Origin: an uncultured Bacilli bacterium
Lineage (GTDB): Bacteria; Bacillota_I; Bacilli_A; RF39; UBA660
Reading direction: 5' to 3'
Length of the DNA stretch: 47,477 bases
NCBI GenBank assembly: GCA_944358875.1
Contig: CALVRZ010000010.1
Span: forward strand, 1 to 47,477
In this document: positions 1-47,477 of the stretch, one piece after another
Numbering within the stretch: the stretch's first letter is position 1
Layout: each line of letters starts with the position of its first letter
Position numbers and translations under genes: made by a program
The notes under the pieces: generated by a model
The model's input: the letters and a program-made list of their open reading frames with translations, nothing else
Database searches by the model: none
What the model was told of the DNA's origin: nothing

Positions 1-5
1 TTTAC

Positions 6-60
6 AAAAAAAAGCGAGATGTTATATAACCAAATTTGCTATGATAGGTTTTCATCTCGC
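6..60 (-). terminator. Intrinsic terminator hairpin at left edge
   Basis: On the minus strand the arms GCGAGATG (53-60 complement) and CATCTCGC (14-21 complement) form an 8-bp stem, with a nested AACC/GGTT stem inside (28-31/47-50), followed directly by a run of eight U (6-13). This is a canonical Rho-independent terminator. The promoter at 67-94 would start transcripts at about position 59, at the foot of this hairpin, so the transcript could be an RNA of only about 60 nt or an attenuated leader of a gene left of the window. Confidence 0.75.
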
Positions 61-66
61 AATTTA

Positions 67-94
67 AGTATATCATATTTCTTTAATTTGTCAA
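67..94 (-). promoter_or_regulatory. Sigma-A promoter facing the left edge
   Basis: Minus-strand -35 TTGACA (89-94) and -10 TATACT (67-72) are separated by 16 bp. The predicted start lies only a few bases before the terminator hairpin at 14-60. No ORF is seen between promoter and hairpin. Region 95-277 shows nothing else I can name. Confidence 0.65.
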
Positions 95-277
95 TTAATT
101 ATTTATTTAGGGCTGAGTAGTAACTTTTTTTAGCTAATTACTATATTTTATTTGGTATTTTTTGATTCTATTAATTATTTGTTTTATATTTTTTTACAAT
201 TTTATTTTGATATTTATTCAACATTGTTATTATATTCTCGTATATGATAATTTATTCTTATTATAATTGATATTATT

Positions 278-318
278 AAAAAAAGAAGCCTTTACTTTTT
301 AGTATATTTAATGGCTTC
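278..318 (-). terminator. trmB terminator
   Basis: GAAGCC (285-290) pairs with GGCTTC (313-318), and on the minus strand the stem is followed by seven U (278-284). It overlaps the end of trmB, so the gene appears to be transcribed alone. Confidence 0.65.
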
Positions 319-951
319 TAACTTATTTATCTTTATTCCTTGATTAACAAACTTCTCTTCATATTCAGTCATGATGTTGGGTTCTTCTAATAAATCTGAT
401 ATTTGATGGAGATTATTGGTGATGAATTCAATTTGGTATCCATTCTCTTTTAAGGTTTCTAAAGAGTAATTAAAGAGATTATCATTATCGGTTTTCATGA
501 CAATATGAGGATCTTTATTAGAAATTAGATCATATTTAGATAAAAAGATAGGACTTGTTAGCCTTCTTTTGGCATGTCTTTCTTTAGGCCATGGGTCAGA
601 GAAATTGAGATAAATTAAATCGACTTCATGATCAAACACTTCTTCAATTTCTTTAGCATCGATTCTTATTAATTTTAAATTTGGAATATCTAAATCGTTT
701 GATTTTTGAATAGCCCTTACAATAACACTATCAAATTTTTCAATACCAATAAAATTAATATGAGGATATTTAAGAGCATTTTCAATAATAAATTTTCCTT
801 TACCCATACCTATTTCAATATAGATAGGATTATCATTTTTAAATAGTTGATGCCACTTACCGCGATAATCTTTAGGATTAGCTAAATAATAAGTTCCCTC
901 TTTAATAATATCATAAGCTCCTTTTACTTTTTTTAAACGCATCTTCTTCAC
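292..951 (-). CDS. trmB: tRNA (guanine-N7-)-methyltransferase
   Basis: TrmB transfers methyl from S-adenosylmethionine to N7 of guanosine 46 in the tRNA variable loop, in the cytoplasm. The 219-residue product has the family's length and landmarks: the SAM-binding segment IEIGMGKGKF near residue 46-55, the acidic IGIEK strand, and the diagnostic FSDPWPKERHAKRR block near 117-130. The upstream-most start is GTG at 951; an ATG three codons later (942) is equally possible, because the purine-rich GAAAGTGAGTGAAGAAG lies before both. It has its own promoter (966-994) and terminator, so it looks monocistronic. Confidence 0.95.
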   Translation of the reverse strand: MKKMRLKKVKGAYDIIKEGTYYLANPKDYRGKWHQLFKNDNPIYIEIGMGKGKFIIENALKYPHINFIGIEKFDSVIVRAIQKSNDLDIPNLKLIRIDAKEIEEVFDHEVDLIYLNFSDPWPKERHAKRRLTSPIFLSKYDLISNKDPHIVMKTDNDNLFNYSLETLKENGYQIEFITNNLHQISDLLEEPNIMTEYEEKFVNQGIKINKLEAIKYTKK

Positions 952-965
952 TCACTTTCTTTTTT

Positions 966-994
966 AGTATATCATAAGTTACAAAAGAATGAAA
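966..994 (-). promoter_or_regulatory. Probable trmB promoter
   Basis: Minus-strand -10 TATACT (966-971) lies 17 bp from a weak -35 TTTCAT (989-994), upstream of trmB. Confidence 0.4.
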
Positions 995-1011
995 TCTTTT
1001 TATTTTGATTA

Positions 1012-1039
1012 ACACTTTTTAGGTTTTTGACATATATTA
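1012..1039 (+). promoter_or_regulatory. Sigma-K-type promoter
   Basis: AC (1012-1013), exactly 17 bp, then CATATATTA (1031-1039) matches the known sigma-K pattern AC-N16/17-CATANNNTA. A start near 1046 would leave a short leader with the ribosome site AAGGAG before the ATG at 1067. Basis is pattern matching only. Confidence 0.5.
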
Positions 1040-1066
1040 AAGTGAGAGTTTTAAGGAGTTGATATA

Positions 1067-1402
1067 ATGAAAGATGATCGTGATATGTTTTATAGTAATT
1101 ATGGATATGCTGGTATGCCTAATCCCATGATGGGGATGAATCCTAATATGATGATGCCCAATATGATGATGAATCCTAATATGGGATATCCTTCTTCTAA
1201 TCAAGGAGGTTATGCTAATGCTAATCAGGGAATGAACAGTGTTAATGCTAGTAATTTATATAGCGATATAGAAAATAGATTAACTAAAGTGGAAAGACAG
1301 ATTAAAAGATTAGATCAAAGAGTATCCAGATTAGAAGCACCTTACTCTAATAATACCACGAATATTTATAATGAACCTGATAGTAATATGTATATGATAT
1401 AA
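1067..1402 (+). CDS. Met/Asn/Pro/Gly-rich protein with C-terminal coiled coil, possible spore-coat component
   Basis: Not a family I recognise. Residues 10-60 are low complexity and rich in Met, Asn, Pro, Gly and Tyr, with repeated PNMMM/NPNM motifs. Residues 65-93 form a heptad-like coiled coil (IENRLTKVERQIKRLDQRV). The tail is Asn/Tyr-rich. There is no signal peptide or membrane segment. Composition of this kind is typical of structural proteins of spore coats, and the preceding DNA fits a sigma-K promoter, the late mother-cell factor that drives coat genes. The ribosome site AAGGAG lies 7-8 bases before the ATG. The coat role is inference from composition plus promoter. Confidence 0.75.
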   Translation: MKDDRDMFYSNYGYAGMPNPMMGMNPNMMMPNMMMNPNMGYPSSNQGGYANANQGMNSVNASNLYSDIENRLTKVERQIKRLDQRVSRLEAPYSNNTTNIYNEPDSNMYMI

Positions 1403-1432
1403 AAAGTAAGTCACTTTATGATGACTTACTTT
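1403..1432. terminator. Bidirectional terminator between convergent genes
   Basis: An 11-bp stem (1403-1413 with 1422-1432, AAAGTAAGTCA/TGACTTACTTT) has U-rich sequence on both sides. It can serve the coat-like gene on the plus strand and the 58-residue membrane gene on the minus strand. Confidence 0.65.
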
Positions 1433-1435
1433 CTT

Positions 1436-1612
1436 TTAAATCAATTCTGATAATTGATAGGTATAGTTATTACTTTGACTACGACTATGTTTGGAAATAC
1501 AACCAGCACATATGACAATAGTAATGACTAGAATAATACAAAGTGATCCTAAGATGATTTGCATTAGTTGTTTTTTAGCTTTATCTTCTTTATTACTAGT
1601 TTTCTTTTCCAT
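1436..1612 (-). CDS. Small single-pass membrane protein (58 aa)
   Basis: The minus-strand reading frame starts at ATG 1610-1612, six bases after a strong AGGTGAG ribosome site, and stops at 1436. The product begins MEKKTSNKEDKAKK, a Lys-rich cytosolic end, followed by one hydrophobic helix (about residues 16-38, containing ILGSLCIILVITIVI) with small residues and Cys (CAGC) at its end, then a polar Ser/Asn/Tyr tail. No homologous family is recognised. The clear ribosome site and shared terminator make it more credible than the overlapping plus-strand frame at 1491-1706, which lacks both. Confidence 0.65.
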   Translation of the reverse strand: MEKKTSNKEDKAKKQLMQIILGSLCIILVITIVICAGCISKHSRSQSNNYTYQLSELI

Positions 1613-1764
1613 ATTCGCTCACCTTTTATTTTTACCTTTCTTTTTTATTATTATATCATTTATTTATAATTATGGAAAATTTTACATTTTTTTTCATTTA
1701 ATTTGACATTTTTTAGACATTATTGATTTTATATGATAGAATATTGTTGTGAAGAAGGAAAGGG

Positions 1765-2508
1765 ATGGATATGAATTTTTTATTTTTACGAAAAGCAATT
1801 TTATTAATACATGGGTTTGCAGGAGGACCTTGGGATTACGATAATCTTAGTAATGACTTACAGTTATATATAGATTTTGATGTTTATTCTTTTACTTTAC
1901 CGGGACATGATAAAATGATTATATCAAAAGTTACAAAAGATGACTGGATTAATGAAGCAGAACATCAACTGGAAAGTTTAATTGAAAAAGGATATAAAAC
2001 AATTTATGTGGTCGGACATAGTATGGGTGGTGTTATTGCTTGCCATTTAGCAAGGAAATACAACCAAGTTAAAAAATTAGTTTTAGCAGCGCCCGCATTT
2101 CGGTATTTTGTATTTAAAGATGATAAGTTAGATGTTATCGATAGTTTAAAACAAATGACGACACTTTTTAAAGATTATAAACCTAATGTGGTATTATCGA
2201 GAATTTTTAAAATTCCTGTTTCAACCGCGGGACAGTTTATGAAACTTGTTGATGAACATCATAGTGATCCAAAAGATATTACTTGTCCAGTGTTGATTAT
2301 TCAGGGACTGAATGATAAGGTTGTTCCTTTAGAGAGTTCTTCTTATGTTTATAAGAATGTTAAAAGTGATATTAAATTATTATATAAAGTTAAAAATGTT
2401 ACACATGATGTCTTTAGAGGGGAAAGAGGTAGCGAAATTAATAAGTTAGTTATTGATTTTTTTAGAAGTAAGAATTATTTACCAAGACAAGAAATAAAAA
2501 ATATATAA
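1765..2508 (+). CDS. Alpha/beta hydrolase (carboxylesterase/lysophospholipase type)
   Basis: A serine hydrolase of the alpha/beta-fold superfamily. Visible landmarks in the 247-residue frame: oxyanion motif LIHGFAGGP (14-22), nucleophile elbow GHSMGG with Ser86, acid Asp184 in GLNDKVVP and His214 in VTHDV, a complete catalytic triad. Length and motif layout fit monoacylglycerol lipase/carboxylesterase EstB-like enzymes acting on short acyl esters; the substrate cannot be told. There is no signal peptide, so it is probably cytosolic. The AAGGAAAGGG site lies closer to ideal spacing for a second ATG at 1771, so the true start may be two codons in. It is followed by a perfect palindromic terminator. 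Confidence 0.85.
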   Translation: MDMNFLFLRKAILLIHGFAGGPWDYDNLSNDLQLYIDFDVYSFTLPGHDKMIISKVTKDDWINEAEHQLESLIEKGYKTIYVVGHSMGGVIACHLARKYNQVKKLVLAAPAFRYFVFKDDKLDVIDSLKQMTTLFKDYKPNVVLSRIFKIPVSTAGQFMKLVDEHHSDPKDITCPVLIIQGLNDKVVPLESSSYVYKNVKSDIKLLYKVKNVTHDVFRGERGSEINKLVIDFFRSKNYLPRQEIKNI

Positions 2509-2534
2509 CCTTGATATCAAGGTTATATATTTTT
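2497..2534. terminator. 38-bp perfect palindrome, bidirectional terminator
   Basis: Every base from 2497 to 2534 is self-complementary about 2515/2516, ending in A4 on one side and T4 on the other. It contains the stop codon of the hydrolase (2506-2508) and touches that of the convergent redox gene (2536-2538), so it can terminate both. Confidence 0.75.
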
Positions 2535-2535
2535 A

Positions 2536-3756
2536 TTATATATTTAGCATGAGCCATTCGGGTTTAAAGATTAGGAGAATACCTATAAGAAGAAGAATTA
2601 GGCCACCGATTAGCTTAGTTAATCGGCTATATTTAGTTGATATACCTGTTACTTTGAGGGTTTTCATAGCAATCGTAAAGATAATTAAATCATCTAAGAG
2701 AAAACAGAAAATATATAAAATAAGATAGAGACTATATTCTAAAATATTTAGATTATTTAGAGAAAGAAGCGAAGTGAAGACGACAGGAAGACCTGCTGAA
2801 CAGGCTAATTCAATAATATTTACGGAAATGGCTAAACTAATTACACCAAGTAAAGCAAGATATAATTTGGATTCTTTGGTAAACTTTTTTATTTTACTAA
2901 AGATTTTGTTTTTCTTTTTATCATTGGTGACATGACAACCACTTTCAGGATTTTTAAAATAACTTGTTAAATTGATGATGCCGCCAGCGATGGCGATGAT
3001 AGCAACGATAAGGCGCAGTAAGGGAATTGTTCCCATGAAACTGGCAACATTTAACCAAGCAACCATAAATAATAAATAGATAAGAGCCGAAGTAAGAAGA
3101 AAACTTACACCTAGGATCCACATTCTTTTTTTATCTTTCATATTGATTAGCATACTTATTAAGAAAAGTAAAACCCACATGGCACAAGGATTAAAGCCAT
3201 CTAGTAAACCTAATAAGACTGTAATAACTGGTAGGGTTAAATTTTTGCTTTCAAATTCACCAATGAGAGGAATATTTATCCTATAATTACCATAATCTTC
3301 GATGTATTCATCAATGTCACTATTATCTTCGATGGGATATGTTGGTAATTCGATATTACCGATTAACTCCCCTACTTGGTCTTGATAACCATGATTGGAA
3401 TAATATTCAATGACTGCTTCAAAAGTTCTTTTGGTATTTTCGGAACTATAACCACTAAAAGTTTTTTCACCAATAACCGTGAATGGTACTCCTGATATGC
3501 GTACATCAAAGAGATTAGTTACCTTTCCTAAAAGATCACTATTTTCTTTATTACTTATTTCATATTTATAAACACGAAGATTGTCGTGTTTTTCTTCTAA
3601 TTCTTCTAATAGCTCGATCTCTTCTTGACAATGCCTACATGTATCAGAATGAAAAAGATATAGGTTGACAATATTTTCTTCCTTAGCATTAACATGAGGA
3701 AGAAATATAATAAAGGACATAAAAAATATTAGAAAGAGAGATATTATTTTTTTCAT
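2536..3756 (-). CDS. Membrane thiol-disulfide oxidoreductase: thioredoxin-like domain plus DsbD/CcdA-like membrane domain
   Basis: Probable carrier of reducing equivalents across the membrane to an extracytoplasmic thioredoxin-like domain. Residues 1-24 are a signal/anchor segment. Residues 28-125 form a thioredoxin/glutaredoxin fold with CRHC (Cys40, Cys43) and cis-Pro91. After an acidic linker, about six membrane helices run from 173 to 400. They carry one Cys each in GFNPCAMW (Cys191) and ELACSAGLP (Cys319), the paired membrane cysteines expected in CcdA/DsbD proteins. The start overlaps the stop of the small thioredoxin gene upstream by 4 bp, so the two are co-translated and may be redox partners. 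Domain order (thioredoxin first, membrane part second) differs from classical DsbD. The partner substrates are unknown. Confidence 0.85.
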   Translation of the reverse strand: MKKIISLFLIFFMSFIIFLPHVNAKEENIVNLYLFHSDTCRHCQEEIELLEELEEKHDNLRVYKYEISNKENSDLLGKVTNLFDVRISGVPFTVIGEKTFSGYSSENTKRTFEAVIEYYSNHGYQDQVGELIGNIELPTYPIEDNSDIDEYIEDYGNYRINIPLIGEFESKNLTLPVITVLLGLLDGFNPCAMWVLLFLISMLINMKDKKRMWILGVSFLLTSALIYLLFMVAWLNVASFMGTIPLLRLIVAIIAIAGGIINLTSYFKNPESGCHVTNDKKKNKIFSKIKKFTKESKLYLALLGVISLAISVNIIELACSAGLPVVFTSLLSLNNLNILEYSLYLILYIFCFLLDDLIIFTIAMKTLKVTGISTKYSRLTKLIGGLILLLIGILLIFKPEWLMLNI

Positions 3757-4013
3757 AATAACTCCTCAATTTGTTGTTCTAATTTTTTTAATGATAATTC
3801 ACCAACAATGCGTTTTATTTCTTGACCTTTCTCATCAACAATAATTACAACAGGTAAAGTTTTACCTATTTGATATTTAGTAACTTCTTCATGATTTAAA
3901 TCATAATCATATTCTGTGATATTAAGTTTATATTTTTCTTGGATTTGGTTATACCTATTGTTCATAATTAGACAAGCTGGACACCAGATAGCACTAAATT
4001 TTAAAAGTTGCAT
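3753..4013 (-). CDS. Small thioredoxin-like protein
   Basis: An 86-residue thioredoxin fold lacking the first strand and helix of full-length thioredoxin. The active site WCPAC (Cys11, Cys14) is near the N-terminus and the cis-Pro motif TLPVVIIVD near residue 53. With no signal peptide it is probably cytosolic and could pass electrons to the membrane cysteines of the next gene, with which it shares a 4-bp start/stop overlap. It begins 7 bp after the cysteine desulfurase stop. Confidence 0.88.
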   Translation of the reverse strand: MQLLKFSAIWCPACLIMNNRYNQIQEKYKLNITEYDYDLNHEEVTKYQIGKTLPVVIIVDEKGQEIKRIVGELSLKKLEQQIEELL

Positions 4014-4020
4014 TTTTTAC

Positions 4021-5148
4021 CTACTTTCTTAATAATAAATGATGATAACAACGATCAAAAACTTCTAAAAATTTATTTACTTCTTCGATAGTTGTTAAAT
4101 AAGATAAACTTATTCTTAAAGTTTGATATGATAAATCACGATCTTTCGTCAAAGCATAAACGGCATTTGACATAGAATCTGATTTAGAACAAGCACTTTT
4201 AGTGGAAATATATATATCTTCTTCTTCTAAGGCGTGAATAAAGGTTTCGGGTTTAATATCTTTTAGACTAAAGTTGATTATATGAGGAATAGAATTAATG
4301 GTACTGTTGATGTGAACATTAGGATAGGTTTTTAGTTTTTTTTGGATGATATGGTTTAATTTGGTAATATAAGTATAGTTATCATCAAGATGAGGAATAA
4401 TTAACTCTAAAGCTTTTAACATGGAAACGATTAATGGTAATGGTGGGGTTCCACTTCTAAAAGGGGTCGTTGATTTTCCTCCATGAATTAGAGGATCGAT
4501 AATAATATTTTCTTTTTTTATTAATAAGCCTATTCCTTTGATACCATAAAATTTATGAGCAGAAATACTAGCTAAATCAATATTACTAAAATCAATATTT
4601 ATTTTACCAATGGCTTGCGTACAATCAACATGAAAAAAGCATTTAGGATGGTCTTTGACAATTTTAGCAATGTCATTAATGTTTTGTTTTAGACCGATTT
4701 CACTATCGACCGCACAAATACTTACTAAAATAGTATCATCACGTATTAATTGTTTTAAGTGATCGAGATCGACCAGCCCATCATCATTAATTTTGACAAA
4801 ATCAACTTCAAAACCTAATTTAGTTAAATAATTTAAAGGTCCAATAACCGAAGAATGTTCTAGATAAGTCGTTATGATATGTTTACCACGATTTTGATAC
4901 TTTAAACAAATACCTTTAATAGCGGTATTATTTGATTCACTAGCACCTGAAGTATAAATTATTTCTTTGGCTTTAACTTTAAGTAACTTGGCAATACGAT
5001 TAGTGGCGTAGTCTTCTAATTCTTTAGATTTTATACCTAATTTATGAAGAGAATTACTATTGCCAGGATAATCAAGACATACTTTATTAAAAACTTCTAA
5101 TACTTTTTTATCGACAGGAGTTGTTGCCGAATAGTCTAAGTAGATCAT
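4021..5148 (-). CDS. Cysteine desulfurase (NifS/IscS type)
   Basis: A PLP-dependent enzyme that converts cysteine to alanine and a protein-bound persulfide for Fe-S clusters or thiolated tRNA. The 375 residues show the whole active site: SGASESNN (68-74), the PLP-stacking His98 in LEHSS, Asp175/Gln178 in HVDCTQ, Schiff-base Lys199 in SAHKFYG, and the catalytic Cys320 in STKSACSKS. It leads a three-gene minus-strand run with two thiol-redox proteins, which suggests a sulfur/redox link. No scaffold gene is adjacent, so I leave iscS/nifS unassigned. Confidence 0.92.
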   Translation of the reverse strand: MIYLDYSATTPVDKKVLEVFNKVCLDYPGNSNSLHKLGIKSKELEDYATNRIAKLLKVKAKEIIYTSGASESNNTAIKGICLKYQNRGKHIITTYLEHSSVIGPLNYLTKLGFEVDFVKINDDGLVDLDHLKQLIRDDTILVSICAVDSEIGLKQNINDIAKIVKDHPKCFFHVDCTQAIGKINIDFSNIDLASISAHKFYGIKGIGLLIKKENIIIDPLIHGGKSTTPFRSGTPPLPLIVSMLKALELIIPHLDDNYTYITKLNHIIQKKLKTYPNVHINSTINSIPHIINFSLKDIKPETFIHALEEEDIYISTKSACSKSDSMSNAVYALTKDRDLSYQTLRISLSYLTTIEEVNKFLEVFDRCYHHLLLRK

Positions 5149-5303
5149 TTCATCACTTCCTTTGCTTTTTTATTATATCATGGATATTTTAAGATGTAAA
5201 TTGATGAAATCAGATTATAGAAAAGATGTTAATAAGATATGCAGAAATTATTTTTTAGAGTTATAAGATATGCAAAAAAATAGAAATAGAAAATTTTTAT
5301 GGT

Positions 5304-5333
5304 AAAAAAATGACACTAGTTTTATTAGTGTCA
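5304..5333 (-). terminator. Terminator after spmB
   Basis: TGACACTA (5311-5318) pairs with TAGTGTCA (5326-5333) around a 7-nt loop, followed on the minus strand by seven U (5304-5310). It closes the dacB-spmA-spmB operon. The rest of 5149-5303 holds a short repeated ATAAGATATGCA-like motif and no gene. Confidence 0.75.
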
Positions 5334-5342
5334 ACTTACATT

Positions 5343-5861
5343 TTAAAAGAAAAGCGATACCATAATTAAAGCAATGATAACACAACTTAAGTCGGCAAGT
5401 AAGCCAACAGATAAAGCATATTTTATCTTTTTGATACCAACACTACTGAAGTATAATCCAATAATATAGATAGTAGTATCTGTGCTTCCTTGGATGACTG
5501 AAGCGACACGGCCAATATAGCTATCTGGACCTAGAGTCATCAGAATATTATTCATTATTATTAATGATGAAGAACCGGAAATGGGACGCATAAGCGCTAA
5601 AGGGATAATATCAGAGGGAATGTTTATAACTTTAAATACCGGGCTTAAAACATGAGTTAAGTCAATAATGATATTACTTTTTAAAAGAACATTAATAGAG
5701 ATAATCATTGCTAAGATAGTTGGAAAAATATCTAAAGTCATTTTTAATCCTTCTTTAACACCTTTAAGAAAGCTATCAAAAATATTTACTTGATTAATGA
5801 GACCATGAACGATGACAACTAGGACAATTGTTGGAATGATTAGACTAGAGATTAGTTGCAT
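5343..5861 (-). CDS. spmB: Spore maturation protein B
   Basis: SpmB is an integral membrane protein that with SpmA is required for full dehydration of the spore core in Bacillus and Clostridium. The 172 residues contain about five hydrophobic segments. The nucleoside-recognition (Gate) signature is seen as MRPISGSSSLIIMNNIL near 90-106, followed by GPDSYIGRVASVIQGSTDTTIY, typical of SpmB. Its start overlaps the end of spmA by 17 bp. The order dacB-spmA-spmB is the one known in B. subtilis. Confidence 0.93.
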   Translation of the reverse strand: MQLISSLIIPTIVLVVIVHGLINQVNIFDSFLKGVKEGLKMTLDIFPTILAMIISINVLLKSNIIIDLTHVLSPVFKVINIPSDIIPLALMRPISGSSSLIIMNNILMTLGPDSYIGRVASVIQGSTDTTIYIIGLYFSSVGIKKIKYALSVGLLADLSCVIIALIMVSLFF

Positions 5862-6444
5862 ACTTTTTTCTCCTTAAAAAATAGAAAAGACGATCTAGGA
5901 TTAGACCAACAATACAAGATAGAAAACTTGTAATAATACTTACTAAAACAATATCAGTCGGATTGGTTGAACCAGCGATAATACGAAAACTTATGACGGT
6001 CGTGGGAATAATGGTGACAGAAGCTGTGTTTATTACTAAGAAAGTAATCATACTTCTAGTGGCGGTATCTTTTTCTTTGTTTAAGTTTTGCATCGATTTC
6101 ATAGCTTTAAGACCAAAAGGAGTCGCGGCATTACCTAGACCTAACATATTCATAATAATATTAGAGGAAATTAAAGTTAAGGCTTCGTGTTCAGGAGGAA
6201 TATTGGGAAATAGTTTGGTGATTAATGGGGTTATCTTACGACTTAGTTTCTTAATAAGACCACTGTCGGAAGCAATTTGCATAATACCTAGCCAAAGACA
6301 CATAATAGGTAATATTTGTAGGATCATATTAACAGATGAAGAAGCAGATGTTAATATTTCGTTATTGATGCCTTCGGTATTACCCGTGATAAAACTATAA
6401 ATAATACCGATAATAAAGAAACCACCCCAAATATAATTAATCAT
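5845..6444 (-). CDS. spmA: Spore maturation protein A
   Basis: The membrane partner of SpmB in spore core dehydration. The 199-residue protein has several membrane helices and the family motifs: LWLGIMQIASDSGLIKKL near 46-63, then LGLGNAATPFGLKAMKSMQ near 100-118. The ATG overlaps the TGA of dacB in ATGA, giving translational coupling. The three genes are probably expressed together in the mother cell. Confidence 0.94.
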   Translation of the reverse strand: MINYIWGGFFIIGIIYSFITGNTEGINNEILTSASSSVNMILQILPIMCLWLGIMQIASDSGLIKKLSRKITPLITKLFPNIPPEHEALTLISSNIIMNMLGLGNAATPFGLKAMKSMQNLNKEKDTATRSMITFLVINTASVTIIPTTVISFRIIAGSTNPTDIVLVSIITSFLSCIVGLILDRLFYFLRRKKYATNL

Positions 6445-7532
6445 AATTTAAACCACGAGAAAATTGTTTCCCAAAAACTTTTTTTCTCTTCCTCTTGGTT
6501 TTTATGAACATATATTTTCGTCGTTGTTAATAATTTGTCATCTAAATAAATCTCATTGACCCCTACTTCTTCATTATTTTGATAGTTTTTTAGTTTGGTT
6601 AATTTGACGTGACTTATTAAATTACCTGTTTCATCTTCTTTTAAGGTTACATATACATCTTCCTTAATATATAGATTACCATTATAATATGTATCGCCAA
6701 AGACTTGGTAGTTTTCTTTATTTAATACTTTGTAACTCTCATAGTTATTTTCAGCATACTCGTATAATTCTTTATGGGTATTCCAATCATCACCATCACG
6801 AATGGTTACCACAACTAAATCCATATCATCAACATGAGCAGTACTGACTAAAGTACGACCGGCATTTTTGGTATATCCTGTTTTTCCACCAGTGATGTAA
6901 TCATACGACAATAATTTATTTTTGTTAGTCCAGGAATAGGTTTTCTTGTTGGTCTTAACGATATGTTTTTTAGTTTTGGTAATAGTGCGATAATCTTCAT
7001 TTTGCATAGCATAACTTGTTAAAAGAGCCATATCATAACAACTTGAATAATTACCTTCGGTGTTATCATCATCTAAACCACTGGGATTATTAAAAGTAGT
7101 ATTATTCATACCTAGTTCTTTAGCTTTTTCGTTCATCATGGTAACAAAATCCTCGATACTACCCGCAACATATTTGGCTATCATGACCGCCGCATCATTA
7201 CCACTTCTTAGCATTAAACCATATAGTAAATCTCTTAGAGTCATTTCTTCTCCTACTTCAATGTAGATCCCTGATCCATGAGCTTCATTAATAGTTTCAT
7301 CGACAACAACGATATCATCTAGATTTTTATTTTCAATAGCTAGAATACAAGTCATAATTTTAGATATAGAAGCTATTAATTTAGAATTATGAGCATTTTT
7401 AGATGCTAGAACACGATTAGTATTCATATCCATTAGAACATATGATGAAGCACTACTGGTCGAAGCTAATACTTTGGTGGGAGTAATTAATAACATGATG
7501 GCAATAAGGACAAATAAATATTTTTGTTTCAT
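6441..7532 (-). CDS. dacB: D-alanyl-D-alanine carboxypeptidase (penicillin-binding protein, DacB/DacF type)
   Basis: Removes the terminal D-Ala from peptidoglycan stem peptides; in spore formers the copy beside spmAB lowers cortex cross-linking. The S11-family triad is complete: S58-x-x-K61, S113-G-N115 and K220-T-G222 (numbered from a GTG at 7541). An N-terminal signal segment (about 5-26) is cleaved after KVLA. Beyond about residue 270 there is a beta-rich PBP5_C-like stalk, and the C-terminus SFWETIFSWFKL is amphipathic, as in membrane-tethered PBPs. I chose ATG 7532 because AGGTG lies six bases before it. First gene of the dacB-spmA-spmB operon. Naming it dacB rather than dacF rests on the neighbours. 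Confidence 0.9.
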   Translation of the reverse strand: MKQKYLFVLIAIMLLITPTKVLASTSSASSYVLMDMNTNRVLASKNAHNSKLIASISKIMTCILAIENKNLDDIVVVDETINEAHGSGIYIEVGEEMTLRDLLYGLMLRSGNDAAVMIAKYVAGSIEDFVTMMNEKAKELGMNNTTFNNPSGLDDDNTEGNYSSCYDMALLTSYAMQNEDYRTITKTKKHIVKTNKKTYSWTNKNKLLSYDYITGGKTGYTKNAGRTLVSTAHVDDMDLVVVTIRDGDDWNTHKELYEYAENNYESYKVLNKENYQVFGDTYYNGNLYIKEDVYVTLKEDETGNLISHVKLTKLKNYQNNEEVGVNEIYLDDKLLTTTKIYVHKNQEEEKKSFWETIFSWFKL

Positions 7533-7565
7533 ATATTTCACCTATTCATTTATATGTCCAGCCTT

Positions 7566-7619
7566 GGTTTTTTATGTCCCATTTTACTTTTAAATAAAGA
7601 AATGATATAATACTACCAC
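7566..7619 (+). repeat. Left copy of island-flanking direct repeat (with orphan promoter)
   Basis: From ATGTCCCATTTTAC onward it matches 12085-12129 with two substitutions and one extra C. It contains -35 TTTACT (7583-7588) and -10 TATAAT (7606-7611) with 17-bp spacing pointing right, but no ribosome site or plus-strand gene follows. A second TATGTCC lies about 20 bp to its left (7552-7558). Confidence 0.7.
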
Positions 7620-7669
7620 ATAACAAATAACAATACCATATAGAGAACAAATATCATAAATATATTTAC

Positions 7670-8130
7670 TTATCTTGACTTACCAATATGTTGTTCATCA
7701 GAAGGCATATCCCATTCAATTTCTGGAAAATCGAAACTATCATAAGAGCTATAATCTTGAATAGTTTCTTGTTGTTGTACCTGTTCTTGTAACTCTTCCT
7801 GTTGTGTAATACTTAATTCTGTACTATCTAATCTTGCTTTTGTTTTTCAAGTGCTTTCTTATATCCTTCCTTTAATTTTTCAATGGTTTCATGACTTAAT
7901 GTTCTTTCATAATTTTTATTTAATCTTACTGCTTGCTTTTCTACATCAAAACAACCTACTATAAACTTTGAATCTAAATAATTTGTTGTTTTGCCATCTG
8001 GTTGTAATTCTTGAATATAAAAGGCTCCAAACATTTCTCCATCTCTATCAGAGCGATCTCCCATGCTATTTATATATTCTGTTGGCATTCTAGCAATAAT
8101 TATTTTTTTTTTGAATCTTGATGTTGCCAA
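7670..8130 (-). pseudogene. Frameshifted hypothetical gene
   Basis: The uninterrupted frame 8130-7828 encodes 100 residues starting MATSRFKKKIIIARMP and stopping after KALEKQKQD. If the frame is shifted by one base in the A-rich codons near 7840, translation continues for about 50 more residues (LDSTELSITQQEELQEQVQQ, then an acidic, aromatic tail ending DEQHIGKSR) to a stop at 7670-7672. The extension has clean protein-like composition, Gln/Glu-rich then acidic, so a single-base indel is the best reading. I do not recognise the family. It shows no membrane or signal segment. Confidence 0.6.
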
Positions 8131-8256
8131 TTATTAAATTGTTTTTTTAATCTTCTATACTAGGTGTTAATTTTAACTTTATAATAACCAAAAATTTTAA
8201 AGATAAAATAGCAACATTTTGAAATTATATTAACCTAATAATACATTAAAAAGAGA

Positions 8257-8484
8257 CTATTCTAAGTCTTTGAAGTCAAATAAATATTCACAATTAACTA
8301 AATCACTTAAGGCTTCTTCTGCAAAATAAATTAATGCATTATAAGGAGTATATTTTAAATTCAAATTTTTTTTACAATATTCTTTTAGATTAATCAAGTA
8401 GTTATCATTAATAAGAAATAACTTTAAATTATCTCTAAACAAATTAACAATTTCTTCTATAATAAAATCAATATTATATTCCAT
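8257..8484 (-). CDS. Small acidic hypothetical protein
   Basis: A 75-residue frame, acidic and rich in Asn, Leu and Phe, containing IIEEIVNLFRDNLKLFLI near residues 8-25 and ending FDFKDLE. No recognised domain, no membrane helix. No convincing ribosome site lies before the ATG, and the preceding operon ends in a terminator at 8598-8623, so expression is uncertain. It lies within the repeat-bounded island and may be a remnant. Confidence 0.4.
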   Translation of the reverse strand: MEYNIDFIIEEIVNLFRDNLKLFLINDNYLINLKEYCKKNLNLKYTPYNALIYFAEEALSDLVNCEYLFDFKDLE

Positions 8485-8597
8485 AATAAGATAAAATTAA
8501 AAAATTAATAAAATAGACTCATAATCTAAATTATTGATTTTATTTTTACTACTTTTTCAGCAGTCTCTTGGCAGGTCTTTCTTTTTTTGTTTCCAAC

Positions 8598-8623
8598 AAA
8601 AAAACTATGACTTAATCATAGTT
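8598..8623 (-). terminator. Terminator of the radical SAM/zinc-ribbon operon
   Basis: AACTATGA (8603-8610) pairs with TCATAGTT (8616-8623), and the stem is followed on the minus strand by a U run (8598-8604). It lies about 110 bp past the zinc-ribbon stop. The rest of 8485-8732 shows nothing I can name. Confidence 0.65.
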
Positions 8624-8732
8624 AGTTAATATAAATTAAAAAATAATTTTTAATATATTTTATCCTATTTTTTCCAATTTGTTAATTTATTTTTGAAAAT
8701 TCTTTAAGTTTTAACATTAAATAAAATGAAGA

Positions 8733-9107
8733 TTAACAATTAGTATCTGGATATATATCTTTACCACATTTTTTACACTTATGGGTTGGTTGATTTCCTG
8801 TAATTTCACACCCACCTAAAATATATTTATTTTTATCGTAATCATAAGTTGGTTCTCCATATAAATATTTCCATAATTCTATTGATCCACAATAAGGGCA
8901 TTTTCTAGAATTAATATCACTAATATTCGGAATACCATATACCTCTTGAGGTACATTGTTTTCTGGACTAATATCATATTTATTATTTTCAGTTTTTTCC
9001 TCTTTTTCCCATTGTTTTCTTAAACTATCAGGTATTCCATATACTATTTGTGGTATATTATCCTTTTCATCAATATCATATTTATCTTTTTTACTAAATA
9101 ACCCCAT
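8733..9107 (-). CDS. Possible internally initiated YGIP-repeat/zinc-ribbon polypeptide
   Basis: Within the 475-residue frame, GGAGG (9116-9120 complement) lies eight bases before an in-frame ATG at 9107. The sequence from there, MGLFSKKDKYDI, reads like a natural N-terminus, and it begins exactly at the boundary between the unknown middle domain and the repeat region. The product would be 124 residues: both YGIP repeats plus the C-terminal ribbon. It could be a second product of the same gene, or the scar of an ancestral fusion of two genes. Initiation here is unproven, since GAG-GAA codons can make such a site by chance. Confidence 0.4.
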   Translation of the reverse strand: MGLFSKKDKYDIDEKDNIPQIVYGIPDSLRKQWEKEEKTENNKYDISPENNVPQEVYGIPNISDINSRKCPYCGSIELWKYLYGEPTYDYDKNKYILGGCEITGNQPTHKCKKCGKDIYPDTNC

Positions 9108-10160
9108 ATCATTTTCCTCCATTTCTTCATCAATAAATATATCTGAATCATTTTTTACTAAATCAAGTAGTATATTAGATACTGTTTCTAATGAATCTAT
9201 ACCATATATATATCCTAATTTTCTTTCCCATACTACATTATCATCTTCATATTGTATAAATTCCCAAGCTTCTCCATCAAAAGCATCAACAACGCGATTA
9301 TCTGATTTTGCTAATTCTATATTTTGAATAATTAGTTTTAATTTTTCATCACTTATGCTATGTGAATATGATTTTGTCTTATCTTGACCATTTATAATTT
9401 CATATTTAATAGATAAATCATTATATATATACCATGTTTTTGTATTCCAAGTATAGATAGTTTTTAATCCCCAATCATGATCTTCTATTTTAAAAATTAA
9501 TTTTTTAGGTCTAATAAAATTTTTTATTTCATTTATCATATCAAATAATATATCTCTCTCCTGTTTACAAATATATCCATCTTTGTAATACTGATCATTA
9601 TCTTGTAATATTTCTCTAAAATTTAACCCTTGTGGAATATGTGCTGGGGTAAAATGTCTATCCCCTCTAATATAATCCCACAAATCAATAAATGCACCCA
9701 TTCTATTATCCCATTTGCCTTTTCCCCAAACTGAATTAGGTTCCTCGTATCGTAATTTATCATCATCTAGTCTTTGTGTTAATTCCTCTTTTAAAAATGA
9801 TAATCTTCCATAGGTAACAAATCTATTATCTTCTTCAAAATCATATGCATTGAATTTATCTTCAATTTTTTTGAAATAATCTAAATATAGTTCATTTGGT
9901 ATCTTGAATATTTCATATTTATTAAAATTATTAATAAATTCTTCTGTAATTTTGACTATTTCTTCTCTTTTTAATTTATTACTTAAAGAATCTATGCTAA
10001 TAGCTTCATATCCACAATAAGGGCATTTTTGTTTATGACTTACAAGTTTATCATTAGTCTCCTTATCTCCTAATGAATAATTAACGCCATAAACAACTAA
10101 TTGTTGACTTTCTTTACCACATTTAGCACATTTAACTATTTTTCTACTAATATCACTCAT
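8733..10160 (-). CDS. Double zinc-ribbon protein with two YGIP repeats, partner of radical SAM enzyme
   Basis: A 475-residue protein of unknown function. Residues 8-52 form a zinc ribbon (Cys11, Cys14, Cys46, Cys49). Residues 60-345 are a soluble, aromatic-rich domain I do not recognise. Residues 352-420 form a Lys/Glu-rich linker with two copies, 34 residues apart, of K-Y-D-I-x5-N... more exactly KYDIxxxxNxPQxVYGIP (360-377 and 394-411). Residues 421-475 are a second ribbon (Cys421, 424, 451, 462, 465, plus C-terminal Cys475) with YGEPTYDYD and LGGCEI, a pattern seen in many uncharacterised gut-bacterial zinc ribbons. Its ribosome site GGAGGG sits inside the last codons of the radical SAM gene, 3 bp upstream, so the two are translationally coupled. 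An internal ribosome site may separately express residues 352-475. Substrate, adaptor or unrelated roles cannot be told apart. Confidence 0.8.
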   Translation of the reverse strand: MSDISRKIVKCAKCGKESQQLVVYGVNYSLGDKETNDKLVSHKQKCPYCGYEAISIDSLSNKLKREEIVKITEEFINNFNKYEIFKIPNELYLDYFKKIEDKFNAYDFEEDNRFVTYGRLSFLKEELTQRLDDDKLRYEEPNSVWGKGKWDNRMGAFIDLWDYIRGDRHFTPAHIPQGLNFREILQDNDQYYKDGYICKQERDILFDMINEIKNFIRPKKLIFKIEDHDWGLKTIYTWNTKTWYIYNDLSIKYEIINGQDKTKSYSHSISDEKLKLIIQNIELAKSDNRVVDAFDGEAWEFIQYEDDNVVWERKLGYIYGIDSLETVSNILLDLVKNDSDIFIDEEMEENDMGLFSKKDKYDIDEKDNIPQIVYGIPDSLRKQWEKEEKTENNKYDISPENNVPQEVYGIPNISDINSRKCPYCGSIELWKYLYGEPTYDYDKNKYILGGCEITGNQPTHKCKKCGKDIYPDTNC

Positions 10161-10163
10161 CTT

Positions 10164-11252
10164 CTACCCTCCATAAATATCGTTGATACAGAAGTTTGGT
10201 TTTCTATCATCAAAATTAAATGTATGAAATGAATCACCTAAGCAATATTTCCATTTTGAGCATTTGCTACATTTATCACATTTTAATCTATCATCACTTC
10301 TAAATAGTTTAAACTTATTTTCCCAAACATCAACAAAACTATCTGTTTTTATATTTCCTTGTACAAACTCTGGTCTTCTTTCTACATTAGGGCATACAAA
10401 TATATCTCCATTACTTAATATACTTGCAACATATAATCCTGTAATACAGAAGAAATATGTATCTCTTATTTCTTTTTCCATAGGAATATCCAGGTAATGA
10501 CTACAACCATATTCAACATTCATTATATTTTCTTCTTTTTTCTCTTTGATGAAATTAAATAACCATTTATACTCATCTTTATCTAATAAAATATCTTTAT
10601 TACCTTTTGCTCTACCTATTGGATCTACATTTATAACTCGCCAAGAAATAATATTTAATTCTTTCATAAGTTTATATAAATCCTCTAATTCGTGAAGATT
10701 TTTTTTGTTAGCAACTGTTGTTACTTGAACGATTTTTATTGAAGGTACTTTTTGTAATTTTTTGATATTTTCTATAATTCTATCAAATGAACCTAATACT
10801 TTTCTAAAACTTTCGTGGGTTTCTTTCAAACCATCAAGACTTATTGAAATAGTTTCCATATTTGTATCATTCATTTTCTTTAAAATATCATCAGTTATTA
10901 ACATTCCATTTGATGTCATGCCCCATCTAAAACCTAACTTATTTGCATAATCCATTATTTCAAATAAGTCTTTTCTAACTAATGGCTCGCCACCTGTTAC
11001 ATTTAACAAAATATCATTAGCATTATAATGTTCTGAAATATCTAATAATGCTTTCTTCAAATCTTCTGCACTTATTTCATCTTTTGGAATAAAATCTCCA
11101 CAACTACTTCCACAATGCTCACATCTTGCATTACATCTTGAAGTAACTTCTAAAAACAAATCCTTTAATATAGGTTTTTCATATAATTTTTGTCTATACT
11201 CATATAACTTATCAAGATTCTTTATTTTTATTTGTTTTATTTCATCGTTCAT
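10164..11252 (-). CDS. Radical SAM/SPASM-domain enzyme
   Basis: Uses a [4Fe-4S] cluster and S-adenosylmethionine to generate a radical. The cluster motif CNARCEHC gives Cys43, Cys47, Cys50, followed by another Cys54, and the SAM contact TGGEP spans 89-93 (numbering from GTG 11261). The C-terminal third is a SPASM-type auxiliary-cluster domain: FFCITGLY, FVCPNVERRPEFVQGNI, then CDKCSKCSKWKYCLGDSFHTF and a last FCIND. SPASM enzymes mostly modify peptides or proteins post-translationally. ATG 11252 is preferred because AGGTG lies six bases before it. The next gene starts 3 bp after the stop and its ribosome site is inside this gene. No classical small precursor peptide is seen next to it, so the coupled YGIP-repeat protein is the obvious candidate partner, by inference. 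Confidence 0.92.
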   Translation of the reverse strand: MNDEIKQIKIKNLDKLYEYRQKLYEKPILKDLFLEVTSRCNARCEHCGSSCGDFIPKDEISAEDLKKALLDISEHYNANDILLNVTGGEPLVRKDLFEIMDYANKLGFRWGMTSNGMLITDDILKKMNDTNMETISISLDGLKETHESFRKVLGSFDRIIENIKKLQKVPSIKIVQVTTVANKKNLHELEDLYKLMKELNIISWRVINVDPIGRAKGNKDILLDKDEYKWLFNFIKEKKEENIMNVEYGCSHYLDIPMEKEIRDTYFFCITGLYVASILSNGDIFVCPNVERRPEFVQGNIKTDSFVDVWENKFKLFRSDDRLKCDKCSKCSKWKYCLGDSFHTFNFDDRKPNFCINDIYGG

Positions 11253-11271
11253 TAACAACACCTACTATTCA

Positions 11272-11934
11272 TTATTTATCTTCAATTTTAAATTGGTCAA
11301 ATTCTGCTTTCTCTTTATCGTCTTTCTTTAGCTTATTCATTTTTTCTTCTATTTCTAATTGTTCAATTTTATCATCTATACTTTTAATTAAATCATCAAC
11401 CTTAAATGGCTCGCCTAAATCTGTATTAGCAAAACTCATTTTTCCTAATTGTTGTGATTTAATTTCTTTAACCATTTTTTCTAAATCAAACATTTTAATT
11501 TTTGTAGTATTTAATATTGGATATTCAACATTACTTTCAGTTATAGAAATAGTTTCAAAATCTTTATCAAATGTTTCTTCATCGTCAGAAACATGAGTTT
11601 CTGATAAAGCATTTTTCATATCATAAATAATATCTTCAATAATAACAAAATCCTCGCCATTAATATTTTTTCTTATTTCCAACTAATAAGAAAGGAATTT
11701 CTTGTGCAGTTTGTAGATTACTAATTCTACTAGCAAATTGCATATATGTAATATATACTTTTGAACTTAAAATAACTTTAGTTCCACTATCTGCCATAAG
11801 TGTTGGAGATAAAAGAATATCGCTAACTTCTGTATTTTCTTTATTCTCACATGCCATAACAAAATCAACAATCTGTTCTTCATATCCACTGTTAAATAAT
11901 TTATCTATAACACCGATGGTACATCAAATTTCAT
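11272..11934 (-). pseudogene. Gene broken by two compensating frameshifts (JAB/MPN-like N-terminal part?)
   Basis: Three overlapping pieces read as one protein. ATG 11934, after an AGGTG site, gives MKFDVPSVL and then a stop. One base off, the frame runs IDKLFNSGYEEQIVDFV into the 65-residue frame (11857-11660). Another shift near 11685 returns to the first frame, giving the 136-residue piece ending at 11272. The join QEIPFLLVGNK/NINGEDFVIIEDI is continuous in sense. The Glu...LLVG...VIIEDI arrangement recalls the start of JAB/MPN metalloprotease domains, but the His-x-His-Pro motif is absent, so this is weak. The tail is Lys/Glu-rich coiled coil. It ends just before the radical SAM gene and may once have been the first gene of that operon. 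Confidence 0.6.
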
Positions 11935-12076
11935 ATCACACCTACTCTTAATTATAATTATATCATAATTTTATTTATATTTACACACCAATTGACAAAT
12001 TTTACATTTTTCTTTAATTTTAAAGTTAAATTTCAGTTTTGGAGTAAAGTGAAATTTAGTATTAGAAAAGCTTATT

Positions 12077-12129
12077 GTTTTTTTATGTCCATTTTACTTT
12101 TAAATAAAGAAGTGCTATAATACTACCAC
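12077..12129 (+). repeat. Right copy of island-flanking direct repeat
   Basis: Matches the left copy at 7566-7619. Here the embedded promoter is followed by a ribosome site (GGAGGAAC) and the GNAT gene, so this is the functional context. Confidence 0.7.
12093..12121 (+). promoter_or_regulatory. Promoter of the GNAT gene
   Basis: -35 TTTACT (12093-12098), 17 bp, -10 TATAAT (12116-12121), inside the repeat. Confidence 0.6.
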
Positions 12130-12141
12130 GGAGGAACTGGC

Positions 12142-12738
12142 ATGAGAATTAATTATATATTGTTATCTGATTTAATTAATAATAGCTTTGATATTATGAA
12201 AATAAGCTCTGATATTATTAATGTTACTATAGATACAAAGGGCGATTATCCTGATTATGAAAATTGGTTTAGATATAAACATATTCCTGGAGTTATAAAT
12301 GGTGAAAGAGATACCATTTTAGCTATTTATAGTAATAAAATTATTGGAGTGTGTAATATTAAGAAAAAGGATGAAAAGAAAATATGTACTTTATATATTG
12401 ATTATAAATTTAGAAGAAAAAGACTTGGGATTAATTTAGTTAAAAAAGCTATTTCTTTATTAGAAACAGATAAACCACTTATTACAATGCCTGAGAATAG
12501 TCTTAGTAATTATAAAAGAATTATTAAATATTTTAATTGGAAAGTAACTAATGTTATTGATAATTGTTATAAAGATGGAATTAATGAAATTATTTTTAAT
12601 GGTGAATTTGAAGATAAATTAGATGATGATTATGTACTTAAAAATGGTATTTGGGTTAAAAAGAAGGGGCTTAAAAGAATTATTAGATTTGCTAATGATA
12701 TTGGGAAGAAGATTGACATATTATCCTTAAAGATTTAA
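12142..12738 (+). CDS. GNAT-like N-acetyltransferase
   Basis: A 198-residue protein with a GNAT-type core: the ILAIYSNKIIGVCNI strand pair near 62-76, a YIDYKFRRKRLGINLVKKAI segment near 91-110 that corresponds to the acetyl-CoA pyrophosphate loop (R-R-x-R-L-G), and a Asn-Ser...Y-K-x-I-x-Y-F motif later. It would transfer an acetyl group to an amine; the substrate is unknown. The Lys-rich C-terminus (160-198) is an extra. The ribosome site GGAGG precedes the ATG by eight bases. The next gene has its own promoter. Confidence 0.75.
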   Translation: MRINYILLSDLINNSFDIMKISSDIINVTIDTKGDYPDYENWFRYKHIPGVINGERDTILAIYSNKIIGVCNIKKKDEKKICTLYIDYKFRRKRLGINLVKKAISLLETDKPLITMPENSLSNYKRIIKYFNWKVTNVIDNCYKDGINEIIFNGEFEDKLDDDYVLKNGIWVKKKGLKRIIRFANDIGKKIDILSLKI

Positions 12739-12755
12739 ATCTTTTTTAAGGCTTT
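12725..12755 (+). terminator. Weak hairpin after the GNAT gene
   Basis: CCTTAAA (12725-12731) pairs with TTTAAGG (12745-12751), with an inner GATTT/AAATC stem; the following sequence CTTTATT is only moderately U-rich. Confidence 0.35.
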
Positions 12756-12756
12756 A

Positions 12757-12785
12757 TTGCATGAATAATAAATCAATGATATAAT
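12757..12785 (+). promoter_or_regulatory. Promoter of the FemX-like gene
   Basis: -35 TTGCAT (12757-12762), 17 bp, -10 TATAAT (12780-12785); GAGGTG ribosome site and ATG follow at 12808. Confidence 0.7.
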
Positions 12786-12807
12786 TAATGGGAAATGAGG
12801 TGATTAA

Positions 12808-14022
12808 ATGCATATTATTGAACTTACAGAAAAGCAATTTAAGAATTATTCAATTATTCATAGTAGGAAGAATATTTATCAGACTGTTAATTATGCTAAG
12901 ATGCAAGAAAAGTATGGTTTTAATCACCTATTCTTAGGTTTAGTGGATGATAGTGATAATGTCGTCGCAGCATCATTAATTTTGGAGAACGTTATTAATA
13001 AGAAATTTAAATATGGAATTGCTCCGGCGGGATATTTGATTGATTTTAATGATCTTGCTTTAGTTAAAATATTTACAGATTTGCTTAAAGAATATTTAGC
13101 TAAAAGAGATTATATTTATCTTAGAATTAATCCTCTTTTGTATTATAAGCTACATGATAGTGATGGGGTTTTACTTGAGGATAATTCAGAACTAGTAGAA
13201 AGATATAAGGGATTAGGATATCGTTACTTAGGTTTTGATAGTGAAAGATTTAATAGTAATATTATTCTTAAAACCAAAAGTACAACAGAAGAGACATATA
13301 AATCTTTTAAAAGAACAACGAGAAGAGAAATTAATGATGCTCTTCATATGGGAATTACCGTTTATAAAGGTGGAATTAATGATTTAGAAACTTTTTATAA
13401 TATGGTTAGAAAAAAAAGTAATAAAAGTATTGAATATTATAATGATTATATGACTTATTTTAATGATGATAATATGAAGATGGAACTTTATTTTGCTAGA
13501 ATTGATCCACAGATTTATATTAATAATTATCGATATCTTTTAAAAGAAGAGACCACTTATAATGATAAGTTAGCTTATACGATTAGGACTAAAGGTAATA
13601 AAACAACAGCAGGTCTTATTAATAAGAAAATGGTATCGGATAAGAAGTTGGTTAGATATAATAATGAGATTGTTAAGGGTTCTAATCTACTTAGAGATTA
13701 TCCAAAAGGTCTTATTGTTGGGACATGTGCCATCATTAGTAATAATCAAGAGATATATTTTATGGTCGATGGTTATGAGCGAAAAGTTAAAGATATTCAT
13801 TCAGTTAATTTAATTATTTGGGAAGTTATTAAAAAATATATGAAAGATGGTTATCGTAAATTTAATTTGGGTAAGATTTATAGTAACTTAGAAAATACTA
13901 ATAGTAAATATCATGGTATTTTCTATGCGAAAAGAGGTTTTAATGGTAAAGTTGTTACTTATCCGGGAGACTTTGACTTGGTAATTAATAACTTACTCTA
14001 CCCTTTATTTAGAAAAAAGTAA
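12808..14022 (+). CDS. FemX/FemAB-family aminoacyltransferase
   Basis: FemXAB proteins use aminoacyl-tRNA to add amino acids to the lipid II stem peptide on the inner face of the membrane, building the peptidoglycan cross-bridge. The 404-residue length fits. Two tandem GNAT-like halves are visible: QTVNYAKMQEKYGF (25-38) and the APAGYLIDF loop (71-79) in the first, and the C-terminal block YRKFNLGKIYSNLENTNSKYHGIFYAKRGFNGKVVTYPGDFDLV, where K-x-x-F-G...Y-P-G is characteristic. Residues 165-200 (TRREINDALHMGITVYKG) match the basic FemX segment between halves. Which amino acid is added cannot be told from sequence. Confidence 0.85.
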   Translation: MHIIELTEKQFKNYSIIHSRKNIYQTVNYAKMQEKYGFNHLFLGLVDDSDNVVAASLILENVINKKFKYGIAPAGYLIDFNDLALVKIFTDLLKEYLAKRDYIYLRINPLLYYKLHDSDGVLLEDNSELVERYKGLGYRYLGFDSERFNSNIILKTKSTTEETYKSFKRTTRREINDALHMGITVYKGGINDLETFYNMVRKKSNKSIEYYNDYMTYFNDDNMKMELYFARIDPQIYINNYRYLLKEETTYNDKLAYTIRTKGNKTTAGLINKKMVSDKKLVRYNNEIVKGSNLLRDYPKGLIVGTCAIISNNQEIYFMVDGYERKVKDIHSVNLIIWEVIKKYMKDGYRKFNLGKIYSNLENTNSKYHGIFYAKRGFNGKVVTYPGDFDLVINNLLYPLFRKK

Positions 14023-14064
14023 AAGGTTATAGGAATGGTGGTGATTTCTATAACCTTTTTATTA
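14021..14064 (+). terminator. Terminator after FemX-like gene
   Basis: A 12-bp stem (14021-14032 with 14048-14059, AAAAGGTTATAG/CTATAACCTTTT) followed by a T run. Confidence 0.75.
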
Positions 14065-14098
14065 TGGAATTAAATTTATAGAGTTGATGTTAAGGCAG

Positions 14099-14120
14099 AA
14101 AAAAAGTCACAAATTGTGAC
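14099..14120 (-). terminator. tuf terminator
   Basis: GTCACA/TGTGAC hairpin (14106-14120) followed on the minus strand by seven U (14099-14105), just past the tuf stop. Confidence 0.75.
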
Positions 14121-14127
14121 CTTTTTA

Positions 14128-15312
14128 TTATTCAATGATTTCTGATACAACACCAGCACCAACAGTACGTCCACCTTCACGAATTGAGAATTGAGTACCG
14201 TTTTCAACAGCGATTGGTGCGATTAATTCAACTGTCATTGTTACATTGTCGCCAGGCATAACCATTTCAGTTCCTTCTGGTAATGTGATAACACCAGTTA
14301 CGTCAGTAGTTCTGAAATAGAATTGTGGACGATAGTTACTGAAGAATGGAGTATGTCTTCCACCTTCTTCTTTAGATAAAACATAAACTTCTGCTTTGAA
14401 TTTTTTATGTGGATGTACACTTCCTGGTTTAGCAAGTACTTGACCACGTTCAACTTCTTCACGAGCAATACCACGTAATAATACTCCGGCATTGTCTCCT
14501 GCTTCAGCATAGTCTAATTGTTTTCTAAACATTTCAATTCCTGTAACAACAGTTTTCTTAGTATCTTTTAAACCAACGATTTCTACTTCATCGTTTAATT
14601 TTAATTGTCCTCTTTCAACACGTCCTGTTACAACTGTTCCACGACCTGTGATTGTGAAGACGTCTTCAATTGACATTAAGAATGGTTTATCTGTATCTCT
14701 TTCTGGAGTTGGGATCCATTCATCAACAGCATCCATTAATTTTTCAATTGATTCTACATATTTTGGATCTCCTTCAAGAGCTTTAAGAGCAGATCCTCTG
14801 ATTACTGGAGTATTGTCTCCATCGAAACCGTATTCTGTTAATAATTCACGAATTTCCATTTCAACTAAATCTAATAATTCTTCATCGTCAACCATATCAC
14901 ATTTGTTCATGAAGACAACCATTCTAGGAACACCAACTTGTCTTGATAATAAGATGTGTTCTCTAGTTTGAGCCATAGGTCCATCAGTTGCTGCGATTAC
15001 TAGGATAGCTCCATCCATTTGAGCAGCACCAGTGATCATGTTTTTAACATAGTCAGCATGGCCTGGGCAGTCTACGTGTGCGTAGTGTCTTTTTTCTGTT
15101 TGATATTCAACGTGAGAAGTATTGATTGTGATACCTCTTTCTCTTTCTTCAGGTGCTTTATCGATGTTAGCATAATCAACGAAATCGGCTCCACCTTTAG
15201 CTGCTAGAACTTTTGTAATTGCAGCAGTTAATGTTGTTTTACCATGGTCAACATGGCCAATTGTACCAATGTTAACATGTGGTTTTGAACGATCAAATTT
15301 TTCTTTTGCCAT
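14128..15312 (-). CDS. tuf: Elongation factor Tu
   Basis: The GTPase that brings aminoacyl-tRNA to the ribosome. The 394-residue sequence is complete: P-loop GHVDHGKTT (19-27), the switch block [37 protein letters not shown], and the domain II/III signatures [17 protein letters not shown] and [12 protein letters not shown] at the C-terminus. It is the last gene of the str operon, 96 bp after fusA, and a candidate promoter in the gap could give the usual extra expression. Confidence 0.99.
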
Positions 15313-15351
15313 TTTATTTTTCCTCTCTTTCTTTAATTAATTACATACTCT

Positions 15352-15379
15352 ATTTTATCAAATTTTGGAAATAATGCAA
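15352..15379 (-). promoter_or_regulatory. Possible internal tuf promoter
   Basis: Minus-strand -35 TTGCAT (15374-15379), 16 bp, -10 TAAAAT (15352-15357), in the fusA-tuf gap. Confidence 0.4.
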
Positions 15380-15408
15380 TAGTTTTTGGCTATTTAGCAC
15401 TAATTTTA

Positions 15409-17481
15409 CTAATTTCCACCATTTTTCTTGATGATTTCTTCCGCAATGTTCTTAGGTACTTCTTCGTAGTGATCTAATTCCATTGTGAAGGTTCCACGTC
15501 CTTGAGTATTTGAACGTAAACTTGTTGCGTAACCGAACATTTCAGCAAGTGGTACCATTGCTTCAAAAGCGATAGCATTACCACGTGATTCTTGACCTAA
15601 TGGACGGCCACGTCTTGATGTAATATCTCCCATTACTGAACCAGTATATTCATCTGGTGCAACGATTTGAACTTTCATAATTGGTTCTAATAGGATTGGT
15701 TGACATTTACTTTTTGCTTCTTTTAGAGCTAGAGAAGCAGCAATCTTGAAGGCCATTTCTGATGAGTCAACATCATGGTATGATCCATCAAATAATGTTG
15801 CTTTAACATCAACCATTGGGTAACCTGCTAGGATACCTGTTTGCATTGCTTCTTGTAATCCTTTATCAACAACAGGAATGTATTCACGTGGTACGACACC
15901 TCCGACGATACGATCGACGAATTCATATCCTTTACCTGGATTTGGTTCGAATTTAATCCAAACGTGTCCGTATTGTCCACGACCACCTGATTGTTTGATG
16001 TGTTTTCCTTCACAATCAGCAGCTTGTTTAATTGTTTCACGATATGCAACTTGTGGTGCACCAATAGTGGCTTCAACACCAAATTCACGTTTCATACGAT
16101 CAACAATGATATCTAAGTGTAATTCACCCATACCAGCGATAACAGTTTGACCTGTTTCAACATCAGTATGTCTTCTGAATGTTGGGTCTTCTTCAGCTAA
16201 TTTTTGAAGAGCAACAGCCATCTTATCTTGGTCTGCTTTTGATTTTGGTTCTACAGCGACTTCAATAACAGGATCTGGGAAAGCCATTCCTTTCATGATT
16301 ACTGGTTTCTTTTCATCACATAAAGTATCTGCAGTTGTAGTATTCTTTAAACCGACAGCAGCAGCGATATCTCCGGCATATACTTCATCGATTTCTTCAC
16401 GGTGATTAGCATGCATTTGAAGAATACGTCCAATTCTTTCTTTAACATCTTTAGTTGAGTTTAATACATATGAACCACTTTTTAATGTTCCTGAGTAAAC
16501 TCTAAAGAATGTTAATTTTCCAACATATGGGTCAGTCATGATTTTGAAAGCTAAAGCTGTGAATGGTTCATTGTCTGATGGATGTCTTAAAACTTCGTTT
16601 CCTTTGTCATCAGTACATTCGATTGAAGCTATATCAGTTGGAGCTGGTAAGTAATCGATAACGGCATCTAATAATAATTTAATACCTTTATTTCCTAAAG
16701 CTGTTCCACACATTACAGGGAAGAATTCAGCTTTTAAAACTCCTGTTCTGATAGCTTTCTTGATCATTTCTTCTGATACTTCGCCACCTTCTAGATAATT
16801 CATCATTAATTCTTCATCAAAGTCAGCAGCTTTTTCGATTAAGTTATTACGGTATTCTTCAACTTGATCTTTCATATCTTCAGGAATAGGAATTTCGGTA
16901 TATTCTTCTTCTTGTTTTCCATCATAGTGATATGCTTTTCTAGTAATTAAGTCGATAACACCGTCAAAGTTATCTTCAGCACCGATTGGTAATTCGATAG
17001 GAGCACTGTTAGCACCTAAACGATCTTCAATACTTTTTAAAGTCATATAGAAATCGGCACCCATTTTGTCCATTTTATTGGCAAAAATGATTCTTGGTAC
17101 TTTGTATTCATTAGCTTGACGCCATACAGTTTCACTTTGTGGTTCAACGCCAGCTTGGGCATCTAGTAATAATACAGCACCGTCTAATACTCTAAGACTT
17201 CTTTGAACTTCAATAGTGAAGTCAACGTGTCCTGGAGTATCAATGATATTGAATCGATAGTCCCTCCAAAATGCGGTAGTAGCAGCACTTGTAATGGTAA
17301 TACCACGTTCTTGTTCTTGTTCCATCCAGTCCATTTGGCTAGCTCCATCGTGAGTTTCACCAATTTTGTGGATTTTACCAGTGTGGTATAAAATACGTTC
17401 AGTACAAGTTGTTTTTCCAGCATCAATATGGGCCATGATTCCAAAATTACGTGTTTTTTCTAACGAAACTTTACGAGCCAT
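15409..17481 (-). CDS. fusA: Elongation factor G
   Basis: The GTPase that drives ribosomal translocation. The 690 residues carry the P-loop AHIDAGKTT (17-25), [20 protein letters not shown] and [11 protein letters not shown], then domains II-V with the domain IV loop GRGQYGHVW and the C-terminal [20 protein letters not shown]. Length and completeness are normal. It starts 26 bp after rpsG, in the conserved order rpsL-rpsG-fusA-tuf. Confidence 0.99.
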
Positions 17482-17507
17482 ATTTATTTTCCTTTCTTAT
17501 TTATATT

Positions 17508-17975
17508 TTACCAACGATAGTGAGCAAAGGCTTTGTTTGCTTCAGCCATCTTATGTGTGTCTTCACGTTTCTTAACAGAAGCGCCGGTTCCATTTGAAGC
17601 ATCGATAAGTTCATTAGCTAAGTTTTCAGCCATAGTATGACCATTTCTTAATCTAGCATATTGAACTAACCAACGAAATGCTAAAGTTTGAGCACGTTCT
17701 GGTTTTACTTCAACTGGTACTTGGTAGTTAGCTCCTCCTACTCTTCTTGATTTTACTTCAAGAGCAGGTTTGATATTATTCATGGCTTTTTCAAAAACAA
17801 CCATTGGTTCTTCACCAGTTTTTTCTTTTATGATATCAAAAGATTTATATACAATTTTTTGAGCGATACCTTTTTTACCATTATTCATGATTTGGTTAAT
17901 TAATTTGGTAACAACTTTAGAATTGTATATTGGATCTGCTAATACATCTCTTTTTTCAGCACGTCTTTTACGCAT
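17508..17975 (-). CDS. rpsG: 30S ribosomal protein S7
   Basis: A primary binder of the 3' domain of 16S rRNA and assembly initiator of the small-subunit head. 155 residues, complete, with the family signature [23 protein letters not shown] near 16-38 and [15 protein letters not shown] near 76-90. Second gene of the str operon, 43 bp after rpsL. Confidence 0.99.
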
Positions 17976-18018
17976 GTTCTTCCTCCTTCCATGATCTTAT
18001 TTTAGTTATTATTTGTAA

Positions 18019-18432
18019 TTATTTTTTTGGTTTTTTAGCACCGTATTTGGAACGACCTTGCATACGGTTTTGAACACCAGCAGTATCCATTGTTCCTCTT
18101 ATGATGTGATAACGAATACCGATTAAGTCTTTAACACGACCACCTCTAATTAAAACAACGCTGTGTTCTTGTAGGTTGTGTCCAATTCCAGGAATGTAGC
18201 AGTTTACTTCCATACCATTTGATAGACGAACACGAGCTACTTTACGTAATGCTGAGTTTGGTTTCTTAGGTGTTTGAGTTCCAACACGAGTACATACACC
18301 TCTTTTTTGAGGAGAACTTTGCTTTACGACTTTCTTTTGAATAGAGTTTGTTCTTGTTTGTAATGCAGGTGATTTACTTTTTCTCTTTTTGTCTTTTCTT
18401 CCTTTACGAATTATTTGATTAATTGTAGGCAT
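18019..18432 (-). CDS. rpsL: 30S ribosomal protein S12
   Basis: A decoding-centre protein. The 137-residue sequence has [20 protein letters not shown], with the conserved Lys at the site where streptomycin-resistance substitutions arise in other bacteria unchanged, and [23 protein letters not shown] with the conserved Pro-Gly loop. The N-terminal [16 protein letters not shown] is canonical. GAAAGGAGGG lies before the ATG. It is the first gene of the str operon, after a leader of about 90 nt. Confidence 0.99.
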
Positions 18433-18528
18433 TTTAACCCTCCTTTCTTACACATATCCAGGTGTTTCATTATTTACATAAAAGATAAGTTCTGTGAATA
18501 CACAAAACCTAATTTCATGAACGTTATT

Positions 18529-18557
18529 AATATATCACACATTCGTTGATGTGTCAA
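18529..18557 (-). promoter_or_regulatory. str operon promoter
   Basis: Minus-strand consensus -35 TTGACA (18552-18557), 17 bp, -10 TATATT (18529-18534). The leader of about 90 nt before rpsL is unstructured as far as I can see. Confidence 0.8.
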
Positions 18558-18690
18558 TTAATTTTTTTAATTTTGTCTTTTTTTCCCTTTTTGTCAATAC
18601 ATTATATGTTACTTTATTGCTTATATTATTTTTTACTTCTATTTTCTTTTTTACTTCATATATTTTAGTGTAAAAGAAAGGAATGATAAA

Positions 18691-18954
18691 ATGATGGAAA
18701 CACTTAAAGTTTCAAGTAAATCTAATCCTAATTCAGTAGCGGGAGCTCTAGCTAATGTATTTAGAGAAAAAGGAACGGTCGAAATACAGGCAATTGGAGC
18801 GGGTGCGTTAAATCAGGCTATTAAAGCGATTGCCATTGCTCGGGGATTTGTTGCTCCTTCAGGAAAAAATTTGGTTTGTATTCCGGCGTTTACGGATATT
18901 GTTATTGAAGGTGATGAAAGAACGGCAATTAAGTTAATTGTCGAAGCTAAATAA
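18691..18954 (+). CDS. spoVS: Stage V sporulation protein S
   Basis: SpoVS is a small Alba-like nucleic-acid-binding-fold protein needed for normal spore coat assembly and septation in Bacillus. The sequence follows the family throughout: SKSNPNSVAGALANV, IQAIGAGALNQAIKAIAIAR, GFVAPSGKNL, CIPAFTDI and DERTAIKLIVEAK. Two ATGs stand in tandem (18691 and 18694); the second gives the usual 86-residue form METLKVSSK and better spacing from GAAAGGA. Divergent from the str operon; followed by a hairpin terminator. Confidence 0.96.
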   Translation: MMETLKVSSKSNPNSVAGALANVFREKGTVEIQAIGAGALNQAIKAIAIARGFVAPSGKNLVCIPAFTDIVIEGDERTAIKLIVEAK

Positions 18955-18958
18955 TTAA

Positions 18959-19006
18959 AAGAACCTTAGATATGATATTGGAGTATCATACTAAGAGTTC
19001 TTTTTT
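18959..19006. terminator. Terminator between spoVS and the convergent membrane gene
   Basis: A long imperfect hairpin (GAACCTTAG/CTAAGAGTTC with an inner TATGATA/TATCATA stem, 18961-19000) followed by a T run on the plus strand; the minus side is moderately U-rich. Confidence 0.65.
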
Positions 19007-19490
19007 AATTTAGGGTTAAGATATTTTGATGACTAGTCACACTGCCATCTTTGAGACTTAGACTTGGTGAATATTCAATCGTGATGTCATTAGAAACTAT
19101 ATTAAGAATAGTGTTAGGGACAATATCAGACTGATTACATTTGATGATAAATGGTTCATTAGTTTTAGCGATGATCTCTCCTTTGGCTAAGTTACCATTT
19201 TCTTCTAAGTTAGCTTCATAGATGGTAATAGAGATATCATTAGACCGAGGAATGATTAGGTATAACTCTTCTCCATTGGTTGTATATGTGGTGATTTGGT
19301 CATCAGGTAAATTGTCAAAATATTGACTAGCCTCTTTCTCATTATTTAAATAAGCTATACCGATTAGTTCTTCATCATTAGTGAAAGTAAAATTATAGTT
19401 AAATTTATTTTTATTTTGGTTAAAGATGATTGCTAAAATAATACCTATTATTAATAAGATAATGATAGTAAGCGATATTTTTTTACGCAT
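19005..19490 (-). CDS. Membrane-anchored extracellular hypothetical protein
   Basis: 161 residues. Residues 5-24 (ISLTIIILLIIGIILAIIF) form an uncleaved N-terminal helix. The remainder is acidic and beta-rich (FNYNFTFTNDEELIG, ELYLIIPRSND, ITIEYSPSLS) and probably folds as a small beta-sandwich outside the cell. No family recognised. It ends at the spoVS-facing terminator and lies 70 bp downstream of the CapA-like lipoprotein, so the two may share transcription. Confidence 0.7.
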   Translation of the reverse strand: MRKKISLTIIILLIIGIILAIIFNQNKNKFNYNFTFTNDEELIGIAYLNNEKEASQYFDNLPDDQITTYTTNGEELYLIIPRSNDISITIYEANLEENGNLAKGEIIAKTNEPFIIKCNQSDIVPNTILNIVSNDITIEYSPSLSLKDGSVTSHQNILTLN

Positions 19491-19560
19491 AAGGACCCCT
19501 TTCTGGTTATTTAACTAAAATATTTATTAACAATTTCATTATATCTTTTATTAATTATTT

Positions 19561-20856
19561 TTAGTTTGTTTTTAGAATATTTCCCTCTTCATCTAAAGTT
19601 GCATTTATGGACCAACTATTCATATTAGCAATGGCATTTGAATAAGCATCATTAGCTAGTAAAGTTGTTTTATAGTCTTTTTGATGACAAGGAATGAACT
19701 GATAAGATAAAGTCCCATCATTATGGATATTCATAGATAGTATACCTGTATCTTTATCTTCACGATTAAAGATAAAATCGCCTAAGTTATATGCAATTAG
19801 TTTATCGTTGTAATATTCCATGCCTTGAAGGACATGAGCATGGCTACCAACGATTAAGTCAGCACCAGCATCTATATACTGTTTACCTGTATCAATTTGG
19901 ACTTGCTCTAAATCATGGGAATCTTCTTTACCCCAGTGAAGAAGAACGATAACATAGTCACTCTCTTGTTTCGTAGTTTCGATAAGAGAAAGAAGTTCTT
20001 CAGGATCATAGCATCTAAAGACACCACTTTGGGTTTCGGTTGCTTCAGGTGTTAGAATGAATTTTTCAGCTCTAGTAGCCGAGATGAAAGCAACTTTATA
20101 TCCACCAATTATATAATAATATGGTTCTTGGGCTTCTTCTTTGTTTTTTCCAGCACCGACATGGGCAATATCAGCATTATCTAGCGTGGTGATAGTATCT
20201 AAGAAAGCATCTTCTCCATAGTCATATACGTGATTATTGGCTAATGATACTAAATCAACGCCCATTTCGTGATAGATAGAGACACGCGAAGGACTGCCAC
20301 GGAAAGTATAGTATTTATTAGGTAGTGGTGCACCACGGTCACTAAAAGAGAATTCATTATTGGCAACCATTAGATCAGCTTTTTGCATGATATCGACAAC
20401 ATCTTCAGATAAAATGCCATATACACCTTCTTGCCTACTATCATAGTAAGGCATAATATCAAAATTATCGGCAAGAGAGATATCGCCAACAAAGTTAATG
20501 GTTGATACTTCTTTATTGTCCGTGATGACTTTAACATTATCTTTATTTTCATAATTATTTTGATATGAGTCATATAATACTTGAAGTGATTTACCGGTTA
20601 CATCATGCCATGATTGAAGTTGATAGCTACTATCATTAAGTTTATCCTTGATAGTTATTAGTGACTCTAACTGATAATTATCATTAATCCAATCCAAAAA
20701 ATCTTCATCGATATATGAACTTTGCAAATCATAAGTTAATATTTCACTGATAACATCTTCCTTAGTTATTTTGGGTTCTTCATTTTTTTCTTTGGAACAA
20801 CTTGGTAAAATAATGATTGCACTTATTATTAATAATACATAAATTTTTTTTAACAT
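19561..20856 (-). CDS. CapA-like lipoprotein (poly-gamma-glutamate/metallophosphoesterase fold)
   Basis: CapA-family proteins have a calcineurin-like phosphoesterase fold and are linked to poly-gamma-glutamate capsule export, though most members have no proven role. I place the start at ATG 20856, after GATAGGAG. From there the protein begins MLKKIYVLLIISAIIILPSC, a lipoprotein signal whose lipobox Cys makes it a surface lipoprotein of 431 residues. Metal-site motifs: FVGDISLADN, MVANNEFSFSDRG, SLANNHVYDYG, LHWGKED and VGSHAHVLQG, followed by AYNLGDFIFN. No capBC genes are nearby, so the substrate is open. Confidence 0.88.
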   Translation of the reverse strand: MLKKIYVLLIISAIIILPSCSKEKNEEPKITKEDVISEILTYDLQSSYIDEDFLDWINDNYQLESLITIKDKLNDSSYQLQSWHDVTGKSLQVLYDSYQNNYENKDNVKVITDNKEVSTINFVGDISLADNFDIMPYYDSRQEGVYGILSEDVVDIMQKADLMVANNEFSFSDRGAPLPNKYYTFRGSPSRVSIYHEMGVDLVSLANNHVYDYGEDAFLDTITTLDNADIAHVGAGKNKEEAQEPYYYIIGGYKVAFISATRAEKFILTPEATETQSGVFRCYDPEELLSLIETTKQESDYVIVLLHWGKEDSHDLEQVQIDTGKQYIDAGADLIVGSHAHVLQGMEYYNDKLIAYNLGDFIFNREDKDTGILSMNIHNDGTLSYQFIPCHQKDYKTTLLANDAYSNAIANMNSWSINATLDEEGNILKTN

Positions 20857-20984
20857 TTTTATACTCCTATCACTATTATAATTGTAATACCCTTCGTGAT
20901 AATATTTATTTGTTAGCATAATTATAACATTTATATATTTTTAAGTAAAGAATTATTAATTTTTTGTTAAAGCTTTTTTAAAAT

Positions 20985-21440
20985 GTCCCACAGAAATTTT
21001 TTTAAAATGTCCCATAATTTGATACAATACACCTTATAGGAAGGAGGTGTATTTATTTGAATAAAGATAAAAGAAAAGCTTTAGAATAATGAAAAGTGAA
21101 TTTAATGCTAGACCCGTATTTCATTCAACCGTAGAAACTATTAAAGCTCATTTTTTAATATGTTTTCTATCATTAACAATATACAGATATTTAGAAAAGA
21201 AACTAGAAAAAAAATATACTGTTGGAGATATTTTAGATACACTTAGAGATATGAATGTAAAATTAGATATGTCAGATACTTATTCTCCGAACTATATAAG
21301 AACAGATTTAACCGATGATTTACATGATAAATTTGGCTTTAGAACAGATTATGAAGCTATACGTGAAAAAAATTTAAAAAAAATTTGTAAAGAAACAAAA
21401 AATTAAAAAACTTACGCATTTTTGAAGTTTAAAAAAAGCT
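20985..21440 (+). mobile_element. Remnant of an IS1634-type insertion sequence
   Basis: The left end has TTTTTTAAAATGTCCCA twice in tandem (about 20985-21018), then a promoter-like TACAAT and a GGAGG ribosome site before a ten-codon frame (TTG at about 21057) that stops. Directly after comes the transposase C-terminus in another frame. The central part encoding most of the DDE domain has been deleted. No matching inverted repeat is obvious on the right, so the right boundary is approximate. Sequence 21440-21510 holds a small imperfect hairpin and no gene. Confidence 0.65.
21074..21406 (+). pseudogene. C-terminal fragment of IS1634-family DDE transposase
   Basis: The reading frame SFRIMKSEFNARPVF followed by IKAHFLICFLSLTIYRYLEKKL and YIRTDLTDDLHDKFGFRTDY is the typical end of IS1634/IS4-group transposases: the Y/C-terminal helix after the catalytic Glu, whose usual context is EESFRIMKSEF. 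An in-frame stop lies about six codons upstream of SFRIM. The ATG at 21089 is an internal Met of the original gene. Only about 110 of the original 500 or more residues remain, so it cannot be active. Confidence 0.85.
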
Positions 21441-21510
21441 CCTCAAGCCCTTATAAATAAGGATTAGGGAGTATTTACTCTTTAAAAAGTGTTTAAGTTG
21501 AGATAATGTC

Positions 21511-21539
21511 AAAAACTAGTTACATTTTGGTAACTAGTT
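21511..21539 (-). terminator. Terminator after the pentapeptide-repeat gene
   Basis: AACTAGTTAC (21514-21523) pairs with GTAACTAGTT (21530-21539), followed by five U on the minus strand. Confidence 0.75.
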
Positions 21540-22156
21540 TACTTAATGGTTATATCTAACATAGTAACGATAGATAAGGCTTGATCGACACTTACTTTGG
21601 TTCCTCTTAGCGATGAAAGATCAGTTTTTATGTTATTAATGTTGCATGTGGATAAATCAAGATTATTAAAACTTGTATTAATTATTTCTGAATTTGATAA
21701 ATTGACATTATCTAAAGTTAGGTTTTTAATTTTTGTTTCAATAAAACTGGATTCGGTTAAATCACTTTGTTCAATTTTTACATCTTTAATATCACTCATA
21801 GCTAAATTTAAATATTTGGCATTACAACCAACTAGTTGAATATTATGAAAATAACTCATAGAAAAGTCAGTTCCAACAAGACGACAATCTTTAAAAACAA
21901 CACGATTTAAATGACGAAATTTTAAATTTGATAGGTCACATTTTTCAAAAAGGCAATCTAATAAATCGACGTTTTCTAATTTTAGGTTAGATAAATTAAC
22001 ACCAGTAAATTGACAAGAATCAAAAGTTACGTCTTGGATAATTATATCATCACTGGGATTACTAGTTATTTTGGCATTAGTAAAATCATCACTAGAAAGC
22101 ATCATATTAAGTGTTTTAGGAATTGTCTTTTTTATTTTGGGTTTAATAATTGGCAT
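21539..22156 (-). CDS. Pentapeptide-repeat protein
   Basis: A 205-residue cytosolic protein built almost entirely of A(D/N)LXX-type repeats from about residue 38 to 185 (for example FTGVNLSNLKLENVDLLDC, CDLSNLKF, NVNLSNSEI), which fold as a right-handed quadrilateral beta-helix. Such proteins include DNA-mimic gyrase protectors, but most have no known function. Ile/Leu/Val at the repeat centres is regular and the helix looks intact. It follows the ABC permease by 12 bp on the same strand, so it may belong to that operon. Confidence 0.85.
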   Translation of the reverse strand: MPIIKPKIKKTIPKTLNMMLSSDDFTNAKITSNPSDDIIIQDVTFDSCQFTGVNLSNLKLENVDLLDCLFEKCDLSNLKFRHLNRVVFKDCRLVGTDFSMSYFHNIQLVGCNAKYLNLAMSDIKDVKIEQSDLTESSFIETKIKNLTLDNVNLSNSEIINTSFNNLDLSTCNINNIKTDLSSLRGTKVSVDQALSIVTMLDITIK

Positions 22157-22168
22157 ATTATTACTCCT

Positions 22169-25100
22169 TTATTCAACTGATTTTAAGGAATCGATCATGT
22201 TTATTTTCTTTAAGATAAAATATGTAATAAATTGAACTAAGAGAGTAAAGATGATCATAATGACAAATGTATAAATGTAACTTAAGAAATGAACATCTTT
22301 AACAAAGAGAATTTCGTCGGTCTCAGCAACAGTTAAGACAAAGAGATTTAATGATAAGCCTAACCCAATACCAAGAATGATACCAAAGATCGTTAGAATT
22401 ACGGTTTCACGATAGACATAAGTGGATACTTCATTATCATGGAAGCCTAATACTTTAAGGCTAGCTATTTCTCTTTTTCTTTCACTAATATTAATCGTCG
22501 TTAGATTATATAAGACAGTGATAGCTAAGAAGGTTGAAAAGCCTATTATTAGGTAGACGATGTCATTCATACCATCGATGATATCTTCGAAAATAGACAT
22601 GCTATCTTTGGTATATTGAATGCTACTAAAGTAACTGGAGTTCATAAGGTTATTACCAGTACTTTCAATGTCGTCATTACCAAAGTTAATCATGATGGCA
22701 TTATAAGTGTTATTATTAAAGATTTTTTCATAATAGTTGTTTTTGGTGTAGATATAGTTACCTACATAGTTTCTGGTGACCCCACTTACTTTAAGAACAA
22801 ATAATTCGTTGTCACTATTTCTAATTTGGAATGTATCTCCTTTTTGAACATTTAGTAATTCGGCCATTTTCTCAGTGATAATAACACCATAGTCATCTAA
22901 AGTTAGTTGATTACCCTCTAAATCTTTTAAATGGAGATAATCACTTAGATTAGTAGTATCTTCAAAAGCCATAACATAGACATCTAGAGTTTTATTTTGA
23001 GCTTTAAAAGTATAACTTTCCATATTGGTATATATCTCATTAGTTATGTTATTTTGATTTAGAAGTTCAGTTATTTCTTTAGTTGGTTCTTCTTTGTTTT
23101 CATCTAGAAAAAGAAGAGCTTCGTAGGTTTGGATTTCTTTGAATTGTTTATCTAATAAAGAATTAACACTATCTCTGATACCAAAACCGGTTAGTAATAA
23201 GGCAGTACAACCTGAAATACCAATGATGGTCATGATAATTCTCTTTTTATAACGAAAGAGATTACGAATGGTTACTTTCCATGTAAATGATAGATGATTC
23301 CAAATGATGGGGATGCGTTCTAAGATGACTTTGCGTCCCATTTTAGGGGCAACGGGTCTTAGGAGATTAGCAGGCATATATTTGAAATCACGATTAGCGG
23401 CAATATAGGTTACCGTAGCCATCGTTAGGAAACATACGACAATGATAATGATACTTGCTTCAAAATTAAAGTACGTTATTAATGATGGAATGGTAAATGA
23501 TGAAGTATAGACACCAAAGAGGAAGTGTGGGACGATAAAGTAACCCACGAGTAAGCCCGCGAGTAGGCCTACAATAGTAGCAATTAAAACGTAGAAAATA
23601 TAACTAAAAATTATTTTGCCTTTAGAGATACCAAGTGAAGTGAATAAGCCAATTTCACCACGTTCTTCATCGATCATTCTGGTCATGGTATTCATACACA
23701 TTAGAAGGGCTACTAAAATGAAGAAAATGGGAAAAACACTAGCAATGGCATCAACTTTAGTCGCAGATTCATAGAAAGTGGTATAACCACTGTTGTCCTC
23801 ACGATCTAAGAGATACCAAACAGGCTTTTCTAATTTTTGGACTTCTTCTTTGGCTTTAGCTATTTCATCATTAGCCTTTTTTATTTCTTCTTGATAAGTT
23901 TGATAATTGCTATTATACTCTTCTTTACCTTTAGCTAATTCGGCTTCACCATCGATTATTTCTTGGTAAGCTTCATTTAGAGTACTTTGATTTTTTTGAT
24001 ATTCTTCTTCCCAAGTGGCTATACCTTGTTCTAATTCTTTTTCACCTTGATTTAAAGTGGCAATCGAAGTCTTTAGTTGGTTTAAGCCTTCTTTGGAAGT
24101 GGTTAGAGTTGCTATTTGTTCTTGTAAAAGACGATATTCTTCAGAAGCTTTATCTAAAGTTTCTAACATCTGATTTAGACTAGCTATTTGATTTTCTAAA
24201 GTGGTAATAGTTGAATCAATTTGGCTTTCAGTGATACCATATTGGTTTAGGGTAGAATTTATTTTCTTTCTTCCCTCTTCGATTTTGGCTCTTTTATCAG
24301 CAAAAGTGTTTTCCATCTCTTGTTTGGTGGTATTTAATGTATTTACACCATTTTGATATTCAACTCTAGCATCATTTAGTTTTTGTTCGTTGGTTTCAAT
24401 TTCGTTAAGAGCATCTTTAAACTTTTGGTCATTTTCGTCAACCTTTGTTTTTAGTTCTTCTTCAGCATCATATATTTCTTGCATAGCTTCTTTTAGAATC
24501 TCTTCGTAACGGGCTGTTTCACGAATAGGCTTTAAGTCTTTTAACTCATCTTCTAAAAGTTTGGTAACTTCTAAATAATCATCAAGATAGGTTATTTTAT
24601 CAATACTATCATCAGCAAGAAGATAGATTTCGGTATAATAATCGATAGTAAAATTATCTTCAGGAATATACATAAAGGTATCTAATTTGCCATCACCGAC
24701 AGTAGAAATACCCTTGTTTTCATAAATATATAAAGAACTTCTGATGGTTCCTACAACAGTATATGAAGTGTTTTTGAGGGTGTCTTTAGCAGAATCTTCA
24801 AGCGTTATAGTATCATTTATTTGATAAGTGCCCTCCTCGACTAAAATTTCATTGTCTTGAGTAGGCATTCTTCCTTCAATTAATTTTACTTTATTTATTT
24901 CTTCGTTAATAGCATAAATTTTGGTTGGGTTACCATCAACAAGCGTCTCGTAAGAATATGATGGAACGACTTTGTATGCATGAGTTAGTTCTTTTAATGA
25001 GGTAACGTCATCATCAGTTAGCCCCATGGTACTTACGATTTTATAGTCCATTAGGGCTGTTTCATCATAGTAGTTATCCATGGTTTTAATCATATCTTGG

Positions 25101-25216
25101 GATGTTTCTCTAATTCCCGAGAAAAAGGCACTTCCTAAAGCAACGATAAAAATTAATGAGAAAAAACGTCCTAGTGATTTACGGATTTTGATAAAGCTAT
25201 TTTTAAGTAAAAGCAT
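22169..25216 (-). CDS. Large FtsX-family ABC transporter permease with extracellular coiled coil
   Basis: A permease of the MacB/FtsX superfamily, about 1015 residues from the ATG that shares TAATG with the ATPase stop. Layout: helix near 18-38; extracytoplasmic domain to about 235; long Glu/Lys/Gln-rich coiled coil about 235-470; three helices about 490-620 (PIFFILVALLMCMNTMTRMIDEERGEIGLF is the typical FtsX loop); helix near 670; a second extracellular domain; three final helices about 880-1005. Such exporters move peptides or lipoproteins or act mechanically on cell-wall hydrolases. The coiled coil resembles that of antimicrobial-peptide and phage-infection-type permeases, but its role here is unknown. 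Confidence 0.88.
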   Translation of the reverse strand: MLLLKNSFIKIRKSLGRFFSLIFIVALGSAFFSGIRETSQDMIKTMDNYYDETALMDYKIVSTMGLTDDDVTSLKELTHAYKVVPSYSYETLVDGNPTKIYAINEEINKVKLIEGRMPTQDNEILVEEGTYQINDTITLEDSAKDTLKNTSYTVVGTIRSSLYIYENKGISTVGDGKLDTFMYIPEDNFTIDYYTEIYLLADDSIDKITYLDDYLEVTKLLEDELKDLKPIRETARYEEILKEAMQEIYDAEEELKTKVDENDQKFKDALNEIETNEQKLNDARVEYQNGVNTLNTTKQEMENTFADKRAKIEEGRKKINSTLNQYGITESQIDSTITTLENQIASLNQMLETLDKASEEYRLLQEQIATLTTSKEGLNQLKTSIATLNQGEKELEQGIATWEEEYQKNQSTLNEAYQEIIDGEAELAKGKEEYNSNYQTYQEEIKKANDEIAKAKEEVQKLEKPVWYLLDREDNSGYTTFYESATKVDAIASVFPIFFILVALLMCMNTMTRMIDEERGEIGLFTSLGISKGKIIFSYIFYVLIATIVGLLAGLLVGYFIVPHFLFGVYTSSFTIPSLITYFNFEASIIIIVVCFLTMATVTYIAANRDFKYMPANLLRPVAPKMGRKVILERIPIIWNHLSFTWKVTIRNLFRYKKRIIMTIIGISGCTALLLTGFGIRDSVNSLLDKQFKEIQTYEALLFLDENKEEPTKEITELLNQNNITNEIYTNMESYTFKAQNKTLDVYVMAFEDTTNLSDYLHLKDLEGNQLTLDDYGVIITEKMAELLNVQKGDTFQIRNSDNELFVLKVSGVTRNYVGNYIYTKNNYYEKIFNNNTYNAIMINFGNDDIESTGNNLMNSSYFSSIQYTKDSMSIFEDIIDGMNDIVYLIIGFSTFLAITVLYNLTTINISERKREIASLKVLGFHDNEVSTYVYRETVILTIFGIILGIGLGLSLNLFVLTVAETDEILFVKDVHFLSYIYTFVIMIIFTLLVQFITYFILKKINMIDSLKSVE

Positions 25217-25917
25217 TACCAATCAATATCCTTTACAAGTTTAGGATTTTCATTGATGATAATATCGTCAACATGTCCATTTTTGATTTTTATTACTTTA
25301 TCCGCGATTTCACTAATAATGGCATTATGCGTGATAATTATAGTTGTCATATTCATTTTATGGCAGGTATCTTGAAGTAACTCTAAGATCATACGACCGG
25401 TTTTGGAATCAAGAGCGCCAGTTGGTTCGTCACACAATAGTAATTTAGGGTTTTTAGCTAGGGCTCTAGCAATACTTACTCTTTGTTGTTCACCTCCGGA
25501 TAGTTGAGCGGGAAAATGATCTTTACGATCTTTTAAGCCTACTTTATCTAGAGTTGTTAAACTATCCATAGGATTTTTACAGATTTGGCTCGCTAAAGAA
25601 ACGTTTTCGATAGCTGTTAGGTTACCTACTAAATTATAAAATTGAAAAACGAAACCAATATCATATCTACGATAATCTGTCAGTTGTTTTCTTGTATACT
25701 TAGAAATATCTTGACCATCAATAATGATCGATCCTTTGGTAGCGGTGTCCATACCGCCAAGGATATTTAGAACTGTCGTCTTGCCCGCGCCTGATGGGCC
25801 TAAAATAACCACTAGTTCACCTTTTTCAATAGAAAAGCTTACATTTTCAATTGCTTTGATGGAAACTTCACCCATATTATAAATTTTAGATATGTTCTTT
25901 ACATCAATAAACGCCAT
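25216..25917 (-). CDS. ABC transporter ATP-binding protein (MacB/LolD type)
   Basis: The ATPase partner of the next gene. From ATG 25917 (after AGGTGATAAA) it has 233 residues with Walker [11 protein letters not shown]-loop FVFQFYNL, signature [15 protein letters not shown], Walker [13 protein letters not shown] and H-switch ITHN. The pattern [19 protein letters not shown]...[11 protein letters not shown] belongs to the MacB/LolD/FtsE branch that works with FtsX-like permeases. Its stop overlaps the permease start. The upstream gap 25960-26191 has no gene I can see. Confidence 0.95.
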
Positions 25918-26191
25918 TTTATCACCTATTTTCTTAATAGAATTATAACATATTTTCAAGTGATTTAAAAGATAAAGAATACTACTTTTGGAAACAACTT
26001 TTTTTCTAATTAGTAAATATGGTAGATGGATTATTGTTGTTTTTTATTTTTAGTATTCTTACACTCGAACCTAATTAATGAATAGTAAACATTATATTCT
26101 TTTAATTCTAGTTTTTATTTTAGAAATTTGAACATACTTATCAAGAGATTATAGCATAATTACGTAAATATTTTCTCGTTATTATATAAAA

Positions 26192-27301
26192 TTAGGCTTT
26201 GATGTTTTCAATCATATCATCTAATGAGGTATCTTCAAAAAAGGTATTCATATTGTAGAAGAACATTATATCAGTAATTTGTTTATCAGCGATTAAATTA
26301 TTTATATCATCATAGTAATATCTAGGATCAATAATGATTATTTCTCTATAGTTAGATAAAATATAGGGAATAAAACTATTGGCATATGAATCTTTTATTA
26401 AAAGAAGTTTGTTTTCATTTTCAGAATTGGTTCTTATATCAATAATGCTTTTGTTACCACCGAAAAATATTTCATAGGGATTATAACTATATTGTTTACT
26501 GTCATCGTATATTGAGGTATACTCTTTTTCTTCATCATTATATGTTAGATAATATGATACTTCTTCTTTAGGTATGTATAATTCTATGCTATCAGCTTTA
26601 TTGTAGTAAGCAATTTTATTAGCACTTGTTCCAATAAAATTATTATTTACGATATATTTATCGTATTCTACATCCTTTTTATCATATAAGCTTTCACTGA
26701 TATAACGAGCGGCGAGGGAGGTATAATGATGATCTGTGTTATAAAAGATATTTTCATTTTTATGATTATTTAGGATATCAAAACAATTAATTGGGAATAA
26801 ATCATCAGCAAAATGGGCAACAAAATCGTGGTATATGTCTTTTTGAATATTGTTAGCACCTACTTCATTATAATATATTCCGATTTTATTTGGAATTAGG
26901 ATAAAATCAATATTTAATTCATTATAATTATCAATAAATTTGTTGATATTACCTACTCGTCTTTCTAAAAAATATGCATTAGGGACAACAGCTTCTTCAA
27001 TTAATCTATTATTTTCGCCAAAATATATATTATCAATTTTTTTTAATCCAATTTCTTTCTCAAAGTTAGTTTTTAAACTTTTCCACATATTTCTATTCCA
27101 AAACTGATCTTCTAAATACTTATTATACGAAGTAAAATAGTTTCCATCCATAGCATTATTAAAATTGATTTTAGGTTTACTTGCTAGGGTTCGGTTCTCC
27201 TCATTAGAAAATGATAAAGAAGGCGAAAAGACATTAATGAAAAATATAACTAGTAAATATAGTAATGTTAGCCATCCTATAAATGATGTTTTTTCCTCCA
27301 T
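26192..27301 (-). CDS. AlgJ/AlgX-like (DHHW) O-acetylation protein
   Basis: An extracytoplasmic SGNH-like acetyltransferase partner. Residues 9-27 form an N-terminal membrane anchor. The family signature is TDHHYTSLAARY with Asp190, His191, His192, the DHHW-type motif, and the nucleophile is probably the Ser in LIKDSYANSF near 308. In alginate and related systems this protein moves acetyl delivered by an MBOAT channel onto a polysaccharide. The MBOAT gene lies 13 bp upstream, an SGNH gene further on, so the context agrees. The polymer is unknown. Confidence 0.85.
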   Translation of the reverse strand: MEEKTSFIGWLTLLYLLVIFFINVFSPSLSFSNEENRTLASKPKINFNNAMDGNYFTSYNKYLEDQFWNRNMWKSLKTNFEKEIGLKKIDNIYFGENNRLIEEAVVPNAYFLERRVGNINKFIDNYNELNIDFILIPNKIGIYYNEVGANNIQKDIYHDFVAHFADDLFPINCFDILNNHKNENIFYNTDHHYTSLAARYISESLYDKKDVEYDKYIVNNNFIGTSANKIAYYNKADSIELYIPKEEVSYYLTYNDEEKEYTSIYDDSKQYSYNPYEIFFGGNKSIIDIRTNSENENKLLLIKDSYANSFIPYILSNYREIIIIDPRYYYDDINNLIADKQITDIMFFYNMNTFFEDTSLDDMIENIKA

Positions 27302-27314
27302 GTTAATTCCTCCT

Positions 27315-28673
27315 TTAAAAATTAAAATATAAAAAGGCTTGGTATGAATAGCTTATCATGTATGAAGTTGACAAGCACATTAGCGCAATTAAATATGCAC
27401 TGTTAAAACAATTATAGAGAAAATTAGTTTTCTTTTGAAAGAACTTACCAATATTTTTGATGATAGGAGTAATACATATTAAACCAACAATTAGGTATGT
27501 AATATTATTTTTTATTATAAATATTATTTGGTTATCAACAAGATGATTGGTATTTAAGAGATTTTTTAAAATTAGAGTTATATTATTTAAATTAGAATTA
27601 AAGAAGAAAACCCAACTTATTGATATAATGGCAAAAGTAAATAACATACAGATTATTTTAGGAAATTTAATTTTTGATAAAAGAAGCTTTTCTATAATTA
27701 TAATACTGCCTAAAAAAGCACCCCAAATAATGAAATTAAAGCTTGCACCATGCCACATTCCTGTAATAATCCATACGATTGACAAGTTTATTGCTAAACG
27801 AAGTTTCGATGTTCGGTTACCTCCTAGGGGAATGTAAATATAGTCACGAAACCATTCTCCTAACGAAATATGCCATCTTCTGAAAAACTCACTGACACTC
27901 TTCGATAAACATGGATAATTAAAATTCTCTTTAAATTTAAAGCCAAAGATATTACTTAAGCCTAAAGCCATATTGGTATATCCGGCAAAATCATAATATA
28001 TTTGCAATGAATATAATATAATTATTATAATACTACCAAGCATAGAGCTTGATTCATAAGATGAGAGAATTCTAGAGAAAGTATCCGCTAGGATTACTTT
28101 CATCGATAAACCAATGATAAATCTTTTGAAACCATAATTAAATAAGGAATTATTGAAATCATGATTATCTAGTTGCTCTTTAAAATCATGATATCTAACA
28201 ATTGGTCCCATGATTAACTTAGGGAAAAAGAATATATATAAACTAAAAGAAATAAAGTTTGACTCACTATTTGTTTTCCTTCTATATACATCAATTACAT
28301 AGGATAAGATAGTGAAGATATAAAATGACATTCCTATAGGGAGAATAATTTCTTTAAATGCTATGTCATTAAATAAATTATTTAATATAATGTAATAATA
28401 TTTAAAATAGCATAATGTAAAAATATTTATTATCAATATTTCAATTAATTTATATTTTCTATTTGTTACTAATTTATCCATCTTTCTAACAGCAAAAAAA
28501 TTATAAATGGTTATTAGTAACAGTATACAAGTATTAAAAATACTACTATATGAATAAAATAATATACTAACAATTAATAAATATATGTTTTTAATTTTTT
28601 TAGGAATCAAAAAATATATTATGGTAACAATTGGTAAAAATAGAAAGCAAAATACAATACTATTAAAAGCCAC
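27315..28673 (-). CDS. MBOAT-family O-acyltransferase (AlgI/DltB-like)
   Basis: A polytopic membrane enzyme that transfers acyl groups from the cytosol to extracellular polysaccharide. 452 residues with ten or more hydrophobic segments. Diagnostic motifs: DFAGYTNMALG, FRRWHISLGEWFRDYIYIPLGGNR, and WIITGMWHGASFNFIIWG, which holds the catalytic His near 310. Same strand and tight spacing with its DHHW, DUF4358 and SGNH neighbours make this an O-acetylation operon. Start MAFNSIVF is the standard AlgI-type N-terminus. Confidence 0.95.
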   Translation of the reverse strand: MAFNSIVFCFLFLPIVTIIYFLIPKKIKNIYLLIVSILFYSYSSIFNTCILLLITIYNFFAVRKMDKLVTNRKYKLIEILIINIFTLCYFKYYYIILNNLFNDIAFKEIILPIGMSFYIFTILSYVIDVYRRKTNSESNFISFSLYIFFFPKLIMGPIVRYHDFKEQLDNHDFNNSLFNYGFKRFIIGLSMKVILADTFSRILSSYESSSMLGSIIIIILYSLQIYYDFAGYTNMALGLSNIFGFKFKENFNYPCLSKSVSEFFRRWHISLGEWFRDYIYIPLGGNRTSKLRLAINLSIVWIITGMWHGASFNFIIWGAFLGSIIIIEKLLLSKIKFPKIICMLFTFAIISISWVFFFNSNLNNITLILKNLLNTNHLVDNQIIFIIKNNITYLIVGLICITPIIKNIGKFFQKKTNFLYNCFNSAYLIALMCLSTSYMISYSYQAFLYFNF

Positions 28674-28689
28674 TTCTTCTTCCTTCTTT

Positions 28690-29151
28690 CTAAAATAATT
28701 TGACGATATCCTGCCATAAGGATTTATTGTTTTCTAGAATGATACAAAATACATAGTCCCCCTCTACTTCGACGATGGCATTTTTGAGTAATTCTACTTG
28801 ATTAGGACCATAACCTTCAAAGGTAGTAATTTTTTTGTCAATATATTCTTTTATTTTTTTGACAATTAAAGTTCTTTGGTTTTTATCTTTTTCTTTAAAG
28901 ATAGTAATTTCTTGGACATTCATATATGAAACGGGGCCATAACTTATATACTCTTCTATAGAATTAGCATTTATTTTATAATTGTTATATAGTGTATTTG
29001 AATCAACTTTATGTACTATTTCTTGATCTATATAAGGTTCAAGAACAGTTTCAATTTCATCAAAGGCAACCTTTTTATCTTTGGTTAAAAAAGGAATTAT
29101 TAATAAAATACTTATAAAAAGTATAATGAAAATTATTTGTTTTAATTTCAT
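28690..29151 (-). CDS. DUF4358-like membrane-anchored protein
   Basis: 153 residues: an N-terminal helix (5-23) and a small extracytoplasmic alpha/beta domain. The segments YISYGPVSYMNVQEITIFKEKD and FEGYGPNQVELLKNAIVEVEGDYVF fit the pattern of DUF4358 proteins of gut Firmicutes, often found beside MBOAT/SGNH acetylation genes. Molecular function unknown. It lies between the SGNH and MBOAT genes with 4 and 16 bp gaps, so it is part of the operon and perhaps an accessory of the acetylation complex. Confidence 0.7.
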   Translation of the reverse strand: MKLKQIIFIILFISILLIIPFLTKDKKVAFDEIETVLEPYIDQEIVHKVDSNTLYNNYKINANSIEEYISYGPVSYMNVQEITIFKEKDKNQRTLIVKKIKEYIDKKITTFEGYGPNQVELLKNAIVEVEGDYVFCIILENNKSLWQDIVKLF

Positions 29152-29155
29152 ATTA

Positions 29156-29938
29156 TTACCTCATTTTTTCTAAAATATCATTGGCCCATTTTTCATAGAA
29201 AAAGCCTTTAGGATGAATGCCATCAGGACTATATGGGTCATCGACTGTTGCTAATATATAACTGCTATCTATAAATTTAATTCCCCTGTCGTTACATAAT
29301 TGTTGTAATCGTTCATTAAATAAACTAATATATTGGAAAGATGAGTCACTATTTATTGCTTCTTGACTGACAGGGAGAATGGAACACACATATACCGTCG
29401 TATTAGGTAGAGCATTAGCAATATTATCTAAACTATTACTATATGCGGCAATAAAACCATCGACATTATTACTCCACATTTGAACATCATTTGAACCATA
29501 AGAAAGAATTAGAGCACTAGGATTATAAGTAATAGCTTTTTCTAGTTGGTCTGACATATCATCAATCCTTTTTCCTCTTTGCCAGATAGTATTAGATGAA
29601 TATAAAGCTCCATACGCTTCCATACCTTCGACAAAAGAATCACCAATCATCAATATTCTATTTTGTTGGAAGAAATCTTTGGGAGATATATTATAATCTG
29701 GTACTACTGGTATAGGAGGTTTAGGATTATTTACTTCGTCAATGTCTTCTTTGATTTTAGTGATATCCTTGTTTTTTTCATTATAAAAAAATTGTTCTGC
29801 ATCTTCATATGTATTACTATTTTGGACAAGTTTAAAAGAATTATTTTTTACTATATAGTTACTAGTAAATAAGGCTATCGCAATACATAGTAATAGATTT
29901 AAAGTAATATGAATTATTTTCTTCATTTTATCACACAT
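29156..29938 (-). CDS. SGNH/GDSL-family esterase, membrane anchored
   Basis: A serine esterase or acetyltransferase outside the cell. Residues 10-30 form the N-terminal anchor. The catalytic blocks are complete: GDSFVEG (Ser101), the Gly in VDDMSD...block III GSND (Asn150) and DGIHP (Asp238, His241). In this operon it would either transfer acetyl groups to, or remove them from, the polymer handled by the MBOAT/DHHW pair. The upstream-most start MCDK may be replaced by ATG four codons later; neither has a strong ribosome site. First gene of the operon. Confidence 0.88.
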   Translation of the reverse strand: MCDKMKKIIHITLNLLLCIAIALFTSNYIVKNNSFKLVQNSNTYEDAEQFFYNEKNKDITKIKEDIDEVNNPKPPIPVVPDYNISPKDFFQQNRILMIGDSFVEGMEAYGALYSSNTIWQRGKRIDDMSDQLEKAITYNPSALILSYGSNDVQMWSNNVDGFIAAYSNSLDNIANALPNTTVYVCSILPVSQEAINSDSSFQYISLFNERLQQLCNDRGIKFIDSSYILATVDDPYSPDGIHPKGFFYEKWANDILEKMR

Positions 29939-30226
29939 AATCTAATTATGTATTTTACATATATTAGAAACTCCTCTACCTTTTTATTATACTACTTTAG
30001 TAATTATTTAACATCTTTTATTAAGAAGAAATTATAATTTTACATTGGAATTGTTAATTTTTTATGCGGAAGATATCTATTTCTGTTTTTATTTTTATAA
30101 TAGATTTTTTATAAGAAAATAGCACTCAATTTTTTAGATTAAATGCTATTATTTAGTGGTAAATTTTTAATTTGACAGAGTTAAGTCTTCTCTTTTTATG
30201 AATTTACGACATCTATATGTAAGATA

Positions 30227-30418
30227 TTAGAACAAAAGTAATAAAATATAGTTCATTTTATTTTTATAATTAATTTCTCTCCTACAACCTGCAAACCATT
30301 CATCTTTTGTAATTTTGAATATCTTATAAATATCGTTATATAGTGATGTATCAGGCAAACAAATTCCATTTTCCCATTTTGAAACAGTTTTGTAACTAAC
30401 CCCTAACATTTCTCCCAA
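30227..30418 (-). pseudogene. Truncated XRE-family HTH fragment
   Basis: The frame opens at TTG within a helix-turn-helix: LGEMLGVSYKTVSKWENGICLPD is helix 2 to helix 4 of a Cro/C1-type DNA-binding domain, but helix 1 is missing and an in-frame TAA lies two codons upstream. After YNDIYKIFKITKDEWFAG the sequence drifts into a short hydrophobic end. Most likely the remains of a regulator with a C-terminal membrane tail. The gap 29939-30226 holds a possible promoter -10 TATAAT for the acetylation operon (29986-29991) and a weak hairpin at 30117-30155. Confidence 0.6.
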
Positions 30419-30461
30419 TTTTTATAATATCAAAGAAGCTTGACAATATAAGACTGCTTAA

Positions 30462-30587
30462 TTAAACAAATAAATATACATTATTTTTTTCATCTGTAAA
30501 AATACATAAACAAATAAATATTATCGCTGATACTAATAAAATTACACTTACTATTGTTAATAATTTACTTACTATTTTTTTATTCAT
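30462..30587 (-). CDS. Possible 41-residue hydrophobic peptide
   Basis: ATG 30587 follows AAGGTG closely and opens a frame of 41 residues: a Lys-rich start MNKKIVSKLL, a single long hydrophobic helix (about 9-30, ending CLCIF), and a short charged tail. This is the shape of small membrane peptides and type I toxin-like ORFs, but also of the membrane tail of the decayed regulator next to it. No family recognised. Confidence 0.4.
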   Translation of the reverse strand: MNKKIVSKLLTIVSVILLVSAIIFICLCIFTDEKNNVYLFV

Positions 30588-30642
30588 AACACCTTGCCTC
30601 TTTCCTTTAGTTTATTAAATTTTTTCAACTATAAATTACTAT

Positions 30643-31153
30643 TTATTTTATTAGTTCTTTTTTCTTTTCACATATAGATATATTATGAGAACGATTATAC
30701 AAGCTAATTATATTAGCTAATATACAAATACCATATAATAAACCTTGGACAAATTCTCCAGCATTGGGAGTGAAAATATAATCTAAAAATTGAAATTCAG
30801 TATCAAGTAATGCTAAAACTAAAGCAATACAACCTATCATATTATATTTATTAAACTTTTTATCTTTTTTAATTTGCTGATTAGATTCATATTCAATTAA
30901 ATTATTAATAGTTTCTCTTAAATCTATTAATTCTTCTTGGGTCATTTTCTTGCCATTTAATAATTCTGGTATAGTACAATTAAGTTCATTTGACAATATA
31001 CCAAGCATAGAAATATCAGGCATAGTTTTGCCATTCTCCCAACGACTAATTGATTTATTTGTTACTCCCATTTTTTCCGCTAATTGTTCTTGTGTCATAT
31101 TTTTTTTCTTTTCTTAATTTAGCAATAAATTTACCTATTTTTTCTTGATCCAT
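30643..31153 (-). pseudogene. XRE-family HTH regulator with membrane tail, frameshifted in an A8 tract
   Basis: ATG 31153, after AGAGG, starts MDQEKIGKFIAKLRKEK, helix 1 of an HTH domain. The frame then breaks in a run of eight A (31100-31107). With seven A it would continue N-MTQEQLAEKMGVTNKSISRW and on through 150 residues: linker, then two membrane helices (about residues 82-98 and 110-130, with GEFVQGLLYGICILANII). This is the known layout of XRE regulators with a membrane-bound C-terminus. It could be a pseudogene, a slippage-controlled gene, or a sequencing error in a homopolymer. A downstream ATG (31098) exists but lacks a ribosome site. Confidence 0.65.
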
Positions 31154-31231
31154 TTTAATTCCTCTTTTCAAAAATAATTCTACATTGTTCTTGTTAGAAT
31201 ATACAGGACAGAAGCTGAGAATTAGACAAAT

Positions 31232-31357
31232 TACTTTTTGTTGTTGAGCAAGGTAATAATTATAGACTAATCTTACATATCCAAAAGTTTTATGAATTAA
31301 GATTGCTTGTTTTTCATCTGGATATAATCTAATTTTATAAACTTTATAAGTCTTCAT
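31232..31357 (-). mobile_element. TnpB (IS200/IS605 orfB) N-terminal fragment
   Basis: A stretch reading MKTYKVYKIRLYPDEKQ followed by LIHKTFGYVRLVYNYYLAQQQK is the conserved start of IS605-group TnpB proteins (basic beta-strand, Y-P-x-x-x-Q, then the F-G-x-x-R-x-V-Y-N helix). It breaks off after about 42 residues, and none of the RuvC or zinc-finger parts remain. It directly precedes the frameshifted HTH gene. Confidence 0.75.
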
Positions 31358-31394
31358 AGATACATATATTACCACACTTGTAATAAATGTTGAC

Positions 31395-31523
31395 CTAATT
31401 AGAAGAGCTTTTTTCTTTAACCATAATTGGTATAAAACAAAATCTGATAAATGTATAAATACAAGCACCAATACTTATTAATAATGTCATTACTTTTTCT
31501 TTTATTTTTATTTTCTTTGCCAT
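31395..31523 (-). other. Possible remnant of a small membrane ORF
   Basis: A 42-residue frame (MAKKIKIKEKVMTLLISIG, one hydrophobic helix, then KEKSSSN) with no ribosome site. It resembles the loose end of another HTH/membrane gene in this decayed area. Listed only so the stretch is not blank. Confidence 0.25.
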
Positions 31524-31596
31524 TCGTCTGCTTTAGATGAATATTGGATTATGATAATTTTATACATTCTATACTTCCATACTTTTCCTATAGAAA

Positions 31597-31806
31597 TCAT
31601 TTGTTTTTTTCATTTTTAGAAATATATATTACTAATAATATTATACCAGTTAAGTTAATTCCTATTGATAAGCCTAGTAGTAAGCCCGAACTAAATTCAC
31701 CAAAGGGTGTTGTTTCATTACCAACAAAGAAAGTATAGGCTAAGTATAATATATTTCCTAAAATTATCATTAATATTCCAATTTTGCCTTTATTCATATA
31801 AATCAT
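31597..31806 (-). CDS. Small two-helix membrane protein
   Basis: 69 residues with two hydrophobic helices (about 9-27 and 38-61). The second, FGEFSSGLLLGLSIGINLTGII, resembles GEFVQGLLYGICILANII in the nearby HTH protein, with the same G-E-F-x-x-G-L-L-x-G pattern. The two probably derive from one family of membrane tails. A second start (ATG 31797) is preceded by purine-rich GTGAGATG. No function known. The stretch 31807-32030 shows no gene. Confidence 0.55.
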   Translation of the reverse strand: MIYMNKGKIGILMIILGNILYLAYTFFVGNETTPFGEFSSGLLLGLSIGINLTGIILLVIYISKNEKNK

Positions 31807-32030
31807 CTCACTTTCAATTTATTATTTATCATCATAAGAGAAAAGCTACAATCTTTATTTTGGTTTAATAGTGGAAAATATCATATATAAAAATTTATTT
31901 TCTCAAAGATGAATATATTTAATTTTAATTTTTGGACTACTTTTGATTATAAAATTTTTTTACTTGCCAAATTCTTACTCATATAATCTAATAACTTGGT
32001 ATTGGTAATTATCATCATTATCTATTAAAA

Positions 32031-32432
32031 TTAATTTTTATTGTTGTTTATTTTAGAAATAAACAAATTCTTATCATGCACACATTCTATATCTAATTCT
32101 TTCATCATCTTAATCAGATTGCAATATTTATCTTCTAATGGAATATATACAATAAATGGAAAACGCTGGAAATGAACAAAATGTTTTTTTAGACGTAATA
32201 ATTCATTATTAAATGTATTATCCTTATTAAAATAATATGTAAATAATGTTTTCGTTTTTTCAATATACGGTTCAGAAAAACAAGACAAATCATAAGAAAA
32301 TCTTATCGGAATTAATTCATTATCACTATTTATAAGATTATTAAGTATAAATTTTTCGTCATCTTCTATAAATGCAACAACCTTTTTATCTTTTAAATTT
32401 TGCATCTCACCAAATACATCATAATCTTCCAT
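32031..32432 (-). CDS. Hypothetical protein
   Basis: 133 residues, soluble and aromatic-rich, with no recognised domain: KKVVAFIEDDEKFILNNLI at the start, FTYYFNKDNTFNNELLRLKKHF in the middle, and IVYIPLEDKYCNLIKMMKEL near 92-111. AAGGTG lies upstream of the ATG. It follows the Nudix gene by 43 bp on the same strand and could be co-transcribed. Confidence 0.6.
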   Translation of the reverse strand: MEDYDVFGEMQNLKDKKVVAFIEDDEKFILNNLINSDNELIPIRFSYDLSCFSEPYIEKTKTLFTYYFNKDNTFNNELLRLKKHFVHFQRFPFIVYIPLEDKYCNLIKMMKELDIECVHDKNLFISKINNNKN

Positions 32433-32475
32433 TTATATTATGTCACCTTTTTCATATAAATCTTAAAGTTATTTT

Positions 32476-32994
32476 TTAATTATTCACTTGATTTAAGTAT
32501 TCTTCAATAGCTGATATCATATCTGGAGAAATAATCTTATTTTTTTCGTTGTTTGGAATGTTTTCTTTTATTTTGGTAATAGCCTCATTCAATTTAAAAG
32601 TTTCTATTTGATAATTATTCTGTTTCTCATGTTCCGTATAATTAACTTTTGTTAAATCGGGCATTTTATTTGTTTTAATTATATAATAATATATTTCTGC
32701 TTTTCTATTTTTACCTTTTTCAGGCCAATCTTTATTCATAAAAGTTACTTTCATAAAAGGTCTTTCAATATCATCATCATTAATTTCAATACCAGTTTCT
32801 TCTAAAATTTCTCTTTTTAAGCATTCGTTAAATGTTTCATTTTGTTCAAGGTGTCCACCAGGGAATTGAAACAAACCATTTTCGTTTCCAATTAAAATTT
32901 TATCATTATTAATAATAAGTGCTTTAGTTCTAATTACTGTTTCAGTAATGTCAGATTCATTTAAGTAATCATAATTATAAATAATTTCTTTCAT
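32476..32994 (-). CDS. Nudix hydrolase
   Basis: Hydrolyses a nucleoside diphosphate linked to another moiety. The complete Nudix box G-x5-E-x7-REILEETGI spans residues 47-69 (catalytic Glu65, Glu66 with Arg61/Glu62), preceded by GLFQFPGGHLE. 172 residues, cytosolic. The segment between 95 and 150 is charged and not diagnostic of substrate. With the MazG-like gene nearby it could be part of nucleotide sanitation, but both lie in an accessory-looking zone. Confidence 0.88.
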   Translation of the reverse strand: MKEIIYNYDYLNESDITETVIRTKALIINNDKILIGNENGLFQFPGGHLEQNETFNECLKREILEETGIEINDDDIERPFMKVTFMNKDWPEKGKNRKAEIYYYIIKTNKMPDLTKVNYTEHEKQNNYQIETFKLNEAITKIKENIPNNEKNKIISPDMISAIEEYLNQVNN

Positions 32995-33180
32995 CTTACC
33001 TACTCTCCTTAATTTTAAAAAACTTCTAATATAAAATTCTAAAAGCTTTAATTTATATAAATAATTTTCCTTCGTTTAAATTATAACACACTTTTTTAGA
33101 TGTCTTGTTATAATAAATAAATTATTTATTAATTTTTTTATTATTGTGTAATTTGAGAACTCTTTTCTATCTTTTTTTGT

Positions 33181-33276
33181 TTAATCAGCACTCAAAAATT
33201 GTTCAACTAATTCTTCTGGAGTAAATAATCCAGAATTCAACTCAATTGATCTTATGTTAAAATTATGAAATAAATC
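33181..33276 (-). pseudogene. C-terminal tail of a lost gene
   Basis: A start-less frame of 31 codons ends in SIELNSGLFTPEELVEQFL-SAD and a stop. The composition (amphipathic, Glu-rich helix at a C-terminus) is protein-like, and the codon before it is a stop. Parent family unknown. It is the only thing I see in 32995-33310, a stretch otherwise very AT-rich and empty. Confidence 0.35.
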
Positions 33277-33310
33277 TTACCATATTTTTCTTTTCCATGT
33301 GCCTTGCAGT

Positions 33311-33335
33311 AAAAAAAGAAGAATTTTTATTCTTC
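33311..33335 (-). terminator. Terminator after the MazG-like gene
   Basis: GAAGAAT (33318-33324) pairs with ATTCTTC (33329-33335) around a 4-nt loop, followed by seven U on the minus strand. Confidence 0.7.
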
Positions 33336-33635
33336 CTAATCACTCACTCTAATATTTGTACCATCAACATTTTTATATACTCTTTTCTCATTTTTAGAAA
33401 CTTTTTTCATAATTTCATCTTCTAAATCAAAACCTAACATTTCTGATAATCCCATTAAATAAATTGCAATGTCAGCAAGTTCTTCATTTAAATCATCTTT
33501 TTTCTTTCTATAGGCTTCAAAAGCTTCAGCTACTTCACCATATAAAAAGCAAAATTCTTTTTCTACATTTGTAGTATTAAAGCCTTTATTTATTTTGTTT
33601 TGCCAAATATTTTTTTGGACTTGTTTTAAATTCAT
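33336..33635 (-). CDS. MazG-like nucleotide pyrophosphohydrolase
   Basis: An all-alpha NTP pyrophosphatase of the MazG/iMazG type. The 99-residue protein has the metal-binding pattern E-x-x-E in EVAEAFEAY (near 29-37) and E-x-x-D in LNEELADIAIYLMGL (near 48-62), with a final KNEKRVYKNVDG motif. It forms dimers or tetramers in this family and cleaves (d)NTPs to monophosphates, possibly non-standard ones. Confidence 0.88.
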   Translation of the reverse strand: MNLKQVQKNIWQNKINKGFNTTNVEKEFCFLYGEVAEAFEAYRKKKDDLNEELADIAIYLMGLSEMLGFDLEDEIMKKVSKNEKRVYKNVDGTNIRVSD

Positions 33636-33701
33636 TTTTTTACCCCATGATATTTTTTATATAAAAACTGATTTAATTAAACCAGTTAATTAACACAAAA
33701 A

Positions 33702-33778
33702 TGGCGTCCCAGATTGGATTCGAACCAACGGCCTATTGCTTAGGAGGCAATCGCTCTATCCTACTGAGCTACTGGGAC
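33702..33778 (-). tRNA. tRNA-Arg (anticodon CCU)
   Basis: The complement of 33702-33778 folds as a full cloverleaf: acceptor stem GTCCCAG/CTGGGAC, D-arm AGCTC, anticodon stem ATTGC/GCAAT with loop CTCCTAA giving anticodon CCT (33742-33744), T-loop GTTCGAATC, discriminator G and an encoded CCA (33702-33704). It reads AGG codons. A -10-like TATAAT (33787-33792) lies ahead of it. Downstream of its 3' end is the decayed accessory zone. Confidence 0.95.
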
Positions 33779-33804
33779 ATAACATTATTATAGCATTACT
33801 TAAA

Positions 33805-33831
33805 GAAAAAGAAAAGGTTTAAAAACCTTTT
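33805..33831 (-). terminator. Terminator of the HD-domain gene
   Basis: AAAAGGTTT (33812-33820) and AAACCTTTT (33823-33831) form a stem, then CTTTTTCTTT on the minus strand. It overlaps the stop codon. Confidence 0.55.
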
Positions 33832-34331
33832 CCAGCAACAAATGCTAAAATAAATAAAGCATTTTGAATTTTAAATAAGAATGTTTTGCTATATGATGTA
33901 GCAAATTCATAACTAGCGACACATTTATCAACAATACTTACTACCCAACTTTCCATATATTTAGGAACATGGTTAGGAATAAGCGGAAACATATGGGAAT
34001 AGATAATATCTTTTTCTTTATCTGTTAAAATGAACATGGTATCGGCATTATCGACAGCTTTTTTAGGATGATAAAAGGCACTTAGGCGTTTTTCTTTTTT
34101 ATTTAATTGTTCATCGATAAAAAAGTCGTGTAATAAGCCAGCACGTGCAGTCTGTCTAGCATCTAATTTTAAGAATTTACTTACTTTATATGAGTAGTAT
34201 GATACTCTTAATGAATGCTCTAATCTGGTTATACCATGATGACGACAACTATCTATTTTTAAAAAGTCTTTATTGTTGATAATGTTATTTATTATATAAT
34301 TGTATTCTTTATCTTTTAATTGATAACTCAT
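33819..34331 (-). CDS. HD-domain phosphohydrolase
   Basis: HD proteins hydrolyse phosphate esters of nucleotides using paired metals. Motifs: His in TRLEHSLRVSYYSY, then the HD pair in AGLLHDFFID, a further His in AFYHPKKAV, and SIVDKCVASYE with the last Asp. I take ATG 34331 as start because GAGGTG lies nine bases before it, giving 170 residues. It is close to small metal-dependent phosphohydrolases of Firmicutes; the substrate is unknown. A tRNA-Arg gene lies just downstream on the same strand. Confidence 0.85.
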   Translation of the reverse strand: MSYQLKDKEYNYIINNIINNKDFLKIDSCRHHGITRLEHSLRVSYYSYKVSKFLKLDARQTARAGLLHDFFIDEQLNKKEKRLSAFYHPKKAVDNADTMFILTDKEKDIIYSHMFPLIPNHVPKYMESWVVSIVDKCVASYEFATSYSKTFLFKIQNALFILAFVAGKGF

Positions 34332-34442
34332 TATTCTTAACACCTCAAATTTTCTACCTAATATAGTATATCATATTTTTTGTTTTGTTAGAATAAGAAA
34401 AGCTTACTTTTTCAAGAAAAATAGATAATATGTAAAATTATC

Positions 34443-34862
34443 TTATTTTCCTAGCATATTTAATAAATTGATTTTAAACATATCTTTTTCAGCATGTGTC
34501 TTAGATACCATGACACCTTTATATGTTGATAATTCTTTTTGGTGTCCTTCATTTAAGATTTCTTCTGGTGTAATTGTATCAAGCATAACGATTCTTTGGT
34601 TTTCATAGACACTATAATGTAAGACAATCTCTCCATGAACTTTAGCAAACATACTATCTGTTGGTAACTTTAATTCATATTTAGTTATTTTTTCTTTAGT
34701 ATTCTTGGATACTACTACACCATTAAAGATACCTTCACGAAATTCTGGATAATGATCAAACATTAATTTTTTATAAGCAAGCATATTATATTTTTTAACT
34801 GCTCTTTCTTTCTTTCTAAATTCATTTTCGTTCAAATACTCAATAACATAATTGTTTTTCAT
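34443..34862 (-). CDS. Conserved-looking hypothetical protein
   Basis: 139 residues, soluble, basic at the N-terminus (EFRKKERAVKKYNMLAYKKLMFDHY) with a beta-rich middle (KYELKLPTDSMFAKVHGEIVLHYSVYE). No domain is recognised. It has a full-consensus sigma-A promoter and a dyad in its leader, so it is likely expressed strongly or under control. It is divergent from the sortase gene. Confidence 0.7.
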   Translation of the reverse strand: MKNNYVIEYLNENEFRKKERAVKKYNMLAYKKLMFDHYPEFREGIFNGVVVSKNTKEKITKYELKLPTDSMFAKVHGEIVLHYSVYENQRIVMLDTITPEEILNEGHQKELSTYKGVMVSKTHAEKDMFKINLLNMLGK

Positions 34863-34883
34863 ATTTATAACCCCCTTTATTTA

Positions 34884-34936
34884 TACACCCAACCTAAGTG
34901 TATATAGATTATAGCATAATTTTTTCTTTTTGTCAA
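34884..34936 (-). promoter_or_regulatory. Consensus sigma-A promoter with operator-like dyad
   Basis: Minus-strand -35 TTGACA (34931-34936), 17 bp, -10 TATAAT (34908-34913), exact consensus. Just downstream, ATACAC (34884-34889) and GTGTAT (34899-34904) form a dyad with a 9-bp centre, placed where a repressor could block initiation. Confidence 0.6.
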
Positions 34937-34940
34937 ATTA

Positions 34941-34969
34941 TTGCTTTTTATTGTTATATTTGGTACAAT
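34941..34969 (+). promoter_or_regulatory. Sortase promoter
   Basis: -35 TTGCTT (34941-34946), 17 bp, -10 TACAAT (34964-34969), 15 bp before ATG 34985. Divergent from the promoter at 34908-34936, with -35 boxes only 4 bp apart. Confidence 0.5.
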
Positions 34970-34984
34970 TGGTTTGGTGAAAGT

Positions 34985-35815
34985 ATGGCAAAAAAGAAGA
35001 AAAAAGTTAAAAGAACTTTAAAATTATGGGTTTGGATTGTCCTTGCTTTAATATGTCTTATGGTAGTACTATTTTCTTTAGTTAATATCTTTTTTTGGAA
35101 GAAAGATAGTGATAAAGCAAATGAAATTCTTACGGATGTTACTGATACTACGGATGTTCAGGAGATTGAAGATAGTGATCAGACCGAACTAATTAATCAA
35201 CCTGATGATAATGATAGTGATTATTGGTATTATATTAAGTTTCCTTTAATTAATGTTGATTTTGCAGAATTACTTAAGAAAAATAGTGATACGGCGGGAT
35301 GGATTAATGTTAATAATACAAATATTAATTACCCTTATGTTTGGACAACCGATAATGAATATTATTTAAATCATTCATATGATAAGAGTTATAATGAGGC
35401 AGGATGGGTATTTCTTGATTATCGTAATAATAAAGATTTAACTAGTAAAAATAATATTTTGTATGCTCATAGTAGACTTGATAAGACAATGTTTGGTAGT
35501 TTGAGTAAAGTTCTTAAGGAAGATTGGTATACTAATAAGGATAATCATATTATTAGACTTTCAACAGAAAAAGAAAATACTCTATGGCAGATTTTTAGTG
35601 TATATAAGATTGTTGAGGAAAGTTATTATATTACGACTGATTTTGCAAGTGATAATGAATATCAGGAATTTCTTGATACGATTAAAGGAAGAAGTTTATA
35701 TGATTTTAATACAACACTTACAACAGATGATAAAGTCTTAACACTTTCAACTTGTTATTCAGATACGGAAAGAACAGTAGTTCATGCAAAATTAATTAAA
35801 CGGGAAGTAAGATAA
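34985..35815 (+). CDS. Class B sortase
   Basis: A membrane cysteine transpeptidase that joins surface proteins to the cell wall. I use ATG 34985 because the upstream GTG frame runs through the promoter; this gives 276 residues. Order: basic N-terminus KKKKKVKRTLK, one membrane helix (about 14-37), an acidic linker, then the catalytic beta-barrel with His162 in YAHSR, Cys257 in LSTCYS and Arg263 in TERTVVH. The TLSTC(Y) motif and helix insertion of 110-160 match class B. No protein with an LPXTG- or NPXTN-like tail is seen in the window, so substrates are elsewhere. Confidence 0.92.
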   Translation: MAKKKKKVKRTLKLWVWIVLALICLMVVLFSLVNIFFWKKDSDKANEILTDVTDTTDVQEIEDSDQTELINQPDDNDSDYWYYIKFPLINVDFAELLKKNSDTAGWINVNNTNINYPYVWTTDNEYYLNHSYDKSYNEAGWVFLDYRNNKDLTSKNNILYAHSRLDKTMFGSLSKVLKEDWYTNKDNHIIRLSTEKENTLWQIFSVYKIVEESYYITTDFASDNEYQEFLDTIKGRSLYDFNTTLTTDDKVLTLSTCYSDTERTVVHAKLIKREVR

Positions 35816-35838
35816 AGAAGCAGTGATTGCTTCTTTTT
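35814..35838 (+). terminator. Sortase terminator
   Basis: AAAGAAGCA (35814-35822) pairs with TGCTTCTTT (35828-35836), followed by T. Overlaps the stop. Confidence 0.65.
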
Positions 35839-35865
35839 ATTTTGTTTCTTCTAATATTTTTAGGT

Positions 35866-35899
35866 AAAAGAAAACTCTATCATTTAAGATAAAGTTTTC
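35866..35899 (-). terminator. Probable ppdK terminator
   Basis: GAAAACTCTATC (35870-35881) pairs with GATAAAGTTTTC (35888-35899), with one mismatch, then UUUU on the minus strand. Confidence 0.5.
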
Positions 35900-35978
35900 A
35901 AACATTTTCAGCTGAGATCATTTATAACTCGCACTACTTTTAGTAATTATATAGGTTAAAATTTTTTGCTACTATGCC

Positions 35979-38609
35979 CTATTTGTTTTCATTTTGGCGT
36001 ATAGCTGCTTGAGCAGCTGCAAGTCTTGCGATTGGTACTCTAAATGGAGAACATGATACATAATCTAAACCAACTTTATGACAGAATTCGATTGAACTTG
36101 GATCGCCTCCGTGTTCACCACAAATTCCTAAACTGATATCTGGTCTTGTTTTACGACCTTCATTAGCAGCCATAGTAATTAACTTACCTACGCCTTCCTC
36201 ATCGATTTTAGCAAATGGATCACTTTCAAAGATTTGTTTTTGATAATAATCTTCTAAGAATTTGCCTGCATCATCACGAGAGAAACCATATGTCATTTGC
36301 GTTAAATCGTTAGTTCCAAAACTGAAGAATTCGGCAACATTAGCAATCTTATCAGCTAGAAGAGCCGCTCTTGGAATTTCAATCATGGTACCTACTTTAT
36401 AACTTATTTCCATATTTTTTTCTTTCATTACTTCTTTGGCTGTTTCATCAACAATATTTTTAACATATTCTAATTCTTTAACATCCCCAACAAGAGGAAT
36501 CATAATTTCAGGATGAACATCAATACCTTTTTCTTTAACATTAATAGCAGCTTCAATAACAGCTTTGGTTTGCATAACAGCTATTTCAGGATAAGTAACT
36601 GCTAGACGACAACCACGATGACCCATCATTGGATTAAATTCTTTTAGGGAATCAATTCTTGCTTTTAGTGTTTCAAAACTCATTGCTAATTCTTTGGCTA
36701 ATGGTTTGATTTCTTCGTCAGTATGTGGTAAAAACTCATGTAGTGGTGGGTCTAAATAACGAATTGTCATTGGCTTACCATTTAATACTTCAAACATTTC
36801 TTCAAAATCTTGACGTTGCATTGGTAATATTTTGGCCAAGGCTTTTTCTCTTTGTTCTTTAGTTTCAGAAACGATCATTTGACGAACGGCAAAGATACGG
36901 TCTTTTTCAAAGAACATGTGCTCAGTACGACATAGACCAATTCCTTCTGCTCCGAATTTCATAGCTTGAAGGGCATCTTTAGGATTATCAGCATTAGTTT
37001 TAACACCTAATCTTTTTGTATTATCAGCCCAGTTCATAAATGTTTCAAAGTTACCACTGATTTCTGGTTCTACAGATGGGATAATACCGTCATATACTTT
37101 ACCAGTACTTCCATCAAGTGAAATAGTATCTCCTTCGTGGTATACTTTTCCATCTTTAGTCGTTAGAGTTTTAGCTTCTTCATCGACAGTTAGTTCGCCA
37201 CAGCCACAGACACAGCAACGACCCATACCACGGGCAACAACGGCAGCATGAGAAGTCATTCCTCCACGAACGGTTAAGACACCTTTGGCATCACTCATAC
37301 CTTGAATATCTTCTGGTGATGTTTCTAGTCTTACTAAAATAGTATCCTGACCTTTTTTAGCCGCATTTGAAGCATCGATAGCATTGAAATAGATAGCTCC
37401 GGCGCCAGCTCCTGGTGATGCTGCTAAACCAGTGGCAATGACTTTGGCATCTTTCATAGCTTGAGAATCAAATGTTTTATGTAATAATTGATCTAATGAT
37501 TTTGGTTCTACTTTTAGTAAAGCTTCTTCTTTGGTTATTTTACCCTCTTCAACCATATCAACAGCAATTTTCAAAGCAGCCTGAGCGGTTCTTTTACCAT
37601 TTCTAGTTTGTAACATAAATAATTTGCCATTTTCAATAGTGAATTCCATATCTTGCATATCTTTATAGTGTTCTTCTAAGATTCTCGTCGTATTAACAAA
37701 TTGTTCATATACTTCAGGCATCTTTTCTTCCAAACTAGAAATTGGTTCTGGTGTTCTGATACCAGCGACAACATCTTCACCTTGAGCATTGATAAGATAT
37801 TCACCATATAATTTGTTTTCACCAGTAGCAGGATTTCTTGTGAAAGCGACACCAGTACCACAGTTATCGCCCATATTACCATAGACCATTTCTTGGACAT
37901 TAACAGCAGTACCCCAAGATGATGGAATATCATTCATACGACGATAGATAATAGCTCTTTCGTTATTCCATGATCTAAAGACGGCCGTTACGGCTTCGAT
38001 TAATTGAACTTTAGGATCTTGAGGAAATTCTTCACCTGATAATTCTTGGTAGATACTTTTGAATTTTTCAGTGATGGTGTACATATCTTCAGCATCTAGT
38101 TCGGTATCATAAGATACTTTTTTATTTTCTTTATATTCGTCTAGCATTCTTTCAAAGGAATTTTTATTATATCCTTTAACAACATCTGCGAACATCATGA
38201 TGAAACGACGATAAGAGTCATAAGCGAATCTTTTGTTATTAGTTACTTTAGCTAAGTTTGTAGCAACTTCATCGTTTAGACCTAGATTTAGGACAGTGTC
38301 CATCATACCAGGCATACTGGCTCTAGCACCACTTCTGACTGATACTAAAAGGGGATTTTCTAAATCACCCATTTTTTTACCAGTAATAGTCTCTAAATCT
38401 TTTAATTTTTCAAAGATTTGTTCTTTTACTTCATCGCTGATTACTTGTTTGTCTTCATAATATTTATTACAAGCTTCAGTAGTAATTGTAAACCCTCTTG
38501 GTACAGGTAAACCAATATTAGTCATTTCGGCTAAGTTAGCTCCTTTACCACCAAGTAAGTTACGCATGTCTTTGTTTCCTTCTTTGAAGGCGTATACATA
38601 TTTTGTCAT
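35979..38609 (-). CDS. ppdK: Pyruvate, phosphate dikinase
   Basis: Interconverts pyruvate + ATP + phosphate and PEP + AMP + pyrophosphate. 876 residues in the standard three-domain order: ATP-grasp domain (LLGGKGANLAEM, SVRSGARASMPGMMDT, NGKLFMLQTRNGKRT), swivelling phosphohistidine domain (GGMTSHAAVVARGMGRCC, catalytic His near 455), and PEP/pyruvate TIM barrel (GIGLCRTEHMFF, MGHRGCRLA, SFGTNDLTQMTYG, GICGEHGGDP). In gut Firmicutes it usually serves PPi-linked glycolysis. Its own promoter is at 38640-38668. Confidence 0.98.
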   Translation of the reverse strand: MTKYVYAFKEGNKDMRNLLGGKGANLAEMTNIGLPVPRGFTITTEACNKYYEDKQVISDEVKEQIFEKLKDLETITGKKMGDLENPLLVSVRSGARASMPGMMDTVLNLGLNDEVATNLAKVTNNKRFAYDSYRRFIMMFADVVKGYNKNSFERMLDEYKENKKVSYDTELDAEDMYTITEKFKSIYQELSGEEFPQDPKVQLIEAVTAVFRSWNNERAIIYRRMNDIPSSWGTAVNVQEMVYGNMGDNCGTGVAFTRNPATGENKLYGEYLINAQGEDVVAGIRTPEPISSLEEKMPEVYEQFVNTTRILEEHYKDMQDMEFTIENGKLFMLQTRNGKRTAQAALKIAVDMVEEGKITKEEALLKVEPKSLDQLLHKTFDSQAMKDAKVIATGLAASPGAGAGAIYFNAIDASNAAKKGQDTILVRLETSPEDIQGMSDAKGVLTVRGGMTSHAAVVARGMGRCCVCGCGELTVDEEAKTLTTKDGKVYHEGDTISLDGSTGKVYDGIIPSVEPEISGNFETFMNWADNTKRLGVKTNADNPKDALQAMKFGAEGIGLCRTEHMFFEKDRIFAVRQMIVSETKEQREKALAKILPMQRQDFEEMFEVLNGKPMTIRYLDPPLHEFLPHTDEEIKPLAKELAMSFETLKARIDSLKEFNPMMGHRGCRLAVTYPEIAVMQTKAVIEAAINVKEKGIDVHPEIMIPLVGDVKELEYVKNIVDETAKEVMKEKNMEISYKVGTMIEIPRAALLADKIANVAEFFSFGTNDLTQMTYGFSRDDAGKFLEDYYQKQIFESDPFAKIDEEGVGKLITMAANEGRKTRPDISLGICGEHGGDPSSIEFCHKVGLDYVSCSPFRVPIARLAAAQAAIRQNENK

Positions 38610-38639
38610 ATCAACATTCTCCTTTCATGATACACTTTA

Positions 38640-38668
38640 ATCATAACAAATTATAGTTACTTTGACAA
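38640..38668 (-). promoter_or_regulatory. ppdK promoter
   Basis: Minus-strand -35 TTGTCA (38663-38668), 17 bp, -10 TATGAT (38640-38645). Confidence 0.65.
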
Positions 38669-38671
38669 GAA

Positions 38672-38710
38672 AAAAGAACATAATTGACTTAAATTTGACT
38701 ATGTTCTTTT
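38672..38710 (-). terminator. Terminator after the Xer recombinase gene
   Basis: An 11-bp stem (38672-38682 with 38700-38710, AAAAGAACATA/TATGTTCTTTT) followed by U-rich sequence on the minus strand. Confidence 0.65.
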
Positions 38711-38726
38711 TACTTAATTAATCTTT

Positions 38727-39602
38727 TTATTCTTTAGCACGGGGATGGGCCAATTCGTAGATTTTTTTTATTTGTTCATTACTTACATGGGTATAGATAC
38801 TCGTTGTATTTAAGGATTCATGACCTAGTAAGTCTTTAACACTGATAAGATCCGCTCCATTATTTAGCATATCAGTAGCAAAGGTATGACGTAAAACGTG
38901 GGGTGAAATATGTAAATCGAGACTACTTTTAATGATGATATCATTTAATATATTTCTAATACTTCTTTCAGTAATGGGATTGCCATAGTGATTTAAAAAT
39001 AGATAGTCACTATTTTTTTTGTTTAAAATTTGATAGCCATCTTTTAAGTAAATATTTAAAACGTCATTACAGATATGGCCAAAAACGACAATGCGTTCTT
39101 TACTACCTTTCCCTAATATTTTAATCGTCTGATTATGAAAATCGATATCTTTAACTTTAATGGTTACTAGTTCGTGGACACGAATACCGGTAGCATAGAG
39201 CATTTCTAAAATGAGCCTATTTCTTTGCCCTAAGGGGGTTTTCATATCTGGTACTTGAAACATTTTATCTAATTGGTCTTGTTTAACAAAGCGAGGAAGT
39301 TTTTTGTCTTTTTTAGGATTATTTATTTCAGCATAGGGATTACTAGTAATTATCTCTTCTCTCACTAAATATTGGTAGAAAGCTCTAATAGTTGTTAATT
39401 TTTTTGAAATCGTGTTTTTGTTTTGGTATTTTTGATTTAGGTAAACTAAGTAATCTTTGACGACTTGATGATCTATTTTTAAAAGATCACATTTATCTTG
39501 AATGAATGCTTGATATTGAGTTAATTCTTGTTCATAACTTCTAACTGTGTTATCGGAATATCTTTTAACGTGTTTTAAATAGTTAAGATATTTTTCAATC
39601 AA
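38727..39602 (-). CDS. Tyrosine recombinase, XerC/XerD type
   Basis: A site-specific recombinase resembling those that resolve chromosome dimers at dif. 291 residues: SAM-like N-terminal core-binding domain (1-85), then the catalytic domain with Arg141 (TGIRVHEL), Lys167 (GKGSKER), His235 and Arg238 (HVLRHTF), His261 (LGHESL) and Tyr270 (SIYTHV). Length and lack of extra domains favour the cellular XerC/D class over a phage integrase. It cannot be told which of the two it is. It overlaps the upstream gene by 4 bp. Confidence 0.9.
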   Translation of the reverse strand: MIEKYLNYLKHVKRYSDNTVRSYEQELTQYQAFIQDKCDLLKIDHQVVKDYLVYLNQKYQNKNTISKKLTTIRAFYQYLVREEIITSNPYAEINNPKKDKKLPRFVKQDQLDKMFQVPDMKTPLGQRNRLILEMLYATGIRVHELVTIKVKDIDFHNQTIKILGKGSKERIVVFGHICNDVLNIYLKDGYQILNKKNSDYLFLNHYGNPITERSIRNILNDIIIKSSLDLHISPHVLRHTFATDMLNNGADLISVKDLLGHESLNTTSIYTHVSNEQIKKIYELAHPRAKE

Positions 39603-40297
39603 CGACGACGACCTCTTATCTCTTCACCACGAAAACTATCACCAAAATTGATACCCATTTTTTCTAAGTCTTCGGAATCATAAAGAGCATAAATAGCGTC
39701 AAAGTCACCATCATTTAATAATTCTTGAATTGTTAAATCATCACTTTGCATATTAATGGGAGGATGTTCTTTACTTTGAGTGGAATTAGTGGTTTCGTGA
39801 GGCGCTTTTTTATGAGTTTGAACAGGAATATTTTTTTCTTTTAGCATAAAATAAGCTTGTCTTTGATTAGTGTAGGAATTTTTTAAGTAATTATAAACAA
39901 TTTGCGAAATAGTACTATCGGACATTTTAGGAATTCTTCGATTTAAAAAGTTATGCATCTCTTCACTTTTACTTAGTTTAGAAAATGGTGAATGATATAA
40001 TAAATCCTGATGTCTTGTTAAAAAAGTAAAAAATTTATGCCTTAGATCATCTAATTTATAGTTATCGATAGCAAATTTGACAGGATATTGATTTAACCAA
40101 TCGTTATTTTTTTCAATATATGCTTTGACAAATTTATGATTATAACATTCACTCATGACATTTAAAAAGTCTTCTAAATCTTCAAAATTGATTGTTTCTT
40201 CATCTAATTCTTTTAGATTTGTCTTAGTAGAAATAACAATTTTTTGCATATATTCATCTTCTAATATTAAAGAAAAGTGTTTTTTTTCTTTGTCCAT
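39599..40297 (-). CDS. Hypothetical protein coupled to the Xer gene
   Basis: About 232 residues from ATG 40297, which has AAGGTG upstream. The N-terminal 60 residues are beta-rich and acidic. The middle is helical and aromatic (KFVKAYIEKNNDWLNQYPVKF, FFTFLTRHQDLLYHSPF). Residues 165-195 are a polar linker, and the C-terminus ends GEEIRGRRR. No family recognised. The 4-bp stop/start overlap with the recombinase suggests co-translation, so a role with recombination or DNA is conceivable but unproven. Confidence 0.65.
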   Translation of the reverse strand: MDKEKKHFSLILEDEYMQKIVISTKTNLKELDEETINFEDLEDFLNVMSECYNHKFVKAYIEKNNDWLNQYPVKFAIDNYKLDDLRHKFFTFLTRHQDLLYHSPFSKLSKSEEMHNFLNRRIPKMSDSTISQIVYNYLKNSYTNQRQAYFMLKEKNIPVQTHKKAPHETTNSTQSKEHPPINMQSDDLTIQELLNDGDFDAIYALYDSEDLEKMGINFGDSFRGEEIRGRRR

Positions 40298-40404
40298 GTA
40301 TATCACCTTCATTTAATTATAGAATAACAAATCTTGTTTGGCAAGTCAATAAAATTACATTTTACTTTACTTATTTTTATTTTTACTTTTTTCGACATAT
40401 TTAT

Positions 40405-40433
40405 ACATAATTTTATAATTTGGTTTCATAATA
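40405..40433 (+). promoter_or_regulatory. Possible sigma-G-type promoter
   Basis: ACATA (40405-40409), 17 bp, CATAATA (40427-40433), similar to the forespore sigma-G pattern GHATR-N17/18-CATNHTA. Weak, pattern match only. Confidence 0.3.
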
Positions 40434-40443
40434 ATATTGGGTG

Positions 40444-40602
40444 ATGAAAATGGGAAAGAATAAAAGTCAAAAAAAAGCTAATAAAGCTAATATGAGAACT
40501 AATAAGACTGAAAACAGCATGAACAAGAGTTGCTCATGTAATGAAAATAGCAACGCTTCTAGTGCTAGTGAAAAACAAAATAACCAAAACAATATGTTTT
40601 AG
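40444..40602 (+). CDS. Small Lys/Asn/Ser-rich protein, possible spore protein
   Basis: A 50-52-residue frame (ATG 40444 or 40450, in frame; GGGTGATG just upstream) ending at TAG 40600-40602 and followed by a strong terminator. The sequence begins MGKNKSQKKANKANMRTNK and is almost wholly polar (Lys, Asn, Ser, Gln) with a CSC pair. Such tiny, basic, disordered proteins are typical of minor spore proteins. A sigma-G-like promoter supports that weakly. No named family is matched. Confidence 0.6.
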   Translation: MKMGKNKSQKKANKANMRTNKTENSMNKSCSCNENSNASSASEKQNNQNNMF

Positions 40603-40606
40603 TTAA

Positions 40607-40635
40607 AAAACTCCTTCAAATTAAAGGAGTTTTTA
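40607..40635. terminator. Terminator between the small gene and the ABC membrane gene
   Basis: AAAACTCCTT (40607-40616) pairs with AAGGAGTTTT (40624-40633). T run on the plus strand; A run gives U on the minus strand. It covers the stop codon of the ABC gene, proving that gene's end. Confidence 0.7.
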
Positions 40636-41556
40636 AGTTGTCTCTTCGATAGTTTGGACTTTATCAAGACGTTCGATACTAACACGAAAACTTTGATAAT
40701 CAATATTGATGGTTCCTAAGACTTCAAAGTTAGTTATTATTTTAGCATAGTAGGTATAAATTAGGACAATGGTTCCTATATCCATACGACCTACGGTAAT
40801 TAAATAAATACCATATAGTATTAGAAGGTAACGACTTATTTCCATAATACTTAAAACAATATAGTTGATACCTAACGATAAAACATTAAATTTAGCATTA
40901 GCTTTTAAATAGTCATTATTTCTTCTAATATAACGTCTTTTAATAGCCATGACTTCACTAGCTTTTATTTTTATTTTTTCGTATAAATCATGGATAGTAA
41001 TTATTTTTTTATCGAGAGATTCTTTACGAACAAGATTATTCTTACTTATTAATTTACTTTGGGATATAAGAAAAGCAATCATAAGAATAGAAACAATGAT
41101 GGTTATTAAGAAAATATACTTATCTAGCGATAAGAAATAAGTATAGATGACAATGAATTCCAAGACTTGAATAGCTCTAGTGACAAGATTACCTAAAAAG
41201 GTACATATGACATTAATATCTTCATTGGAAATATTGGCATACTCGCCTAGAGTTAGACCTTTGACATTGTCTGTTTTGTCAATGAAATAATCAGTATATT
41301 CACCATATAAATGGTTATAGAACTCATACCAAGCTTTTTGATTTATGTACTCCCAAACGTAATATAAGACCGATAAAATAAGGGATACAATTACGAGGAA
41401 GTAGGCTTTATCAAAAGTATTTGATGTGATATGATCGATCGCCCTACTCCAAAAAATAGGGACGATTAACAAAAGAGCTCTTGTAAAGATTGATGTTATT
41501 ATTTTTAAAATTAACCATTTTTTGCATCTTACTACAATATCTTTTGTTAAGTTCAT
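40633..41556 (-). CDS. ABC exporter transmembrane domain lacking its ATPase domain
   Basis: 307 residues with five to six membrane helices (about 16-40, 52-70, 125-142, 146-165, 230-250, 255-275) in the pattern of a type IV ABC exporter (ABC_membrane). It includes the coupling-helix region NISNEDINVICTFLGNL and the final segment FRVSIERLDKVQTIEE, which in normal exporters leads directly into the nucleotide-binding domain. Here it stops instead, at a terminator, so the ATPase half is absent. No partner ATPase gene is adjacent. It might be a degenerate exporter or a stand-alone membrane protein. Confidence 0.8.
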   Translation of the reverse strand: MNLTKDIVVRCKKWLILKIITSIFTRALLLIVPIFWSRAIDHITSNTFDKAYFLVIVSLILSVLYYVWEYINQKAWYEFYNHLYGEYTDYFIDKTDNVKGLTLGEYANISNEDINVICTFLGNLVTRAIQVLEFIVIYTYFLSLDKYIFLITIIVSILMIAFLISQSKLISKNNLVRKESLDKKIITIHDLYEKIKIKASEVMAIKRRYIRRNNDYLKANAKFNVLSLGINYIVLSIMEISRYLLILYGIYLITVGRMDIGTIVLIYTYYAKIITNFEVLGTINIDYQSFRVSIERLDKVQTIEETT

Positions 41557-41568
41557 AGAATCACCCTT

Positions 41569-42135
41569 TTATTTGATTATTTCTACTTCACTTCCATTTA
41601 CTAATAGATTGGCATTAGCATCATCAGTATCGATATGCATTTCATAGTAAGATTTTTCGGCAATTTTGACGTGGACATGATCTAAAATGCCACCTTTTTC
41701 ACCGTCTACTTTGACTTTGACTTCTTTAGTGTCCATTAAACCTTTATCTTGAGCTTCAAGAGGAGTTATATGAATGTGTCTTGTAGCAATTATACAACCT
41801 TCTTCTAAGTCTATGGTTCCTTTAGGACCAATGATTGTGATAGGACTACTTCCTTTTAGATCGCCAGAATCTCTAATAGGAGGATTTAATCCTAGTTTAA
41901 TAGCATCAGTTTTGGATATTTCAACTTGATTGTATGGTCGTATTGGTCCTAAAATACGGACATTTTCAATTGTGGCTTTGGGTGTCTTGATTGTGACTTT
42001 TTCATTCGCCGCGAATTGACCTGGTTGGTTGACATCACGTAATTTGGTAAATTCATAATTGGGACCAAATAAAATGTCAGTTGTTTCTCTAGTTAAATGT
42101 ACATGACGATTAGATACGCCGATTGTTACTTTCAT
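41569..42135 (-). CDS. pduL: Phosphate propanoyltransferase (PduL-type phosphotransacylase)
   Basis: Converts acyl-CoA and phosphate to acyl-phosphate and CoA, replacing Pta in many Firmicutes. 188 residues with two tandem beta-barrel halves. The Zn-site histidines are visible: VSNRHVHLT (His11, His13), ATRHIHIT (His120, His122), DHVHVKI (His153, His155) and YYEMHID (His167). There is no N-terminal encapsulation peptide and no microcompartment gene nearby, so it is likely a cytosolic acetate-pathway enzyme. Confidence 0.95.
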   Translation of the reverse strand: MKVTIGVSNRHVHLTRETTDILFGPNYEFTKLRDVNQPGQFAANEKVTIKTPKATIENVRILGPIRPYNQVEISKTDAIKLGLNPPIRDSGDLKGSSPITIIGPKGTIDLEEGCIIATRHIHITPLEAQDKGLMDTKEVKVKVDGEKGGILDHVHVKIAEKSYYEMHIDTDDANANLLVNGSEVEIIK

Positions 42136-42155
42136 TACTCATCATCTCCTTTTAT

Positions 42156-42184
42156 ATTGTACCATTTTTTATTTTTTTATACAA
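42156..42184 (-). promoter_or_regulatory. pduL promoter
   Basis: Minus-strand -35 TTGTAT (42179-42184), 17 bp, -10 TACAAT (42156-42161), then AAGGAG before the ATG. Confidence 0.6.
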
Positions 42185-42189
42185 TATTT

Positions 42190-42216
42190 CATAATTGTTT
42201 TTTTATTTCATATAGT
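42190..42216 (+). promoter_or_regulatory. Possible sigma-E-type promoter of gerQ
   Basis: CATAAT (42190-42195), 13 bp, CATATAGT (42209-42216), partly matching the mother-cell sigma-E pattern (CATATT...CATACAAT). Confidence 0.35.
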
Positions 42217-42238
42217 TAGTTAATGAAAGGAGTGTTTT

Positions 42239-42628
42239 ATGAACAATAGTAATTATTATCCTAATGCAGTTTTTCCAGGGCAAGGTATAAATACTTCAAG
42301 TTATGTACCTAATCAACAAAGTGTTCCTAGTTATGAACAATCACAAGTATCTAATATGTACAATGTGACAGCCGAACAATCTTATATTGAAAATATTTTA
42401 AGACTTAACCGTGGTAAAAAAGCTCGTTTTCATATAACGGTTCCAGGATCACAAGAATGGCAAGACCGTGTTTTTAATGGTATTATTGAACAAGCAGGAC
42501 GCGATCATATTGTTGTTTCTAATCCTGATACTGGTGAATGGTATTTAATCTTGATGATTTACTTGGATTTTGTTACTTTTGAGGAACCAATTAATTATAG
42601 TAAAGATTTTGTTTTACCTAATTCTTGA
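42239..42628 (+). CDS. gerQ: Spore coat/germination protein GerQ
   Basis: GerQ is an inner-coat protein cross-linked into the coat and needed for the cortex hydrolase CwlJ to function during germination. The first 45 residues are low-complexity Asn/Gln/Ser/Pro/Tyr, as in GerQ of Bacillus. The conserved domain follows: QSYIENILRLNRGKKARFH, EWQDRVFNGIIEQAGRDHIVVSN, GEWYLILMIYLDFVTFEEPI. The Gln and Lys residues available in the tail fit transglutaminase-type cross-linking. GAAAGGAG precedes the ATG. It stops at TGA. No cwlJ is adjacent. Confidence 0.92.
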   Translation: MNNSNYYPNAVFPGQGINTSSYVPNQQSVPSYEQSQVSNMYNVTAEQSYIENILRLNRGKKARFHITVPGSQEWQDRVFNGIIEQAGRDHIVVSNPDTGEWYLILMIYLDFVTFEEPINYSKDFVLPNS

Positions 42629-42633
42629 AAGGC

Positions 42634-42662
42634 TTGATAATCTCTTAAATCTTTGATATAAT
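42634..42662 (+). promoter_or_regulatory. lemA promoter
   Basis: -35 TTGATA (42634-42639), 17 bp, -10 TATAAT (42657-42662). Confidence 0.75.
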
Positions 42663-42683
42663 TTAACCTAGGAAGTGATATTA

Positions 42684-43232
42684 GTGGACGTACTTATTTT
42701 AGTTATGTTTTTAGTAGTGTTGGTAATATGTAGTTGTATTGGTATATATTCTTATATTTACAATAAGTTTCAAGATGTTATTATTAGAATAAATGAGGTT
42801 GAAGCAACAATTGATACTAATTTAAGAAATAAATATGATCTTATTAACCGGGTTGTTTCAATTGTTAAAGGAAATATTGAAACAGAAGAAGAGGTTTTTG
42901 AAGATATTGTCAAGCTTAGATCAAGAAAAATTAGTAACTTTGAACTTGATAGAAAGTTAATTGATGCGAATAATGAGTTTCAAGCTTTAAAAGATAAATA
43001 TGAGGAAATTAATAAAAGTGATGAAATTAAAAAAATATCAAAACAATTAAAAGAAATAGATGAAAAATTAACAACTTTTAGAGACTACTATAATGATAAT
43101 ATTAGTAAATATAATAGATTAGTTAGAAATTTTCCAACCAATATAGTAGCTCTAGCATGTAAGTATAAAGAAAAATTATTCTTCGATCGTAAAGATATGA
43201 GCGATGAAGATTACGAGGACTTTAAGTTATAG
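42684..43232 (+). CDS. lemA: LemA family protein
   Basis: LemA proteins have an N-terminal membrane helix and a cytosolic or surface four-helix bundle; function unclear. About 182 residues from GTG 42684, chosen because AGGAAG (42670-42675) is eight bases before it and overlaps the earlier GTG. The membrane helix spans about 2-23. The diagnostic bundle follows: INEVEATIDTNLRNKYDLINRV, FQALKDKYEEI, and YNDNISKYNRLVRNFPTNIVA. The last motif is the family's signature (Y-N-x-x-V/I-x-x-F-P). Confidence 0.88.
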   Translation: MDVLILVMFLVVLVICSCIGIYSYIYNKFQDVIIRINEVEATIDTNLRNKYDLINRVVSIVKGNIETEEEVFEDIVKLRSRKISNFELDRKLIDANNEFQALKDKYEEINKSDEIKKISKQLKEIDEKLTTFRDYYNDNISKYNRLVRNFPTNIVALACKYKEKLFFDRKDMSDEDYEDFKL

Positions 43233-43246
43233 TTAAAGTCTTTTTT
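43218..43246 (+). terminator. lemA terminator
   Basis: GACTTTAA (43218-43225) pairs with TTAAAGTC (43233-43240), then six T. Confidence 0.75.
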
Positions 43247-43261
43247 ATTTTATTTAGCATT

Positions 43262-43289
43262 AAAAAAACAGTATAATTGCATTACTGTT
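43262..43289 (-). terminator. ung terminator
   Basis: AACAGTA (43267-43273) pairs with TACTGTT (43283-43289), then U run (43262-43268) on the minus strand. Confidence 0.6.
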
Positions 43290-43295
43290 ATTAAT

Positions 43296-43958
43296 TTATT
43301 TGATAGTCCAATCTATTGGTTTAATATGATTTTTGATTAAGAAGTTATTCGTTCTTGAAAAAGGTTTACTACCAAAGAAACCATAACTTGCAGAAAATGG
43401 ACTGGGATGAGGTGATTCAATAACTAGATGTTTAGGATTGGTTATATATTTTTTCTTACTTCTAGCGAATGCTCCCCATAGGATAAAGACGATGGGTGTT
43501 TCTTTTTCATTTAGTTTTTGAATGATGGTATCAGTGAAAGTTCCCCAACCGACATTTTTATGGGATGCTGGTTTATCTTTTTCGACCGTTAAGACGGCGT
43601 TTAAAAGTAAAACACCTTCTTTAGCCCAGCATTCTAAGTTGCCCTTATTGGAAATAGGAATACCTAGATCATCATGTAGTTCTTTATAAATGTTTCTTAG
43701 AGATGGTGGTAATTTTATTCCATCAGATACGGAAAAAGCAAGGCCATTAGCTTCTCCTACGCCATGATAGGGATCTTGGCCTAAAATGACAACTTTAACA
43801 TCATTATAATCGGTTGTTGTTAAGGCTTTTAAAATTTTGGTTTTAGGTGGAAAAACTATTTTTTCTTTATAAATCTGATTAACAAATTTAACAATATTAA
43901 TAAAATATGGTTCATGATAAACGTCATTTAAAACAATATCCCAATTATTTCCTGTCAT
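43296..43958 (-). CDS. ung: Uracil-DNA glycosylase
   Basis: Removes uracil from DNA to start base-excision repair. 220 residues of family 1: catalytic GQDPYHG with Asp62 and His65, the uracil pocket LAFSV, the minor-groove loop PPSLRNI, VLLLNAVLTV, and the leucine/serine intercalation loop HPSPFSASYGFFGSKPF with His184. Its start overlaps the prepilin stop, so it is translated downstream of that gene. Confidence 0.98.
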   Translation of the reverse strand: MTGNNWDIVLNDVYHEPYFINIVKFVNQIYKEKIVFPPKTKILKALTTTDYNDVKVVILGQDPYHGVGEANGLAFSVSDGIKLPPSLRNIYKELHDDLGIPISNKGNLECWAKEGVLLLNAVLTVEKDKPASHKNVGWGTFTDTIIQKLNEKETPIVFILWGAFARSKKKYITNPKHLVIESPHPSPFSASYGFFGSKPFSRTNNFLIKNHIKPIDWTIK

Positions 43959-44425
43959 TAGTTAACACGTCCTAACTGGCCTTTAGGACATTTTTCATCA
44001 GATGTGGTACTATTTACTATATAGACATATTTTTGACCTTCTTTAGCCTTTGTAATACTAATACTACATGAACCGATATCTTCTTTAGTATTGGGGTCTT
44101 TAATTACTTTAGTAACGGTACCATCTTCGGCTGTTTCATTGGTACCGGTTAGGAAGCCGGTATTGACTAAATCGTTTAGGGTTAGATTGATGGTTCCTTC
44201 GTTAGAGCAAGATGTTCCATTATGAGTTAAGCCCCCAAATTGGCATTCTTCATAATAAGCTTTAGAACTGGTAACGATATTGTTTATCATGATATCATAA
44301 GAACTTTCTTTTCCTTGATTAAAACTTTCGATTACTCTTGGAGTTGTTATGGCAGCGATAATGGCTATAATAACGATAACAGCGATTAATTCTACTAGGG
44401 TAAATCCTTTATTATTTATTTTCAT
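43958..44425 (-). CDS. Type IV prepilin-like protein
   Basis: 155 residues with a class III leader MKINNKG, cleavage before FTLVELIAVIVIIAII (Phe8, Glu at position 5 of the mature protein), and a long hydrophobic alpha-1 helix. The globular part has four to five Cys (YEECQFGG, GTSCSN, GSCSIS, DEKCPKG) that could form disulfides. No other pilus, com or secretion genes are in the window, so the assembly machine must be elsewhere. It has its own promoter (44442-44470) and overlaps ung by one base. Confidence 0.88.
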   Translation of the reverse strand: MKINNKGFTLVELIAVIVIIAIIAAITTPRVIESFNQGKESSYDIMINNIVTSSKAYYEECQFGGLTHNGTSCSNEGTINLTLNDLVNTGFLTGTNETAEDGTVTKVIKDPNTKEDIGSCSISITKAKEGQKYVYIVNSTTSDEKCPKGQLGRVN

Positions 44426-44441
44426 ACTCTCACCTATTTAA

Positions 44442-44470
44442 ATTATATAATAAAAAATAGGCTTTGACAA
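44442..44470 (-). promoter_or_regulatory. Prepilin promoter
   Basis: Minus-strand -35 TTGTCA (44465-44470), 17 bp, -10 TATAAT (44442-44447), right after the ylmC stop. Confidence 0.65.
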
Positions 44471-44472
44471 GT

Positions 44473-44706
44473 CTACCGGTTACGTGTATCGATAAGAATA
44501 ATGTCATCACCTATTTTAATTATTTGGTGCCACGATAATTCAACTTCTTCACGACTTGATAAGAATTTTTTACTACCTCTTCTTTGTTCTAGAATGAGAC
44601 TTTTGATTCTACCTTCATTATCGATGATAACATCAACGATAACCCCTATTCTGGTACCGGTTGTTATGTTTATAATTTCTTTGGTTTGTAAATCTGATAA
44701 ATGCAT
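44473..44706 (-). CDS. YlmC/YmxH family sporulation protein (PRC-barrel)
   Basis: A 77-residue PRC-barrel protein: MHLSDLQTKEIINITTGTRIG, VIIDNEGRIKSLILEQ, then EVELSWHQIIKIGDDIILID. The YlmC/YmxH family is confined to spore formers and often lies beside sporulation sigma genes, as here, 22 bp after sigG. Its molecular job is not established. Confidence 0.9.
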   Translation of the reverse strand: MHLSDLQTKEIINITTGTRIGVIVDVIIDNEGRIKSLILEQRRGSKKFLSSREEVELSWHQIIKIGDDIILIDTRNR

Positions 44707-44728
44707 GATATCACCTTAATTAAATATA

Positions 44729-45502
44729 TTATTTGATATATTTTTTTATGCTATTGATGGCATTTTTTTCAATCCTAGAGATTTGAGCTTGAGATATTCC
44801 TAATTCGGAAGCTATTTCCATTTGGGTTTTTCCGACAATAAATCTTTCTTTGAGGATCTCTCTTTCTCTTTCTTTTAGTTGTCTTAAGGCTTTATCTAAG
44901 GCTAATTTGATATCAATATCGTATTCATCTTTTTTATCGGATAATTGATCAAAAAGATAGATGGTATCTCCCCCATCATTATAGATGGGTTCATACATAC
45001 TCATGGGTTCTCTTAATGATTCTAGGCTTTGGGTTATTTCGTATTCGGTTACTCCTAAGATTTTGGCTATTTCTTCATTGGTTGGTTCTTTACCACTTGA
45101 ATCCATTAATTGTTCTTTTAATCTTAATGTTTTATAGGCGATATCTTTGATACTACGTGATATTCTTAAAGTTGAGTTATCTCTTAGGTATCTTTTAATT
45201 TCCCCTGAAATCATAGGACAAGCATAGGTGGATAGCTTGACATCATAGGATGTGTCAAAGTTATCAATGGCTTTAACTAAACCTAAACAACCTACTTGGA
45301 ATAAATCATCTAGGTTGTCTACTTTATTAGTGAATTTTTTAAGGATACTTAGAACTAGTTTTAAGTTACCATTGATTAAATCTTCCCTAGCAAAGGGATC
45401 GCCTTCTTTCATCTTTTTAAATAATTCTAACATTTCTTCATTACTTAATACTTTGATATTCGATGTATTCACGCCACTTATTTCAACTTTATGACGTGCC
45501 AT
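44729..45502 (-). CDS. sigG: RNA polymerase sporulation sigma factor G
   Basis: Directs late forespore transcription, including small acid-soluble spore proteins. 257 residues in sigma-70 group order. It begins with the SigG-specific MARHKVEISGVNTSNIKVL, the segment bound by anti-sigma factors. Region 2 is DDLFQVGCLGLVKAIDNFD with STYACPMISGEIKRYLRD. Region 3 follows. The diagnostic EPIYNDGGDTIYLFDQLSD separates SigG from SigF. Region 4 is GKTQMEIASELGISQAQISRIEKNAI. A sigma-G-like promoter lies directly upstream, fitting known autoregulation. Confidence 0.96.
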   Translation of the reverse strand: MARHKVEISGVNTSNIKVLSNEEMLELFKKMKEGDPFAREDLINGNLKLVLSILKKFTNKVDNLDDLFQVGCLGLVKAIDNFDTSYDVKLSTYACPMISGEIKRYLRDNSTLRISRSIKDIAYKTLRLKEQLMDSSGKEPTNEEIAKILGVTEYEITQSLESLREPMSMYEPIYNDGGDTIYLFDQLSDKKDEYDIDIKLALDKALRQLKEREREILKERFIVGKTQMEIASELGISQAQISRIEKNAINSIKKYIK

Positions 45503-45520
45503 TTTATCTCCTTTCGTTTT

Positions 45521-45550
45521 AATTATGGGGATAAAATATGGTTTTTATAC
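45521..45550 (-). promoter_or_regulatory. Sigma-G-type promoter of sigG
   Basis: Minus-strand GTATA (45546-45550), 18 bp, CATAATT (45521-45527), close to GHATR-N18-CATNHTA. The start would fall just before the GAAAGGAG ribosome site, giving an unusually short leader. Confidence 0.45.
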
Positions 45551-45580
45551 AGAAAATTATGAGTTTTCCACAGGGGCGTA

Positions 45581-45643
45581 TCCCACAGAAGTACCTTTCG
45601 GTACTTGCGTGGGAATGAAAATAGAAGACCTTACGGCCTTCTA
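45581..45643 (-). other. Two hairpins with GNRA-type loops between surface gene and sigG
   Basis: Read on the minus strand, the first hairpin (45625-45646 region) is TAGAAGGCC-GTAA-GGTCTTCTA, a 9-bp stem with one G-U pair and a GUAA loop, followed by UAUUUUC. The second (45581-45614) is TCCCAC, 3x3 internal loop, AGTACC-GAAA-GGTACT, then GTGGGA. The first may act as the surface-gene terminator, though its U tract is weak. The second has no T run and looks like an RNA element. Confidence 0.5.
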
Positions 45644-45663
45644 GATTTCTTATTTGGTGATTA

Positions 45664-47109
45664 TCATAAACTAAGTGTGAACGGATTATTTTGGCTGCCA
45701 TCTCCCCCAGTAATCTGTACATCAGACTTTAGAAATAAGACCGGGCGAGAGGCGTAAGTGCGGTAGACGGGGTTGCTGACGACAGAACCCGTGCTATGCA
45801 CGATAAACACGTAGCTAGAATAACTAGTATAAGGAGTAATAGTCCATTGATTAGTACTTGTATTTCTTAGCCATGATGTATCTCGACAATTTGTTTGGCC
45901 ATCATTCCAGTTAGTTCCATCTAAACTACATTTAGATAAATCTCCTGCATACATATAATCAGATGAATACATTAAAGCTATTTTTCCTGTCCATGTAGTA
46001 CTACGCCCTGAATATACGGTGGTGCTCCTTTCAAAGGTATAATAATCATTGGCATATAAACCAACTCCATTAGAACTTCCTCCTAGGTTCCATAGAGCAT
46101 CGCCAATCATATTTTTTGCATCTGATGTTAAATTTGGAAGATATGTTCCATTTAAATAAGTATTAAGGGTAGCCGTTGACCACTCGTTTACATCATTTAA
46201 ATCCCATGCATAATTACCTATGCTTTTATTTCTTGCTATCTTTATTCTTGTTTCTTTTGTTCCTGTTCCATCATCGATATCTTTAAATACCCCAATTATG
46301 CGCCATAATTCATTATTAAATGATACATAGTTATTAGGATCTGCTCCATAATATCTAATATTGCCTCCAATATCTTCCATCATTCCTACTTCTGTTGCAT
46401 AATTATAATTTATACTATTATTAGATACTTGTGTTTTACTAGCAGTTGTATAAATATTAGTTATTATATCAGTAGCAACTGGTGTATATTCAACACTATT
46501 CTCTAAGCAATAACAATAAGTGTTTTTGTAACCATTTTCGATTCTTTCAACACATTCACTGGTACATGTTTTGGTTGATGTACAACTATCATTGCCGGCT
46601 TCTTCACTGGTTTGAAAACTTGTTATAGGTATTTCGCCTTCATTATAAATGATGTCATCTGGGCCTTGACTAGCTGTTGCATACCCTGTTCTTACACCTA
46701 TTTCTACGATTATTTCACTATCACTGGTATTTTTTATCACCATTGGTACTGTCTTAGATATACCACTTTCTAGTTGTCCTTTTGCTAACATTGTTAAATC
46801 ATCTGATACTTGGGCAATTATTACTCCACTTGGTAAGGTTGTAGGACTTATCATCTTATAATATAATCCATATGATATCTTACCATCCATACTATTCTTT
46901 ACAATAGCATTAAATCTTAATTTAGACCCGGCACTTACTTTTAATTCTTGCGTTCCATTTATATCAAATGTATAATTCATATATGTATCCATATTGACCA
47001 TATTTGTTTCAACACTTGATGTAAACATCGCATATGTTCCATATATCGTTGCACCTGCTAAAGTTATAATCAATAATAACAATAAATAATATTTCTTAAT
47101 AAATTTCAT
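45664..47109 (-). CDS. Surface protein with DUF6273-like C-terminal domain
   Basis: A 481-residue exported protein. Residues 8-28 form the signal/anchor segment (YYLLLLLIITLAGATIYGTYAMF). Residues 35-175 are a beta-sandwich-like region (SAGSKLRFNAIVKNS). A Cys-rich patch CTSTKTCTSECVERI and CYC follows at about 186-210. From 245 on, LWRIIGVFKDI, KIARNKSIGNYAWDLND, WSTATLNTYLNGTYLP and SYVFIVHSTGSVVSNPVYRTYASRPVLFLKSDV match the DUF6273-type domain found in many copies in gut Firmicutes and RF39-like genomes. No sorting signal is seen. The role is probably surface or adhesion; upstream DNA carries a poly-G tract. Confidence 0.82.
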   Translation of the reverse strand: MKFIKKYYLLLLLIITLAGATIYGTYAMFTSSVETNMVNMDTYMNYTFDINGTQELKVSAGSKLRFNAIVKNSMDGKISYGLYYKMISPTTLPSGVIIAQVSDDLTMLAKGQLESGISKTVPMVIKNTSDSEIIVEIGVRTGYATASQGPDDIIYNEGEIPITSFQTSEEAGNDSCTSTKTCTSECVERIENGYKNTYCYCLENSVEYTPVATDIITNIYTTASKTQVSNNSINYNYATEVGMMEDIGGNIRYYGADPNNYVSFNNELWRIIGVFKDIDDGTGTKETRIKIARNKSIGNYAWDLNDVNEWSTATLNTYLNGTYLPNLTSDAKNMIGDALWNLGGSSNGVGLYANDYYTFERSTTVYSGRSTTWTGKIALMYSSDYMYAGDLSKCSLDGTNWNDGQTNCRDTSWLRNTSTNQWTITPYTSYSSYVFIVHSTGSVVSNPVYRTYASRPVLFLKSDVQITGGDGSQNNPFTLSL

Positions 47110-47138
47110 CTAAATCTTCCTTTCCTTAAACGCAAAAG

Positions 47139-47183
47139 AGACTACAAAGAGATAAGTCTATTCTAAACTTATCTTTGTAGTCT
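47139..47183 (-). other. Long hairpin in the leader of the surface gene
   Basis: AGACTACAAAG..ATAAGT (47139-47157) pairs with ACTTATCTTTGTAGTCT (47167-47183), a stem of about 17 bp with a 2-nt bulge. On the minus strand it is followed by CUUUUGCG and the ribosome site region of the surface gene. It could be an attenuator or terminator of whatever starts upstream. Confidence 0.5.
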
Positions 47184-47218
47184 TAAATTCTTTATTTTCA
47201 GTGATTTGGGTTAATTTA

Positions 47219-47230
47219 CCCCCCCCCCCC
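47219..47230 (-). repeat. Homopolymer of twelve G (C on plus strand) upstream of the surface gene
   Basis: Twelve C in a row on the plus strand, very unusual in this AT-rich window, 110 bp upstream of the surface gene. On the minus strand TATACT (a -10-like box) ends two bases before the G run. A short frame (ATG 47273, after GAAAGGTGG) also runs into it and stops right after (18 codons with 12 G). Such tracts are typical slippage sites but may also be assembly errors. Confidence 0.7.
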
Positions 47231-47297
47231 TAGTATACAGTAAGTTAACAAACTAAAATTTAATTTTGGCATTGGGAGGCACCACCTTTCTTAAAAT

Positions 47298-47342
47298 TTG
47301 CGAATTAAAATGTACTTGATAATTGCGAATTATTTTGTACTT
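47298..47342. repeat. Two direct repeats TTGCGAATTA-x-GTACTT
   Basis: TTGCGAATTAAAATGTACTT (from 47298) and TTGCGAATTATTTTGTACTT (from 47323) agree at most positions with a period of 25 bp. Repeats of this kind are seen at insertion-sequence ends and at operators. No transposase is visible in the window. The remainder, 47343-47477, is AT-rich with no gene seen. Confidence 0.5.
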
Positions 47343-47477
47343 TTTCTACAATATGAATATATCATAATGTTAATCATTTGACAAGTAGTTTATCTAATTT
47401 AGGGTGTAAAAATTTTTTCGGGGCAAAATTACAAAAATAGTGGTTATTACTCATAAATATAATCAACTACTATTTTT

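Follow-up and report, generated by a model that had tools for sequence, protein, structure and literature searches.

The radical SAM/SPASM protein P0002 of an uncultured gut bacterium of the Bacilli probably modifies the product of the adjoining downstream gene, P0001, at the Tyr-Gly of each N-x-P-Q-x-V-Y-G-I-P repeat that P0001, as a folded carrier, displays on a flexible segment, a reading to which we assign a probability of about 0.72. The pair lies in a window of 47,477 nucleotides, by which we mean the whole stretch of DNA that was analysed. Enzyme and motif occur together, the motif is conserved, it decays where the enzyme is lost, and a Tyr-Gly motif is common to the wider enzyme clade. 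We infer from the sequences that the motif is itself the modified site. According to the proposed mechanism, P0002 would act as a radical SAM/SPASM modifying enzyme with P0001 as its substrate; it would recognise the short stretch N-x-P-Q-x-V-Y-G-I-P, the carrier protein would present that stretch on its flexible segment, and Tyr-Gly would be chemically altered once per repeat.

The P0002-P0001 gene pair

10164..11252, minus strand: P0002, radical SAM/SPASM enzyme, 362 aa, TIGR04133-like (ORF, Pfam and TIGRFAM model scores)
10161..10174, minus strand: gene junction; the radical SAM gene contains the ribosome site GGAGGG at its 3' end and closes with the stop TAG, after which come 3 bp and the P0001 ATG
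8733..10160, minus strand: P0001, proposed substrate protein, 475 aa, two VYGIP repeats (ORF; relatives at L020, L022, L008, L010, L003 and L013)
9027..9083, minus strand: repeat 1, KYDIDEKDNIPQIVYGIPD, residues 360-378
8925..8981, minus strand: repeat 2, KYDISPENNVPQEVYGIPN, residues 394-412

As the earlier note had described, the two genes are 3 bp apart (AAG, between the stop TAG and the P0001 ATG), and the ribosome site of the second, GGAGGG, falls within the last codons of the first. The P0002 gene is intact, with a GTG at 11261 as a possible alternative start further upstream. Its product matched the Pfam models Radical_SAM (PF04055; 80.1 bits, 2.7e-22) and SPASM (PF13186; 37.1 bits, 4e-9), both above cut-off. 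The CxxxCxxC reported previously is indeed intact (C40/C44/C47), as is the presence of a SPASM cysteine cluster (C269, C287, C328, C331, C337 and C355), but the canonical set is incomplete, since Ser341 replaces the last Cys of CX2CX5CX3C. This missing CX3C cysteine, together with C51 just past CxxxCxxC and C250, an extra Cys that is invariant in 15 clade members, marks the clade to which P0002 belongs. Comparison with relatives in other species gave dN/dS values of 0.04-0.08, indicating strong purifying selection. The structure model of P0002 (pLDDT 81.5) found its best likenesses in SkfB, CteB, SuiB and anSME, enzymes that modify peptides or proteins, which adds only that P0002 is predicted to be a peptide-modifying SPASM protein. 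A phage or viral origin of the pair was rejected, the phage collection holding no relatives and the viral contigs a single, motif-free match of 23%; a link to defence systems was likewise set aside, as the matches were generic viperin-like ones only.

The two KYDI-N-PQ-VYGIP repeats of P0001 begin at residues 360 and 394, confirming the spacing of 34 residues. At least one VYGIP arose by chance in 42 of 200,000 shuffles of P0001. The DNA of the repeats is identical at only 40 of 57 positions, so the two did not arise by a recent duplication. The description of the repeats as lying between two zinc ribbons is correct as to position, with Cys pairs CAKC and CPYC at one end and CPYC and CKKC at the other as read from the translation, but the first ribbon is ~300 residues from the first repeat, and several homologous pairs have no ribbons. 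No zinc-ribbon Pfam model scored above cut-off on P0001, and no lipobox was seen in its translation. In the AlphaFold model of the L010 partner (172 aa), the motif region, residues 1-43, is below pLDDT 50 and a folded domain follows; a Mago-like fold for that domain was a weak match (TM ~0.4) and was set aside.

Enzyme and motif co-occur across the order

When P0001 was searched against 288 genomes of the order, its parts were found separately, the repeat segment residing in different proteins. Close relatives of the enzyme (74-100% identity) occur in 6 of the 288 genomes (G000, G160, G191, G178, G227 and G142); relatives at 56-60% identity occur in two further genomes, and G191 has one of this kind as its second copy. 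A model built from the repeat only recovered full motifs in exactly the six genomes that carry a close enzyme relative (hypergeometric 1e-12, a value that ignores adjacency and relatedness and comes from a small set of mutually related loci). The motif protein adjoins the enzyme in all six, apart from one intervening gene in G160. Three weaker, partial matches comprised the decayed G175 locus and two short ones (E 0.004-0.04) in long unrelated frames. The check proposed in the earlier note, whether a radical SAM gene always goes with the repeat protein, came out positive for each full motif in the 288 genomes; neither a motif widespread without the enzyme nor a pair adjacent in one genome only was seen. 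The locus appears to be patchily distributed, and the pair is not confined to the source genome, its adjacency and motif being kept across several genera.

The partners, including that at L020, range from 172 to 1231 residues with one to four repeats, and some lack zinc ribbons. Several have a C-terminal domain in common, while the G142 partner matches the others only in short stretches around the repeat; that at L008 has 219 aa and three VYGIP. The residues Y, N, P, Y, G and P do not vary across the 14 repeats compared, and no other part of these otherwise varied proteins is as constant as the motif. Relatives at class level include G350 (enzyme 71% identity, partner motif LYGPP) and G423 (44%, with IYGPAP between two zinc ribbons). 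In G423 the enzyme relative, at L033 (1462-2553), is broken by one in-frame TGA, with which decay, sequencing error or read-through would all fit. Since ribbons are not conserved, being absent from the partners in G178, G191, G142 and G350, the role of zinc-ribbon adaptor once suggested for P0001 is unlikely. The companion suggestion of a two-core substrate on a folded leader fared better: association, constancy and co-decay favour several cores on a folded protein, whereas the number two belongs to the shortened form in the window, relatives having 1, 3 or 4.

Two natural losses were encountered. At L021 the enzyme gene is missing from between its usual neighbours, no enzyme relative was found in that genome at E 1e-15, and the repeats have degenerated to VYGKT and LYDIP in a frame that is still open. 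At L043 (G175) the match to the enzyme does not extend beyond its first 73 residues, and a frameshift disrupts the partner. Such decay is what would be expected if the motif were kept only for the enzyme, as far as can be judged from two cases in metagenome-assembled genomes that may be incomplete.

The window appears to carry a shortened form of a longer locus

11272..11857, minus strand: what is left of two genes upstream, a fusion in which the first part of an HxH protein runs into the last part of a VirD4-like ATPase (two overlapping frames; both genes intact in L020)
7828..8130, minus strand: remnant of a 173-aa gene for an unrecognised protein (intact in L021, 7322-7843, downstream of the repeat protein)

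The enzyme at L020 is 99% identical to P0002. The gene run there comprises an HxH protein (JAB-like by eye, unrecognised by Pfam), a MerR regulator, a VirD4-like ATPase (Pfam T4SS-DNA_transf, 3e-18), the enzyme, a 1231-aa four-repeat protein, and downstream of it an ADP-ribosylglycohydrolase (7998-9005) and others, among them genes of 180 aa, 311 aa and 312 aa. Relative to L020, the greater part of the first three genes is gone from the window, as are 1.1 kb inside the partner, two repeats and the C-terminal part of the partner; the scar at 11272..11857 was left where a short sequence shared by both sides, near 11569-11581, served as the deletion point. By this comparison the window copy appears to be a deletion-shortened form of the longer locus, although the deletions may instead have originated as an assembly chimera. 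The ATPase is not found beside the enzyme in G142, G350, G423 and G178, and the enzyme and motif protein therefore make up the minimal unit. Elsewhere in the window (26192-29938), an MBOAT-type O-acetyltransferase-like run with SGNH-like partners was noticed by eye.

A Tyr-Gly or Tyr-Ala motif accompanies the TIGR04133 clade

The earlier note recognised no named peptide-maturation family. The nearest by model is TIGR04133 (rSAM_w_lipo), on which P0002 scores 303 bits, below the curated cut-off of 425, compared to 607.9 bits for a Parabacteroides member; its lipoprotein partners also carry YGxP. P0002 and TIGR04133 members form one clade in the tree (100/99). The TIGR04134 lipoprotein model had no match in the source genome, but none in control genomes either. 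Three records of the plasmid collection contain TIGR04133-type enzymes with lipoprotein partners. Where the lipobox probably lies, or immediately after it, these TIGR04134 lipoproteins read CEYGSP in Parabacteroides, SCYGMP in Treponema and CEYGTP in Phocaeicola. Thus the TIGR04133/TIGR04134 systems of Bacteroidota and Treponema share with the P0002 pair an adjacent YGxP partner and the enzyme cysteine pattern; in contrast to their partners, P0001 is no lipoprotein, and it differs further in carrying its VYGIP tag repeatedly and in its other domains.

The enzyme relatives at 56-60% identity adjoin proteins with QPxYGV repeats (WXG100-like) or PPKYAP repeats. A WXG100-like domain is preceded by eight QPxYGV repeats at L029 (2629-3471) and by three at L031 (915-1433); the domain call has a Pfam E of ~0.003, below cut-off. 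Their position by a radical SAM enzyme suggests that these proteins may be modified type VII secretion substrates. At L030 (490-1387, a stretch partly masked as N), PPKYAPAP repeats, with Tyr-Ala rather than Tyr-Gly, lie by a 56%-identical enzyme.

A strict YG.P was present in a neighbouring frame at 12 of 15 TIGR04133-clade loci, the 15 being related rather than independent, as opposed to 1 of 13 other SPASM loci (p 0.0002). A protein with a Y-G or Y-A motif is found next door at all 15 clade loci, the L033 IYGPAP having been added by hand; because we settled on this looser pattern once the data had been seen, we weigh only the strict count. We found no paper on TIGR04133, its chemistry or its target site, nor one that connects WXG100 proteins with radical SAM enzymes in the sense of modification; the broad splicease survey of Scott et al. 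2022 (Chem 8:2659) may already include some of these proteins.

Comparison with spliceases and other SPASM systems

PlpX, with PlpY, excises a tyramine unit from X-Tyr-Gly (PMC11002830; PMC10533398), and PIRPLYGLPI and AVAAGYGVVFP are among the splice tags that have been tried with PlpXY (PMC10533398). Those tag types seem to resemble the VYGIP and QPxYGV types found here. Like the P0002 pair, PlpXY (PlpX falls in IPR026482) combines a radical SAM/SPASM enzyme with X-Tyr-Gly, a core also present in P0001, followed in its case by LP or VxxP; as with the repeats here, several sites per precursor are possible, and the tag works inside proteins. The P0002 pair differs in that no PlpY relative was found at these loci with the 71-aa Nostoc protein, a single fast-evolving query, in having a folded carrier and no Nif11/NHLP leader, and in the cysteines of its auxiliary clusters (C51 and C250 are additional, and Ser takes the place of the last CX3C Cys). 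P0002 also scores 95.6 bits on the PlpX family model TIGR04103, compared to the 725 needed, and scores higher on the AhbD, mycofactocin MftC and WgkB models. Membership of TIGR04133 or PlpX was therefore rejected, both curated cut-offs having been missed; P0002 may act like a splicease, yet lies outside that family by its tests. A Nostoc plasmid enzyme of the PlpX family reaches 853 bits, over the 725, and adjoins a Nif11 precursor ending GGRGSIALYGLPPELF (LYGLPP core) as well as a 71-aa gene placed where PlpY would be expected. At L065, a FYGLPP frame lies within 1.2 kb of a Tropicibacter PlpX-clade enzyme (2174-3796).

In a tree of 28 SPASM proteins, from which AhbD, PqqE and others were omitted, the TIGR04133-like and PlpX/TIGR03913 clades formed one group and may be sisters (99/95, falling to 81/82 with five long branches added). 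The TIGR03913 'GDL motif' enzymes, which go with DUF1843 peptides, belong to the same wider clade as PlpX. Aureibacter DUF1843 peptides at a TIGR03913-like locus begin IIQPYGAGIREAI or YLPMYAASIREAI, hinting that Tyr-Gly/Ala may be the target there too; in contrast to the P0002 system, the peptides are short, two of the three at that locus have YA, and the enzyme is ~26% identical to P0002. The peptide starts beside the Aureibacter enzyme (L063, 1674-2387) are IIQPYGAGI, YLPMYAASI and YQVLYAAGI. The SPASM enzyme MftC acts on a C-terminal Val-Tyr pair (PMC8326336), and mycofactocin precursors end GVY; compared to the P0002 pair, its target has no Gly after Tyr, it forms a separate clade and it has MftB.

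Candidate chemistry and alternative explanations

Tyramine excision, with a shift of -135.08 Da per site, is our leading candidate for the chemistry, held tentatively and at somewhat under an even chance. The repeats could equally be substrates of a non-splicing reaction, namely a crosslink, oxidation or decarboxylation at Tyr of the sort other SPASM enzymes perform, a possibility that we likewise place short of even odds; a thioether within the motif is excluded because the motif has no Cys. Non-splicing chemistry would accord with TIGR04133 standing apart as a clade that has a cysteine pattern of its own, with the lack of a detected PlpY, with the higher MftC and WgkB scores, and with the KYAP variant at L030, whose Tyr-Ala an XYG-type splicease may not accept. 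Set against it are the VYGIP motif itself, which has the same form as splicease cores, and the tree, in which grouping of the P0002 clade with MftC was rejected, albeit weakly (p 0.03).

Many maturases bind a short leader sequence, and the motif is short and repeated, as it would be if VYGIP were a docking tag for the enzyme and the modification fell elsewhere on the partner or on a third protein. We regard this as unlikely, given that the invariant centre is Tyr-Gly-x-Pro and that no other neighbour goes with every pair; outside the motif the partners show poor conservation from locus to locus, and hence no other constant target was seen. That the repeats are a linker only, with the two genes neighbours by chance, would suit a repeat number of 1 to 4 in a region predicted to be disordered, but is very improbable in view of an adjacency and a motif that persist over several genera while the rest changes, and of a motif that decays upon loss of the enzyme. 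Modification of P0001 by P0002 at the Tyr-Gly of each repeat is the reading that we favour.

Significance

TIGR04133/TIGR04134 is a known pairing, annotated in gut Bacteroidota. A YGxP motif shared across a wide phylogenetic divide points to a precise residue pair, in peptides sized for routine mass spectrometry. If splicing were the reaction, the consequence would be an electrophilic or protease-resistant site in the backbone, VYGIP might serve as a short protein-engineering label needing one enzyme rather than two, and the surfaces of gut bacteria would feature proteins with edited backbones.
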